NCBI GenBank assembly: GCA_020055645.1
Contig: CM034546.1
Location: 109,399,375 to 109,463,374 of the forward strand
Direction of reading: 5' to 3'
DNA length: 64,000 nt
Origin: Tomocerus qinae
Taxonomy: Eukaryota > Arthropoda > Collembola > Entomobryomorpha > Tomoceridae
Shown here: one piece after another, positions 1 to 64,000 of the stretch
How the letters are laid out: each line of letters starts with the position of its first letter
Numbering within the stretch: the stretch's first letter is position 1
Notes under the pieces: generated by a model
What the model was told of the DNA's origin: nothing
The model's input: the letters and a program-made list of their open reading frames with translations, nothing else
Databases searched by the model: none
Made by a program: the position numbers and the translations under genes

Positions 1-2964
1 AACAGAATATAATATGAACTGTGTTAAAAATGAAAAATATTGTATTTTCTTATTATCCAAAACCAACTTAGCCAACTTGTGACCAACTTTCTGAAAATTG
101 GGGTGATGAACGCACTTCCTATTATATTATTCACCTAATTCATCCAAGGTATACTTAAATCCATTAATTACACTTAACTGTATTGAATTTTCGAAGGCGT
201 CTTTAGACTTTTATGCATATGAACATATTATCAGTTACTAACCAGCTTTTACATTTAGAAGACGGGGCATTAAGGATACTTTCCGGTAATTACACCAAAG
301 AGTAAGGTTCATGAAAGCGATTTTTTTTCATTCTTGGTATAAACCATAAACTGGCATACAACTTCTAAATACCCACCAATACTAGATTACAACTACAAAC
401 AGAAATGAATTAATGTTTTCAATAATGTACCCTAACGCATACCTACATGTACTAAATTTAGCACATGAAGGTATGCGTTGGGGTACATTATCGAAAACAT
501 TAAATTACAATTCTTAACTCATGAATCGTATCGATCGATCCTGATATCGAACTAGCTCCTTACAATTTCTTTAAAAGATCAAGAAGATAAATATGCATAA
601 TTCACTAGTACTCAAAAGATAGTTCATACTTCCTAAATCAAAATGTCAAAGGACTGTAATACAACCTTGAGGGGGAGTGCTGACAATGAGACGAATAAAT
701 GGGTACTCAGTACCGAATAACTAGCAGGCTGACTATAATATCCAAACCTATGACATCAAATCATCAAGATGTGTAATCAGTCAGGTACAAGGACGTACTC
801 CTACATGGACATCGCTTCAAAAAGAACTTGATCCTATAAAAAGACTCATTGTGCCCGGTAATACTACAAATTCAATGAAAGTACCTCATTGACTTTGCCT
901 TATGGTAGACTTTAAAACAATTTGAAACACTTCGTTCACATCATTGGAGAAAGATGGAAATCTATTTTTAAGGGTTCTTTAGGAGTAAGTAATTAAGTAA
1001 ATTCCTAATTCCTACTAAGGAGTAGGTATTCGACAGCCTGACTTCTTACTGACTTCGATGTAGCCATTTTTCGACCGTGGTGATTAAAGTGTAGAGTACT
1101 ACACATGTAGAGTACAGAGTACAGATAGCAGCCTCTGTTACACTCATTTATTTAAGTGTAAATGAAGTCATTAATTTCCACCAATTTCTTTATTTTGCTG
1201 TAACATTTTGGGAAGAAATAGTTGCATATAGAGGTTGGTTATACTATATTTTAAAAGGTCGATAATTACATGCAATACAAAACTCAAAACAACTCATGTA
1301 TAACAAATTGAACATAGTAATGGTAACGAGCATATTCCCAAATAGTACTATGGATTATGGACATCAACAAACTTATAAAATGTATGTCTTCCACTTTATT
1401 TGTAATTCATTGTAAGCTTTAATTTGTGCTCGCATGAACATTATATTAATGCACAACAAAGATATCTTTATTGTAAAGAGCCACTAAATAAGCGTATACA
1501 CCTTGCTGGAATACATAGATGTAGCAATTCATCGACTCCACTACCTTTTGCAGTTGCATATCTAATCTAAAAGAACAAGGCAATAGACAGGTAACAATAA
1601 CTATATGAACATCATGAATCTGTCTCCAATTCATCTAAGATAAATAAACCACCCCCACCCACAGAATAACTTATAGTGTGGTCTGAGTAGTCCATCGTCC
1701 ATTCACAGCCTACATAAACTAACAAGTACGCACTTTTATTACCATATACTCCACAGACACACTACACTACATAAAAATGAATAAATTAAATAACGCATGT
1801 TGTACATCGGTTCACTACTATTTACTATCGGCAATCGGTATATATACAATGTAGATGTACACTAACCGTTCAATCGTTCTATGACATTACAAATTGGGAT
1901 ATAGGTATACGTGATCATGATTTGGCATTTGCAATAATATTACTATTGTTCAGAGTTTATCTATCAATAGATCTAAACATTGCACAGGGATTTTTTACTA
2001 GACTAGCTCCAGTATTGCAAATGACTTCATTATTTAAATAACTTTAATACTATTTATGCTATATGCCCTACCATAGCTTATGGACCCAAAAAAAGGAAGT
2101 ACGTCAGATCTAGACAGGTGATAAGTACCTAGGCAAGTCATTAAGTCTACTATGCATACAAACTGAAATAATTCGGAAGATAAAAACTGATAATTATCAA
2201 ACGATAGCGGAATAGGAACCATAGTTCTATGGTTATCAGTTATAGAAGTAAGTACAAAATTAAGAGAAACAAGTTTAGTACCAGTACTAAACTTATTTCT
2301 ATAACTTACAAGTTACAAGTGTATAGTTGTGAGTGTGTGTGTGATTTGTTCTTACACTAGTTGTCGTTTTGTGATATGCTTGGCACAAAGGCATGTCATG
2401 TCGTAAAATAAACCTATACATGAAATCTATATAGACATAGAAATATAAAGTTAATTTCGTGTAAATCAACAACCCAAGGAATAGGTCAGGCATACAGTGC
2501 TATACTGGTGTATAACAAGTGGGATTTGTTTATAATATCAAACTACTCATATGGCCGAGGGTATATGTTCATTTGACATCACTCAATTCATCCAACCAAA
2601 CACATGTACGCCTGTAATATGAAAGCATGTCATTGGGAGCTAGACACGTGGGTGAAACCTAATTTAGCGTACACGATGCCCGTCAATCAAATACAAAACA
2701 TACGTAATCGTAATACATACCATCAATATCTTAATACCTAAATATTTTACACTACATCTGAGCTACAGTAATTCAACAGTCTATGATCCACATTCAATAT
2801 GCAACATAACTTATATGTAACTAAAATGACTAGACATAGATAATTAGCCTAAAAACATAAATCAATGAGAAATAACAAACAAATTGTGAGAGCTAATTTC
2901 GAATTGGCAATAGTACATACTACATACGCGTAAAGAAAAAAACGGTAATAAATGTTTCACTTAC
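1..2964. other. No coding exon recognised; probably MRTF intron
   Basis: Lies downstream (minus-strand sense) of the last MRTF exon seen. Open frames here are short and lack family motifs or paired splice sites. It should be intronic to MRTF because RPEL2, RPEL3, the SAP domain and the leucine zipper of that family must follow and were not found. The one structured item is the hairpin at 411-502. Confidence 0.5.
411..502. repeat. Hairpin (MITE-like inverted repeat)
   Basis: A 34-bp left arm (411-444, beginning taatgttttc) is followed after about 24 bp by its near-perfect reverse complement (469-502). The short loop is itself partly palindromic. It carries no coding capacity. It looks like a very small foldback or MITE remnant; family unknown. 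Confidence 0.7.
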
Positions 2965-3030
2965 GGGGTAGTATCCCTTGTTCCACCAGTTGGTTCATTG
3001 GTCTTCGCAGCAGAAGTTTTACTTTGAGAG
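2965..3030 (-). CDS. Mrtf: MRTF exon 3: first RPEL motif
   Basis: A 66-bp exon too short for a simple ORF search. Read in the phase left by the previous exon it gives SLKVKLLLRRPMNQLVEQGI followed by Leu-Pro, which matches the first actin-binding RPEL repeat of MRTF proteins. Splice signals are ttttag upstream and GTAAGT downstream. Confidence 0.85.
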
Positions 3031-6000
3031 CTAAAATAAAATAAAAAATATTTATTTAAGATGTTTAAGATTTTCGCATTATTTAAATTATTAAAATAAA
3101 TGCTCGGTGATGTTGATGCTAAACTTATATTGAACATGTGTACAGCCCTTTTCCCTTATATAAAACTAACTTCTCACATACAGTGCAAAAATGTAGATGT
3201 TCTAAGCAACAAGTTAAGATAGATCCAGTTTATGGGTTAGCAACTGAACTAATTGGTTATTATCAACTATCAACACTTCGACTTCAACCATTTTTGTTAA
3301 GTCAGACAAAATCTTAATATCACTGCTCACTATTTCAACAATATATAGTTAACTATAACTATAATAGCTTTGATTATTTTAACCATAGCATGACTAGACC
3401 TACATTAGCGAGTAGTAGTAGTGATCATTAACCAAAGCATAAATAGAACAAGGGAATGAACATACATGTACACATGACACACAATGGCCATAATAACCGA
3501 ACGAAGCCTATTTAATTAATCTTACCCATATTATTTTTGTTACGTTACAACCCAGGTTTGCCTTTCCCTTATCTTTACAACTGTAGCTTTTATTTATTAA
3601 AAAACAGCATCAACATAGTGTGTTATTTGTTTTAATGTTGACTGTAATGTAATTTGGCATTATAATATATGTCGGTCGGAAAGTATCATGCTTTTAAGAT
3701 CCAGAAGAAGGAAGGGTGGTACTATTTATCAAGCGTGGGCGACACATGTACATGGCACGACGACACACAATCCTGGTAGAATAAATCACGGAAGAATTCA
3801 TTTTATCAATATTCTCTCATCATAACATAGTTGAAGACACTAAAAATGCTCCATTTAGCGGTTCTTAATCTTAAGATTCAGAGATTCACACTTTAAAAAT
3901 AGCTGCAGCTACGTAAACTAAACTGAAAACATCCCAGCTATATAACTTCCTTCGCATTTTCTACACAGTGATCTTCTGACTGAAACGTAAAAAACTGTCG
4001 TCCTTCACGAAACAATGCTTTATAACGAGAGAACAAAACAATTTAATACTATACGAAAATAGTCGATGCTGTTCAGACCATGTGGCTCTTTTATTTTTGA
4101 AAAGCAGAAACAGATAAACAAAATATAATAAACTATTTAATAAAATTAAATATAAATAAATCTAAGAAATTAGATCCGGGTAAAAGTACACATTTTACTT
4201 ATCAAGCACACCAAAAATTGTAGTAAACCATTGATAGTCATATTCTCCAATCCAAGCGTCTTTTATGTACGTTCATCATGCAATAAAACCTTCAACTATC
4301 ACACAAAAAAGACGATCGGGAAATTATACACTTAGCATCTAAAAATGCCTAATCGTCAGTATTATTTGGGCAAACTGTAGCCAATGGTATACATAGTACA
4401 TTTTCCTTTCCTCTACAATTATCAATCTAATTACATTAATTACTAATCTTTCTCATTAAGCCAATTTGAATTGTACCCTAAATCAAAATCTTTGTTATCG
4501 ATAAAACTACTATGTCCTTAACTGTCTCAGGGTTAATTAAAAATGACACTGAAACTTACATTCTTTATTTCGATCCATACTTGGCTGCAAGGGAGAATCA
4601 TCAACCTGTACGTTCGGAGGAGATGGTTGTGGATCAGGTGATATTAAGGAATTTCCTGAAGTAGATGACGACGAAGTAGATAAGGAATGGTTACTATCCT
4701 GGGCCCCTGCAAGATGTTGGTCTATACTTGATAGTGTAGCACCGAGATCCATAGGGTCCATCTCCACCTCGTCAAAATCGTCGAAGAAATCAGGGCACAA
4801 ATGGAACAATGTTTCGATCAGGTCTAAATCTAACTGGATCGGCCAAATCAAATTTTCTTTGTTTGAATGATCCTTTCCACCTGAAATTAAATAAATGGAA
4901 TTAATGAAATATTTTTCCATATCTAAATAATGACTAATACTAATTACATTTACAGACATTTTACATTGCATCCCCAAATAATTTTGGACTATTTATAGCA
5001 TTGACCATAGCATGATGTAGTTTAAATATACAGGTAGTAGGTAAGTGATTGACGTTTTCATATTTCAGAACTATCCATATACCTACATAGTAAAATTCAA
5101 ATTAAATAAGGGACGATTTGATCACTACTATCATCCAGGCAATGTAACTAGTGAAATTGTGTTCATGGACGAAAAAATGTACTAGGAAGTCAAAAGGAGG
5201 AAGACAAGACGCACTTGTACAGTACATCAGGAAAAACAAACATTCTGAGTCATCTTCCGAACACATCAACCAGGCCTAAGGTATATATTAACATTCTTCA
5301 TGAAATGAATCTTCCAGCTCTATCTAACACTATCCGTCTGACGCACTGTAAGCTCGACTCACTCACTTCATTTCGTTCAGAAAGTCATACTAGACACCCG
5401 AAATAAATCATCATCCCACATAATTCCTTTCATTCCGCCACATTTAGACTCTCGGATATATACAAAGCATGCTAATACACATGACATAAACCTTCCACAG
5501 TTAAACCGAACTGAACTGAGGAAAGTATTAGGAAAACGAACAACTCCAGCTTTGAAAACAGAAGAAGTTAACTAAACTTACTAGTTTTCTCCTTCTTTCA
5601 TACCATGTAATGTAAAAGCTGAAGCAAGCTTATTTTGCAACCGCATGCAGCTGATGTAATTGTAAGAAGATGTATATCCGCCGTAGTACACATAGGTCTA
5701 GTCTTAAGTCTTAAATCCAAACTTCCAACTGATTTAAGCTCAGACTCAGAGGGTGAATTATACCTATAAATGTACCAATCCCACCGAATATAGTAATTAT
5801 AACTATGCAATATTTTCATCTTATGTAAGAACAAGTTCACCATGATACCATCTTATATATACCTGGTAGTTTGGAAGATATTTAAGTATACAAAGGCACA
5901 CTACTGTAGTGCACCAAAAAGTGTATCATGCATGCAATGCAAAAGCAAATTCACCTCTGTTCAGCTTCCATCCAACACCAACACACTAGCTACACATAAC

Positions 6001-8700
6001 CATGCAACACAACTGACTGTAGTAAGTAGTAGAGATAGTATACACACATCAAACAGTTGTGAAATTGGCTTCTTCCCAAAAACTTAAGAATAATCTTTCA
6101 CATATCTCTCTCTAGGTATATCACTTCGAGCTTCATAATACTTAAGTAGCTGTAGATAGTTACGTCTTCTTTCTTTGCCATCTATAATTCTTAGACATAC
6201 ATTAGAACAGAATTCCACTAGTTCAGTTCAGTACAGAAGTACAAGTATATATCACTAACTGCTACTTTAAACTCCACTACTACTTTGCCAACTCTATAAA
6301 CATTGCATTGCATTTTTAAATTATAAACATCCAGCCAAAGTAGCGATAAGCCTAGTGGAAACAGAAACGAGCATTGCATCAAATCCTTTCATTGTATTTC
6401 TAAGTGTCTCTTTTTATCGTTCCCTTTCACAATCTCGGCAGCAGTACAAGCTCGACATTTTACCCAAATGCTATAAATTTCAAACATGTCTCATCTAACG
6501 TTGAAAAAATGAGCTTTTAATCCACAAGGGACAGAAAAATTACCCCGAAAACAGCAACGAAAAGGCGTACATTTCAAGTCTAATGTCACCAAGATTTAAA
6601 CCTACAAAACCAATGAGCCACAATATGCATATCATTTTCATATAATATTATAACGAATTCGAGCATTGAGATTGAGAGTATTAATGTGTTATGGAATAGA
6701 TAGTTTTATGCTAAATATAATGTAATTAATTTAATTATCCTACTTAATTATTTTGCTCCTATCTATGAATCCATTATCCATACACATATATTTTTTGCTA
6801 CCATTATGTCAATTCCTCGATAAGAAAAAAAAAGGAATAGCAAACATGCCCACAGAACCCAGAATAATACCCAGAAATATCATTTTAACCACCAATTTAC
6901 GCCTACATTTCAACTTCTCGTATTTTTACGCTTAATTTTGTGCCACAGAACAGACATAGACAGTACAGTACGGACGGAGTACAGACAGAAGAAAGATAAG
7001 TACAGAATACTGCGGATTACTGCATAATAATATGTTGATATTCTTGATATTTGAGACTCTAAATCTAAATCCCTATGTACCAATACCAAATACACACAAG
7101 CCACAATTACATAGTCTCCGTATAATCATTCATCATTAGACTTGAGGAAGTAGTTTCCATTCCAGTTAAATAATCATCAAATTTATCAATCAATGTTAAT
7201 GTAATGTTATAAGTATGACTTTTACTATTGCCAATCGACGGGGTAAATTGGGAAAACTACGTAACTGGTCTGGTAAAATACAATAATACAATACAGGTAA
7301 AGCTACTTCTACTTGTTACTACTGCCCAGGCTACGCTACTGCACTACTGATACTGATGTGGTTGGTGCCAGTGCTGCGTTGATAACTTTACAATTTTCTT
7401 GGTAAACATAATGTTAAAGATTAAAAATCAACCCGCAAACAATATTACTTCAAGAAATCTTACAAGTCGTCAGGTATATTCCAAAATTCCAAAAGACTTA
7501 CGATGCATAATTATAATACATCCTCGATACCCTTCCTCACCGCCTCAACTCAATCTCACTCGATGGATGTGTAACAAATGCCTGATCGAAGTTAGTTAAT
7601 TACACTCTGCATCTGTAATGTACACTGTACAGCATATTGCATAGTACATAAGTGATTCCTTCTAAAGCGTAGTCAAAATAATTATTATGCTTAGTTAGCT
7701 ACACTGGCCACACAGTTCTTTTTGGGATTGAGACACATTGAGAGGGTTAAGCAAGTAACGGTAAATTATTAGGTAAATTAAAGTAATTTGGAAGAATAGC
7801 TAAGAAATCTAAAGACTATATATAGACTATAGACACAGATTTAGCCTGTCAGTATGTAGTTTTACTAGTCGTGTCACTCGTGTCTACATATTATTTGCCA
7901 CACTCCACCCACCCACCTTGACAATGTATGCATGGAACGGCATTAGGATTTTCAATACTCAGGTACTGGTCATTCGAGTCGTCAGTCTCTGTATCCCCAA
8001 CATCACTGCACTGGTCATCTTCATCCTCATGATCATGGTGGCAATTGCAATCGTTACTGCAATTAGATTTACACTGGAAGCCGACACTCGAAACTGAAGT
8101 AAGACTGGCATTATAATTACTTGAACAACTATTTCCTGCATTGTGATTTTCACAACTTACACCACTCTCTCTACTTGTAATATCGTCCTCATCCAAATCA
8201 ACATCATCAAAATCCAAATCTAAATCACAAGATACATTCTTTGAGCAACCGTCACGGCCACGGCTTAAATTTAGCACCTTGTCTAAATCATCATCGTCAA
8301 AATCATCAATGTTACTGCTATCCGGCTCATCAGTTTTTACATCACATTTCAATGGAGACTTGTCCGCCTTTACCACAGAATTTTTAAAACCCTTTTTGTT
8401 GTCAAACTGAATTGACTCTTGTGTTGTTCCTGCCAAAGGCAATAATGCTACAGTCGAAAAAGAAGACGAACAATCAACCGCTGATTGGGAGATACATAAA
8501 GACACAGATGGGGATGCTGCAGATGAAGAAGTAGACGACACTGAGTACAGCGAACCGTTGGTATTTCTAGACGAGGACGAAGACGAGACTAGATTGAGGC
8601 TAACGCCTGAATTTTCTGGGGAACTGAGGATTTCTACAATTGGGTTATACGACACTTCAACACAACTTAATGGATCACTCACAACCGTGCTAACCGGCAT
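2965..8700 (-). CDS. Mrtf: Myocardin-related transcription factor, N-terminal part (partial gene)
   Basis: MRTF is a G-actin-sensing coactivator of serum response factor: RPEL motifs bind monomeric actin, and release allows nuclear entry. Three in-phase exons are visible: 8700-7917 (donor AAG|GTGGGT), 4880-4560 (acceptor tttcag, donor AAT|GTAAGT) and 3030-2965 (acceptor ttttag, donor CCC|GTAAGT). All junctions are phase 1 and give about 390 residues. Residues 1-368 are Ser-rich and acidic. The last exon encodes a typical first RPEL motif (LLLRRPMNQLVEQGILP). The start at 8700 is the first in-frame ATG after a TAG at 8739-8737; an acceptor-like AG at that TAG leaves open an upstream exon that would extend the frame. 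RPEL2/3, SAP and leucine zipper lie beyond the left edge. The RPEL call is strong; assigning the two upstream exons to the same gene rests on phase and order. Confidence 0.8.
4560..4880 (-). CDS. Mrtf: MRTF exon 2: acidic segment before RPEL1
   Basis: 107 codons between acceptor tttcag and donor GTAAGT, phase 1 in and out. It encodes an acidic hydrophobic stretch (LFHLCPDFFDDFDEVEMD) followed by a Ser/Pro-rich linker. The acidic Phe-rich stretch resembles an activation or degron-type segment, but this is inference. It joins exon 1 and the RPEL exon without breaking frame. Confidence 0.7.
7917..8700 (-). CDS. Mrtf: MRTF exon 1 (coding): acidic, serine-rich N-terminus
   Basis: Encodes about 261 residues: a Ser-rich stretch, then acidic clusters (FDDDDLDKVL and similar) and a Cys/His-rich segment (SNCSNDCNCHHDHED), ending phase 1 at a strong donor. 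No catalogued domain is recognised. Many insect MRTF proteins have a long extension before the RPEL repeats, which fits. Translation beyond the donor reaches a stop within nine codons, supporting splicing there. Confidence 0.7.
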
Positions 8701-10054
8701 GGCTTCGTCAAACAAGTTGACAAGATTCCATCTATCCTAGTGGTCATTAAAACTTTGTGGATCGGGTAATTTAAAGGAGCAAACTTTAATCAAGCACTGT
8801 CGTCACAATTTCCCACGAATTACACTATCAAACACATAGGTGCCTGTACACTGTACACATCTTTTCTCCAACTAAGTGAATATTTTTCAATTAGGAGCAA
8901 TATGTGCTATTGGTATGGTCCGCGAAAATCGGAATAGTTAGCAAATCCGTCACAAAATCATCTCAACAAAATCAAAAATATTACCGTTCATATTTTCTAA
9001 ATTTTAATTGCTTTAAGATCTATTGCAAAGTTTGGTCCGACTTTTACTAAAAAAACTAATAAGCCATAGCAAAACAGAATTAACTATGGAACATTGGATT
9101 ATCGTAGAATTAGTAAAATTATATTTAATGATAATAAACATTGGAATAACTTGGTCATTTGTAATGGAAACAATTTCGCATGGATTATGTAATAATATGT
9201 GCACTACCATGCTCGAATAAGATCTTTAAGAATTGCTATTTCGGTAAAGAAGACTTTCTATTTGGAAACTTTGGAACTGAAACAAATAAATGCATGTCTT
9301 TTGGCAACAACAGAGTAAAGAAATGGCACAGCTAAGCAGAATAGTTGAAATTGGTCCACAAAAATTTAGTCAGTCCCATGGAACGACAATGAATGAAATG
9401 AGTCACCATCACAATCACAACTACGGAACTATGGAATACTCTCGACTCAACAGACACATTTCTGCACAACTAACAATGAGTGACAAGACGACTCTGTGTG
9501 GAAACACTGTTGTAGTGTACATTTTACATTAAATGCTACATTATGCTAATAATGTCTCTCTGCTGCTTTTTGTAAGATGTGTGTCTTGTCTCACTCGTCT
9601 CATATCAATGTTGGTACTAAGTAAAGTTTATAGGACGGCGACTTTAGGAAGGCAATTCTCTCCTCCTGGTATATCTGCCTGTGTTCTGTATGCATTAAGT
9701 GTGAAATAAAGCCTAAACTAAACACTTCCAAACTCTACATGCTTATAACTTGAAACCTATGTTACTTACACGGTACACTTACACATAATGCGAGTATGCG
9801 AGTGAGTACGGTTGTGAACTATGTGGCATGTGATTCTAAAACTACTGTGTTATGTAATGCAACTTGCAACTCCATATCCAATCCACAACAACCCAGTTTA
9901 GAGTAATTAGCTTTTAGCTGCTATTTTGTTTTCACCGGTAAGAGTAGATTTGCGATGTTTCTTTCCCCGATACCGATGCCAACAAACATTACAACATTAC
10001 GTGCAAATGACAGCAATTTGTGAATGATTATTATTTAAAAGTTGTGAAAATAAA

Positions 10055-10294
10055 ATGTATTCCAAGATTCTAGCCATAACCATAATCTATCTATCTATCT
10101 ACTGCTACTCTATTGAGACTAAAAAACCTGCTCTGAACTCAAGTCTGAAACCATCCAACCAATCGGCTCACATCGGTGATTCTAATTATTTTCCAAGCGC
10201 CAGCTGCCAATGCCATCGAGGTTCGGAACTAGAAGTGCTGTGCAGAAGCCCTGGCCTGGTACATATCCCGAAGCCGGGCTCTCCCAGAGTTTAA
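10055..10294 (+). CDS. Possible first exon of a secreted leucine-rich-repeat protein
   Basis: A 79-codon frame begins with a good signal-peptide-like sequence (MYSKILAITIIYLSIYCYS) and ends with a cysteine cluster of the form CxC..SELEVLC...GLVHIP, which resembles the N-terminal cap of LRR proteins. A possible donor (ctg|gtacat, about 10258) would end the exon in the GLV segment. No following LRR exon was found, so this may be an orphan exon, an eroded gene or a chance frame. Confidence 0.3.
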   Translation: MYSKILAITIIYLSIYCYSIETKKPALNSSLKPSNQSAHIGDSNYFPSASCQCHRGSELEVLCRSPGLVHIPKPGSPRV

Positions 10295-10732
10295 AGTTTG
10301 TTGCTGTAATGTAAAAAAGCTTTAAAGCTTCTCACTTGCCTACCTTCGCTAAAATGAATGTTCTTCCCAACCAACCTCCAAAAACGATTATATACCTAAA
10401 TACTTATTGTCCTATTGCTTCAACGTGTTCTACCAGATTTCCACAGGGTTGACTGCCACCTAACTACGACCGATACTCGCCAATATAAAGCCGATTTCGA
10501 TTTGATTTGAACAGATAGATGACTGTCAAAATACACACTAATAAGGCTTCCCAATTCTAATTCTTGGTATTCCGTATTTTCTTAGCCGATTTACTTATGG
10601 AGCACATTTTTGTAATCCTGATTTTCTGACAGATTTTGTCTTTAGCAAAACTATAATTGAAAAAACTACATCAATAATAGGTAAACTAAACATAATAAAA
10701 ATGACATGATCAAAACGACTTTACTTTCTCAT

Positions 10733-10835
10733 GTGATGAGTGCTACGGACAAGTCACTTAACTAACACAGCCAGTCAGTGTTATGGATATAGTCAGCCCT
10801 TCAACCATGTCAACATTTTTAGCGGCAAGTATCGT
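10733..10835 (+). repeat. Diverged dispersed repeat, copy A
   Basis: Shares the ordered blocks catgtgatgag, ggacaagtcact, cagtcagt, atggatatagtcag and tttttagc with 15359-15510 in the same orientation, with indels. No terminal inverted repeat or target duplication is evident. Probably an old dispersed element. Confidence 0.5.
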
Positions 10836-11257
10836 TAAGTTCAATGACAATAAATAGCAATAGTTAGTAGCCACTATATAGAGTAGAAGTAGAGTAGATA
10901 CTCACATGCATGTAAGAACCAGAAAACTGCTATTTGCTCCAGTTATTTTATAATAGAACAGTTACGTACTACGTACTATAAATGTTATAAAAAAGGGGAA
11001 GTATGAAATTGAACCACCGAACCACTTGGTACAAATAAATTAGGGAACAAATTCGATCGAATCAGTCGCTAGTCGTTCCAAAAAATAATTAGCGAACCAA
11101 ACCGATCCGAACCCGGTGAAATAAAAAATTCGAGTCGAACCCGAACAGAACCGACGAATTTCGCAGTCAAAATCGGTACCACGATACGATATCCTCATCC
11201 CAAGACAACCTTGCCTAGTAGTAATATCATTTGTCCATCTTATCGGTACCATGATCA

Positions 11258-11533
11258 TAGTCTGGGGTCGGAGTCGGAATTTAGCACCTCACTCCAGCAC
11301 CTCACTCCATTTTCCCCTCAACAACCTCTTAGCATAAATTGGCACACCAAAGCATGATAATACACCGAATTGATACCTTAGGTTCCTACAGTGTACAGTT
11401 TTATGCTAAGGGGAAGGGGAGGGATCTTAAATTAAAATTAGCTAGTAGCTAAGGTGATTTTCAAAAATTTGACTCCGACTCTTGATTCTCTCATTATTAT
11501 GAAATAATAAGAATAAATGCAGGAAGTCTTGAT
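11258..11533 (+). mobile_element. Short non-autonomous element with 11-bp flanking duplication, copy 1
   Basis: Starts tagtctgggg and ends gtcttgat. It is flanked on both sides by taccatgatca (11247-11257 and 11534-11544). A second copy lies at 18121-18393 with its own different flanking duplication, so both are genuine insertions. Shared internal blocks include ttttcccctc, cagttttatg, aaggggaggga and cttgattctc. No TIR and no coding frame are seen. Duplications of 9-11 bp are known for Mutator-like elements, but assignment is uncertain. Confidence 0.75.
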
Positions 11534-11567
11534 TACCATGATCATATTATTATGACTTAAGAGTCCA

Positions 11568-12347
11568 GGGGTCAGTTGTACCATCACTTTTTGCTTTTTA
11601 CTTTGCACTTTTGTTGGCCATTTTGCAAAATTTTGGTTGCACCCAAGGAGCTTTAACTGGTTTAGGTATCCCTTGGTTTCTGTTTGGCTGTTTTTTCATA
11701 AGGAGGGTTCAGTTAGGCACTTTGCGTGAATATCAATAAGGGACGTTTTTCGTCCCTTATCTGATTGTTGCCAATGACAACTGGTAGGATTTGTCCCTTA
11801 TAGATATTCACGCAAAGTGCCTAGCTGAACCCTCCTGTTGAAACTGTTGACACTCCTTGGTTGCACCAAAATTGGAATAATAGTAAAAAGTGAAAAGTAA
11901 AAGTTACAAGTAAAAAGCTCTTACTTTGCAATCTCTGTTGCACGGACAACAAAACGCAAAAGTGGAAATGAAAAAGTTGAACAACTTTGCAGGTTTTTTT
12001 GCAAGGTGTCCAGAGTCTTGTCATGTATAATAATACTAGATGAGCAATTGGGTACAAATAGGGATTTTCTTAAAACGCTCGAGTTCTTACGGAGTTACCG
12101 CAGCTACGGAATTAAAAAGTTGAATTTTCAAATGTCGATGAGCATGAAAGTCGAAGTCGGGAGCAATGTTGCTAAGAAACAGGGCATAGTTTACATGTTC
12201 AACTTTTTAACTTTTCACTTTTTGGTTGCAAAGTGATTAGTGAGGCCAAAATTTTGGTGCAACGATTTTACTTGTCACTTTGCAACTTTTGCAAAATGAA
12301 AAGCAAAAGTGACAAGTGAAAAGGGTAGCTATGGTGCAATTGGCCCC
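11568..12347. mobile_element. Inverted-repeat element with a nested foldback element
   Basis: Ends are imperfect inverted repeats: ggggtcagttgtaccat at the left and the reverse complement of ggggccaattgcaccat at the right (14 of 17 matching), followed by arms rich in aaagt/acttt motifs. Inside, gcacccaaggag and ctccttggttgc form a second inverted pair around the nested element at 11701-11836. No coding frame with a domain is present. It abuts or overlaps the next inverted repeat at 12345. Confidence 0.55.
11701..11836. mobile_element. Foldback MITE nested in a larger element
   Basis: A 44-bp arm starting aggagggttcagttaggcac is mirrored by gcctagctgaaccctcct, with only a few mismatches, around a loop of about 48 bp that carries a smaller inverted gggac/gtccc pair. 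Target duplication is not clear. The high arm identity suggests it is younger than its host element. Confidence 0.75.
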
Positions 12348-12750
12348 AGTTCCTTTAAATTTGGAAATCTCTGATGACTATCAAAATACATGTAAAAATT
12401 GCTTTACAACTCTTGGAATTCTGTCTAAAGTTCTTACCCGATTTTCTTGTGTGGCACATTTTTGGAATCCTGGATATATTGTAGACCCCCTCATTGTACA
12501 AAATATACGATATGTTTACTCATTAATATATCTTATTGCGATTATAATTTTGTAAACCACAAAATCTGCTAGAAAATTTAAACATAGTATATTTTGTACA
12601 ATGGGGTGGTCGACAATATAATCAGGATTCTAAAAATGTGCCACACAAGAAAATCGGGTAAGAACTTTAGACAGAATTCCAAGAGTTGTAAAGCAATTTT
12701 TACATGTATTTTGATAGTCATCAGAGATTTCCAAAATTAAAGGAACTGGG
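12345..12750. repeat. Large foldback with ~165-bp arms
   Basis: The arm 12345-12512 (starting cccagttcct) recurs as a reverse complement at about 12587-12750 with few mismatches, around a spacer of about 75 bp. The frame 12316-12555 is made of this arm and is not taken as a gene. Diverged arm-like sequence is also visible near 10510-10640 and 15950-16310, so this is a small local family. Confidence 0.75.
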
Positions 12751-13480
12751 CTCTTAATATCGGCAAATTACAAAGTAGTAATAATAACAAAGTCCGTCTT
12801 TCCCAAGACGATCCGATTTCCAATATTCACTCACTGTCAAACAAGCCAAAATATTTAGCCCGATGAACATTTTAGTTAGGCTAAAAACAGTCTTTACATG
12901 AAATGAAATTAATACATGGTTTATTAAGTTTGAAATAGGTAATTCTACATGGCATTCATGTACTCTAGATTAAATATTACTTCAATAATATGTACCTTTC
13001 ACTCTCAAAAGTGGAAATTACAGTGCGAGTGTTTTATTAAAAATATGGGCCTTAGTTATCGGCATCGGAGTGTTTTTAGCATTCGTGCATTTTATTTAGC
13101 AACCTTGATTTATCTTGGTAAAGTAAAACTACTGTTACTTCCTAATTACCTTAGTACCACCATGCCGGAGTTGCACCCCAATACGCATTCTGATTAGCTG
13201 AAATTTTTTTGAAATCCAGCCTTCTGATTTGCTACTGCTATAACGAATATTTTATAGATTCCCAAATGGGGAAATCTTAGTAATGCAACTATTACAAAAT
13301 ACGATACAACTCATGACATATCCTACACAGAATGTACCCAATCAAGGTGGAAAGTACAACGGAATCATATTATGAATCATTTGCTCATAGTAGTAAGTAA
13401 ACATTTGTTTTCCAATACGACTTTAAACAACGACTGAACCTTCGATTTCTGAATTCTCATTACCTTCCGAAATAAACTGT

Positions 13481-14222
13481 GTCGGGTATCAGCAGATAAT
13501 CTCCCGTACTAGAAAATCTCCCCTATTGGAAAATCTCCCCGTTGGACAATCTCCCTATTGGAAAATCTCCCCGTTAGACAATCTCCCTATTGGAAAATCT
13601 CCCCGTTAAACAATCTCCCTATTAGAAAATCTCCCCGTTAGACCAGCTAATCTCCCCGGTATGAGAATTAAGGAGAAACGACAGAATGAAAATCGAAACT
13701 ATAAAACTTAGTAATTTGAGACATAGAGGTGGATCGGACATGGGAATGATGAGACTATGAGATTCCAATAATGTAATGGAAAACTGCACATTGTTTACCT
13801 GTACTTGAAGTAAACTGTTTGTCCTTCTACTGTTTCAAAAATACTTACATCCAATTATTATTTGTATTTGCTATTAATAAATACCAAAACTAATGCACAA
13901 AAAGCAATATATTTGCTGCCCGCCCCAAATTGCTAGTAAAGGAAGGAACTAGGATAAGAAAAAATGGTATAAACGAGATTGGTCACTACTATTAATTACT
14001 TGATAATAATATGTATCGATTTTCGTTCTGTCGTTTCTCTTTATTTCTCATAGCGGGGAGATTAGCTGGTCTAACGGGGAGATTTTCTAATAGGGAGATT
14101 GTCTAACAGGGAGATTTTCCAATAGGGAGATTGTCTAACGGGGAGATTTTCCAATAGGGAGATTGTCCAACGGGGAGATTTTCCAATAGGGGAGATTTTC
14201 TAGTACGGGAGATTTTCCGACG
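13481..14222. mobile_element. Foldback element whose arms are tandem repeats
   Basis: Each arm of about 200 bp contains several copies of a 32-bp unit (tctccctattggaaaatctc plus cccgttagacaa); right-arm copies are the reverse complement of left-arm copies. Beyond the tandem part a unique arm segment (ggagaaacgacagaatgaaa) is also inverted. The middle, about 13730-14010, is unique and non-coding. Outer ends (gtcggg... and ...ccgac) are imperfectly inverted. This matches foldback (FB-like) architecture. Confidence 0.8.
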
Positions 14223-14383
14223 TATTCCAAATACAATTACATTTTCTGCAACTCTGTATCATATTGAGCATACCTCAAAATCTGGTTGACCTACTGAAAA
14301 ATACGGGATTTTCTTTCCCCAAAGGTTCAGGAGGATTGCAGGTTGCCGAATTTCTACCATCTACTCATAATAACTTTTATTTG

Positions 14384-14796
14384 GGCTGAATTTAGGCAGC
14401 GGTACTTCGTTGCCGTTGTCGCCGCTGATGCTGTAGGAGGTATTGGGGGTTAGCGGCGACACAGATACAACCACTAGCGGCAACACGGACCAGCGGCAAC
14501 AGAGACAACCTATAATAATCTGATTTCCTATGTTGCCGCTAAACCTAATATTATAAGGCAGTTGGTGCATTTCTCCTCTGAGCTCAATGCTCTAAAAGCA
14601 ACACCTTATATTAGGTTTAGCGGCAACAGAAGAAATCAGATAAGGGCAAGGGTGTCTCTGTTGCCGCTATAGCGCTTGTAGCTGTGTTGCCGCTAGAGGT
14701 TGTATCTGTGTCGTGGCTGTTGCCACTAACCCCCAATATCTCCTTACTGCAACAGCGGCGACAACGGCTTCAAAGTATCACTGCCTAAATTCAGCC
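14384..14796. mobile_element. hAT-like foldback element, copy 1
   Basis: Starts ggctgaatttaggcagcggt and ends with its reverse complement (actgcctaaattcagcc, with changes). Arms contain repeated gcggcaacag/ctgttgccgc motifs. The same ends and motif are present in the element at 19217-19869. Immediate flanks (tttatttg and ttgttgtc) are not a clean duplication, so this copy is older or rearranged. Small frames inside are by-products of the repeat. Confidence 0.7.
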
Positions 14797-17700
14797 TTGT
14801 TGTCCTGCCATAAAATGTCTAAAGACATCTCGCCAAAAAGTAAAATATTTTTTATTTTAAACGTACCGTATTACCGTTGGAGGTCAGAAATGTAATATTT
14901 TAAAAACTTGAGACCCTCCAGAATATTGTACCATCTTTTAAGCCTTCATACGTCCGGATTGCATTGGTCAAGTTATCCTCAATTTCAAGGCATAGAACAA
15001 CACATGTTAAATCCACTATAGGTCCGACGCACCTTAATTAACCCATATGCAATAAGTCCCATTTATTTATCTCTACGTACTTAAATTGAATACAATAATA
15101 TATATTATATTTGATATCATATAGAAAATTTTTTTGTATAGATATGTGTTGGATTTGTGTAATTAATTTAATTGATGAGACTATATACTAACAAAACAAA
15201 GTTAATAAAAAGGCGAGGCTGTAGAAGAAGATTCAGATGAACTGCAACTTTACCTTTAATGTGTGGAGACTGAAAATTAAAGAAGATGAACCAAAGTCTG
15301 TTTTTCACACTCCTGGCCTGGGCCTGGAAACAGGCAACTGAAGATATCCAAAATGACTCTATCATGTGACGAGTACTGTGGACAAGTCACTAAACTTTAT
15401 TTTCACTTTTACACGGGAGTGTGAAGCGACCGATCTGACCATCGACTTTTTCAGTTACCATGGTCAGTCAGTATCATGGATATAGTCAGTCCTCAACGTT
15501 TTTAGCAGTTACAAATTGACGAGTAGGTCAGTCCAGTGGAAAATTGGCCATATAGGTTGCGACGGGATAACAATAACACAGGGGGACAATAATAGCAACA
15601 GCAATCTGCAGGATCTTCAGACAATGACAATTTGCCATTTGCCAATGCTGAATGCCATAAACTTTCTAGTCTACATTTGGATTTACTGGTGCACATCTGC
15701 ACATTTATTGTTATTTCGACTATTGCACTGCTATCCCTTGGTACAGTAACCATGGGATCGAATTAGAAGCAGTGACACTTTGGAAACTCGTAAGACAAAT
15801 TATGACTATAAAAGCGTTGGCATAGAGAAAGGCTCCAGCTCATGTCAGTCAGTCCACCGTTTTAATCTGTCGGATATTCTATGATTTACACATCCGGTCA
15901 ATTATAAAAGCTAGTTTACATTTTGGCAGAAAATTCTCTTTGCCATTTTTGATCTATCAGTTTTACTCCGATTTTGTACATTTTTGGGATGGCAAACGCA
16001 TTGGTTACAAGTTACAACTTCCTTTGGGTACATTTTTGATTATAGACGTTTCTGCGCCAGTTTTTATAAATTTCATATTTTAACGTTGAAATCTGAATAT
16101 AAGGAGAAAATGTCCAACGATTGTTTCTGCTAAATAATCAAAAAATCGAAAATGTTTCTAAAGGACATTGTAGCCAATGAGGCTACGATTTCAAAAATAT
16201 GCTTTATTAAAAAATCGGAGTAGAACTCTGGAAAAATGAAAATCAAAAATGACAAAAAATTCTACTGTGTATTTTGATAGTCACCTGAGTTTCCCAAAAT
16301 TGAGTCAACAGGACTTTAACACAGAAAGTGCAACACATTACACCAAAAGATATTTCACCCGACAATTCTTTCACGGACAGCCGCCACCCACATGGTTACA
16401 ATGTGATTCGGTTACTTTGATATGGGAAAATAATTTTAGTAAATACTGCTCGTATAAAAAAGGTAGGAATCTTAAAAAACTCATCGGGAAGCACAAGAAA
16501 ACTAGAAACAAAATGAAACCTCTGGATAATCTTAATTGGCTACAACTTTATAAACAGTTATGGAAAAGTGACAAGTCTACCGACTGAAATTGTATGAATA
16601 TGCTTAGTATTGTTCAACGCAAAAATTGTTTTGGAGTTTGGAATAAATCCTAACACTAATTATTATTATGGGGTATTGTGTTCTCTTTTTCTCAGGTGAG
16701 ATGTCAGAATTTCATCAAGAAAGATTGAGGTCATAAGGTGCTTCAATCTCCATAGCAGAATCTTTCATAGATAACAGGCTCAGTGTTCCATTTTAGCCGG
16801 CTAAAAATGATTTTGGTCAGCCAGCTGAAGTGGCTAGTTACTAAAATGGCCAAAAATCATGGTTTTTTAAATTTTCGGCCAAATCAAGGATGATTTTCTC
16901 AGTTCACATAGCCAGACTTGACTATTTTTTGGCCATTTCAGCCATGTCTGGCTGTGGCTAACAAAGAATTTCAACCAGCCGGCTGGCCACCGAAGCTGAA
17001 ATCCCTCTTTCCATACAGCCAGTTTGAAGCTTAGATGTACAATTGCAGTTAGAGGCCGGGTGTATTGTTGCATTGTTGGCTTATTGGCTTTTCCAGTTGT
17101 CATTTAACCTCAAATTAAATGGCAGGAGGTAATGAGGGAGGTTAATCGTCTTTTGTCGTCATGGTATCAATAAAAGCACCATGATATTATCGGAGGCTGC
17201 AATCCGGAAATTATAATGTCCCTATGCAAGTTCCCATTATCCTACCGGGTCGTTAAGATTGTCCAGAGATTTTATATTCAATACTAGTGAACCCAGCTAA
17301 GGGGCGCAATCACAGTAATAAAAACAATTCCGAAAAATCATCGGTATTTCCCTTAGGTTATTATGTTTGTAAATACAATAATTTAAATATAGTTTTAGTT
17401 TCTACAGTGGTTGGAAAATTAACTGCAGTTCCAACGTCCTGATAAAAAGGATTTTACTAAATTACAACAATAACTGTAGATCGCAGCCTCAAATACAGGG
17501 GACAATGAAAGACTCCATTTTTTAAAAACAGCCCAATAAGTTACCAAAACGCTCCCATATAAAATCAGAAAAATAAGATTCCCCCTGGGATTTTGGAAAA
17601 ACGTACAAATCCCATGAGTGCAACTTGCGAATTAATATTTCTGAAGGATAAATAGTGGCCCCCAGTACTGTTATTTAATTCTACAAAAAGATGTGCAAGC

Positions 17701-18109
17701 TGGCACAAAGGAATCAAGGGGATCCAGGGGGTAATAAAAAGTGAAACCAACTCTACTAAAAAATGCTAAATAAGTGTATAGATTTAACAAAACCAGATTG
17801 GATTAGGAGTTTTGAAATGTTAATTAATACGCACATTACGATCATAACGAAATGTTCCCTTTCGCCAATCATTTCCATCACAAAATAATCATCTTATGTA
17901 AATTTCTATTTTTGTTTTGATGTTATAATAATATAGGCACCCAGTACCATTGCTGAATTTCAAAATGATTATGCATATTATCATTGTCTAATTTCGAAAT
18001 AAGCTAATGTTAACCCATATTGGACTTCCTTGCTTCATGAAACATGTATTGTATACGCGCATGTGCATTGCAACAAAATGCCGCATTGTCCATGGCATAG
18101 ATAGATACA
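14797..18109. other. Intergenic, no gene recognised
   Basis: Contains diverged relatives of the foldback family at 12345-12750 (about 15950-16310) and imperfect repeated ggccattt/agccagc blocks at 16790-17040. A 112-codon frame at 16249-16587 starts inside that foldback relative and shows no family motif. Nothing else supportable was seen. Confidence 0.4.
15359..15510 (+). repeat. Diverged dispersed repeat, copy B
   Basis: Partner of 10733-10835; about 50 bp longer because of an internal insertion after the block ggacaagtcact. Low conservation suggests age. Family not assigned. Confidence 0.5.
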
Positions 18110-18120
18110 TAGATAGTTAC

Positions 18121-18393
18121 TAGTCTGGGGTCTTTTCCCTCATTTTTCATTTTTCCCTCATTTTCCCCTCCGCTTCTTTTCAGAATAAATTGGCCAACTA
18201 AAGTATTCTTCTATAGTGATTATCACTATGTACCACTGCAAGGTATACAGTTTTATGTCAATTTATTCCAAGGAGAAGGGGAGGGATTTTGAATTAAAAT
18301 ACCTCGTATCCAAAGTGATTTTCAAAAAATTTTACTCAGACTCTTGATTCTCTTATTATGAAATAATAAGAATAGAATACAGGAAGTCTTGAT
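18121..18393 (+). mobile_element. Short non-autonomous element with 11-bp flanking duplication, copy 2
   Basis: Same orientation and ends as the copy at 11258-11533, flanked by tagatagttac at 18110-18120 and 18394-18404. The two copies have diverged internally with small indels but retain the same borders. No protein is encoded; movement would depend on an enzyme supplied elsewhere. Confidence 0.75.
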
Positions 18394-18899
18394 TAGATAG
18401 TTACCTGCAACATAGGAAGAAATAATTTTATTATATAGAGATTCGCTAACAGTTTAAAAGCCAAAATAAATGTCTGGCCCTCTCGATTTCAAGGACATGA
18501 AACTGGAAGACAGTTATTAGTATTAGAGCAACTTTGTTTTATGGCTCTCTCTCACAAAATATTGTTGTTGGTGGTTGGCTGCATTATGGTATACTTTTCG
18601 GTATTATGCATACATGAATGTTTTTCCACCATGATGTATATGAAGTTCAGCAGCGCCAAAAAGACCATAGAAAAAAGGCTATGATTGCAAGAGCGCGGAA
18701 CATGATCGTAATAATGCAAAGTTATAATACTGCCAATCGCAAACCAATACCTATCTGTCTGTATTGTATTGTACACAGATTGTACGTCACAATGCTAAAG
18801 CTATAGGACACCAAAAAGCTGTACTACCCATTTTCCTAACCAAATAGCAATTCAAAAATTCACAATAAATAGTCTTACCGTCCTACCGCCTGTGATTCA

Positions 18900-19066
18900 C
18901 CCGCGTGATTTTGATTATGATAACCTTTGGTAGTTTTGTGTTGGTATTGGTGGTTTAGTTTGTTTTCAGTTTTCTCATCAGTTGTCAGTTGAATTCTTGT
19001 CAGCTTTTTCCTGTCTGTGGGGTCATCCGTCAATTTTACTAAGTGTCACCGTCGTCGCGTCCTTAG
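18900..19066 (+). other. Probable 5' untranslated leader exon / promoter region of the CENP-A gene
   Basis: A less AT-rich stretch ends at the donor ccttag|gtaaag (GT at 19067). The CENP-A start codon at 20081 is preceded by an acceptor (tttttatctag, exon from 20066) only 15 bp upstream, which implies a non-coding upstream exon. This is the best nearby candidate. The 5' end is not defined and no TATA box is claimed. Confidence 0.4.
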
Positions 19067-19216
19067 GTAAAGTTTGTCCGTTGTCCCTTATTTTAATTAA
19101 TTACTTTATTAAGTAATGTTATTCATTCTTTGATCTTTTGACTTTTGAAATACAGTAGAGGTTTCCCACAATTGGTGACCGGTCACTAAATTAACATGAA
19201 TAGGTATTGAAATGAC

Positions 19217-19869
19217 GGCTGAATTTAGGCAGCGGTACTTTGTTGCCACTGTCCCCGCTGTCGCCACTGTTGCCGCTGGGAGGTTTGGGGGGTTAGCGGC
19301 GACAACATAATAGCGGAGACAGTGGCAACAGCGGCAACAGTGGCGACACGGTACAACCACTAGTGGCAACAGCGGCGACACGCAAAATCCACTAGCGGCA
19401 ACAGCGGCGACACAGCTAAAACCACTAGTTAACCTATCGTCTTTTCCATTTGCCTCCCGTCACTATTTTTGCCTCTTTTTTGACCTAACCTAATAAACAA
19501 TAAACATACTACATTATGTTTATTTTTAATTAGGTTAGGTCAAAAAAGATGCAAAAATAGTGACGGGAGGCGAGCATTGAGCTCAGAGCAACAGTGCACT
19601 GGCTTATATTAGGTTTAGCGGCAACAGAGGAAATCAGATTAATGTGTCTCTGTTGCCGCTAGTGGATTTTGCGTGTCGCCGCTGTTGCCGCTAGTGGATT
19701 TTGCGTGTCGCCGCTGTTGCCACCTGCGATTTTTGTGTGTCGCCACTGTTGCCGCTGTTGCCACTGTTTCCGCTTTTATGCTGTTGCCGCTGACCCCCTT
19801 TACCCCCTAGCGGCAACAGCGGCGACAGCGGGGACAGTGGCAACAAAGTACCGCTGCCTAAATTCAGCC
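19217..19869. mobile_element. hAT-like foldback element, copy 2, with 8-bp target duplication
   Basis: Inverted ends ggctgaatttaggcagcggt and its exact complement are flanked by gaaatgac at 19209-19216 and 19870-19877. An 8-bp duplication is typical of hAT transposons. The arms are built of degenerate tandem gccgct/gttgcc units. A separate palindrome sits in the centre (19452-19571). It lies in the inferred leader intron of the CENP-A gene. No transposase is encoded. Confidence 0.85.
19452..19571. mobile_element. Palindromic MITE nested in the hAT-like element
   Basis: A 43-bp arm starting gcctcccgtcactatttttg is mirrored with about one mismatch, around a short AT-rich loop. It sits between the two arms of the host element, so it either inserted there or forms its core. 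Confidence 0.7.
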
Positions 19870-20080
19870 GAAATGACTACAGTACCTGCTTGTGTTATCC
19901 TGGAATTGTGAGAAACGTCTATTGTTGATTGTGTGGCAAAACTTTTACTAGTAATTTTTGATTATGTATATGTAAATATAATGAAGGTAACGTAAAATGT
20001 ATATTATTGTTGTATAAAATTTTATTATTATTGTATAGTATTTATAATATTTAATTTTTATCTAGGCCTTCAACGGGAAA

Positions 20081-21247
20081 ATGGATCACCCCGGCGGAAA
20101 TAAACGACGGAAAGGGCCAAGGATTTCAACCCCAACACTAGAGTTCACCGGACGTGTTCCACGACGAGTATTAAATAAGGAAAATTATGATATAAATTCT
20201 GATTCTGATAAATCGGATCTTTTAAGTGTGAAAAGCTTTTCAAGCCTTTGGAGTGGCAATACCTCTGAAATTTACGATAGAAGTACATTACCAACCCCCA
20301 TTGAAACTCCAAGAAAAATTTTAAGAGATAAAGACATTGACAGAAGACCACCTGCAGCTTTAAATAGTTCGCCATCAGCATCACCATCAACATCATCTCC
20401 ACGAGTACCAGATGAGCAAGAATTACGCAGTCAAGGAACGACGCCATCAAATGTATCTTTAGCAGCAAATCGAAAAACCGGGGTGGAAAGTGAGAATTCT
20501 AAATCATATACTAAGCAGCCTAGTACTTCGGCTGCAGCTAGAAAAGAATTAGAAAAACAAAAGAAAGTAGCCCAATCTGTATCCCATGGGGTTCCTAAGA
20601 CACCGCCAAAACCATCTAATCGTTCCAAGAGAACTGAATCGCCAAGTAGTTCGGCATCAACAACACCTTCACAACAACCAAGTGAGCAAGAATTACGCCG
20701 TCAAGAAACGACGCCATCAAAACGAAAATCCGGGGTGGAAAGTGAAAAATCTAAATCATATGCCAATCGACCTAGTACTTCGGCAGCAGCTAGAAAAGAA
20801 TTAGAAAAGCAAAAGAAAGTAGCCCAATCTGTATCCCATGGGGTTCCTAAGACACCGCCAAAATCATCTAATCGTTCCAAGAGAACTGAATCGCCAAGTA
20901 GTTCGGCATCAACAGCACCTTCACAACAACCAAGTGAGCAAGAATTACGCCGTCAAGAAACGACGCCATCAAATGTGTCTTTAACAGCAAAACGAAAATC
21001 CGGGGTGGAAAGTGAAAAATCTAAATCATATGCCAATCGGCCTAGTACTTCGGCAGCAGCTAGAAAAGAATTAGAAAAACAAAAGAAACTAACCCAATCT
21101 GTATCCCATGGGGTTCCTAAGACACCGCCAAAATCATCTAATCGTTCCAAGAGAACTGAATCGCCAAGTAGTTCTGCATCAGCAACACCTCCAAGAGTAG
21201 TTCGAATTACTAAGACACAACCAAAACCACCTAAACCTTCCAAGAGG
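20081..21247 (+). CDS. CENPA: CENP-A exon 1: long basic tail
   Basis: 389 codons. It opens with a basic patch (NKRRKGPRIS), then an acidic Ser/Asp segment and several TP/SP sites of the kind phosphorylated by proline-directed kinases (inference). From residue 111 it is dominated by the tandem repeats listed separately. Without splicing the frame would end at 21316 after a further 22 codons. The stretch between the exons contains an imperfect inverted repeat (about 21310-21400). Confidence 0.8.
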
Positions 21248-21950
21248 GTAAGGAGATCGGATTCACCTGAACAGGTTAATATTTTTCGTAATCAGAGATC
21301 GAACTTAGGCAGATAAACTTTTTCCTTGCCTCCCGTTCTGCTCCCGCCTGATGTGGGAAAGAGGAGAGGCGGGGACGGGAAGCAGTTTATTTGCCTTGGA
21401 TCGAAAAGTAAATAGATGATAGACGGCCATTTGTTCGCGAGCTTGTGAAACCCGTTCAGGGGAAAGGAAGGCCTTCCCATGAGTCGCTCTCGTAGGAAGG
21501 GTAACGGTTTTCTCTGAAGAAGTTTATTATTAAAAAGAATGGAAAAGCACTTCGCGGGAAGAGAGAAACTAATGTCTATTATTGACACATAGCTTTAGAG
21601 CAATTTCATTTAAAATTTTACTTAAATTCTTTCAGGTGTCGTTAGCTTTCGTTCCTAATAAGCGTCTGAAGATTGCAAATATTGATCAGCATATACATCA
21701 TCTACAAAAAAATACAAATCGCTTAATAACCAAAGTGGCGTTTCAACGGGTTGTACGAGAAGTAACCACGCAAATTACACGCGAAGACTACAGATACACG
21801 GCCGCTTCTCTGGAAGCCTTACAAGAGGCAGCGGAGTCCTACTTAATTGGTTTGTTCGAGGATGCGTATTTATGCACAATGCATGCAAAACGAGTTACAT
21901 TATTTTTGGCAGATATGAAATTAGCACGAAGAATCAGAGGAGATCACTGA
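20081..21950 (+). CDS. CENPA: CENP-A-like centromeric histone H3 variant with giant repetitive tail
   Basis: CENP-A replaces H3 in centromeric nucleosomes and marks the kinetochore site. Exon 1 20081-21247 (donor AGG|GTAAGG) joins exon 2 21636-21950 (acceptor ttctttcag) in phase 0, giving 493 residues. Residues 390-493 carry the histone fold: AFQRVVREV (αN), LEALQEAAESYL (α2), LFEDAYLCTMHAKRVTLF and LARRIRG. DAYL and VTLF match CENP-A rather than canonical H3 (DTNL, VTIM), and loop 1 is one residue longer than in H3. Residues 1-389 are a basic Ser/Thr/Pro-rich tail, about ten times the H3 tail and longer than any CENP-A tail I know. An alternative in-phase donor at 21272 (CAG|GTTAAT) would add eight residues. 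The splice is inferred; the fold identity is clear. Confidence 0.88.
20411..21190 (+). repeat. In-frame tandem repeat in the CENP-A tail (3 units)
   Basis: Units start at 20411, 20681 and 20933 (270, 252 and about 258 bp) and each begins with gagcaagaattacgc. They encode 84-90-residue blocks containing PSTSAAARKELEKQKK, SVSHGVPKTPPK and NRSKRTESPSSSAS. The middle unit lacks 18 bp (six codons) present in the others. All length changes are multiples of three. Near identity points to recent amplification or homogenisation. Confidence 0.9.
21636..21950 (+). CDS. CENPA: CENP-A exon 2: histone fold
   Basis: 104 codons plus TGA. The H3 segment GTVALREIRRYQ is replaced by an unrelated-looking stretch (IDQHIHHLQKNTN), but the KNT/RLITK block aligns with the H3 KST/LLIRK block. 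Loop 1 plus α2, the CENP-A targeting region, falls at about residues 435-470 of the full protein. It ends RIRGDH, without a long C-terminal tail. Confidence 0.9.
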   Translation: MSLAFVPNKRLKIANIDQHIHHLQKNTNRLITKVAFQRVVREVTTQITREDYRYTAASLEALQEAAESYLIGLFEDAYLCTMHAKRVTLFLADMKLARRIRGDH

Positions 21951-24900
21951 TGTAATTAGTACGTAAAATAGTGAACACTTTATGCTTACATCAATAATTT
22001 AATGTTTATTAATATAACTGGGAAGCAGCTTGAATTGAAATAGACCTTTGTGTTCGGAATTGGGATTGAATTATCGATACGCAATCTTATTAGGAAGAAA
22101 ATTTTATAGATTATCCAATTGAGGGCATTTGTTTTTTTTTTAAATTTCAATTGTTGCAACAGTTGCAAGAAACAACGGAGTCATATCATGTGATATGAAT
22201 ATGAAGTTATAACCTAGTAAAAACTGCCCGAGACTGACTTCTAAGTGGAAATTATTCCTAAATTACTTGACTCCTAAAGCACTCCTTAAAAGTACTTCTT
22301 ACTCCAATGTCAATTTAATTCATACCATTTTCTTCTATATTAACTCAACTAATTACTATGTCAAGTAAGGTTGAGTCCACTTATCCAGTTAAAAAATAAA
22401 AGTGTTTCGCCTTTTCTTTCATCAAATTGAGATTTAACTAACGCAATCCTAAGATGAATATTGTATGGTGGCTTGGTGGTTTGGCGATAAAGCTACACAG
22501 CGCATAACATTTAGCAAAGCAAGCATTAGAGGTCCTGTTCTGGACCTATATTTGACATAATATTTATTTGATTGATTTAGATTTTTGTCTACTACCGTTT
22601 TGTTACCTTACAATTTTTTTATCTAAAAGTTTATATGATTTTCATAAAGCATTTCCAAGGGAAATATTTATTGCAACACTGAACTTTGAACTAGACTTGT
22701 GATTGGAAAATACAGACTAAAGCATGGACTAAACTTCCCGTTTCAGCGTCATTTTCACGTTTAGTGAGGTTAAAATGGCGTCACTAGTCACTACATTGAT
22801 TTTTTACATTGAAATTTTGAAACGTGATATGACGTCATATTAACGTCACTAAACGTGAACCGGTACGATGAAACGGGAAGTATAGTCCACTAACACTTTT
22901 AGCATCATCGCAAACTAATACGCTGTACTCAACTCTATGATGTAATTAAAATTATACTGGATTAACTTGAACAATGAACTTGAAACTGTGAAAAGGTTAC
23001 AATAGACTATTATAGACTAACTAAATTACTTGCTGAACAGGGCAACTTATTGTCTAATGTTAACTAACAGAGACTAGAGTATTATTGTCTACTTTCATTT
23101 CATTTACAAACCACATGCGTTGCACCTATACACATGCATAGAACTAGCACCAAGTAATAGAGAAAACTTGACGTACCTTGCATGTCAGCTAAAATTATTT
23201 CTTAGTCTTAAATAAGTTTTAATTATATTCAAAATATTTTCAATAATATCCTGCAATTGTAAAATTGAAATTAAATCTAATTAGGTTGCACTACTTCGTA
23301 GATATGAATACGTAGTGTAGTAGTGCATGGTGATAATTGATGCAAAATGTTATGATTATATGTTTGTTCAGGTTCAGACTAACTGCGGTTATTATTTGAA
23401 AAAAGTCCTCAATTGATAATTCCAACATTTTTCGTTATTTATATATTATACACATAAAATATTCATTATCGATCCATTTCAAGAAATGTCCATTAAGATT
23501 GCGTTTCGAGGTGCACCTCCGGATAGAAAGTTCTAGATTCGGCTGAAACTCACAGTAAAAGTAGCAAATTGTTTTAATTACATTAGAAAGTAGTAATTAA
23601 TAAGGTAATGGCTCCCAAGTTGGATCCAAGTTGCTGTTACTTAATTAGCCAATATCGAAACGATTCCGATATTTGGGATGTTCTCCGTGATTGTGGCTAA
23701 GTAAGGAGTTAATTTCTGTCTTTTGGGAAGGGTAGTTTGATTTAAACGTAAACCATATGAATATGTACCGATAAGCATTTCTTTGTTAGTTTGTGTTGTA
23801 GTATATATTTGTCTTAGAATTCGGTTTTCTAATAATTGCACGTGTGTCACTGTGTTTACAAATGACTACAATCTAGAGGCCTACTAAATGTCATATGTAA
23901 TAGTTATGAAAGCATTATATTTTACTCATCCCCCGTTTTCATCACCTCGTATTAATCTCCAAAAAGAAGGAAAATGCGGGCGTCAGCTTAAAAGGTAGAA
24001 GCATTTTATGTAATTGTCTAAAGTCAGTATAGTTATATTTCAGGCGTATTGTGGCTAGTGCATGTGAATAGTTCAAGTTTCTAGTTCCTGCGTGTTAGAG
24101 ATGAAAGAAGCTAACTGGCCAAGCTGGTGTAAGGTTGACTACTAGACTGGGTGTACTCTATAAACTTGCTTTTGCTTGTCGGAGTCTTCTCTGTCTCTTC
24201 TGTCTGATCTGAACAGTTCTGTGTGCGATGAGATTTTACCCTGGTTTTCACCAGAATTCTCCTCTGGTAGTCTCGATCTCACTGCAGCTCAGTTCCAATC
24301 TTACTCTCACACATATCTAAAGCACGGCACATCAAAACTATTCAAGTCATGCCATGCAATTCTCGTAAGTAGTACAGAGTACAGTGTATTATCTTGATAA
24401 AGTGTACATACCTAGCAGGAAACAGTGTTGAGAAGAACAGAAAAGAAACAGTTTCTGCAAGTATGTAGCATCACAGCTCGGTTATCTCTGCCTTAGAGAT
24501 TTTTCGTTTTAGACACTTATTACTGGTACTTAAATGTTGTTACTTCGTATTATTAGTTACTTTCTCATGAAAATGCGTTCTTTACAGCGTTAGTACATCT
24601 ACTAAGTACGTTTATAAGAATTTATAGAAAAAACATTCAGTCCGAGTCCGTTGACTTGCCCTATATTTCTAGTGATCCTCGGTGTCAAATTCTGTCAAAT
24701 GTAGAGTCAACAAAAAGATTTATTCTCTGTAGTTTGCCATTAGTGCAGAAATTGCAGCCTTTACAACCAACATCATTGCTTAAAGGCCAAATAGGACACT
24801 CCCAAACTTAACAGTAACAGTGCAATAGTGCATATAACAGGTGACGTTATCTTTTTCATTCATACTTTCCTTTACCAAGCAAACGAAGTGGTGTTACCGA

Positions 24901-26524
24901 AAGGTAACAAATTAACAATTATTTTTCATGAAGAGATAACCGCATGTACTAAATGGATACGATACAATGTACTTGAATCAAAAAAAAATTGTCTATAGCC
25001 GTAGTGTAATCTTTATTGTATAATATTCCACTATTCAACTCAAACAGTACCTATATTATTTATTACATAAGGATGATTTGTAAACAAGATTAATAATAAG
25101 TAAAATCTTTTGCGTGTCAAGTATTTTATTGTATTGATGGTAATCAAATTAATTAATATATAATGTTGTATCCTGTCCGTTAAAGCAATTTTTAATATAA
25201 GTATGTAGTATATGTAATGCTGTGTAGGCGTGTAGATCATATAAGTGAAAGTTTGAAGGAGATTCTTAAAAGAACAGGAATTGGGCAATCAGTAAAGTAA
25301 AGGTGACGTACTCTTTGTGATATCATTCACGTACAAAGTGTCAATTTCGAATGCTGTGACTCTTCAGGATTTTTTATTGATATGTGGTGCAATTCCAATT
25401 ATTCACACTACTTTTTAAATTGATTTTAATCTAATATAGTATATTGTTTGTCTTTTATCACTGTACTTCTGACTTTGATTCAAGATTAAGTTTGTGTTAT
25501 TTTGTTGGCACAGATGACTTGGTTAATACTATTAGATGAACAGAACATTTGTTCGTAATATTTTGCTATTTTATGTGTATTAGGACTAGCTGGAACTATA
25601 TTACTCATTTTTATCTCAAGTAATGCAACAAAGTAATTGCTATAGTTGTACAAGTGCATGGAGTAAGTTAAACTATAGTTTAAACAAAAATCATTTTCAA
25701 TTTTGTATATTGCCTATCCATAACTATAGGTCTTTGTTTGTGTATAAAATGTACCTCACTAAAATTAATAGTACTATTACAACTACCATTAATTTGCTGT
25801 ACTGTAACAGTAAACCATAGTGCCTAAATGTAAATAAATAATATCGTTCATATGTAAGTATAAAGTACTTGTTTAACTTATAAAACAGTAGCATAAAACA
25901 GTATAATATGTCTAATCCCTAGTACCCGGAGGAGGTAAGATGTATATTGACTTATTCCTTCTATAAGTGTAGTATTTATGATAAATTGTGGTTTTAGATT
26001 TTAGAGCAAGTAGGTAAATACAATTTTTACACGCCACACATGGTAGTTACTTATTTAGTCCATAGCTTTATACATAGGTACTTGAAATTGTTTGTTTGGT
26101 CACTGTCTCTGATTGAACGTTGAACGTAATAAAATGCCATCTCTACTACTAAACACTGTAAAGAAATATATAGTCCTATCTTTCATTGCGCCGCAATCAT
26201 GGTGGAATAGTTGTGTTGAAGTATTTATGTGAACGACAATGTGTGCGTACAGGCTTGAAAGTGCAGTTCTTTCTTTATCCAATCCATACTACTGCCAAGC
26301 CATCTAAAGAAAAGGAAATGGTTGGCGATTGCTAGCATAAATCCATACTAATAAAAAATGCATTAGAAAGTACTTATCAAGAACGAAGACAAGTAATTTT
26401 AGGGCTTTTAATGCAAACTGCCGAGTGAAATCCGTTGTGAGGTTTGTTGTTCCAAATGGTGTTTGTGGAAAAAACAAGTAAAGCGTGTAAGTGCAACAAA
26501 GTAAGTAGAGAGAAAGTAGAAACG
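21951..26524. other. Intergenic between CENP-A and the receptor cyclase
   Basis: AT-rich, with one foldback element (22725-22889). A 73-codon frame at 24176-24397 runs through a GTAAGT (24366) and could be an upstream exon of the cyclase or another transcript, but it has no ATG start and no family motif. The cyclase promoter should lie in the right part; no specific element is claimed. Confidence 0.4.
22725..22889. mobile_element. Foldback MITE
   Basis: The terminal sequence tggactaaacttcccgtttc is mirrored at the right end (gaaacgggaagtatagtcca, two mismatches). Inner arms (cacgtttagtgaggttaaaa and its counterpart) continue the inversion to a loop of about 40 bp. No clear target duplication. 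Confidence 0.7.
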
Positions 26525-27013
26525 ATGAAAGTGAAACAAGAAATAAAATTGCAGCAGCAGCAGTCTCTCGTGCTTTTTATTCTCCTGTGCTTTTTACCAA
26601 TAAATTGTGCCAACGTGCGGTTTTCCGTAACTGGTCGAAATCATAGTGACAGCGTCTCTGGCAGAACTCCCCACTACCCTCCAGTCAACATTGACATCCA
26701 AATAACGATGGGATACATGACTGGGTCGAAAAGGAAACCTGGCGATCAGGAATATTCACGCCCAGGTCTTACAATTTCTGGAGGATTGACGTATGCTCTA
26801 AGTGATTTGCAAGAAACATCCTTCTTCGGACGACATGTCAACGTTAATTTTGCTCTCATCGTGGCCGAAACTAGCGGGGACGAGGAAACGAGTCTGAGAG
26901 AAGTTGCTACCTTATGGCAACGGCACAATGTGTCCGTAATAATTGGACCTCAAGAGACTTGTTTACATGAAGCTAAACTCGCAGCCAGTCTCAACATTCC
27001 TATGATTTCCTAT
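26525..27013 (+). CDS. Receptor guanylate cyclase exon 1: signal peptide and start of ligand-binding domain
   Basis: The signal peptide has the hydrophobic core [16 protein letters not shown]. The ectodomain then begins with ITMGYMTG and [15 protein letters not shown] and ends at NIPMISY, an ANF-receptor motif, exactly at donor tat|gtaagt. The next exon continues the same motif (FCSDEQ), so nothing is missing across the huge first intron. Confidence 0.85.
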
Positions 27014-30000
27014 GTAAGTCTTTATCTATCACACTTTCAGATGCTATTTCCTATACTAGAGTTGATAATTCATATCCCACAATACCCGGCCGTCGTGATT
27101 ATGTTTATGAATTCATGAGTGAGACCTATTTATAAAGCGTAATATGAAAATAATTTATACATACCAATTAATAATTGAGATTGGATTTCTAGAAAATTCA
27201 TTTATGCTTTGTATTAGCTCAGGTTAATTTGGTTTACATCAGTGCTTAGTGGTCTCTATGTTTTCAACAGAGTTAAGTCCATATGGCACAGAAAGAATAT
27301 ATCTTCATCATAACAAAATAACAACCAACCCAAAGTACGCTGAGCATAATTACCTTTAAATGGGGAATTTTACATTAATTAAGTTGGTTACAACAACAGC
27401 AAGACGAATTGCAAAAACATTAACTTGATATGATTCTGACGTACCTGAAAACTATTGAACAGTTAATGTGGCTTACAGCCATTAATTCATTTGTTATACT
27501 TATTATTAGCTTATTAGCTACTACTTTCACAAAAAACTAAATCTACCAGACGCATCAAGCTGCGTTAACTACAAAATTGTTGACAAAAGAAAGTTACTTA
27601 AGTTAGATATGCATACGTAATTGTAAATTAATTCATTGAGGATATCGTTTTAGTATGTATTTTCTAAATCTAAACTACATCAATTTCAGTCATAAAAGTA
27701 GAGAAATGGAATACCAAATTTTAATAACAACTATGCTATAAGTTAACTACGAGGGCATAAAACAATTCATTACATCAACAGGTTTGATCAACACTAAATG
27801 AATTTTTATACTACTTCTACTCTACTTATCTCATGGATATAAATATTATTATAAATATAGAAATTAAGAATTTGGCAACCTTTCTGTGATAATCCAGAAT
27901 TAAGTCCACAGTGTGTACTTTATGACTATGTAAAAGGAATGTTGAACGAGCAGGATAAATATTTCTGAGAATGGCATGGTCATGGTATGCTGTATGCTGT
28001 CTCTTCCTTAAGAACTCGCTAAGATTTAATTATTGAAAACAGAACTTGATAAGACCGAGTATAATAATCATTTTGATTACAATAGGCTAACATATTTGAT
28101 GGCTTGAGGGACAAGCATGCCCCAGTTTGGAAGACTTCTGTTAGGGTTTTCTTGGAATCATGTACAGGACCTTGCCATGTAAGCTTGTAATTCTAAGAAA
28201 TGTAGAAAAAATATTTAGTTTATATAATACAAAGTCAGCAAATCACGGATTCGAATTCTATAAGTATTTATAATTAGATACTATTCCTCCGCTTAGTAGC
28301 TACATTGGCATCAAAGTGTTTTGAATATCTACTTCCCACGCTAAGACTTTTTTACCATTTCTTAGTCAACTCACCTCATTTTCTATTGTGATTTGGGCTT
28401 TAAAGCTGTTTCCGGTGTATTCAGTGTATTTCTCAAGCATATTCCACGATGTACAAATACAAAAATTAACGGAAGAATCTGTCATGTCAGGGGTCGCTAC
28501 TGCAACAAATACGCTTCCGTAGCATTTGAGGAATTGTGCCTGAGGCCTCGTATCGGTAACTATAATGAGAAAATGGTCTTGATTGGTATTATTTTTTAAA
28601 ACCGTAATGATAAAATATGATCCTAAATTGATGTTTAAAGTCATTATAGTTTCCCACATACTTACAGTCCTGCATGTCATGAAACCGAAACTGCTGATAT
28701 AAAGCACTTACACTTGTTCCATCCAATCTCTGACTCCGTGATTCTGCCATGTATTACTACATTCTTACCAATTGTTCCACCTAAATTATGTACTTTAAGC
28801 AAATGTTCTGCTGTGTCTGCCACAGATATTTCCACTTCTTCGCACGTCTCAGTTTCCAATCTTACACAGCCTGGTAAATCGCATCTATAGGGCCTAAAGA
28901 GTATTTTTAATTATTGTACCTTTCCATTTCCAACTATAACGGAAATATTTACTGATGAATGCGAAAATAACCAGCCAGAAATTGATAGATAGGCAATTAT
29001 TTAGTTAGTTTGTACTATAAGATGTTGCATGCTGAAGTGACACAACCAATAATTATTAAGTAATTTTGAATAGAACGAATTTATAATCACTTACCTGAAT
29101 TTGCAGTTTTCTTCGTGAATAATCAAGTCATCGCCCATTGACTGAACGGTACATCCATACATAATGTATTCACAGGGTTTTAAAATGATAGCTGCAAGAT
29201 TTTCCGCACAGATATTTCTGATCTGAGTAAGATTTCCCTTACATATTGGACAACGCTGAATGCGATTTTTACATTTGTAGCAAACTGAGTGCCCTCGTTC
29301 ACAAACAATAATTTGGCCTACCATCATATCTTTGCAGACTGGACAGTCTAAATTTTCTTTAATAATAATTTCAAAGTCTGCCATAATTGGGATAAACAGT
29401 GATTCTGAAGAGAAAAAGGGCTAATAAGAATTATGTAGCCGTGTAATACTGATGGAAAAGGGGCAAATTTAGACTCGTCAATTAGTTTTACTGGTAACAA
29501 AACTGATGAATACCTCCCTTAAGTTAATTAATGCAAGCGAAAGACCACTTTTTTAAAGTGCGTTTATGGATCAATTAGAAAATCACGACTGTGCTTTGTG
29601 ACTACCATGTTACTCATTTTTATATCGACAGTTCTTGTTTATGAATACTATTGTGTTCTACAGATTGTGTGTAGGAATTGTATTTGTAATGCTTCTTGAA
29701 ACCCGCCTTTGTTAGCAAGAAGTCCTATGCATTAGCATGAACCCCGACCCCAATTTTACTTTAGGTATGGTGGCTGGTAGTCTTGAGGCCTATAGCATAA
29801 CAGTAAATTATAGACAACGGGAAGAGTCGTTTATTTACAGGTTGCAGTAAAGTAGGAAGGATATGATAACAAAGCTCAACAAGAAGATTCTATTTATTGA
29901 CACTAAAGAAGGATATCATAATATAGATAAACAGTACTTATTTACATGTTGCAACATTCTAGCTGCATAGTTGAGATAGTAAAGAAGCTTGTCTCGCCAT

Positions 30001-33000
30001 TGTACAAAATATCTTTTGTTTGCATTTTACAAATTTGGAAAATAGTCTGTGTGGTTGCATTGAGTAAAAAATGGTAACTGTCTAACGGCAGCATATTGAT
30101 TTGAAGATCATTTGCGTACAAAATGGAAATTAGTGTTGTGTGCTACCCGTGTGCATATGAAATACTGTGCTTGGTGCGTGCATTGTATACAGACTGTCGT
30201 CTTGCCTCTCGGTGAAATTGAAATGTATTTAAAAATTCGGTAGTAATTTGAGTACACGATTGTTAACGAGTTGATTTGCATCCCTTGCAAGATGGTAATC
30301 AAAGTGATTCCATAATGAAAAATCGATGGGTGTGTTTAGAACAACATTAGGCAATTCAGATGCGAGTCGAGCAACATCCTGCGAAACATGAAAAAGAACG
30401 TTCCAAATTAATATAGCCACGAAGTAGTAGTAAATACAGAATATCACATAAACGAAGCATTCTGAGTGCTAGTTCATTGCATGGTCAGTGATTGAATGTT
30501 CCAGTGACCCTAATACTGATATTGGTACAGAAACTACTTACAATGGGATTCACAACTGCATCATTTGGTCCCCAGAACAAAGCAACGGGAGCTGTTGTGT
30601 TTCTCAGAGTGTACAGTGGCGGGCTAGGCCTTCCGTACTTACGGAGATTTTCTTCATAACCAAAGTCGTACTGTTGGAAAACTCCTGTGTTTATAAACTG
30701 GGCAATGTGAGTCAGAGTTCTAGTCGACGTCGGCGACGGCGTGTGACTGTAGAACAACGGTATCTGGCTCTATGGAACATCAAATACTTATTTTCACGAG
30801 AGCTGAACAAGGAATGGCACTTCATTACATAAAATTTTACGACTTTGTGCTATATTTATATTCGCAATAATCCTTACAATTTGCGATTGAGGCAAATCCC
30901 ATCCGGCATACAGGAAGTTAATGTTTGCACAAAATGACTCTGCAATTAATAAGTTGGAACATAGTTGAGTCCCTATTGTATTGTAAAGTTTCAACAGCCA
31001 TGGAGGAAGAAATTCACCATTCCCAAGTAAATCCAGAAAACCCTTGAAAATTATATCTCATAATTAGCACTCATTACTCGAGCTGAACGGTTACACACAG
31101 ATTACATCTGTATATTATTCTCCCAACTTCTATCTCTAATTTTTGGTCAAACTTTTCCATTCGAAAAAATTATTTCAGAATCCATTTATATAGGCTACGA
31201 CATTCAAAAATTCAAGGCTCTTTCCTGGCTATACAGATTTTACCAACTAAAGCATGAAAGCAAGAAATAAAAAAATCGAACCTTCAACATTCTCTCAAAT
31301 GGTGCTATCAATCTGGGAAATCCCACCATATTGTTTATGTACACAACAGGTGCTAAGGCTGTCATAAGTCTCACTTTTTCATTGTATTCAGGTTTCAGCG
31401 ACATCATGACCCAAAACATGGATGTGCCCATTGAGAATCCTATGTAATACAATTTCGGCTCTCCAGTTGTCTTCAGTACGTGATCGATTTCAGCAGGGAT
31501 ATCATATTTCCCCATTTCATGCATACTGTTACATCCAATATTCACAAAATTAAATCACAACAGAAAATCTTATTTGTTTATTCACTCTGTGTTTGCACTT
31601 TATGATGAATACAATGTTCTTACTCAACCACCCTGTATTTAACCGTATACATTATCATTATGTTGACCATGGGACTCATGAGAGATACTGCTACAATTAC
31701 GATTTATTTATTAGCAAAATGCATTCATGTTCAAGTAAATATAAATTTTTTGTTACTACCGCTTGGAAATGCAAATTATTATGAGTAAATAGGTAAAAGA
31801 AATAGCAGTTTTCTCACGGTAATACCAATTCTATCATAAAATTCTAAGGAACTGGTTTTATCATTTGATTTGTAGTCACGTCGTCAGTTTAATACGAATG
31901 CCTTGTACCAGATGAACGAATAGGTATGCTCAAACGTAATTTTACTATGGGATGAGAATTTTGTTGCCTGTGAAAAAGCAGCAACGTAAAGTACATGTTC
32001 TTTTTAATCTTGGTAAATGTAAATCAAAGCCAATCATCACCTTGTCATCCTTGTAGTACATTTATAGCTTAGTATAAGGTTATTTTTGTTTATATAGTTC
32101 TAATCTGATTTACTATTTTAAGTACTACTCGTACATTGTCAATGCGTGCCTGAATTCTTCCTAGTCTTTTCATACTGGTACCTAAAGGCCCAATTCATTT
32201 CTCACGTTCAGAAACGTTTACTAGTTTTAACAGTGCTAGGTAATGGAAATGTATTGATTTGACAATCTGACAAGGAAGGAGTAGGTAGTAAAGTAAACAC
32301 AAGGATCTTCATTGTTATTTAAATACATTTCAACTTCAGCGCGAGTGTTATTACAAACTACAAAGACAGTAGTTGATGAAAAATATCGTGACTTTTAATT
32401 TCGTTTCCGAAATGTAAATCGTTGGTTCTTCCTTTATGCCTGAGTACATTGTATTTTCCTTTAGAATTTAGAAGTCTGTCGTTCAGTTGGATTTCCTTTT
32501 CACTTCCAACAACCTGAGCTTGAAACCAATCTTAGATTCTCTTGCGCGCACGCCACTCTGCATTTGTGAACGTATGTTTAAGCCGCATTGTTTATGTATA
32601 GTTCACAAGACTTTTCTTACCTATGCTGTCTGCACTACATTTCTATTCCTTTGTATTCGGCTCTCTTCCTATGATGCTTTTCATTTTCAACAACTCCAGA
32701 TTTACCTGCATTACAAGCTATGTCGTCTGTTATACCAATCACATTAAGACCCTGCATATCAAATGAGAACGTATTACTAAGTCAAGTCTCTAAAAATCAA
32801 CAATAGGACTAAACGCTATGCGGTAGATAGCTTTTAGCTGTAGGCAATGTAGTAAGTAATGAACTGTTAATTACCCTAAATGTAATTACTTTTTATAATA
32901 CATAACACTACGGTCAAGGATGCTTGTATTAGCATAACTGTAAAGTGACTAATCCTATCTCAGGTTACTAAGGCTCACTTAAGTACGCGGGACGGGTAGC

Positions 33001-36000
33001 ATTTCAATTTCGACATAATTAAGGAACCCAAAATGATTCATGTTAGAAAATACCTGAACTCCCAGAAATTCCGATCTCCTACAGTCATGTTTCTGTGCTT
33101 TCTTGAATATGCATTCCCACGTGCATTACCTACAGAGAAACACCAAAGCTACTATATACAATATTATACAATATTATTTACAGATAAGCATTCTACTGTC
33201 ATTGGATTCGTTTTCTCAGTAAATTTGTAATTTATATCATACACAAACATACCCAGCCAAACATCGTATCCAGCATCTGAGAGCTGCAGTGCTAGAATAA
33301 ACCATAAATATATAACATAGTAATAAAATGGGAGTTTTTATTACCTATTCCAACACAAGTACTGTAAAAGCATATTTATATTGCCATAAATACATGTATA
33401 TTGTGCTATATTTACATAATTGTGTCATTTGGCCACAATTTTCCCTGGGTCAAATCAAGTTTACATTTTACGTTATGAGTAGCAAAGTAAAAACTTCTTG
33501 ACTATAGTTACACTTTAACTCTATATTTAGGATTTCATAAAATAACGTTGGTAAATGTAGTCAATATCTAAAATACTAATGCATAGGTGACTAGCAGCTA
33601 ATTTAGGAAAGTAAAATGAAAGATATTCATTGCACGTATGGTACATACCTAGAATCTTATCTGGAGTATTCATAAACCATTCGAAAGAAGATGCAAAAAG
33701 GCCATGTTGAAGGAAAACAACCGGCTTCCTTTTGGCAGACATGTACGTTTTACTGTGAGGTATCCGGTGCATTGTCAAGATGTACCCGTCTTCTGTTACA
33801 ACTTGGTGGCTCTCAACTGGATACCCATACTTCTGTATAATTTCTGGCTGTTGAGGAAAAACATTCGAAATGCTATATTTATGGACTACAATAAAGTATT
33901 TCGCCTTAGGCAATGTGTGCGCAATGTAATGTATAAAATGTTAGGATTGTAAATAAAGCTAGGTTGAAAATTTAAAAAGTGTGGTATTTACCGTAAGAAG
34001 ATATGAACCAGGGTTGTCATTTTTCCGTTTGAGAACTCTTTTTAACCCAAATATATCATTTACTGGTTCTCGAGAGCTTATAAATTCGTATGGAAACTGA
34101 GAAAGTACAGAATGTAATGTAAAAATAGTGAAAAATCCCACAAATGTAAAGTTTATGTTATGATGCATGACGGAAAATGTAATTACGTGTGTTTGTTTGT
34201 TTATTGAATGTGACTTTCGTCTGAGGAGTTAATGTTTAAATAGATTAAACTAAGTTATTTGGCTAAAGAAACTTTTTGACAGAATGGTATCACAGTAGAA
34301 TTTTGACTTTATCTATGGCATAGTGATGAAGTTTCACGAAAGCAATCCTCTGCAGACTAATAGTTTCGTCGAAACTGAACGGATTGTATTAGTTAGAATG
34401 TGTACACACTCCAACGAGAGTTGCCTATAGTAAATAGACAGTACAACTTTATTCTCCAAGCCTTCAGGAAAGTTTGTCTTCGTCTTCAAGCATTTAAAGA
34501 AGACAACCGTCTTCAGATGCTCCTCTCTTCACGTTACTGCATTGTCCCTCAGCAACCTGTTCGTTGCATAAAGTATCTTACGCAATTATGTATTTACTAT
34601 AGAATTCATTCATTCATAAGTCAAGGTAAAGTTTTTAAGCACATTCCGCTGTTAAGCAACCTTCTATGTCTTGACTACCCCAAGCTGCTTCCCATGGGAC
34701 TTCTAAACCACATTACCTATCTGATCATTTTTAGCATGAATGATTTCGTCTTAATTACTATTTTACTATGCCTAATGCTGTTTTTATGAGATAATCTAAT
34801 GGATAAATGTGTTGGTAAAGCAATGTTTGTCACTAACAAACGCTTCCCATTATCATCCCAAAAGCCATTTCATCTTATTGATGTTTATTTCCCTGTAGTA
34901 TCGCCCTAATTGAAATAGTACCTGCTCAACATCACTTTATTCCCCAATGTGTACAGATTTACACAATCTGTATTCATGTTCTTAACTCAATCAGTAGTTC
35001 AATAGATCAAATGTTCATGTTTGAGAAACTATTAGACGTAATACTAAGAAATCGTAAACACTAGTATTCTATAATTTTATGCATAGCAAAAGAGGTCTAG
35101 GTTGCAGCAACGACATTATTAGATCCTTAATCACATTTTGTAAACAACCAAATCCTTAACAATCAGATTAAGGATACCTGATGCTGACATTAGTAGTATA
35201 TAGGACATTATTCACTGAAAGTTGTAGCTAAAAGCGGGACAAATGCTTACTAGGACAGGTCAAACAAGGCAGCTTCAAGAAATGCATTTCGATGTCTTAT
35301 AATTACTTAAATTAAGGGTTCTACCTGCTCTAGAAAGTACTTACACATTTATTGGTCAAGTACACTATATTTTTCTAATTTGTCTGAAGCGATGACGAGG
35401 TAATGTCATGAGTTGATGTTGATATTACACTTTATGTTTTATTGAATTAATAAGATTGTACGTCTTTAATTTTAATAGAGATAGTATTCAAATGCAATTT
35501 ACCAATTTTGAAATGTTTTTATGCAAACATTTTCTTACTGTGCAAAACCCATAAAGTAAACACCTACGCTTAACATGCGTTTATAGCATTATGCACATGG
35601 TGGTGATTTGCATACATTATTATAACGTACAAAAATAAAGAAAACGAATAGGTGATAGTACAATATGTGCATTGTTGTGTTTGGCTAGATAGCAAAACTC
35701 GTTGAGCAGAGACTCACCTTCCTCAGCAAAGATTGACATATTATTTGCAAGTGTAATCAGATAACAATTTTAAACGGCTTAAGTTATGTCTGTCCTATAG
35801 AATGCATACTTATGTTGCAGTTAGTATGTGCATTCACAATCCTTATATATCTACCAGTCTCGTGTAAATCTTACTCTTTCTAGGATCTATACATCTATAT
35901 TGTGCTTTGTGTTGACCTATTTATACAATATTCTAATAAATATCATCTAACAAATTAGTAAATCTAAATTGATCTAAGTTCTTCTAAATTGGTCTAAGTT

Positions 36001-39000
36001 CTTTTTACTGGTTAATCTATAAAGATTCTGAATTAACATTGATACTCCAATACAGTTGACAAACTAAATTGTTATTGTAATGAAATGTGAACGCAACCTA
36101 AATACATGCTTGTATCACTATAATATACGAGTGAGACAGATGCCCAACCCTTGCAGTACAGCGTACAGTTGCATATAAAGCAACTCTTTGTTGCCAACAG
36201 CGTAATATTATATAGGTATGGTTATGGCTGTACATCTTCTGATTTTAAATCAGTACACAGTACAGTACTGTATGCAATATGCATACGAGAGTACTAGATA
36301 AGCTATTGTATAGATTCCATACATGCAACAACCAGAGTTACTGCAAGTGACATGCACCTTGGTATTTATTTAGACCGCAGCGAAAGTAATTGATCTAATT
36401 TTAAATAAAAGTTTTGGCAGACACTAACTATAGTTTGTATCTACTAATTGGCTATGGTATGGTGTATTTAGGATAATTTTTGATCCCCTCCAAAGCATTT
36501 ACTTATTTTCCCTAGCAGGAAGTTTAACAATTTTAATAACTAAATAGTTTGTCTCTACATATAAGAAATTGAATGTTTACAACAGGCTTTATGTAAGTTG
36601 AAGTTTGTGTGCACTATTTTACATAACGTTATATACTTAGTAATTACATATTTTTAACGAATTCTAATACCAAGAATTCCCAGTCGAAAGAGCCAATGAG
36701 AGAAGCAACAAATTACACAAAACCTGCCTCTAGGCAATTCCCTGTTATGTATCGGGAGCTATTACGGGTGATCATTACATCGCTGGGGAACACTATAAAA
36801 TTTACATTTAGAGAGGTTGAATTGTGGTTCACTGAAATGCAGTTTCCATGTGCAATAAGTGAGTATATCTAAGGGCTATCCATCACTAACTATTTCAAAT
36901 CAGAATTTTTTTCACTCGGAGAAAATCTTTTATCATTTTATCATTTTATAGACTTTTCAAATGTATGCTGCAAGCTTATATCTGTGCCAGCAGAGCAAAG
37001 TAGTCAAACAATGTCTTTCTTGTTTGATGTGTAATTTAGAGAAGATTTGCTACTTGATGTCAAACTATTATTTTTAGTTTGAAATGTTAATGTTAATGTT
37101 TTGATATTGCGCAGACAAAGAGAGTTGTTAATAGTATAATTAAAATTTTGACTTTGGACAGCTCATTAACTGAACTACATACGTAAAGGAAAGCACTTTC
37201 TACAGTTTTATGTAACACACCTTCATTACATGCCCTATTCTGTTTTACAAATTGCACTGTCTTCAGTGGGATAATTAGCAATACCTACTGTATACAATCT
37301 GTATTTACAATATTTTCACAGTATAGCTTTAAGTTTAAAGCCAGGTTAGTATCTACGTATATAGACGGTATTTACTTTCAAATGAATTCACTATTTTGAC
37401 ACTTCTTAGAAAGGGGTTTAATTGTACAGCTTAAACAGCATAGGTAGGTACAATACAGGAGAAATAGAATAGAGATTTTCATAAAGAGTTAATTTGTTGA
37501 TGTAGACAATGTTTTACCAAGTAGAACTTTGTATTGTAGAGTAAGTCTTGCTAAAAGGAATTATTTATGTGTATCATAAATAATTCTAGGTATTAGTGTT
37601 CGCACATGCATTCATTTGAGAAATGCCTAAAATTTACGTAGGCACAGCCTGGCGGGGAGTATGGGGTTCGTGGATGAGTTTTTCCTACAACTTGTCCCGT
37701 TGTTTAAAAATCATAGTACAGCATCATGTTTATAATTCATATGCAAACATTTTCTTTTTAGTACTAGGACTATAGTCAACATTCAACACTTTAATTAATT
37801 AGGTTAGCTGAAAATCCTTAATGAAACAATGTAGGTCCCCTGGAGTTGGTAAATGTTTTTAGTCAAAATGTGCAGAAAGTATTAGTAGGTAACAAAAAGT
37901 GTTTTTCCAGCTAAGCTAATGTTGCAATCTGGAAGGAATCAAAAGTACTCCCCATTGGCCTCATTTCAAAGAGATATTGTGATTTCTACATCTCCGACTT
38001 TGACATAGGTTTTCAGACAGCTGTGAATTCACATCTTAAGTGGTATTGCAAGAAGAATTGACATTGTTCGTCCATATCTAATATTTACTATGCTTAATAC
38101 TTAGGAAAGTATAGTTACTCAAAGATAAATAGTTTCCATTGAGTAATTTCCATCATCCTAATTGAATGCAAAAGTGAAGTAATAATCGTATTCTATTTCA
38201 CGAAGCGAACTCTACTGTACCAATATGCATTACCATTTTAGAACATGTCGATTGAAGTTCTCAGCAATTCATCAGTAGTCTGAAATATTTAGAACTCGAA
38301 TATCTATAGGTAATTCTGAACTTTGGAAAACCAGGTCTGCTAATCCTGGCTAAGGACACAGTATAAGGTTTTATGGAGATGTAGACTTGTGAATACTTTG
38401 ACTCACTTTAGTGTAGGATAAGTAGATAGTAGATATGTCTAGATATTATTGAGGATGGTGAAAGCAATTGCCAAATTGGTTTGAGATTTAATATTCAGAT
38501 CATGTGTGATAATATGGGATACGTGAGTGCAAATGTGCCATAAGGGAAACATCTGTATAAGTCAGAATTATCGTTTTGTTTCCCACATTCCATTCTGTGC
38601 GACAATCGAAAATGTAGAGTCGCAAACACCATTAAAACTCGGACAATAGGATTTGCATGTCAATAGTAGTGTGAAGAAAGTTTCATGCCATGAGAATAAC
38701 TCATTTTGTAATGCAATGGAGAGTTCTTTCCACTAGAGAGAAACTTATGTGTAGCAAATGTGGCAACTACCTTTTAACTTTGAATGTAGTATGAAAAAGC
38801 GTATGGTATGTGTTACTAGAAGATACGGCGATAAAAGTGTTCACTGATCAGATAAACTTTCAGGGAAGAAAATACATAAAATATTCTATGAGTAGGACTC
38901 TCATGCTCTGTCGATTCGGTTACGCTTCAATGAAATGGGGCGATATTTATTTCATATTTTACAGTTGTTCACGAAAGCCAATATTGCTTCATGAGAAGAA

Positions 39001-42000
39001 TAAGCTCTACTTCTCCTCCCATATGCTTATGCATTATTACACGTTTCAATTACACACAGACGGAGATATTGAGTTATGCAAGGTTTTCCATAAAAGCTTA
39101 TACATCTCTATGTGTACATACATGTTTAGAATGCACTAGATCAGTGGGCATTAATAAAATGAAAGCCTGGCGAGAATCCCCACTTCATATATCTAGATAA
39201 TATGCAATTTCCTCGGATTCAAAGAGTTTTATATTCCTTCCTAACATACAGAAGTAATGAAAATTAGTACAGAGTGCCAGTGCATTAAAGTATTCTGAAT
39301 TTTCTCCTATGTTATTGTCTTAAATTCTTTCCCGTACTTATTTATTGACTTGCACTGCCTTCTTATACTCATTTCTGTAGATATGTCAGACAAAATATTC
39401 TTTGTATTTATTCTAGTCTTACTCACCATCATATTATTGCATAAAAATCTTTTGCAATCGCATTTGAGGAGAAAGCAGTGTATATTCTCATGATAATACT
39501 TGTGTATTAAATATGCACATACAGTGAACCTTGCTTTTTCATCCATATAAAACAACATGGCATTTTATTTTCTGAATAAAACATTAGATGTAACAAGTAC
39601 ATGTACGCTATGTTGGCAAATATGATTTTCTCTGGGCTGTAACCTCAACGAGGCCACCCACAACGAAATGTATGTCGTGCTATGCAGTTTAGAATTTTAT
39701 ATCAGAATGTGAATAGGTATTTTTAGAATCTGAGTTAACATATTATTATTATCCTTTGCAACCCTAACTAACCTTAAAACTTTCTGACTCAAATAAAATG
39801 AATAGTTTGGTAGGTAATACTTTGTGTTACAAAATATTTTTATTATTATATTTACAACTTTCTGCTAAAGAAGGCTTTTCTCGATGTTCACTTTAGTAGA
39901 GGAACAATGGGTGTGTGTGATGAAACAAATTTTCACAAATTCGCACACCGTATTTCAAAGGCTTCCTGGGAGTCAGTTTATTTATGGTTTATTGAAATAG
40001 CTGTCTTATTAACTCAGTCGGCGTAATAAAAATATCAGCCATACTTGAGAATTGAGTACAACACTTCTATGTATGCATATGCTAAAAATTAATTTTGCTA
40101 GCTAACATTGTTCTTGTTAATTAACTGTTTCTGCCAAAATGTTATTAATTTAATTACAACAGCAAAACTTGGTAAAATGTGTATCCTTTATTTGAATTGA
40201 TACAAATCTACATTTGGCAGTACCTACCTACATTCGTTTGCACAACTTCCCGTCAAAGACGAGGGAATTCTCCAGTATCAAAACGTATAGCGTGTAATAC
40301 TAGTCTACTGCACATCTTGTGTAACCTACAAAAGAGGAAAGACCTTATTATCTTTGCGGGAAATTAGTTCATTTAGAAACATCAAACAATTAGCTAATTA
40401 AAAATGTCCTATTTTTATGAATACATTATCTAAGAATGATTTTTAACATTCATTAACAAAGAACTTCTGAAGCATTGAGCGGAAAAGTGGAAACCAGACA
40501 TGAAAATATGCATACATTTACTGGCAAGACCGACACAGCTCCAGTATATTATTCTCTGACTTCTCTTTGACACAAAAGATTTATTAACACAAAGCCCAGA
40601 CAAAAGTTTGAGAACTACTTTACTTTCATATTGTATAGCACGAGAAAAGGCCTTCAAATGCTTTGAGTTTCAGAGATTTGAATCACACAGCATCCGCTGA
40701 GTTCATTTTCTTTAAGATGATTCAAAGTATTCCGCTACATAATAGCAACATCGTATGAAGAAATATTGCTTTCCAGCCGTAAATACTATTTATTTCTCTG
40801 GTTATATGCAGGAAATGCTTTTAAGATTTTAGCCCATGTTCACCTATATACATTCATTCTTAGGTGATAATTTGTTAGAATAAATTACGTAAAAGACACT
40901 ACTATTATGCATAAATCTAAGCTACTAAATGAATTGAATATCTAGATACATTAATACTTAGTAAAGGGTAAAGTAAACAAAGTTGCAAATTGAATTAAAA
41001 TGTTTCAGATCTGCAAGTCATCTTGTTCAAAGCAACTGCAAACTAATTCTCAACTCTTAAATAATATATATCAACTGTGAACTTAAATATTACTGCATCT
41101 CATTCTGAGCAGAATTGTATTTCATCAACGAAAGAGTGTAAGCAAGTGTAAGACAAATAAAAAACTGATGACAACCCCCCACTGACATCGACGGTTTCAT
41201 GAGATTCTCAGGCATCATACAAAGCGAATGTTTATAGTGATTGAGATGCATAATAAAAATATGGCTACTCATACCTGATCTTCATACTATGTTCGTGAGT
41301 TTACAAAAGACATTTGCTTTTATTTGCTACCAACTTATCCAAGAGTATGTTTACTTAATCATTGCCCAAGGATCCTATCTCCCATTTGTTTTTCTTAGTC
41401 TAACTAGCTTCTACTGCTACATACTAGACCGCTTGCGAAATACACAGAGTAAATAACTGAAAGCATAGGAAATTAATTTAGAAAAATCAAGGCTATGAAA
41501 AGCGAGAGCGAGACCAAAGCAAGAGAATGTACTTTTTTCTCCGTTTTTTTGAAAAGGTAATGAATGATGAATATAATAGAGGGAGAGTAACAATAATTCA
41601 CATCTGGTCAGTAATCTGTTCGTACAAAATGACTGTTTCATCCAAATATGTCACCCTATATTTATACTTGAAACCAAGAACCGTACAATAATTCAAACTC
41701 TATTCACTGAAAACCCCTTAACTTAAAATAATGAAAATCTAAATCTCTTGTATAAATTATATCTAACTTCTCTAACAATAGTCATATGTGTGCCAATTGG
41801 GATACATTATTTGAGTGACTGGGTATGTCAAGAAACTGCTATCCTTTGCTCTAATAATGGCAAAGGTATGTTGGGGCAATCCCCCATAAAGATAAAAGTG
41901 GTAGTAAAAATAATTTATTAGATCACTAACCAATTATGTTCAACTGAAAAATGCTATATTAAAGATGAAAGATGTAACAAGTGTTCTAAATAAGTCATAA

Positions 42001-45000
42001 AACAGAACATTCTTCCAATCCAGACAATTACTTTGTAAGCAGATGGGTATCTGTAACCGGAAAATTCATGTTATGTGAGTGTGTCTACATTTCATTGTCA
42101 GAGTTATGAATTCAAGCAATTAGTTACCCTATTGGTCACAAGATAAAAGTAGCTTGCATAAAATAATTGAAATGTGTATGGCCATTCAATATGTTACAAA
42201 ATGTACCAATAGTGTTGATGTTGATGCAGTAATGCATGTCTCCAGTTATCTAAAGAAACAAAGTAAGTAGTGGAGAAGGTAGTGAAGAAAATAGCCATGG
42301 AAAGATTGTGGTAAATGTAGATCAATAAAGTGAAGCATCCTGTAACTTAACGACAACGAGGACGCATAAAATGGAATAGCGGAGGAATAGTAGGAGATAG
42401 TTAGATATAGGCTTATTTAGTTACACGCTGGAGGCATTTACGGTAATCGTGTGCTACTTATTAGGTCATCAGATTCAATTCAATTCTATTAGAGGATGTG
42501 TGGAAACCGTAAAAGAATGTTTAAATGTAATATCCTATAGTGTAGTACGGACAAGTGCTGTGTTGATGGTGGTTGATGATGTGAAAAGGATGTGTCGGTC
42601 CAGCAGTCAGTTAGATCGTTGGACTTGCTTCGTGCTCACTGATTTGATTGCGTCTTTCGGTTTACTTTTCCAGTTTTGCAGTGATGAGCAGACTTCAGAC
42701 AAAAGTCATTTTTCGACTTTTTCCCGAACGCGACCACCGGATGCAGCGATATCCCGGGCGGTAGCTTCTCTAGTGCTAAAGTTTGGCTGGCTTGACTCTC
42801 TTGCTGTGATTTACTCAGACTCGACGGATGATCAGCGTTTCAAAAGAGTTGCAAAAAGTTTGTCGATTCTATTTAAAGACAAGGGTGTTACAACTCATTC
42901 TGAGATTGCTTATCGAGGTCCCTACCTTCATGGGTATATGGACAATCCATTCGAAGCTATTATAGCACGAACAAAGGAAACAACAAGAAGTAAGACAACA
43001 ATTTATTTGCACTAAAAATTTAATTTCCAGAGTATCTGCTGATGGCTTTTTCCTTTCACGCCTGCAAATGTAATTTCTGCGTAGTAATTGTTGTTTTTCT
43101 TCTTTTTTAGTATATATAATTATCAGTGAATATTTTGAACACATGGGATTCATGCTGGCGATGAAAAAACACAATCTCCTGGAAAATGGTGAGTTTGACT
43201 ATCCTTTTTATGTTTCAAGTATTGAGGTATAGAAAATTGGAAAATTAATCCTTTGTTTTCCCGCTGGAGTAGAATCACTATTAATATCAATTGATTTTTT
43301 GTTACCTTGCGGTTTTGATTGACATCAAAGGAGAGTATTTAGTAATTGGGATATCAATGGACGACTTTAAAGAAGAGGAATGGAACCCTCTCCGCTGGTT
43401 TCAGGGACTGCTGCGTGATGAAAGTGAAAAGGATGCTCCCACTGCTTTTCGTTCTTATTTGGGCATTGTAGCTTCCCCACCGAGAAATTTCACCGAATTT
43501 TCTCACAGAGTGAACCATTTTATGGAGAGAGAGCCATTCAACTTTGAGAATCCTATCGCTAAAGTGGGAGGCTATAAAAAGATCCGAATTGAAGCAGCTT
43601 ATTTATACGATGCTGTATTCCTATATGCAAACGCTGTCCGAAGTATAATCCGTGAAGCTAACCATGATATTGAAAATTCAGTCTCCTTTGATTTTGCTTC
43701 TAGTGCACTGTCCAATACAGTTAACCACAAAGACATATTAAAGAGCATATTTAATGGTACAGAGATATCTCGAAGGCTTCGAAACGTAAGTTATCGCAGT
43801 GCAATCGGACATGATTCTGAAATGGATGAGAATGGAGATGCAGAGGGAAATTTCACACTCGTTACTCTGAAAAGGAAACACGGAGAATTTGGGATTTATC
43901 CAATAGGATTCTTTATGCGCTCCTCAACTGAATTGCCAGTAAGAAAATAAGTGTTATTTATGGATACAACTTTACAATTGGAAAACTTTACCTGCGTTTA
44001 TATCCATTTTATAGCCTCTCTCCCTTACCTAATACTGTACAAGTCTTGGGTAAAATAATTGACCCATTCAACCATGCAGCCGATTGTGTGTTAATATTTT
44101 ATCGGACTTGCTGGTACATTGCCCAGCACTTTAAAAGTCTTTCTGTAGCCCACAGTCAAAAGATAATACTGTTATGTAAACAGTCATTTCAAACCCACCA
44201 AACATTCCACTACAAACTCTCATAAAACCGGAATTATGTTTCAGGGTAAATGCGTCATGATCTGTATTGATTTAAATACATAAATCTTCCTTTATACATA
44301 CAATTCATAAGATGCCAACAAATCTACCTTATTAACTTGTATAGGTTAACTACGTAATTTATTGGCGAATTCAATGATCAAGGAAGTTATTACTTTTGCT
44401 CCTATATAGCCATATATCAGTTAACAGTTTGGGATTTTGGGGATTATAGAGTTTTTTTAAAGACATTCTCAATGGAATTTTTTCTTTATCTAAAGCATTA
44501 GTATTATGCTATACACAAAGGTATAAAGTGGGTGGGCGGTAGTAATAAATATAGTTTTGAGGCTGCCTTAGTGAGCAGCATTACCGAGCTAGGAGATATT
44601 TAAACTTTATTACTGCTGCGACTGACGTGCTCGTGAAAGCAAATGTATTGATGGATAGAAATGAGTTTTCACATTAGATTTTCATAAACTCCTTTTGAAG
44701 GCAGTCTTCGCATTCAGCAGAGCATCAATATGCGTATGTAAACTTTGGTATAAGTTTCTATGGATCACCTATATTTTCATTTTCATTCATTGCAGGAACT
44801 GACTCTGACAGACTCGATCGATTGGGTTAGTGGCTCTCCACCTGTTTCCCAGCCTCTGTGCGGTTTCTTCGGAGAAAAGTGCAAAAGTAATCAAGATCTC
44901 ATATTACATTTTTCCTTTCTATTTAATATGCTTCGACAGAGATTTAATGTATGATCTGCGTGTATTAGTTTGCATGTAAAAAAGCTCAAAGAAAACTTTT

Positions 45001-48000
45001 TTAGGTACTACTTAAGAGATTATAAGAAAGGACTTAAAAAAGTCGTAACTTTTTTCATCCGCATAAAAAACTGTTTCAGAGTTTGGATTAGTTGTAATGA
45101 ATTTGGAAATTCTTTTCCCAATCAGTCAATTTTAAAAACTTAGATACGACTGTAATTTTTGTTGTCGACAAAATAATTTATTACTACCGGGAGAAAGGAA
45201 GTCTAAAGAAAGGAAAGTGGTCGGAAGTAATAATGTACGTTTGTAATCAAGCCAAGTCGTAGCTCAAGATTAGATAGCTATAGACCTCAATAGACCAACA
45301 TTACTTTTGGCATTTTGGTTTGATAGTTTTGGTAAAAGTACTTAAGTGGAGCGTAGTACTTGTAGTATGTCGATATCAATGTTTATTTATAGACAGACTG
45401 TGAGCACTAAGCCAAAGTCAACAGAAATGAAGTTTAAATGCCCACACTATTGACGATACGAAATCTAAAGAAGTTTTCTATTTTTTCTAGGGGACAATAA
45501 CTCGCTGATTGCTACAGGTTTCATGATGTTAGCTCTGGTTTTTATCGGGGCTGGAGTCTATCTGATCTTTCGCCATTGGCGACTTTCACGGGACATGGAC
45601 ACTTTGTTGTGGAAGATTGAAAAAAGAGACATTCAGTGGGAAACTGGACATTTGTTTCCGATGATCGGTGGAAAGGGGGTTGGGTCAGGCAGTCAAGCGT
45701 CATTGGCTCGATTCTCAAATGTTTTTGCTCCTCTCGTCACGTACCGGGAAAGACTCTTTGCTGCCAAAATTGTCAGCGTTGATCTACTTGACAATGCCAT
45801 GAAACATCAACTTAAGATGGTAATGGTAATCAATTCTTCATCTAATCAACCCTTCTCAGACGCCCATAACTGTACTATATAGATGCGTAGCACGTAACAC
45901 ATTTACTGGAATTGCCTATAAAACCTTTGCAACTACCAATAGTATTAGTATCTTATAATGTGCTGAAAATGTCTCGTATAAGTATTGAATAAATGGGTAG
46001 GCGATCCTTAAGAATCGTAAGGCGAAAAAGACACAGTATTTCGAAAGTTAACGAAGCGATCTGCGTATCAATTATTAATCTAAGTACAGCTGCACTTCTT
46101 CCGATAGAGTTAAAAGAATGGTTCTTTAACTATTTAAAGAGATTTTTGGCAATCTGGACTAAAACTACATTTACCAATTTATCCAAGATGAATCAGACTG
46201 TGCTAAAATAAAGTGCAATTGTCAAAGTCATTTTAAAGGTTTTATCTTTAGATAGTTTATTAAAGTTGTACAATTGTATTGTAGATACCTAGTTTTAGCT
46301 TATGTAGCACGTACTTAATCTTCGTCGATATCTCTGTACAGAATTGCTACAATTGTATTTAGTGGCAAATCCCTTCACACAGGTCCCTGTCATGTTAAGG
46401 GCGGGAGAGAAGCTTAGCGTAGTAATCACTTGCACACACGATAAGATTTCCTTTCTCTCAAATGTGCCGTGACAGGTGAAGATAAATGATCGAAGAAGAA
46501 AGAAGCTCGGGGTACTTGAGACATCGAAAATGGGTTGCTTCTTCTTAAGGTTTGGCAGTTATTGTACGAATTGTCATTCAGACAGGCTGAAATAATTTTC
46601 TTTATCAAGTAATTCAGGTTAATGCCATGTCATCCCTGTCATTCTCTTTGTACAACTTTTAAGAGGATTGACTCATTTATTGACATTTGGTGGTAATTGT
46701 CATAATAATCAAAGAAGTTAGTTATTGTTAAATACTCCATTCGTGCTTAACAACCAAAAATTTAATGTTGTGGGTAGTCCCGTGGGTGATTAAATTTTTG
46801 CTAGCACATTTCGTGTGCTAATGGTGAACTAAAGGATCATACGGTTTAAACCTAGAAGCAAATGTCAACTTTTCACAAAGTGACCTAAAACAAAGCCAGC
46901 AAACTTGCTAGTAATTCAGCTCTAGTCGTCATCAGTCAGGCTTCAATGAAAGAGAAAGAAAATGTCACTTGTGTTTGTTGAGCATATTATTAGATTTCGA
47001 CAATCTATATGGATTCATTCTGAGTTTACTTCACAACTTGATAACCCAAACGAAAGTAATTATATGAATTGATGTAAGTGGTAAACATAGTATATATATT
47101 ACTGTAGAGTAAACACTAGGGAGTAGTGATGGTTTGAAAGCTAAAGCGTTTATATAGATGTGTACTCTATAAATTACGTACCTATCTTTAGGTAATATAA
47201 AGTCAGATTGATGAGGGAAGTAAATTAAGGTTTCTCAGCAAAATGTACTATAGCGAAAAAGGTTTGGCTTGACAATTGAGAGTCTATCCTCATTCTGCAA
47301 TATATTTTATATAGTAGGCTGATTCCCCAATTGTACTTCCTTATAATAATGTGAACTACATACTTTGTACTTCTACCCACCACCACCACCCACTTTCTAA
47401 CTTAGGTGGGATTTTTAGAGTTATATAAAAATATCCTTATCCCTACCTCAATGCAATATCGGATCACTGTTATAATGTGTAGGATGATGATGACTACAAG
47501 TTGATGATTGAACTCATAAATAAGGATCATTGAAAAATTGGATTTGGTTCGGCAATTGATTTGTGTAATTTAAGGTACCGAAGTGATGGGCGTTATGAGA
47601 ATATCAAAATCAATTTTAACGAGAACACTTGACTTTTGGTTTAATTGATTTTTGCATAGAATCTTTCATCATGATTTATAGCTATAGTGGCTGTAATAAT
47701 TTGATGTAGTACCCTTAATGTTTACGTCCTATTTTCAGTAAGTTTTTTTGATAGCTAATTTAAACTGCACATGCATGAAAGAGTGGTTAAGTTAATTATT
47801 ACGAAGGATAGATCTGGGAAAGATTATTACAGCTATAGGTAGAGGAAATTGGCAGTTTCAGTAGCGTAGCAGCAGAATCCAACGAGATCGAGAGTTCTAT
47901 CACGTGCAGACTAAGTACAAGAGCTTTTGTGTAGTACATATAAAGCGTAAATGCATCATCATTTGTTTGTCGCCATTCTCAAATCCCATTCTCGTGGATG

Positions 48001-51000
48001 GTTCTTTTGTTGACTCAGATCGGATTCATTCCCAAACTAAATGACTAGAGTAGAAGTGACTCATTTATCAATCTGCTTCTGCAGTCGAACGCTTTTGCCT
48101 TTGATGTTGGTGTTTGTAGTGCCGTGGGATTTTACAATGAATGGACACAAGCGAGCGAAAATAAGTATAATATTTATACAGAGAGTATAGAAGTTCAGAT
48201 AATTGACGGTTCTTGCTTAGTATAGAACATTGCATCCCACGTAGTTACGCTTTTACAACAGTACAATAACTACTAGGTATCTATCCCGATTGGTATCATA
48301 TTCTTAAGGAATAAATGGTCATACTGGTAGATTAATATATCAAAAAGGATTGACTGAGTTATACAGTAGTGAAAATTGAAACCCTTAATAAGGTACATAA
48401 AAAGGATATGCGTCGCAATAACATGAACTAAAATTCTACCGGCTGGAGATTTTGATTCTATAGGAAAACATTGATAATTGAGCATCTTGTATTAATGTAT
48501 CAAAAGCTGAATTGTAAACGTTGAAATTTTGTGTCTTTTCTAGCTGAGAGAGATTCGTCATGAAAATTTGAACGCTTTTATTGGAGCCTGTGTTTTCGAC
48601 GACAGTTTGATGCTCGTCAACGAATATTGTTCTCGTGGCTCTATTAAAGATATTTTGGAAAACGGGGATTTAAAACTGGATGACATGTTCGTGTCCAGCT
48701 TGGTTGGAGATCTCCTCAGGGTACTGTTTCTCTTCGTTTTATTTTTTCTGCTTCTATTTTGATATCTTGTGGTCCAATATATCTCGCGATGATGTGTCTA
48801 CAGTATAGTTACATTCTTTATGTGAGTAAACTGTACACAAACAACCTACAGCCTTTCATTCTCTCATGTATCGTTACATTGTGAAGCTGAAAGGAACAGA
48901 TAAACGTTAGAACAGATTCTAGACATGATGACAACTGTACTTTAGCAAAGGGATATAAAGGCATGCACGCCAAAACCAGGCCGACTGTAGCAAAAAAATA
49001 TTTTGGCAGACAAGCACAAGCGGCTGATTGTAATGGCAAATGGCAATATTAGATGCGTATGATACAAGGAAGGAATGGTAGTGCTACAACCTTTCGCAAG
49101 TCTTTACGATGCCCAGCCCTGTCACATTACTTCATCTCAGTTGCATTTCAAGTAAAATTTATTTAGCCTGATATTTTCAGTCAAAGTGAAGCATTCATTT
49201 TTAGCTTCCTTGTTTAGTACCCGATTGTTTGAAATGAAACTAACCCAAGTTGGTAAATGGGATTTACAAGTAAAAATAGGAAGCTTAAATATGTTTTCAC
49301 TCTGTTTTTGTACATGTTGCATGTTAAGTGCGTGTGCGTCTTCCTTCTTAAGTCTACTATATTCTATTTGATATTTCTACGTGGTCTGCGTATTATTATT
49401 AGACTTGACGAGTGAAAGCAGAATTGAGCTACCGTCTAGTGCTTAGAAGTTATCTAGGTTGTTTTTATCTATTTATAACCTGAATGCATAAGTGATGCAT
49501 ATCATATCACAAACAACTACAGATTACACAGACATGCATAACATTTTCAAACAAACCCGTCTGTGTTTGTACACTGTACTTGTTAGTGCAAAATAAACTT
49601 TAGCCGAAAAGCAAAGATGCCAAAAACACCGGCTGGCAAAGGAGAAAGTAAAGATAACAACTGCAATCTCTTATCGTTTGCCGTAAACCTCCATTCTTCA
49701 ATTAAATTCATCATGCATATCATTTCAGAAATTCGCTATCATTGTAATGGAAGTGAGTGTCAGCATGCTCTTCTTTCTTATCTCCGCTCTCTGTAACTTT
49801 TGTAAACTCTGTAATTGGCCTTCTCTGAAACTCTCAACATTCTCTATTATATATCTGTCAGTAAGAAATGAAATATACGCATGAATTGCAACCGCGAGTA
49901 TTTCTTGATACAAAAACTGTTCAAGATATTCTTCCCCTTCACAAAGATTGTGTACACAAACGAATTCTTTATGAATAAATTACGTAAATTGTCGTACCTA
50001 CTGAAAGGATATTTTTCTTGCTTGAATGTTCATGCCGTAAAATCTGTATTTCTACATACTATATCACATTTTCATTGCAAAATGGTTTCAACAATTATTT
50101 ATATTGTATAAAATGAATTTCTGTTTGAGCAGGGGCTGTCATATATCCATGATTCGTCTCAATTTCGCTACCACGGAAATCTTAAGCCGACAAACTGTCT
50201 CATAGACTCACGCTGGGTTCTCAAGATTGGGGATTTTGGACTAAAGAAGTATGAGATCGGATATAAAAGGATGTCGGAAATCATGGAGCATCCTCCTGCG
50301 TATAACCTAGTCACTAGCACTGGCGGGATAAGCACTATTGGAACTGGACATGGACCGACTCACAGTTCCGGATTTTCGAGAGCATCCCACACGTTCACAT
50401 CAAGTTTTACGAATCATCACTCAGGAAGCAATCATGCGACTGCTCTTTCTTCTTCTGTTGTTACCAGTCCTTATTTAGCCCCGGAGTACCCACTTATAAG
50501 AAAGGTAAATTCTTGGCTTCAGTTACCATTTCACAAGTGTCTTGGGATATTACTCCGACATTCCACTTCAAAGAAACATTTCATTATCTTTCGAAATAAA
50601 TGTTTCTACTCCTTCAGGCTGCTAAACAAGCATTTCGTACTAAAGTCTTACGAATTTTATTTTATATATAATCTCTACAGCTATTTACTACAATGGCAAA
50701 TGCCAAGGGTCATTATGTCATTTAACTTGCGCTGCTTTACTCTATTATTCATCTTCTCTAGGTAATACTAGTACTAAATCCATCTACCTACCTATACCAA
50801 CGAATTAATCCCTATCTATTTGTTAGTAGGACCATTTATCTCAGTTCCTGGCTCAAGAATTTGCCAAAAGAATCTTTTTGCAATCAACTTTAGCAAGCAG
50901 TAGCGATTCTAGTGATGTTATACCTAATAATTTTAAATTCCCTGGTTGTACTACGCAGAGTAGAAAGCAACTTTAGAAACTTAATTAATTCAATCTACGT

Positions 51001-54000
51001 CAAAATCGCTCTTGTATTACTCATCTCCAACAACCGACATAATAAATCCTACCTAATGTCTACTGAATAACTTTGTGAGTGAAGAACTAATTTATGTCGT
51101 TTTTAAATTCATTGTACCACGTTACAATAGGGTTTTTCACTTATTCGTTACTCAAGTTACATCGGCTTACATGTTACTGAGCTTACTTCTCTTGTAAGCC
51201 GAGTAACGTTTTTGATATAAGCCCTCAGCCTTCTCCAATGTCAAAATCAAGTAAACCGAAACCACGCCGAAAGGCATGTTTTTCGGCGTACTTGACTTAC
51301 ATCTACAAGAAAACGCAACATATAGGTTGACTTATTGACCAAATGAGAGCGTAAATTCAAAATTCATACTTCTTTCACATGTTTTGGAAGGCATTTTTTA
51401 TCTTGTTATTATTAGTAACTGTAAGATAAGACTTGCAAAAAAGAAGCGCTCATTTATTGCCCGCCTTATATGTGTTTATTTAGATTTTGGGAGATGTAAG
51501 GCCAGTAGCTATAAGCCTGTAACGAATAAGTGAAAAACCCTAATATGTTTTAACAACGTAGATTATGTTGTAGGTTGCATAAGCTCTAACATAAACCCCA
51601 CAGTAGTCTACTACAATTTTTTGATCTTCCTATGTATTCAATTCTGCTTTTAATAGGTATATTAAACTCTTTTGAATGGAAATAAAAGGAAATTATGAGC
51701 ACATGGGTACTCACTGTCAACGATATTCCTTTGAAATGACTAGTAAATACAGCTGTAAAGAAATTCTGGTGCAAAATTCACGCTTTAAAAGAGCAGGAGG
51801 GAAGTTGGTCTTTTCTGTTTGAACTTTGAAGTATGCATGTGTACTTCTAGCGAAAGGGTTTACAGAGATTGTAAAGGAAAGATGTGTCATGCCTAACCGA
51901 ATATTGCTTGAATGGAAAATAACGTATTCTTTGAGAGCCTTTGTATTTCCGTCTTAGTGCCCATGTGTCTGGTTAGCATTTAAACGAGATTGCATACACA
52001 TACAAATTTTAAGTACTGAACTGTACTCAATGCAACAAAACTTAGGATGGGATATATGAGTTTCCTGGATACAAAAGACCCCGGCTTTGATCGTCTGTAC
52101 CCGGAATAGGTTTTATTCGCAGAGTTTTCGCGTAACCTCGTATTTTACTATAAAGGTTGTCAAAATTGATGTAATATGAAGAAACCCGACCTATGAGTGA
52201 TATGGCGAAACAAATTGGATCTCTACCACACTTTGATTACATTTCATGGTTTCCTATCTGATTACAAGCAACAGCTGAATGAATAAATGATGATTGAAAA
52301 TATCCCCTGGGATTCCGCATCTGTGGCTAACTCCTTTTCCTTTTACCTATTACATAAACCACGCAAAGTCCTTTTGTTAAGGTTTTAACCCTTGACAGTC
52401 ATGTGAATATGCATTTTATGCTCCAGCGCATAAGATACTAAAGAAAGAGTCAGTGCACTTGACTTTCCATTACGGGAATAATTCCATACACACACATATA
52501 CAATCTTTGCACACACATGGATGCTTGATACAATGCCGAAAACTTAAGATTCTCTATGTACGTCGTACTTTCTACTTATTTCATGTCGTAGAATGATGAA
52601 AGTATGAACTATGGAGCAGAAAAGTAAATAGTGAAAGCGGAGAAAGTTCCTTGCTCTATTTCAATGCAGTACAATATTCAGAGCCCGTACATAAGATACT
52701 TTTACTTACTCTGTTAAGTCTTCCGTGTGTGATAAATACGTGTTAGCACTAAAGTTTGTTAAGAGGCATACATAATTTCCTCTAGCACTTATATTAAATG
52801 GTAGTAGCTGAGCTTTGCCTATGGAAAGTAATGCTACATTTATGTATGTGAACAAAAGTATTTAGATTTTCTATTTTTAGCAAAATGGATATATGTAAAT
52901 TGTTCATGTGCAGTATGCGTATGAAAAGATCTAGTTTGAGATTAAACGAGCCTTATTTTCTCCCCTCTTGACGAAAGTTTTGTGTTTTTAACGGTTTTTC
53001 TAGGGCCAGATGAAAAGCTGCGTGGAGGGATACAGAAAAGGCGACATATACTCATTAGGAGTGATTTTGTGGGAGCTGTTGCGAAGAGAATCTTTATCTA
53101 ATTTTCTGGGAATAAAGGAAGAGGCACGCATCCGGGAAGAAATTTGTCGTGGAGGTTTATCTCACAGCAACGAAACGGGTAATGGGAGAGAAGGAAGCAA
53201 CATCTCCGCATTTTGGAAGAGAACACTAGCACTCTTGTCAGACTCTGATCGAAATGGAAATAAAAATGATGGGGTTTTACACTCAACTCAAGTTATTGAA
53301 TGTCTAGGAGACTGTCTATCTCTCGAACCCGAACTAAGACCGGATATTAAGTCCGTCCGATTACGACTCCGACCCTTGCACAAAGGAATGTAAGTTATGA
53401 GTATGCGTAGACATTAAAACGATGCAACCAGACTTACTTATTGCGATAGTTAAACTAATTTCCCATGATTGTGTCATGCAGAGTACGGACACATTAAAAC
53501 TTTGTGCAACCAATCTCCACAACTAATGGAAGTGTTTCACATATTATTGTCAGTCCTGAATAGCTATTTACTACTTAATGCACTTTGGTATTGTAGTAGC
53601 TTTATCAGTAATCCTAATTCATACTGTGGGGGTCATTTTCTACAGGGTAGATTTATAAATACATCAACCATACGTATTTTGAAAAATAAGGTACCTGAGA
53701 AGTGCTATGAAAATCATATCTAATTGAAAAACAGAAGTATTATAATACTTTGATTCTCACCCTTTCGACAACTGTCTCTCAACTTCTGACCAACGGCCCA
53801 AAACGATAAACTAAATTCACGTTTTGTATTATAATAGCTGGAAATGCTATACACCAAATGTTACGCAGAAAATTATTAACGCTGTTATTACACTCGTCCT
53901 AATAAATATGTAGTTACATATTAATTATTTTCAGTAAAGTATTTTTTATAAAAATCCTATGAAGGTTATCCCAAACCCTGTACAACACTCAAGGAAATAC

Positions 54001-57000
54001 TGCATGATGTGATTTAGAATCTCAGAAAGTCATTGTACAGCAATAGAAGCCTTTAATACTTTCCTTCTTCATAAAGTATCTACTTTATAGTTTTAGGTAT
54101 CACAGCACATCATTCTAAGCTATTCTCTGACAAATAGATTATTTCTCCCATAAGTATATTATAAGATGCACTCTAGTAAGTTTATTGTATTTTTGTAAAT
54201 TGCAGGCGGTCCAACATCTTCGACACTATGATAGGTCTAATGGAAAAGTACGCGAATAACTTGGAGATTCTGGTTGATGAGCGAACGAAGCAACTTAGTG
54301 AAGAGAAAAGAAAAACTGGTTAGTTAATTTGTTCAATTTACTTCGTTCCGTTCGTGCGTTTGAAGATTACGTTAATATTTCCAGAAAAGCCAAGCTGACT
54401 TAAGAAAATCCGCTATAATTATTGCAGAAATGTTACTGCTCACTTGCTCAGTCATAGACTTAATTGGAATGCAGTAGGGATGGTATTGTATATAAGAGCT
54501 ACATGTTGCTACATTATAATCGGATTAAGTCAAAAAATTGATATTAGATTTACTTACAGAAAACCAGTTAGCTGAGGTAATGGACGGCACTAGAGTGTAC
54601 GAAAGTTTTTATAGCACAGCTTGTCTAAGCAAGGAAGGCTTTCTGAAAAATCTTAAGCCTTTTCGCCAATTTCATCTCTGGCTGGAATGTATATGTACAT
54701 TAGTTTCTGCCTTTGCGTATACGTAAATGTTCACTGAACCTGACTGAACTAGTGAATTACAGAATCCATAGTAAATGTTCTTTTATTTTTTGTGTACTAT
54801 CATATTTTCTTGAATTTACTTACAGACAGTCTTTTATACGAACTGATACCTGCATGCGTGGCTGAAGAATTAAAAGAAGGACTGAAAGTTTCTGCTCAAA
54901 ATTATGACTGTGTTTCAATATACTTTTCTGATATTGTTGGTTTCACTTCTATGTCTGCTCAATCCACTGCATTGCAGGTAAGTTTTCTTATTTTTTGCAT
55001 GCAAACAATATTTTTACATTTTATCCATTGTGATCAAATAGAGAATTCTTTGTCTGAAAAAGCAAGGGGTAAAAAATAATACGTACGAGTTATATAAATA
55101 TGTAATGATGTCAATTAAATCGGTCTGAATTAGTCGGTGTGTGAGTTATTTATATCATTTCAGGTGACGATTTCCTAATTACCATGTTTTTATCTATCCA
55201 ATTAGTGTTAAAAGTACTGTGTCTGATCTGATTGTACGTAGTTACACAATTAGCCCAGAAAGAACGCTAATGGAACTAAGTTCCATTAACATTCTTTCTG
55301 GGCCACCCTGTACATTGAGACCTACTACAGGTATATTATATTTTGCTAAAAATAGGTGGTGGAATTCCTCAATGATCTGTACACTTGTTTTGACTCCGTA
55401 ATTGAAAACTTTGATGTATACAAAGTGGAGACAATTGGCGATGCATACATGGTGGTAAGTATAACTTGTTTTTCACTTCCAGTCCTATATAACCTACTCT
55501 TATGGATTTTAAATGTGAAATGGGAAGCTTCGCCTATTCTTAATTGGATTGACATGTCAGTTTTAATAAAACTGACAAATAAATCAAATATAAATAGACT
55601 ATCATCCTATCCACCCACTACTCAATGAGCCGAATGACATACACCAACAGAAATAAGCATGAAAATAAATTAAAGAAACGGACTGCATCACTGGGTACAA
55701 CTTCTCTCTCTAGCAAGAGTTGGAATGCTTAAAAATAATAAACTTGGGTTATAAACTTTATATGCATATCTTAGATATAACTATTCAAAAGACCAAATAA
55801 CAAAAATGGGGATTTTAATTCTATAGTAGACAACTCTAGAAATAGTATGCAAAAATAGAGTAAAACGGAAAAATAAATGATCTCAAATCTCAAATTTGTT
55901 CCGTTTTTGTCACGTTTATGTATTTTATATGTATATAGTGTTTTTAGCTATCCCACATCATGTAAGTTCATTAGTTGCTTTCTTGAGTGAATACGGGAAA
56001 AGTAAATAAAATTACAGAAACAGTCAGATTTAGGACAAAAGTGAAATGCCGAACTAGAATATTATGATATAGTAAACAGCAGTAAAATGGAAACAAAATT
56101 GAATGCTTCTTGCCACTGAGAGTAGTTACTTAGTGCCCGACTTTATTTCATGCATAGCCCTTTTGATGTAATAATGTTTCAAGTCTGTGAAATATTTGTC
56201 AGATATCTATATCCTTATTATAATGATGTAGTGAGTGAAAGTTGCTTCATTTTTGGATTGAAGCCAGTCGTAGTGGATAATTCCATAAAATAGCTCAATG
56301 CTGAATTACATGCAGCACACATTTTATTTTAAGTTCTGGATTCAAGTATGTCTCTCTACTTTTAGAGACAGATATAGATACATCAATACAATCACGCAGT
56401 TGCAGGCAAATGTGAACATTTTGGTAGCTAGACGTTTTAGGGAAAGGAAATGTTGCTAATAATATTACATTTAAACTCAATAACTTAAGCAAAGTACCAG
56501 GAATCTTACATATAGGTACCTGCGACCCATGAGATTGAGTTTGGAATTGATATTCCTTCAGAACTCTTTGAAGTTTTTATATTTTGATTGGAGAATTTAA
56601 TTTCACGTAACATCAATCTAATAAATTATCTAGGAAAGCAAATCTTTAATATTGACAATGAAGTAACAGAAATCTGTCCAAAATCCCAACAGAATTAGAG
56701 TTAGCAGAATGTCCTTAAATGTAGTTCTAAATCTAGTTGTATTATTAAACCATCTGCGAAAGCCAAATGTATTTCAGATGAATTTTGAGGTCTTATTGTG
56801 TCCTCTTTAGGCGAGTGGATTGCCTGTCGTAAAAGAGGGTAACTTCCATGCTGTGGAGATGGCACGCATGGCTCTTCAACTGTTACGGGCTGTAACCAAT
56901 TTTCAGATCCGACATATACCTAACGAGACTGTAAAGCTCCGAATCGGTATACATTCCGGTAAGCAAATATTGCATGTTATGCAATAACAATCTTTTAGAA

Positions 57001-58476
57001 CAATATCCAAAACATATTTTATCTGAATCACGGTATACATCTATATTATTAACTACGATGTTTTTAAATAGAAAAGGATGAAATAACTTTCTGGGGTCAA
57101 ATCAAAAATATTGAAATCAAAAAGAAAGATTTTATTTTCAGAGAATAGCCTTACAGTAGATACAAACTTGTAATTAATTGTATTGCGTATCGGTAACAAA
57201 TTGTGAGTACTTACACCAAGCTACTCCATAGTTTCATACATTGATTGTTCCACAGTTTCAAATGCTAGCAAAAGCAAAACTTTAAACTAATATCAATTCA
57301 GAGGTTTCTGTTTTACAAAGAACAAGCTAGAGAATAAATCATTCGAATAATGCACTAACATGTATGTGCGTAGTATTATATTGCGCAATATTCGCTTACG
57401 TACTGTAAACAGAACTCATATAATGGACTGATAATGAACAAACACATTACAAACATTTAATGAATTTCCATTGAGAAATAGATGAGACGAGGAAATTAAT
57501 CGTTGCCTACCTACTTATACGGATCAGTTTAGTCATTAAACAATTCCGTTGTAGAGGGAACATTTGTTGATGCAATAATCGATAGTCTCATTGAGAGCAT
57601 CTTAATGAAATTACAAACTATGTATTAATCCTTACTGGATCCTTAGTAAGTTGTGTATGCATTTCGACATACATAAATGCGTCTATTAAGGCCTACCAGT
57701 AATTCTATTCTCTATTGTCTCCCTAAACCAATGTTTCTCGGCTGTTGTAGTGAAGATGCATACAGAAGACAAAATACAAGTAGCTATTGTTATAGCCGAA
57801 CGATTTTATTAGATTTGAGGCTAAAGCACATCTCAGTTACAGTTAGCACATTCTGGTACTTATAATTTGTAGTGTTTGTAGACTCAATCAATAAAGACTA
57901 ATGATAAAGACTATCGTATTTCATATGCTACAAACATTGTAACACTAGATAGACTGAATTTACCAGTACCAAGAAATATATAATAAATAATGAAATAGTT
58001 AACATGAAGAGTTTATCTCATTTCGCATTAGTATTTGAAGTACAGTACATTTTGATTCAATCGTAAATTTTGTAGAGTATAAATTGCATGTAAATTTTGT
58101 TTAAGGAGTCCCATTTTCCGAATTATTATAAATTAGTAGATTATACAAGTGAATTAAGATGACTTCAAGAGAAACTCAAGGGCTCTATTCCAAAGGTATC
58201 TTTATTAGGAGTGCTTCATTAGCTAGTATATTGCAAAGGCAACGGTAATGATACAAATATTTGTAGAATGTTATGATTAGAATGCTAAGGTCAAGTACTA
58301 GGTACTAATGCATTAGGTGAGTAATAAAATAATTGGAAGGGAATATAATTTGGTTTTGGCTTGATTGGAATTTGAAGGACCTTGCTGTGCTGGCGTAGTG
58401 GGACTAAAGAGACCTAGATACTGTTTGTTTGGTGACACGGTTAATACAGCCTCTCGGATGGAATCAACCGGCATGC
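26525..58476 (+). CDS. Receptor-type (transmembrane) guanylate cyclase, 3' end missing
   Basis: Makes cGMP from GTP in response to an extracellular ligand. Fourteen in-phase coding exons: 26525-27013, 42674-42989, 43111-43188, 43331-43938, 44796-44886, 45491-45819, 48544-48720, 50133-50504, 53004-53389, 54206-54318, 54826-54977, 55356-55454, 56811-56958 and 58378-58476, together 1,152 residues. Order: signal peptide, ANF-receptor-type ectodomain (~50-500), one membrane span (~533-554), kinase-homology domain (~572-890), coiled-coil linker (~955-990) and cyclase domain from ~1000. Catalytic residues are present: Asp1022 and Asp1066 (metals), Glu1062 and Cys1135 (guanine), Asn1142 and Arg1146. 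The last part of the cyclase domain is not found. It resembles insect Gyc32E/Gyc76C; which orthologue cannot be told. ATG 26525 is preferred over 26456 because it gives the better signal peptide and start context. Confidence 0.9.
28019..29384 (-). CDS. SINA/SIAH-type E3 ubiquitin ligase
   Basis: Targets proteins for ubiquitination through a RING domain; the SINA C-terminal domain binds substrates. Exons 29384-29095, 28893-28714, 28669-28375 and 28192-28019 give 312 residues, normal for the family. The RING is complete: Cys14, Cys17, Cys28, His32, Cys35, Cys38, Cys45, Cys48. Exon 2 begins [10 protein letters not shown] and contains HLLKVH, resembling SIAH zinc fingers. The last exon has [12 protein letters not shown] and ends TAG. 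The second intron would be only 44 bp with a weak donor (acaa|gtgtaa); the stronger neighbouring donor (GTAAGT) gives no open frame, so this junction is less sure. The gene lies wholly inside cyclase intron 1 on the opposite strand. It is divergent from canonical sina and more like the multi-copy sina-like genes of some insects. Confidence 0.82.
29385..30228. other. Gap between the two nested minus-strand genes
   Basis: Lies between the end of the lipase gene and the start of the SIAH-like gene, so it holds the lipase 3' region and SIAH-like promoter. No coding exon, repeat or RNA gene was recognised. Confidence 0.45.
30229..34168 (-). CDS. Secreted acid (lysosomal/gastric-type) lipase, alpha/beta-hydrolase
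   Basis: Hydrolyses triglycerides or sterol esters in gut lumen or lysosome. Eight exons in phase: 34168-33992, 33847-33649, 33291-33253, 33129-33054, 31525-31282, 31042-30878, 30769-30542 and 30378-30229, totalling 425 residues (the family is about 400). Signal peptide [20 protein letters not shown]; then [16 protein letters not shown] and [13 protein letters not shown] (AB-hydrolase lipase region), [10 protein letters not shown] (oxyanion HG), [19 protein letters not shown] with nucleophile Ser195, [10 protein letters not shown] with Asp370 and WNHFDYH with His401. The triad is therefore complete. Exon 7 could start six bases later (30763) at a second AG without changing frame. Exon 3 is only 39 bp. 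The gene is nested in the first intron of the receptor cyclase on the opposite strand. Confidence 0.9.
34169..42673. other. Right part of receptor cyclase intron 1, no gene recognised
   Basis: About 8.5 kb of AT-rich sequence between the nested lipase gene and cyclase exon 2. Several frames of 60-129 codons occur on both strands (for example 34400-34789) but none shows a family motif or paired splice sites. No clear inverted-repeat element was seen. The lipase promoter should lie at the left end. Confidence 0.45.
42674..44886 (+). CDS. Receptor guanylate cyclase exons 2-5: rest of the ectodomain
   Basis: Exon 2 (acceptor tttccag) carries [19 protein letters not shown], exon 3 (78 bp) [18 protein letters not shown], exon 4 the long C-lobe with several N-glycosylation sequons (for example NFT, NGT, NVS), and exon 5 the cysteine-containing juxtamembrane segment ([11 protein letters not shown]). 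Junction phases are 1, 1, 0 and 1. Exon 5 uses a weak donor (aaaa|gtaatc), the least certain junction here, though its phase fits. Confidence 0.8.
45491..45819 (+). CDS. Receptor guanylate cyclase exon 6: membrane span and start of kinase-homology domain
   Basis: A single hydrophobic helix ([17 protein letters not shown]) is followed by the basic stop-transfer RHWRLSR. The glycine-rich segment GGKGVGSGS and the lysine of FAAKIV mark the N-lobe of the kinase-homology domain. It ends at atg|gtaatg in phase 0. Confidence 0.85.
45820..48543. other. Receptor cyclase intron 6
   Basis: 2.7-kb intron between the membrane-span exon and the first pure kinase-homology exon. No repeat element or nested gene was recognised. 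Confidence 0.5.
48544..53389 (+). CDS. Receptor guanylate cyclase exons 7-9: kinase-homology domain
   Basis: Motifs in order: [40 protein letters not shown] (the catalytic Asp of active kinases is replaced by Asn), KIGDFGL, YLAPE and [13 protein letters not shown]. The pseudokinase regulates the cyclase rather than phosphorylating. Exon 8 carries an unusual Ser/Thr/Gly/His-rich insertion of about 50 residues between the DFG and APE motifs. Exon 9 ends phase 2 at aat|gtaagt, and the next exon completes Met-Arg. Confidence 0.85.
51130..51540. mobile_element. Short DNA transposon (MITE) with TA target duplication
   Basis: Inverted ends gggtttttcacttattcgtt and aacgaataagtgaaaaaccc match perfectly and are flanked by TA on both sides (51128-51129, 51541-51542), as in Tc1/mariner-type insertions. 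A secondary inverted pair (cggcttac/gtaagccg) lies near the left end. It is 411 bp, has no transposase, and sits in cyclase intron 8. Confidence 0.8.
54206..58476 (+). CDS. Receptor guanylate cyclase exons 10-14: linker and cyclase catalytic domain
   Basis: Exon 10 is the dimerising coiled coil ([15 protein letters not shown]). Exon 11 has [14 protein letters not shown], exon 12 [11 protein letters not shown], exon 13 ASGLPV through LRIGIHSG, and exon 14 [20 protein letters not shown] and [11 protein letters not shown]. All junctions are GT-AG and keep phase. The domain is intact as far as it goes; the expected final ~35 residues of the domain and any C-terminal tail are downstream and not identified. 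Confidence 0.87.
55236..55313. repeat. Small hairpin with mariner-like end, in cyclase intron 11
   Basis: gcccagaaagaacgctaatg is mirrored after a 3-bp loop by cattaacattctttctgggc with few mismatches. The right end reads ggccaccctgtac, reminiscent of mariner-type terminal repeats. Probably a solo pair of ends left after deletion of the middle. Confidence 0.6.
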
Positions 58477-60178
58477 GTAAGTATTGTAGTATTTACTGGT
58501 TTGTGGAAAGTATACTATTGTACTTGAACTATATATATTCTTTTAGTAAATAAGTCTTTGCTTGTTCAAGTTAAGTGGGAGAAAGATTTTAGGGAAGCAG
58601 AATAAATATTACGGCTCAGAGAGCCTATTACTTTAGTATTAAGGGCAGTATTGAACAATTCTAGAATGTTGTAAATAAAAAGATTCGGCTATTGTTCATA
58701 ATGTTGTATTGGGGTCGTCGTAATGTGTTTGTTTTGTTGTTTACGACAGTGGACGAATCATTCTAGTTGAGGCAGTTTTATCATGACCTAGTACATTGTG
58801 GAGAGTGTATGCTTTTAGAGTAATATGAGACTAAGGAATCTCCGAGGAATCCAATAAAGAATAGAACGTAGTTCACTCTTCCAAATAGAGCATTGCATTG
58901 TAAGAGTAATGGACGTGATGAAAATGAAAGAAGTAGCATAGATTACTTATACGGGAATAATAGAATGAAATGAAACATATGTGGGCACAAATCCGATCCG
59001 ATTACATTTTCATTACTTTACAAAATGTCTATAACCATACAAAATATGTATAAAATACAGTCTACTGAACATCCTTCCGTAATAACTTCTTTAAATGAGC
59101 AGTATGTGAATATTGTACTAGATACAGAATCTCATTTTCACAATGTACAGACTCGTATATCTGTAAAAGGACTATGAATTTATATAACTTCATGTAGGCA
59201 ATCCTATGTATATGCAAACTTTGTTCACAGGTAGCTACACATCTTACAATAGAAAGGATTCACAACAATAGCAATCAATAGCATCTACTTTTATGTTTAG
59301 TTACAAAGTTACAAGTAGACATATTATGTAAAAATGTCTGAAAAAAGATTTTCGATGACGCACGTCGGAGTAACCTCAAGGCAAATCATTATGGCCTACA
59401 TTGTATCGTTGATAGTATCCGAAATAATATAGCGGCAGGTGCATCTAAACTTGGGGAATAATGTAGAAATGATATGATGGTGCCTACATAATATCTCCCG
59501 AACAAATCTTGAAACACAATATGAAGAGTAAGTTTACTTTGATGCGGTTAGGAATGGTTTATATGAGAAACTAATACCCAATGCTTTTCGAAACTAATAA
59601 AATAATATCGATTAGTAGGTAATGTTGCTTCTCAGTCCCTCCAATCTCATCTCTATCTTATGTACACTTCTTTTGGGGAAAACTACTATTCTTCGAAACA
59701 AATAGCATTACCCAACTATATAGCTTTTACATTGTTTCTTACCTACCTCCAAAATTAAATCACAGTTTATATTTACTTACTCAGCAAATAATTCCAATAT
59801 TGTAATACAATACTACATTCGCATACATGTTTGGATAGGCAACAGTTATTTGCTTATATTGAGAAATAATGGTAAAAAATGGATTTCTTTGTTCTAATGT
59901 ATCACTCCTATCAAACTGTTGCAAAATCTCCTATCCATTTTATTGCACATCATTATATACTGTATAAATGATCGTAGTTATTGTTGTTTGACCAAGAATC
60001 ATATTGAATCAAATACTTTTACGAAGTAATTGAATTACATTGATCTCACTCTGAGCCCTAGAAAGTGTTTAGAAGTTGGTTGAGTAAGACATTCTTATAT
60101 GTAGGTACTTAACTTATAACTAATAATATACGCAAAGGTAACAACGATAAATGGGCTTGCGTTATCTTATAATAATTT
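58477..60178. other. Region after the last cyclase exon found; no exon recognised
   Basis: The remaining cyclase exons are expected on the plus strand after the donor at 58477, but no segment matching the conserved end of the catalytic domain was identified here. Either the intron continues past the retrotransposon or a short exon was missed. Confidence 0.4.
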
Positions 60179-60275
60179 GGTCCAATTCGGTCCAAAAAAG
60201 TCCAATTCGGTCCAATAAAGTCCAATTCGGTCCAATAAAGTCCAATTCAGTCCAATAAAGTCCAATTCGGTCTAA
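60179..60275 (+). repeat. 20-bp tandem repeat
   Basis: About five copies of gtccaattcggtccaataaa, with single-base differences. Each unit contains two gtccaat half-units, so it probably arose from a 10-bp ancestor. No gene or known function attached. Confidence 0.9.
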
Positions 60276-60979
60276 ACATGACAAGTTTTCATATGAAATT
60301 CGAGGGGCATAGTGAATTTCAACATTTTACTATAAACCTGGTCATTTATTACATGCAATCGGTTTTCATTTTAGAAAGTTAAATCCCCATGTTTTGCTGC
60401 TCAAATAAATAAGACCATATTTCTAGAAAAAACAACAAGCTTAAAAAGTTTTTTTTCTCATTCTGATCTTGTGGTTGGGTTAGTACATTGTAGCAAATGG
60501 CAATTCGGCGCTAATTGTGTATTAACTCACCATTTATTGAATTTGTGGACTTAAACCTTCTAGGTTTTTAGTTAGGCTGTGAGATCAAAGTAATTTTAAT
60601 GCACGCAATTTGTCAGTTTCTGAGAATTCTTGTCTTAATCTTTCGTGGAGATTTTCTATTTTTGAATCTATTTCTATGGAGGGTAAATTACTACTTTTAT
60701 ACAACCATTCAGTTTTCTTAAGAGTAGACTGGGATTGGAGTTGGTTTGGTTCTCAGAATATGCTTTCTGTAAATAATCGTCATTGCCACTATTTATCGCG
60801 ACTTTGCAAAAGATATTAGGGTATCGGCGGATACTAAGCCAGCAAAGATTTCGATTTTCTACGGATGCTTGCCTTTAACATAGTACACGACACAAACTGA
60901 AAAGTTGTATTTCGAAGCGCTAGAGTAAGATATAGCTAAAGTCTTCTATGGTGAATTAAAGAAGTAACTCCAAAGATGG

Positions 60980-61614
60980 TTAGCTCTCGTTTCCCAGTTT
61001 TTCTACCATCAGTCGTGACTTGTGTCTGGGAATGTGACCGTGCTTGTCTTTTGTGTTGTAGGGTCTACATGCTTGCTCTGCAGAGTCACGAAAAGAAATT
61101 GTGCATGCAACCTCCGCCTGGCTAATTTGAATAGCCAATCGCGAAGCAACACGCTTACGATGCCACATTCCTGAATCCGCTCCACTGACCTCCCGCAGCC
61201 TCGTGCTACCTGTCTGTCATGGCCACTTCCATCTCCTTCCGTCTTACCTGAAGTTGCTATAAACTTCACTGCTCTTCTGTCTAAGACTTTAGATCCGATC
61301 CGACTGTAGTGTCGTAAGGAGCTCTTCCTCTCTTGCTGTAGTGCAATTTACCCTGCTGTAGTGCAGAGCGGCTTGCTGTAGTGCTGGCTAACCCTATCCT
61401 ATCCTTCCTTCTAGTTAGTAAGTTCTTGTACATTTTAATTAATTATGATTTGGCTATTATTGGTTCTCTATTCTAAATAAAAATCCCTAGTCTCGATTTT
61501 TACAGCCATACTGAGTACTCGAACCTATTTTGATTTCCATCAATTTAACTGCATCTTTCTTTCTTCTTCTATCTTTCTTTCTGTAAGTCTGGCATAAACC
61601 ACCGAGGCTTTACA
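60980..61614 (+). mobile_element. 5' LTR region of a Gypsy-type retrotransposon (left boundary uncertain)
   Basis: The right boundary is set by ...ggctttaca followed at once by the primer binding site. The region holds repeated gctgtagtgc motifs (61300-61390) and a possible polyadenylation signal, aataaa, near 61475. The left border could not be fixed because the 3' LTR lies outside the window; it may lie anywhere from about 60.85 to 61.3 kb. Short frames on the minus strand here are not taken as genes. Confidence 0.5.
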
Positions 61615-61632
61615 TGGCGCCCAACTAAACTG
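61615..61632 (+). other. Retrotransposon primer binding site
   Basis: tggcgcccaac begins immediately after the LTR end. This is the usual TGGCGCC-type start of a tRNA primer site. The tRNA species was not determined. Confidence 0.7.
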
Positions 61633-61885
61633 ACCAGTACTCACGGTTGTAAGAATTTATGACAAAATTTTTATATAGAACATAGAAGTTTGGGGTATAA
61701 AAAAATTGGTATTAGAATAATTTTTTGACCTCTTGTATATTTGATCCCTGCGCCAAGTAAGCAAACTTTTTCAGTACTAAGGTAAATAGGGTAGGTACAT
61801 TGCATAGTTAATTTTTGGTAAAAAGTCGTATTATTTGGGGTGTGCGCGAGTAAAAACAGCGTAGGCTCTTTACTTTTTTCCGAAA

Positions 61886-62779
61886 ATGGCAGGTAAAGGG
61901 AAAGGCAAAAGTAAGCCTGACGAAACTGAGGAAAATGAGGAAGAGGAGGCAGAAAATGACGAAGAGGATGTTGAGGATATGGAAACTGAATTTATGAAAA
62001 AATGGGGAAAAGAAATGGATACGGTACGAACAAAATTAAGTGTGTTACAATGCGGTTTTGAAAAATTAGACGAGAACGTAGTCAAAATAAAAGATAAAAT
62101 TCCCGATCAGCTTCCGAAAAACACTTCTGTCATTGTTGATTCTTCTGCTTCATTTTCCATTCCTACCTTTGACTCCAATTATATGACTCCATCAGGTTTT
62201 CTGTTAGAAATTGAGGAATTTCTTTCTTGGAAGGGAGCACCAAAAAACAGCTGGATGTACTTTATTTCTCGCATGTTTCCAAAAGATTCCGACACGGCTC
62301 ATTGGTGGCGAGAGCAACAGTCACGTTGTAAGTCTTGGAAAGAGTTTAAAACTGCTTTTATTGAGTATAATAAAACAGGGCAAACTGAGGATATGTTATT
62401 GCAAAATCTATTCTCAATGTCGCAAAATATTGATGATCCATTCGAAACATATGCATGGAAAATCAATTATACGTATAAGAAAATAAATATTGACGTTGAT
62501 ATTGATACAATTGTTGAAAGAATTATAAATTCTTGTTTGCCTGAAATTTCTATTATCTTACGTACACGAGACTATTATTCTGTGACTGAATTGATTATCA
62601 AAGCCAGAGAAATAATTTACGATCTGAATAAAGTACGTAAAATCCAAAATAAGCAATTGTTGCGTGCTCGATCTACGGATCCGCTGGTAAAACCTTCCCT
62701 CCTCAACCTTTTTAAAAAGAAATTCTATTCTCAAAGTTCTAAACCTGAGTCATCCGAAAAAAGTCAGAGGGAGAAGTAA
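61886..62779 (+). CDS. Gypsy-type retrotransposon Gag (capsid) protein
   Basis: 297 residues forming the capsid-like part of Gag. A Lys/Glu-rich N-terminus precedes a helical region with W/F landmarks (WWREQQSRCKSWKEFKTAF) typical of retrotransposon Gag. The start has good context (aaaATGg). It stops before any zinc knuckle; the knuckle appears just downstream in another frame, fused to the protease. The frame is intact, so the copy is recent or functional in this part. It sits 270 bp after the primer binding site, the usual leader length. Confidence 0.85.
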   Translation: MAGKGKGKSKPDETEENEEEEAENDEEDVEDMETEFMKKWGKEMDTVRTKLSVLQCGFEKLDENVVKIKDKIPDQLPKNTSVIVDSSASFSIPTFDSNYMTPSGFLLEIEEFLSWKGAPKNSWMYFISRMFPKDSDTAHWWREQQSRCKSWKEFKTAFIEYNKTGQTEDMLLQNLFSMSQNIDDPFETYAWKINYTYKKINIDVDIDTIVERIINSCLPEISIILRTRDYYSVTELIIKAREIIYDLNKVRKIQNKQLLRARSTDPLVKPSLLNLFKKKFYSQSSKPESSEKSQREK

Positions 62780-64000
62780 ATTCTCAGTCAGACAAAGCCT
62801 CAGTTTCTTCAAGTAGCAGTGGCGGAGAGTCTTCTCAAAGTCAACCTCAGAAAAATAAATCCAAAGAGAGATGTGGATTTAAACCTTGTGGTAAATTCGG
62901 CCACACTGAAGAAGTGTGTCGATTAAAAAACGGGTTGAAAGTGAGAAGACTTCAGCCAAACCTGCGGCATCTGCACCGGAAAACTCTCTGGGAAGTAGAG
63001 AATTCGGGGACCCCTACTTTCCTATCACACGTAGTAAATAAATCAACCCCACGAATGTCAATCCGAATTGGCCCTCACAGTGAGTCCGTCCTTCTCGATT
63101 CAGCAGCTTCGCATTCTTTTATTAATCGCGAAATCGCAGCGAAACTTAAATTAAAAATTGGTGAAAATACTCTCTCCCCTGTTGAACTCGGCGATGGACA
63201 CACTGTGACCCCAATCGGATCTTGCTCTTTTTCGTTTACGCTGGCGGAAAGAGAATTTACTCATAGATTTGCAGTATTACAGTCTTTAGCTTTTGATGTT
63301 GTATTCGGATGGGATTTCATTCAATATGCGGGAATTGGCATTGATCCAGATGGTTATTATTATTTTAAAGATTCTCCTAGTAGTAAAATTCCTTTCGATA
63401 ACCATAATATTCTCTTTGCGTTACAAGGTCTGAATTCTAACCAAGAAGTACAATTATCTGAATTAATTGAAAAATTTTCTGATGTATTATCTGATAAAAT
63501 AGGTTGTACGGACGTTGTTCAATGTGAACTAAAAGTCAAAGGACCTCCTATCGCACAGAAGCCGTATCCAGTGACACCGATTAAAAGAGAAGTCATTAAA
63601 AGTATGATACAAGAAATGCTTGCCTTGGATATTATAGAACCATCGGTTAGTGAATGGGCTTCTCCGGTCAATGTGCGAAAGGAAGGTGACGGCTTTAGAT
63701 TCACTTTGGATTTACGTAAGGTAAATGGCAGAACTGAAGATGATCCTTTTTATTTTTATCATATTATGGAATTAATACACCGCTTAGGTGATGCTGCCTT
63801 TATTAGTACAATAGACCTAAAGAAAGGATACTGGCAAATTAAAATGCATGCTAATTCATCTAAGTACACAGCATTTGTGTGCTGTGAAGGAAAATTTCAA
63901 TTTAAGAGAATGTGCTTTGGGTTGAAAACAGCCCCAGCAGTTTTTCAGAGATTCATGAATAAAATTTTGGGAGATTGTAGAGGTATTTTTGCAGACGCCT
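62749..64000 (+). CDS. Gypsy-type Pol: zinc knuckle, protease and start of reverse transcriptase (runs off window)
   Basis: Open without a stop from 62749 to the window edge in the -1 frame relative to Gag. In order: a Cys-His knuckle (CGFKPCGKFGHTEEVC, spacing C-x4-C-x4-H-x4-C rather than the usual C-x2-C), an aspartic protease with active site LLDSA at about 63096, then the N-terminal half of reverse transcriptase (SEWASPVNV, FTLDLRKVN, STIDLKKGYWQI, FGLKTAPAVFQRFM). The catalytic YxDD box, RNase H and integrase would follow beyond 64000. It shares an overlap of about 30 bases with gag; expression presumably requires -1 frameshifting. Type: Ty3/Gypsy. Confidence 0.85.

What the first reader, a model, noticed from the sequence alone, without database searches (positions are those of the whole stretch)
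20081..21950. CENP-A-like histone with a ~410-residue N-terminal tail
The second exon is a clear CENP-A-type histone fold (FEDAYL, RVTLF, RIRG). The in-phase first exon adds about 390 residues, far longer than the H3 tail and longer than CENP-A tails I know of. Such a tail could host kinetochore adaptors or kinase sites (many TP/SP motifs), perhaps taking on roles usually held by other inner-kinetochore proteins. The identity is solid; the tail's function is inference.
Basis: partly seen in the sequence, partly recalled or inferred. Interest (0 to 1): 0.82.

Follow-up and report, generated by a model that had tools for sequence, protein, structure and literature searches.

The report
Centromere histone with repeat-expanded long tail
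The genome of an apparently animal species, not identified here, carries a gene that is the best candidate for its centromere-marking histone, with a front tail of about 410 residues, about twice the usual published range, because one stretch of 84-90 residues is present three times in a row.

Summary
A two-exon gene on the + strand (20081-21247 or 21274, then 21636-21950) encodes 493 or 502 residues: a ~407-416-residue tail and an H3-type histone fold (Pfam Histone 5.2e-26). Exon 1 is very likely coding (no stops; GC by codon position outside all 599 other windows). The genome searches showed no second copy of either exon. The fold shares 11 of 32 CENP-A-specific residues with human CENP-A (chance about 2); two other divergent H3 genes share 2 of 35 and 1 of 34. 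CenH3 identity is therefore likely, not "solid": a small tree does not reject grouping with H3 (p 0.33), H3's Gln in "FQR" is kept, and another divergent H3 (L016, ~118-residue tail) is a second candidate. With one unit it would be ~240-250 residues. TP/SP motifs barely exceed composition. Best reading: an ordinary CenH3 job with a disordered, recently expanded interaction tail. Replacement of other inner-kinetochore proteins is untested; most genome searches for it did not complete.

The parts
20066..20080 (+). probable 5' UTR end after a possible 3' splice site (TTTTTATCTAG, last base 20065); frame is open back to here, so a further upstream exon cannot be excluded
   Evidence: sequence and open frame
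20081..21274 (+). exon 1 (ATG 20081; donor after 21247 or after 21274, both phase 0), encodes 389 or 398 tail residues
   Evidence: only match found in the genome
20414..20683 (+). tail repeat unit 1 (residues 112-201, 90 aa)
20684..20935 (+). tail repeat unit 2 (residues 202-285, 84 aa; lacks 6 codons present in units 1 and 3)
20936..21187 (+). tail repeat unit 3 (residues 286-369, 84 aa), followed by a degenerate 40-base fourth piece at 21207-21246
21248..21635 (+). intron (388 nt; 361 nt if the second donor is used), ends TTTCAG
21636..21950 (+). exon 2: about 18 linker residues and CenH3-type histone fold (FEDAYL, RVTLF, RIRGDH), stop TGA
   Evidence: Pfam PF00125 5.2e-26; PDB H3-family matches; residue test

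Best explanation
The gene is the CENP-A/CenH3 gene of this organism (or one of two CenH3-like genes). Its fold replaces H3 in centromeric nucleosomes and marks where the kinetochore is built. The ~410-residue tail is a disordered, positively charged arm that projects from the nucleosome and holds short binding motifs for loading, cohesion or checkpoint factors and/or linker DNA, as tails do in other species. Its extra length comes from recent in-frame tandem duplication of one 84-90-residue module, which would give each nucleosome six copies of that module instead of two. Shown here by sequence: open frames and splice signals in phase, coding character, fold, tandem units, no second copy found. 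Inferred: splicing, expression, centromere location, tail partners.
For: Histone fold in exon 2. No second copy of either exon found in 334 Mb. It has the human CENP-A residue at 11 of 32 sites where CENP-A departs from H3, null mean 2.2, 0 of 20,000 permutations; with fly CID 8 of 53, P 0.013. L016 scores 2 of 35 and L018 1 of 34 with CENP-A. Loop 1 is one residue longer than in H3, F84 is Tyr, T107 is Ala (alignment). Coding evidence for exon 1. Three tandem units, DNA identity 94.0, 92.9 and 97.0%, length differences in whole codons. The charge-hydropathy rule calls the tail disordered and the fold ordered; net charge of the tail +40. Precedents seen in passages: C. elegans tail binds KNL-2 and is needed to set centromeres in the germ line (PMC8259991); Drosophila Cid tail motifs linked to cohesion and BubR1 (PMC8200288); internal duplication in a nematode CenH3 paralogue tail (PMC9577544).
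Against: No transcript, no localisation. The 9-row tree does not reject query with H3s (AU p 0.326); neither tree has a starred branch. With Cse4 the query shares only 4 of 25 sites, against 3 of 29 for L016 (no permutation made). Gln of FQR is kept although the criterion wants it lost. Best PDB matches are H3.3 chains, 88.9 bits, against 85.5 for CENP-A 6muo. L016 is a rival candidate in the same genome. Differences among the repeat units show no significant purifying selection (10, 13 and 4 nonsynonymous codons, all near random placement), so the module need not be functional in each copy.
Confidence: 0.72

Rival explanations
1. The window gene is a fast-evolving, perhaps germline-specific, H3 variant or CenH3 paralogue, while L016 (C2:52792453-52793470, H3.3-type introns, ~118-residue basic tail) is the main centromeric histone.
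For: L016 has a long divergent tail. The query shares 7 of 20 sites where L016 departs from H3/H3.3, null mean 0.95, 0 of 20,000 permutations, and a clade of query with L016 is not rejected (AU p 0.221). The query is as near to L016 (49 of 89) as to CENP-A (48 of 88). Germline CenH3 paralogues are known in Drosophila and mosquitoes (PMC8200288, PMC7475650 passages).
Against: L016 keeps H3's loop 1 length, F84, Q68 and T107 and shares only 2 of 35 CENP-A-specific residues; the query departs from H3 at three of these four (alignment).
Confidence: 0.17
2. The tail is mainly a DNA-binding arm: repeated basic and S/T-P motifs contact the minor groove of linker or satellite DNA and follow satellite change (centromere drive). 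This is a rival on the tail's partner, not on CenH3 identity.
For: Net charge +40; minor-groove motifs are reported to have evolved repeatedly in CENP-A tails (PMC12321929 passage).
Against: Only 1 strict [ST]P[KR][KR] motif, 0.46 expected.
Confidence: 0.3
3. The tail stands in for inner-kinetochore (CCAN) proteins, binding outer-kinetochore parts directly.
For: CENP-C cupin (PF11699) and CENP-N (PF05238) gave no match in the genome.
Against: Those absences are weak: the search is exon by exon, no control genome passed the cut-off in either search, and putative Hymenoptera CENP-C is reported to lack the cupin (PMC4359364 passage). CENP-T, CENP-I and the Ndc80 control did not complete. Drosophila, with CENP-C as its only known CCAN member (PMC10697814 passage), has a CID of only 225 residues. 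No known domain in the tail.
Confidence: 0.08
4. The gene model is wrong: exon 1 is a separate gene or the fold uses a short unseen first exon; or the triple repeat is an assembly artefact.
For: No RNA; near-identical tandem units are a classic place for assembly error.
Against: Both donors and the acceptor are in phase 0; exon 2 lacks a start; exon 1 has no domain and no other copy found; units differ by 7-18 bases and a 6-codon gap, so they are not simple duplicated reads.
Confidence: 0.1

Closest known systems
CENP-A / CenH3 (human CENP-A, PDB 3nqu)
   Same: 48 of 88 fold residues; FEDAYL and RVTLF; 11 of 32 CENP-A-specific residues
   Different: 140 residues in all against 493 or 502; loop 1 one residue shorter than human; no LEEGLG end; keeps Gln in FQR
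Drosophila CID (PDB 6xws)
   Same: single-domain H3 variant with divergent tail
   Different: 225 residues, fold matched from 131; only 36 of 90 fold residues shared
Tribolium castaneum cCENH3
   Same: longer loop 1, divergent tail; loss of H3 Phe and Thr
   Different: 125 aa, 24-residue tail (PMC7598501 passages), about 17 times shorter; it lacks the Gln that is kept here
C. elegans HCP-3 and Caenorhabditis hcp-3L paralogues
   Same: 'exceptionally long' tail (PMC13001451 passage); one paralogue, C. sp54 hcp-3L3, has an internal tail duplication
   Different: ends at residue 287 (construct name in PMC8259991); here three tandem units and about twice the tail
Canonical H3 / H3.3 of the same genome (L003, L017)
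   Same: H3 fold, 44-45 of 89 residues
   Different: no ARTKQTARKS tail, longer loop 1, and no introns at the two H3.3 positions inside the fold

Membership tests
CenH3 / CENP-A | H3-type histone fold at the C-terminus | tested here: met
   PF00125 5.2e-26; PDB H3 family
CenH3 / CENP-A | N-terminal tail unrelated to H3's | tested here: met
   no ARTKQTARKS; no Pfam family passes its cut-off for the tail (best E 0.037); the only PDB match up to E 1 is a ribosomal protein at 0.033
CenH3 / CENP-A | loop 1 longer than H3 | tested here: met
   18 residues between (V/A)RE and ALQ against 17 in own H3; 19 in human CENP-A (alignment)
CenH3 / CENP-A | absence of H3's Gln69, Phe85 and Thr108 (Met counted), criterion as given in PMC7598501 | tested here: inconclusive
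   Phe to Tyr and Thr to Ala: met. Gln kept (FQRV): not met. 2 of 3 (alignment)
CenH3 / CENP-A | phylogenetic grouping apart from H3 | tested here: inconclusive
   AU p 0.326 for query with H3s; query with CENP-A 79/86, below the tool's star; query with L016 not rejected, p 0.221; few rows, CID the only insect CenH3 on hand
CenH3 / CENP-A | location at centromeres | not testable with these tools
   needs microscopy or ChIP
Canonical H3 / H3.3 | near-invariant H3 sequence with ARTKQTARKS tail | tested here: not met
   44-45 of 89 fold residues identical; different tail
Long-tailed CenH3 that replaces CCAN parts | CCAN genes missing from the genome | tested here: inconclusive
   no match for PF11699 and PF05238, neither with a control genome over the cut-off; CENP-T and CENP-I requests unanswered

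The most novel reading that the evidence does not exclude
The tandem module is a tunable multivalent dock: each extra copy adds a binding site for a kinetochore or loading factor on every centromeric nucleosome, so that copy number sets centromere strength and varies between populations as a response to centromere drive, with some work of inner-kinetochore proteins moved onto the histone itself.
Probability: 0.1. Interest if true: 0.75.

Novelty: new variant of a known kind. Interest (0 to 1): 0.38.

Why it matters
CenH3 tails evolve fast and their function is known in few species. A tail about twice the usual published range, made largely of near-identical units, is a natural experiment: copy number can be compared among individuals and species and set against satellite change, and units can be removed one by one. 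If the unit binds a kinetochore or loading factor, this gives a direct link between tail length and centromere strength.

Tried and rejected
Structure of the fold without an alignment: mean pLDDT 63.7, pTM 0.32, two merged helices; too poor, so no fold search was made. The tail structure job was never accepted.

Relatives of exon 2 in viral contigs: 30 stretches matched a pattern, none was confirmed. NCBIfam: nothing near a cut-off. PDB search with the tail: only a ribosomal protein at E 0.033, rejected as chance.

Repeat-unit selection: dN 0.023-0.071, dS 0.055-0.088; nonsynonymous changes not significantly fewer than random placement, so no claim of purifying selection. Codon-usage log-odds trained on 895 codons did not separate frames well (one antisense frame scored higher but holds 6 stops), so it is not used as evidence.

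TP/SP richness rejected as strong evidence: 17 against 11.7 (P 0.043), 11 against 7.2 with one unit (P 0.064); strict CDK sites 6 against 2.3 (P 0.026), with one unit 3 against 1.3 (P 0.14); Aurora-type sites 16 against 19 expected. One KEN box at 33-35 (P 0.10; 0.05 with one unit) and R..L at 6 places against 1.5 (P 0.003; 4 against 1.0, P 0.011 with one unit) are noted only; motif names are recalled.

Telomere check to name the kind of animal: no run of three TTAGG or TCAGG units in seven 6-kb contig-end stretches; undecided. The species was not identified; that it is an animal is inferred from gene content (receptor guanylate cyclase-like exons).

Full report
What is there. The window lies at G000:C1:109399375-109463374 of a 334 Mb genome in 115 contigs. 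On the + strand an ATG at 20081 opens a frame that runs to 21316; a second open frame, 21573-21950, holds a histone fold and ends in TGA right after RIRGDH. An acceptor (TTCTTTCAG) ends at 21635 and two donors, after 21247 and after 21274, are both in phase 0; they match CAG|GTAAGT at 6 and 7 of 9 places. The protein is 493 or 502 residues. A possible acceptor just before 20066 suggests a 5' UTR intron; an upstream coding exon cannot be excluded. The species is not identified.

More than chance. The exon 1 region has 416 open codons; 500 dinucleotide shuffles of it reached at most 231 and 60 shuffles of the whole window at most 183. GC at the three codon positions is 0.46/0.57/0.23, a spread of 0.337; 599 other, overlapping windows of equal length in this sequence average 0.046 and reach at most 0.183. 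A codon-usage score trained on 895 codons was not informative.

The fold. Pfam Histone at 5.2e-26. In the whole genome exon 2 has 21 matches at E <= 0.001 (a lower bound by the tool's own statement): itself, 17 that span residues 19-103 at 52-54% identity, and 3 partial ones. Of the 17, I read the protein of four (L002, L003, L005, L008): all H3 (three others were printed in a wrong frame, and the proteins of the other ten were not read). The 3 partial ones are exons of intron-bearing genes: L017 is H3.3; L016 and L018 are divergent H3s whose exons break at the same two places as in H3.3 (splice signals looked at for L016 only). The best PDB matches are H3.3 chains (88.9 bits) and an H3/CENP-A chimera, with CENP-A itself at 85.5 bits (60 of 176 matches shown), so plain similarity does not settle the identity.

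Residue test. At 32 aligned sites where human CENP-A differs from H3 and H3.3, the window protein has the CENP-A residue at 11 and the H3 residue at 8; permuting gives 2.2 on average, and none of 20,000 permutations reached 11. L016 scores 2 of 35 and L018 1 of 34 (P 0.36 and 0.78). Against CID the window protein scores 8 of 53 (P 0.013), against Cse4 4 of 25 (no permutation). The test treats sites as independent and ignores substitution bias. Loop 1 is one residue longer than H3's, Phe84 is Tyr and Thr107 is Ala, but Gln68 is kept: 2 of 3 of the residue criteria quoted for Tribolium CenH3. Trees of 9 and 8 rows have no starred branch; grouping with H3s is not rejected (AU p 0.326); query with CENP-A gets 79/86 in the second tree, and query with L016 is not rejected either (p 0.221). 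The window protein also shares 7 of 20 residues by which L016 departs from H3 (null 0.95), so L016 may be a relative and a rival centromeric candidate. I therefore hold CenH3 identity as likely, not settled.

The tail. About 407-416 residues precede the aligned fold. Residues 112-201, 202-285 and 286-369 are tandem units of 90, 84 and 84 residues; pairwise DNA identities are 94.0, 92.9 and 97.0%, followed by a degenerate fourth piece of 40 bases. Units 2 and 3 are closest, and unit 2 lacks 6 codons. With one unit the tail would be about 239-248 residues. The tail has no other match in the genome (1 match, 44 candidates scored) and no domain. By the charge-hydropathy rule it is disordered, with net charge +40. 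SP/TP sites number 17 against 11.7 expected (P 0.043), strict CDK sites 6 against 2.3 (P 0.026), but the copies are not independent: with one unit the values are 11 against 7.2 (P 0.064) and 3 against 1.3 (P 0.14). Differences among units do not show selection.

Comparison with print, from passages only. CenH3 tails are given as 20 to 200 residues (PMC3156773). Tribolium has 24 (PMC7598501). C. elegans HCP-3, ending at residue 287 (PMC8259991), is called exceptionally long (PMC13001451, a preprint). PDB chains are 225 residues for CID and 229 for Cse4. A C. sp54 paralogue has an internal tail duplication and a C. afra paralogue carries exons of hcp-4 (PMC9577544). Ten literature searches of an open-licence library, seen as listings, with passages opened in ten papers, showed no CenH3 tail of this length; most listed papers were not opened, the mosquito Cid paper was not held, nor are most papers of subscription journals, and no eukaryotic sequence database was on hand.

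How it most likely works. Established knowledge: CenH3 nucleosomes mark the centromere; tails carry motifs for loading (KNL-2 in C. elegans), cohesion and BubR1 (Drosophila), and DNA. By inference the tail here is a flexible arm with such motifs, and tandem duplication has tripled one module per histone, six per nucleosome. Whether the module binds anything is not shown. The idea that the tail replaces inner-kinetochore proteins has almost no evidence: CENP-C cupin and CENP-N searches found nothing, but the cupin is reported missing from putative Hymenoptera CENP-C, no control genome passed the cut-off in either search, Drosophila manages with CENP-C alone and a 225-residue CID, and the CENP-T, CENP-I and Ndc80 requests did not complete.

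Verdict. Observation confirmed, interpretation partly supported. A probable CenH3 with an unusually long, repeat-built tail: a new variant of a known kind, moderately interesting.

Noticed in passing
L016 (G000:C2:52790000-52795000), - strand, about C2:52792453-52793470: Divergent H3 gene with H3.3-type introns and a ~118-residue basic, proline-rich tail (MPRGSQPRQ...); fold H3-like (71 of 94 to H3.3) but shares 7 of its 20 departures from H3 with the window protein. Second candidate for a centromere- or germline-specific H3.
   Followed up: partly
L018 (G000:C2:40490500-40496000), + strand, about C2:40492600-40493280: Another divergent H3 gene with exon breaks as in H3.3 and a rearranged tail (MARVKQMTGSSTDKRPLQTAKKSTGGG...), 77 of 93 fold residues as H3.3.
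   Followed up: partly
L002 (G000:C2:24433429-24436680): H3 variant in one open frame with PPAGPGGVKRPHRFRPG and an RVRGERS end, 87 of 94 fold residues as own H3.
   Followed up: no
L014 (G000:C4:1-6000): Contig C4 begins with a 60-base satellite, about 101 copies at 80% match over bases 2-6000 of the 6 kb fetched; a candidate centromeric or subtelomeric satellite.
   Followed up: no
L010 (G000:C1:140453534-140454001): Degenerate 20/60-base tandem arrays near the far end of C1; no run of three TTAGG or TCAGG units in seven 6-kb contig-end stretches.
   Followed up: no
19216-19870: Large foldback element just upstream of the gene: arms of 198 bases, 90% complementary, rich in a 32-base TTGCCGCTAGTGG-type repeat, with a nested hairpin of 57-base arms at 19452-19571.
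   Followed up: no
26441-53393: Pieces of a receptor guanylate cyclase-like gene on the + strand: ANF receptor exons (2 of 3 over the Pfam cut-off) and kinase-homology exons (at or under the cut-off); the name of the gene is inferred.
   Followed up: no
61865-62779: Open frame of 304 codons with a Retrotrans_gag match just over its cut-off and an Arc capsid match under it.
   Followed up: no
13494-13643 and 14069-14218: Two arrays of 16/32-base repeats on opposite strands about 0.4 kb apart, perhaps arms of another foldback element.
   Followed up: no
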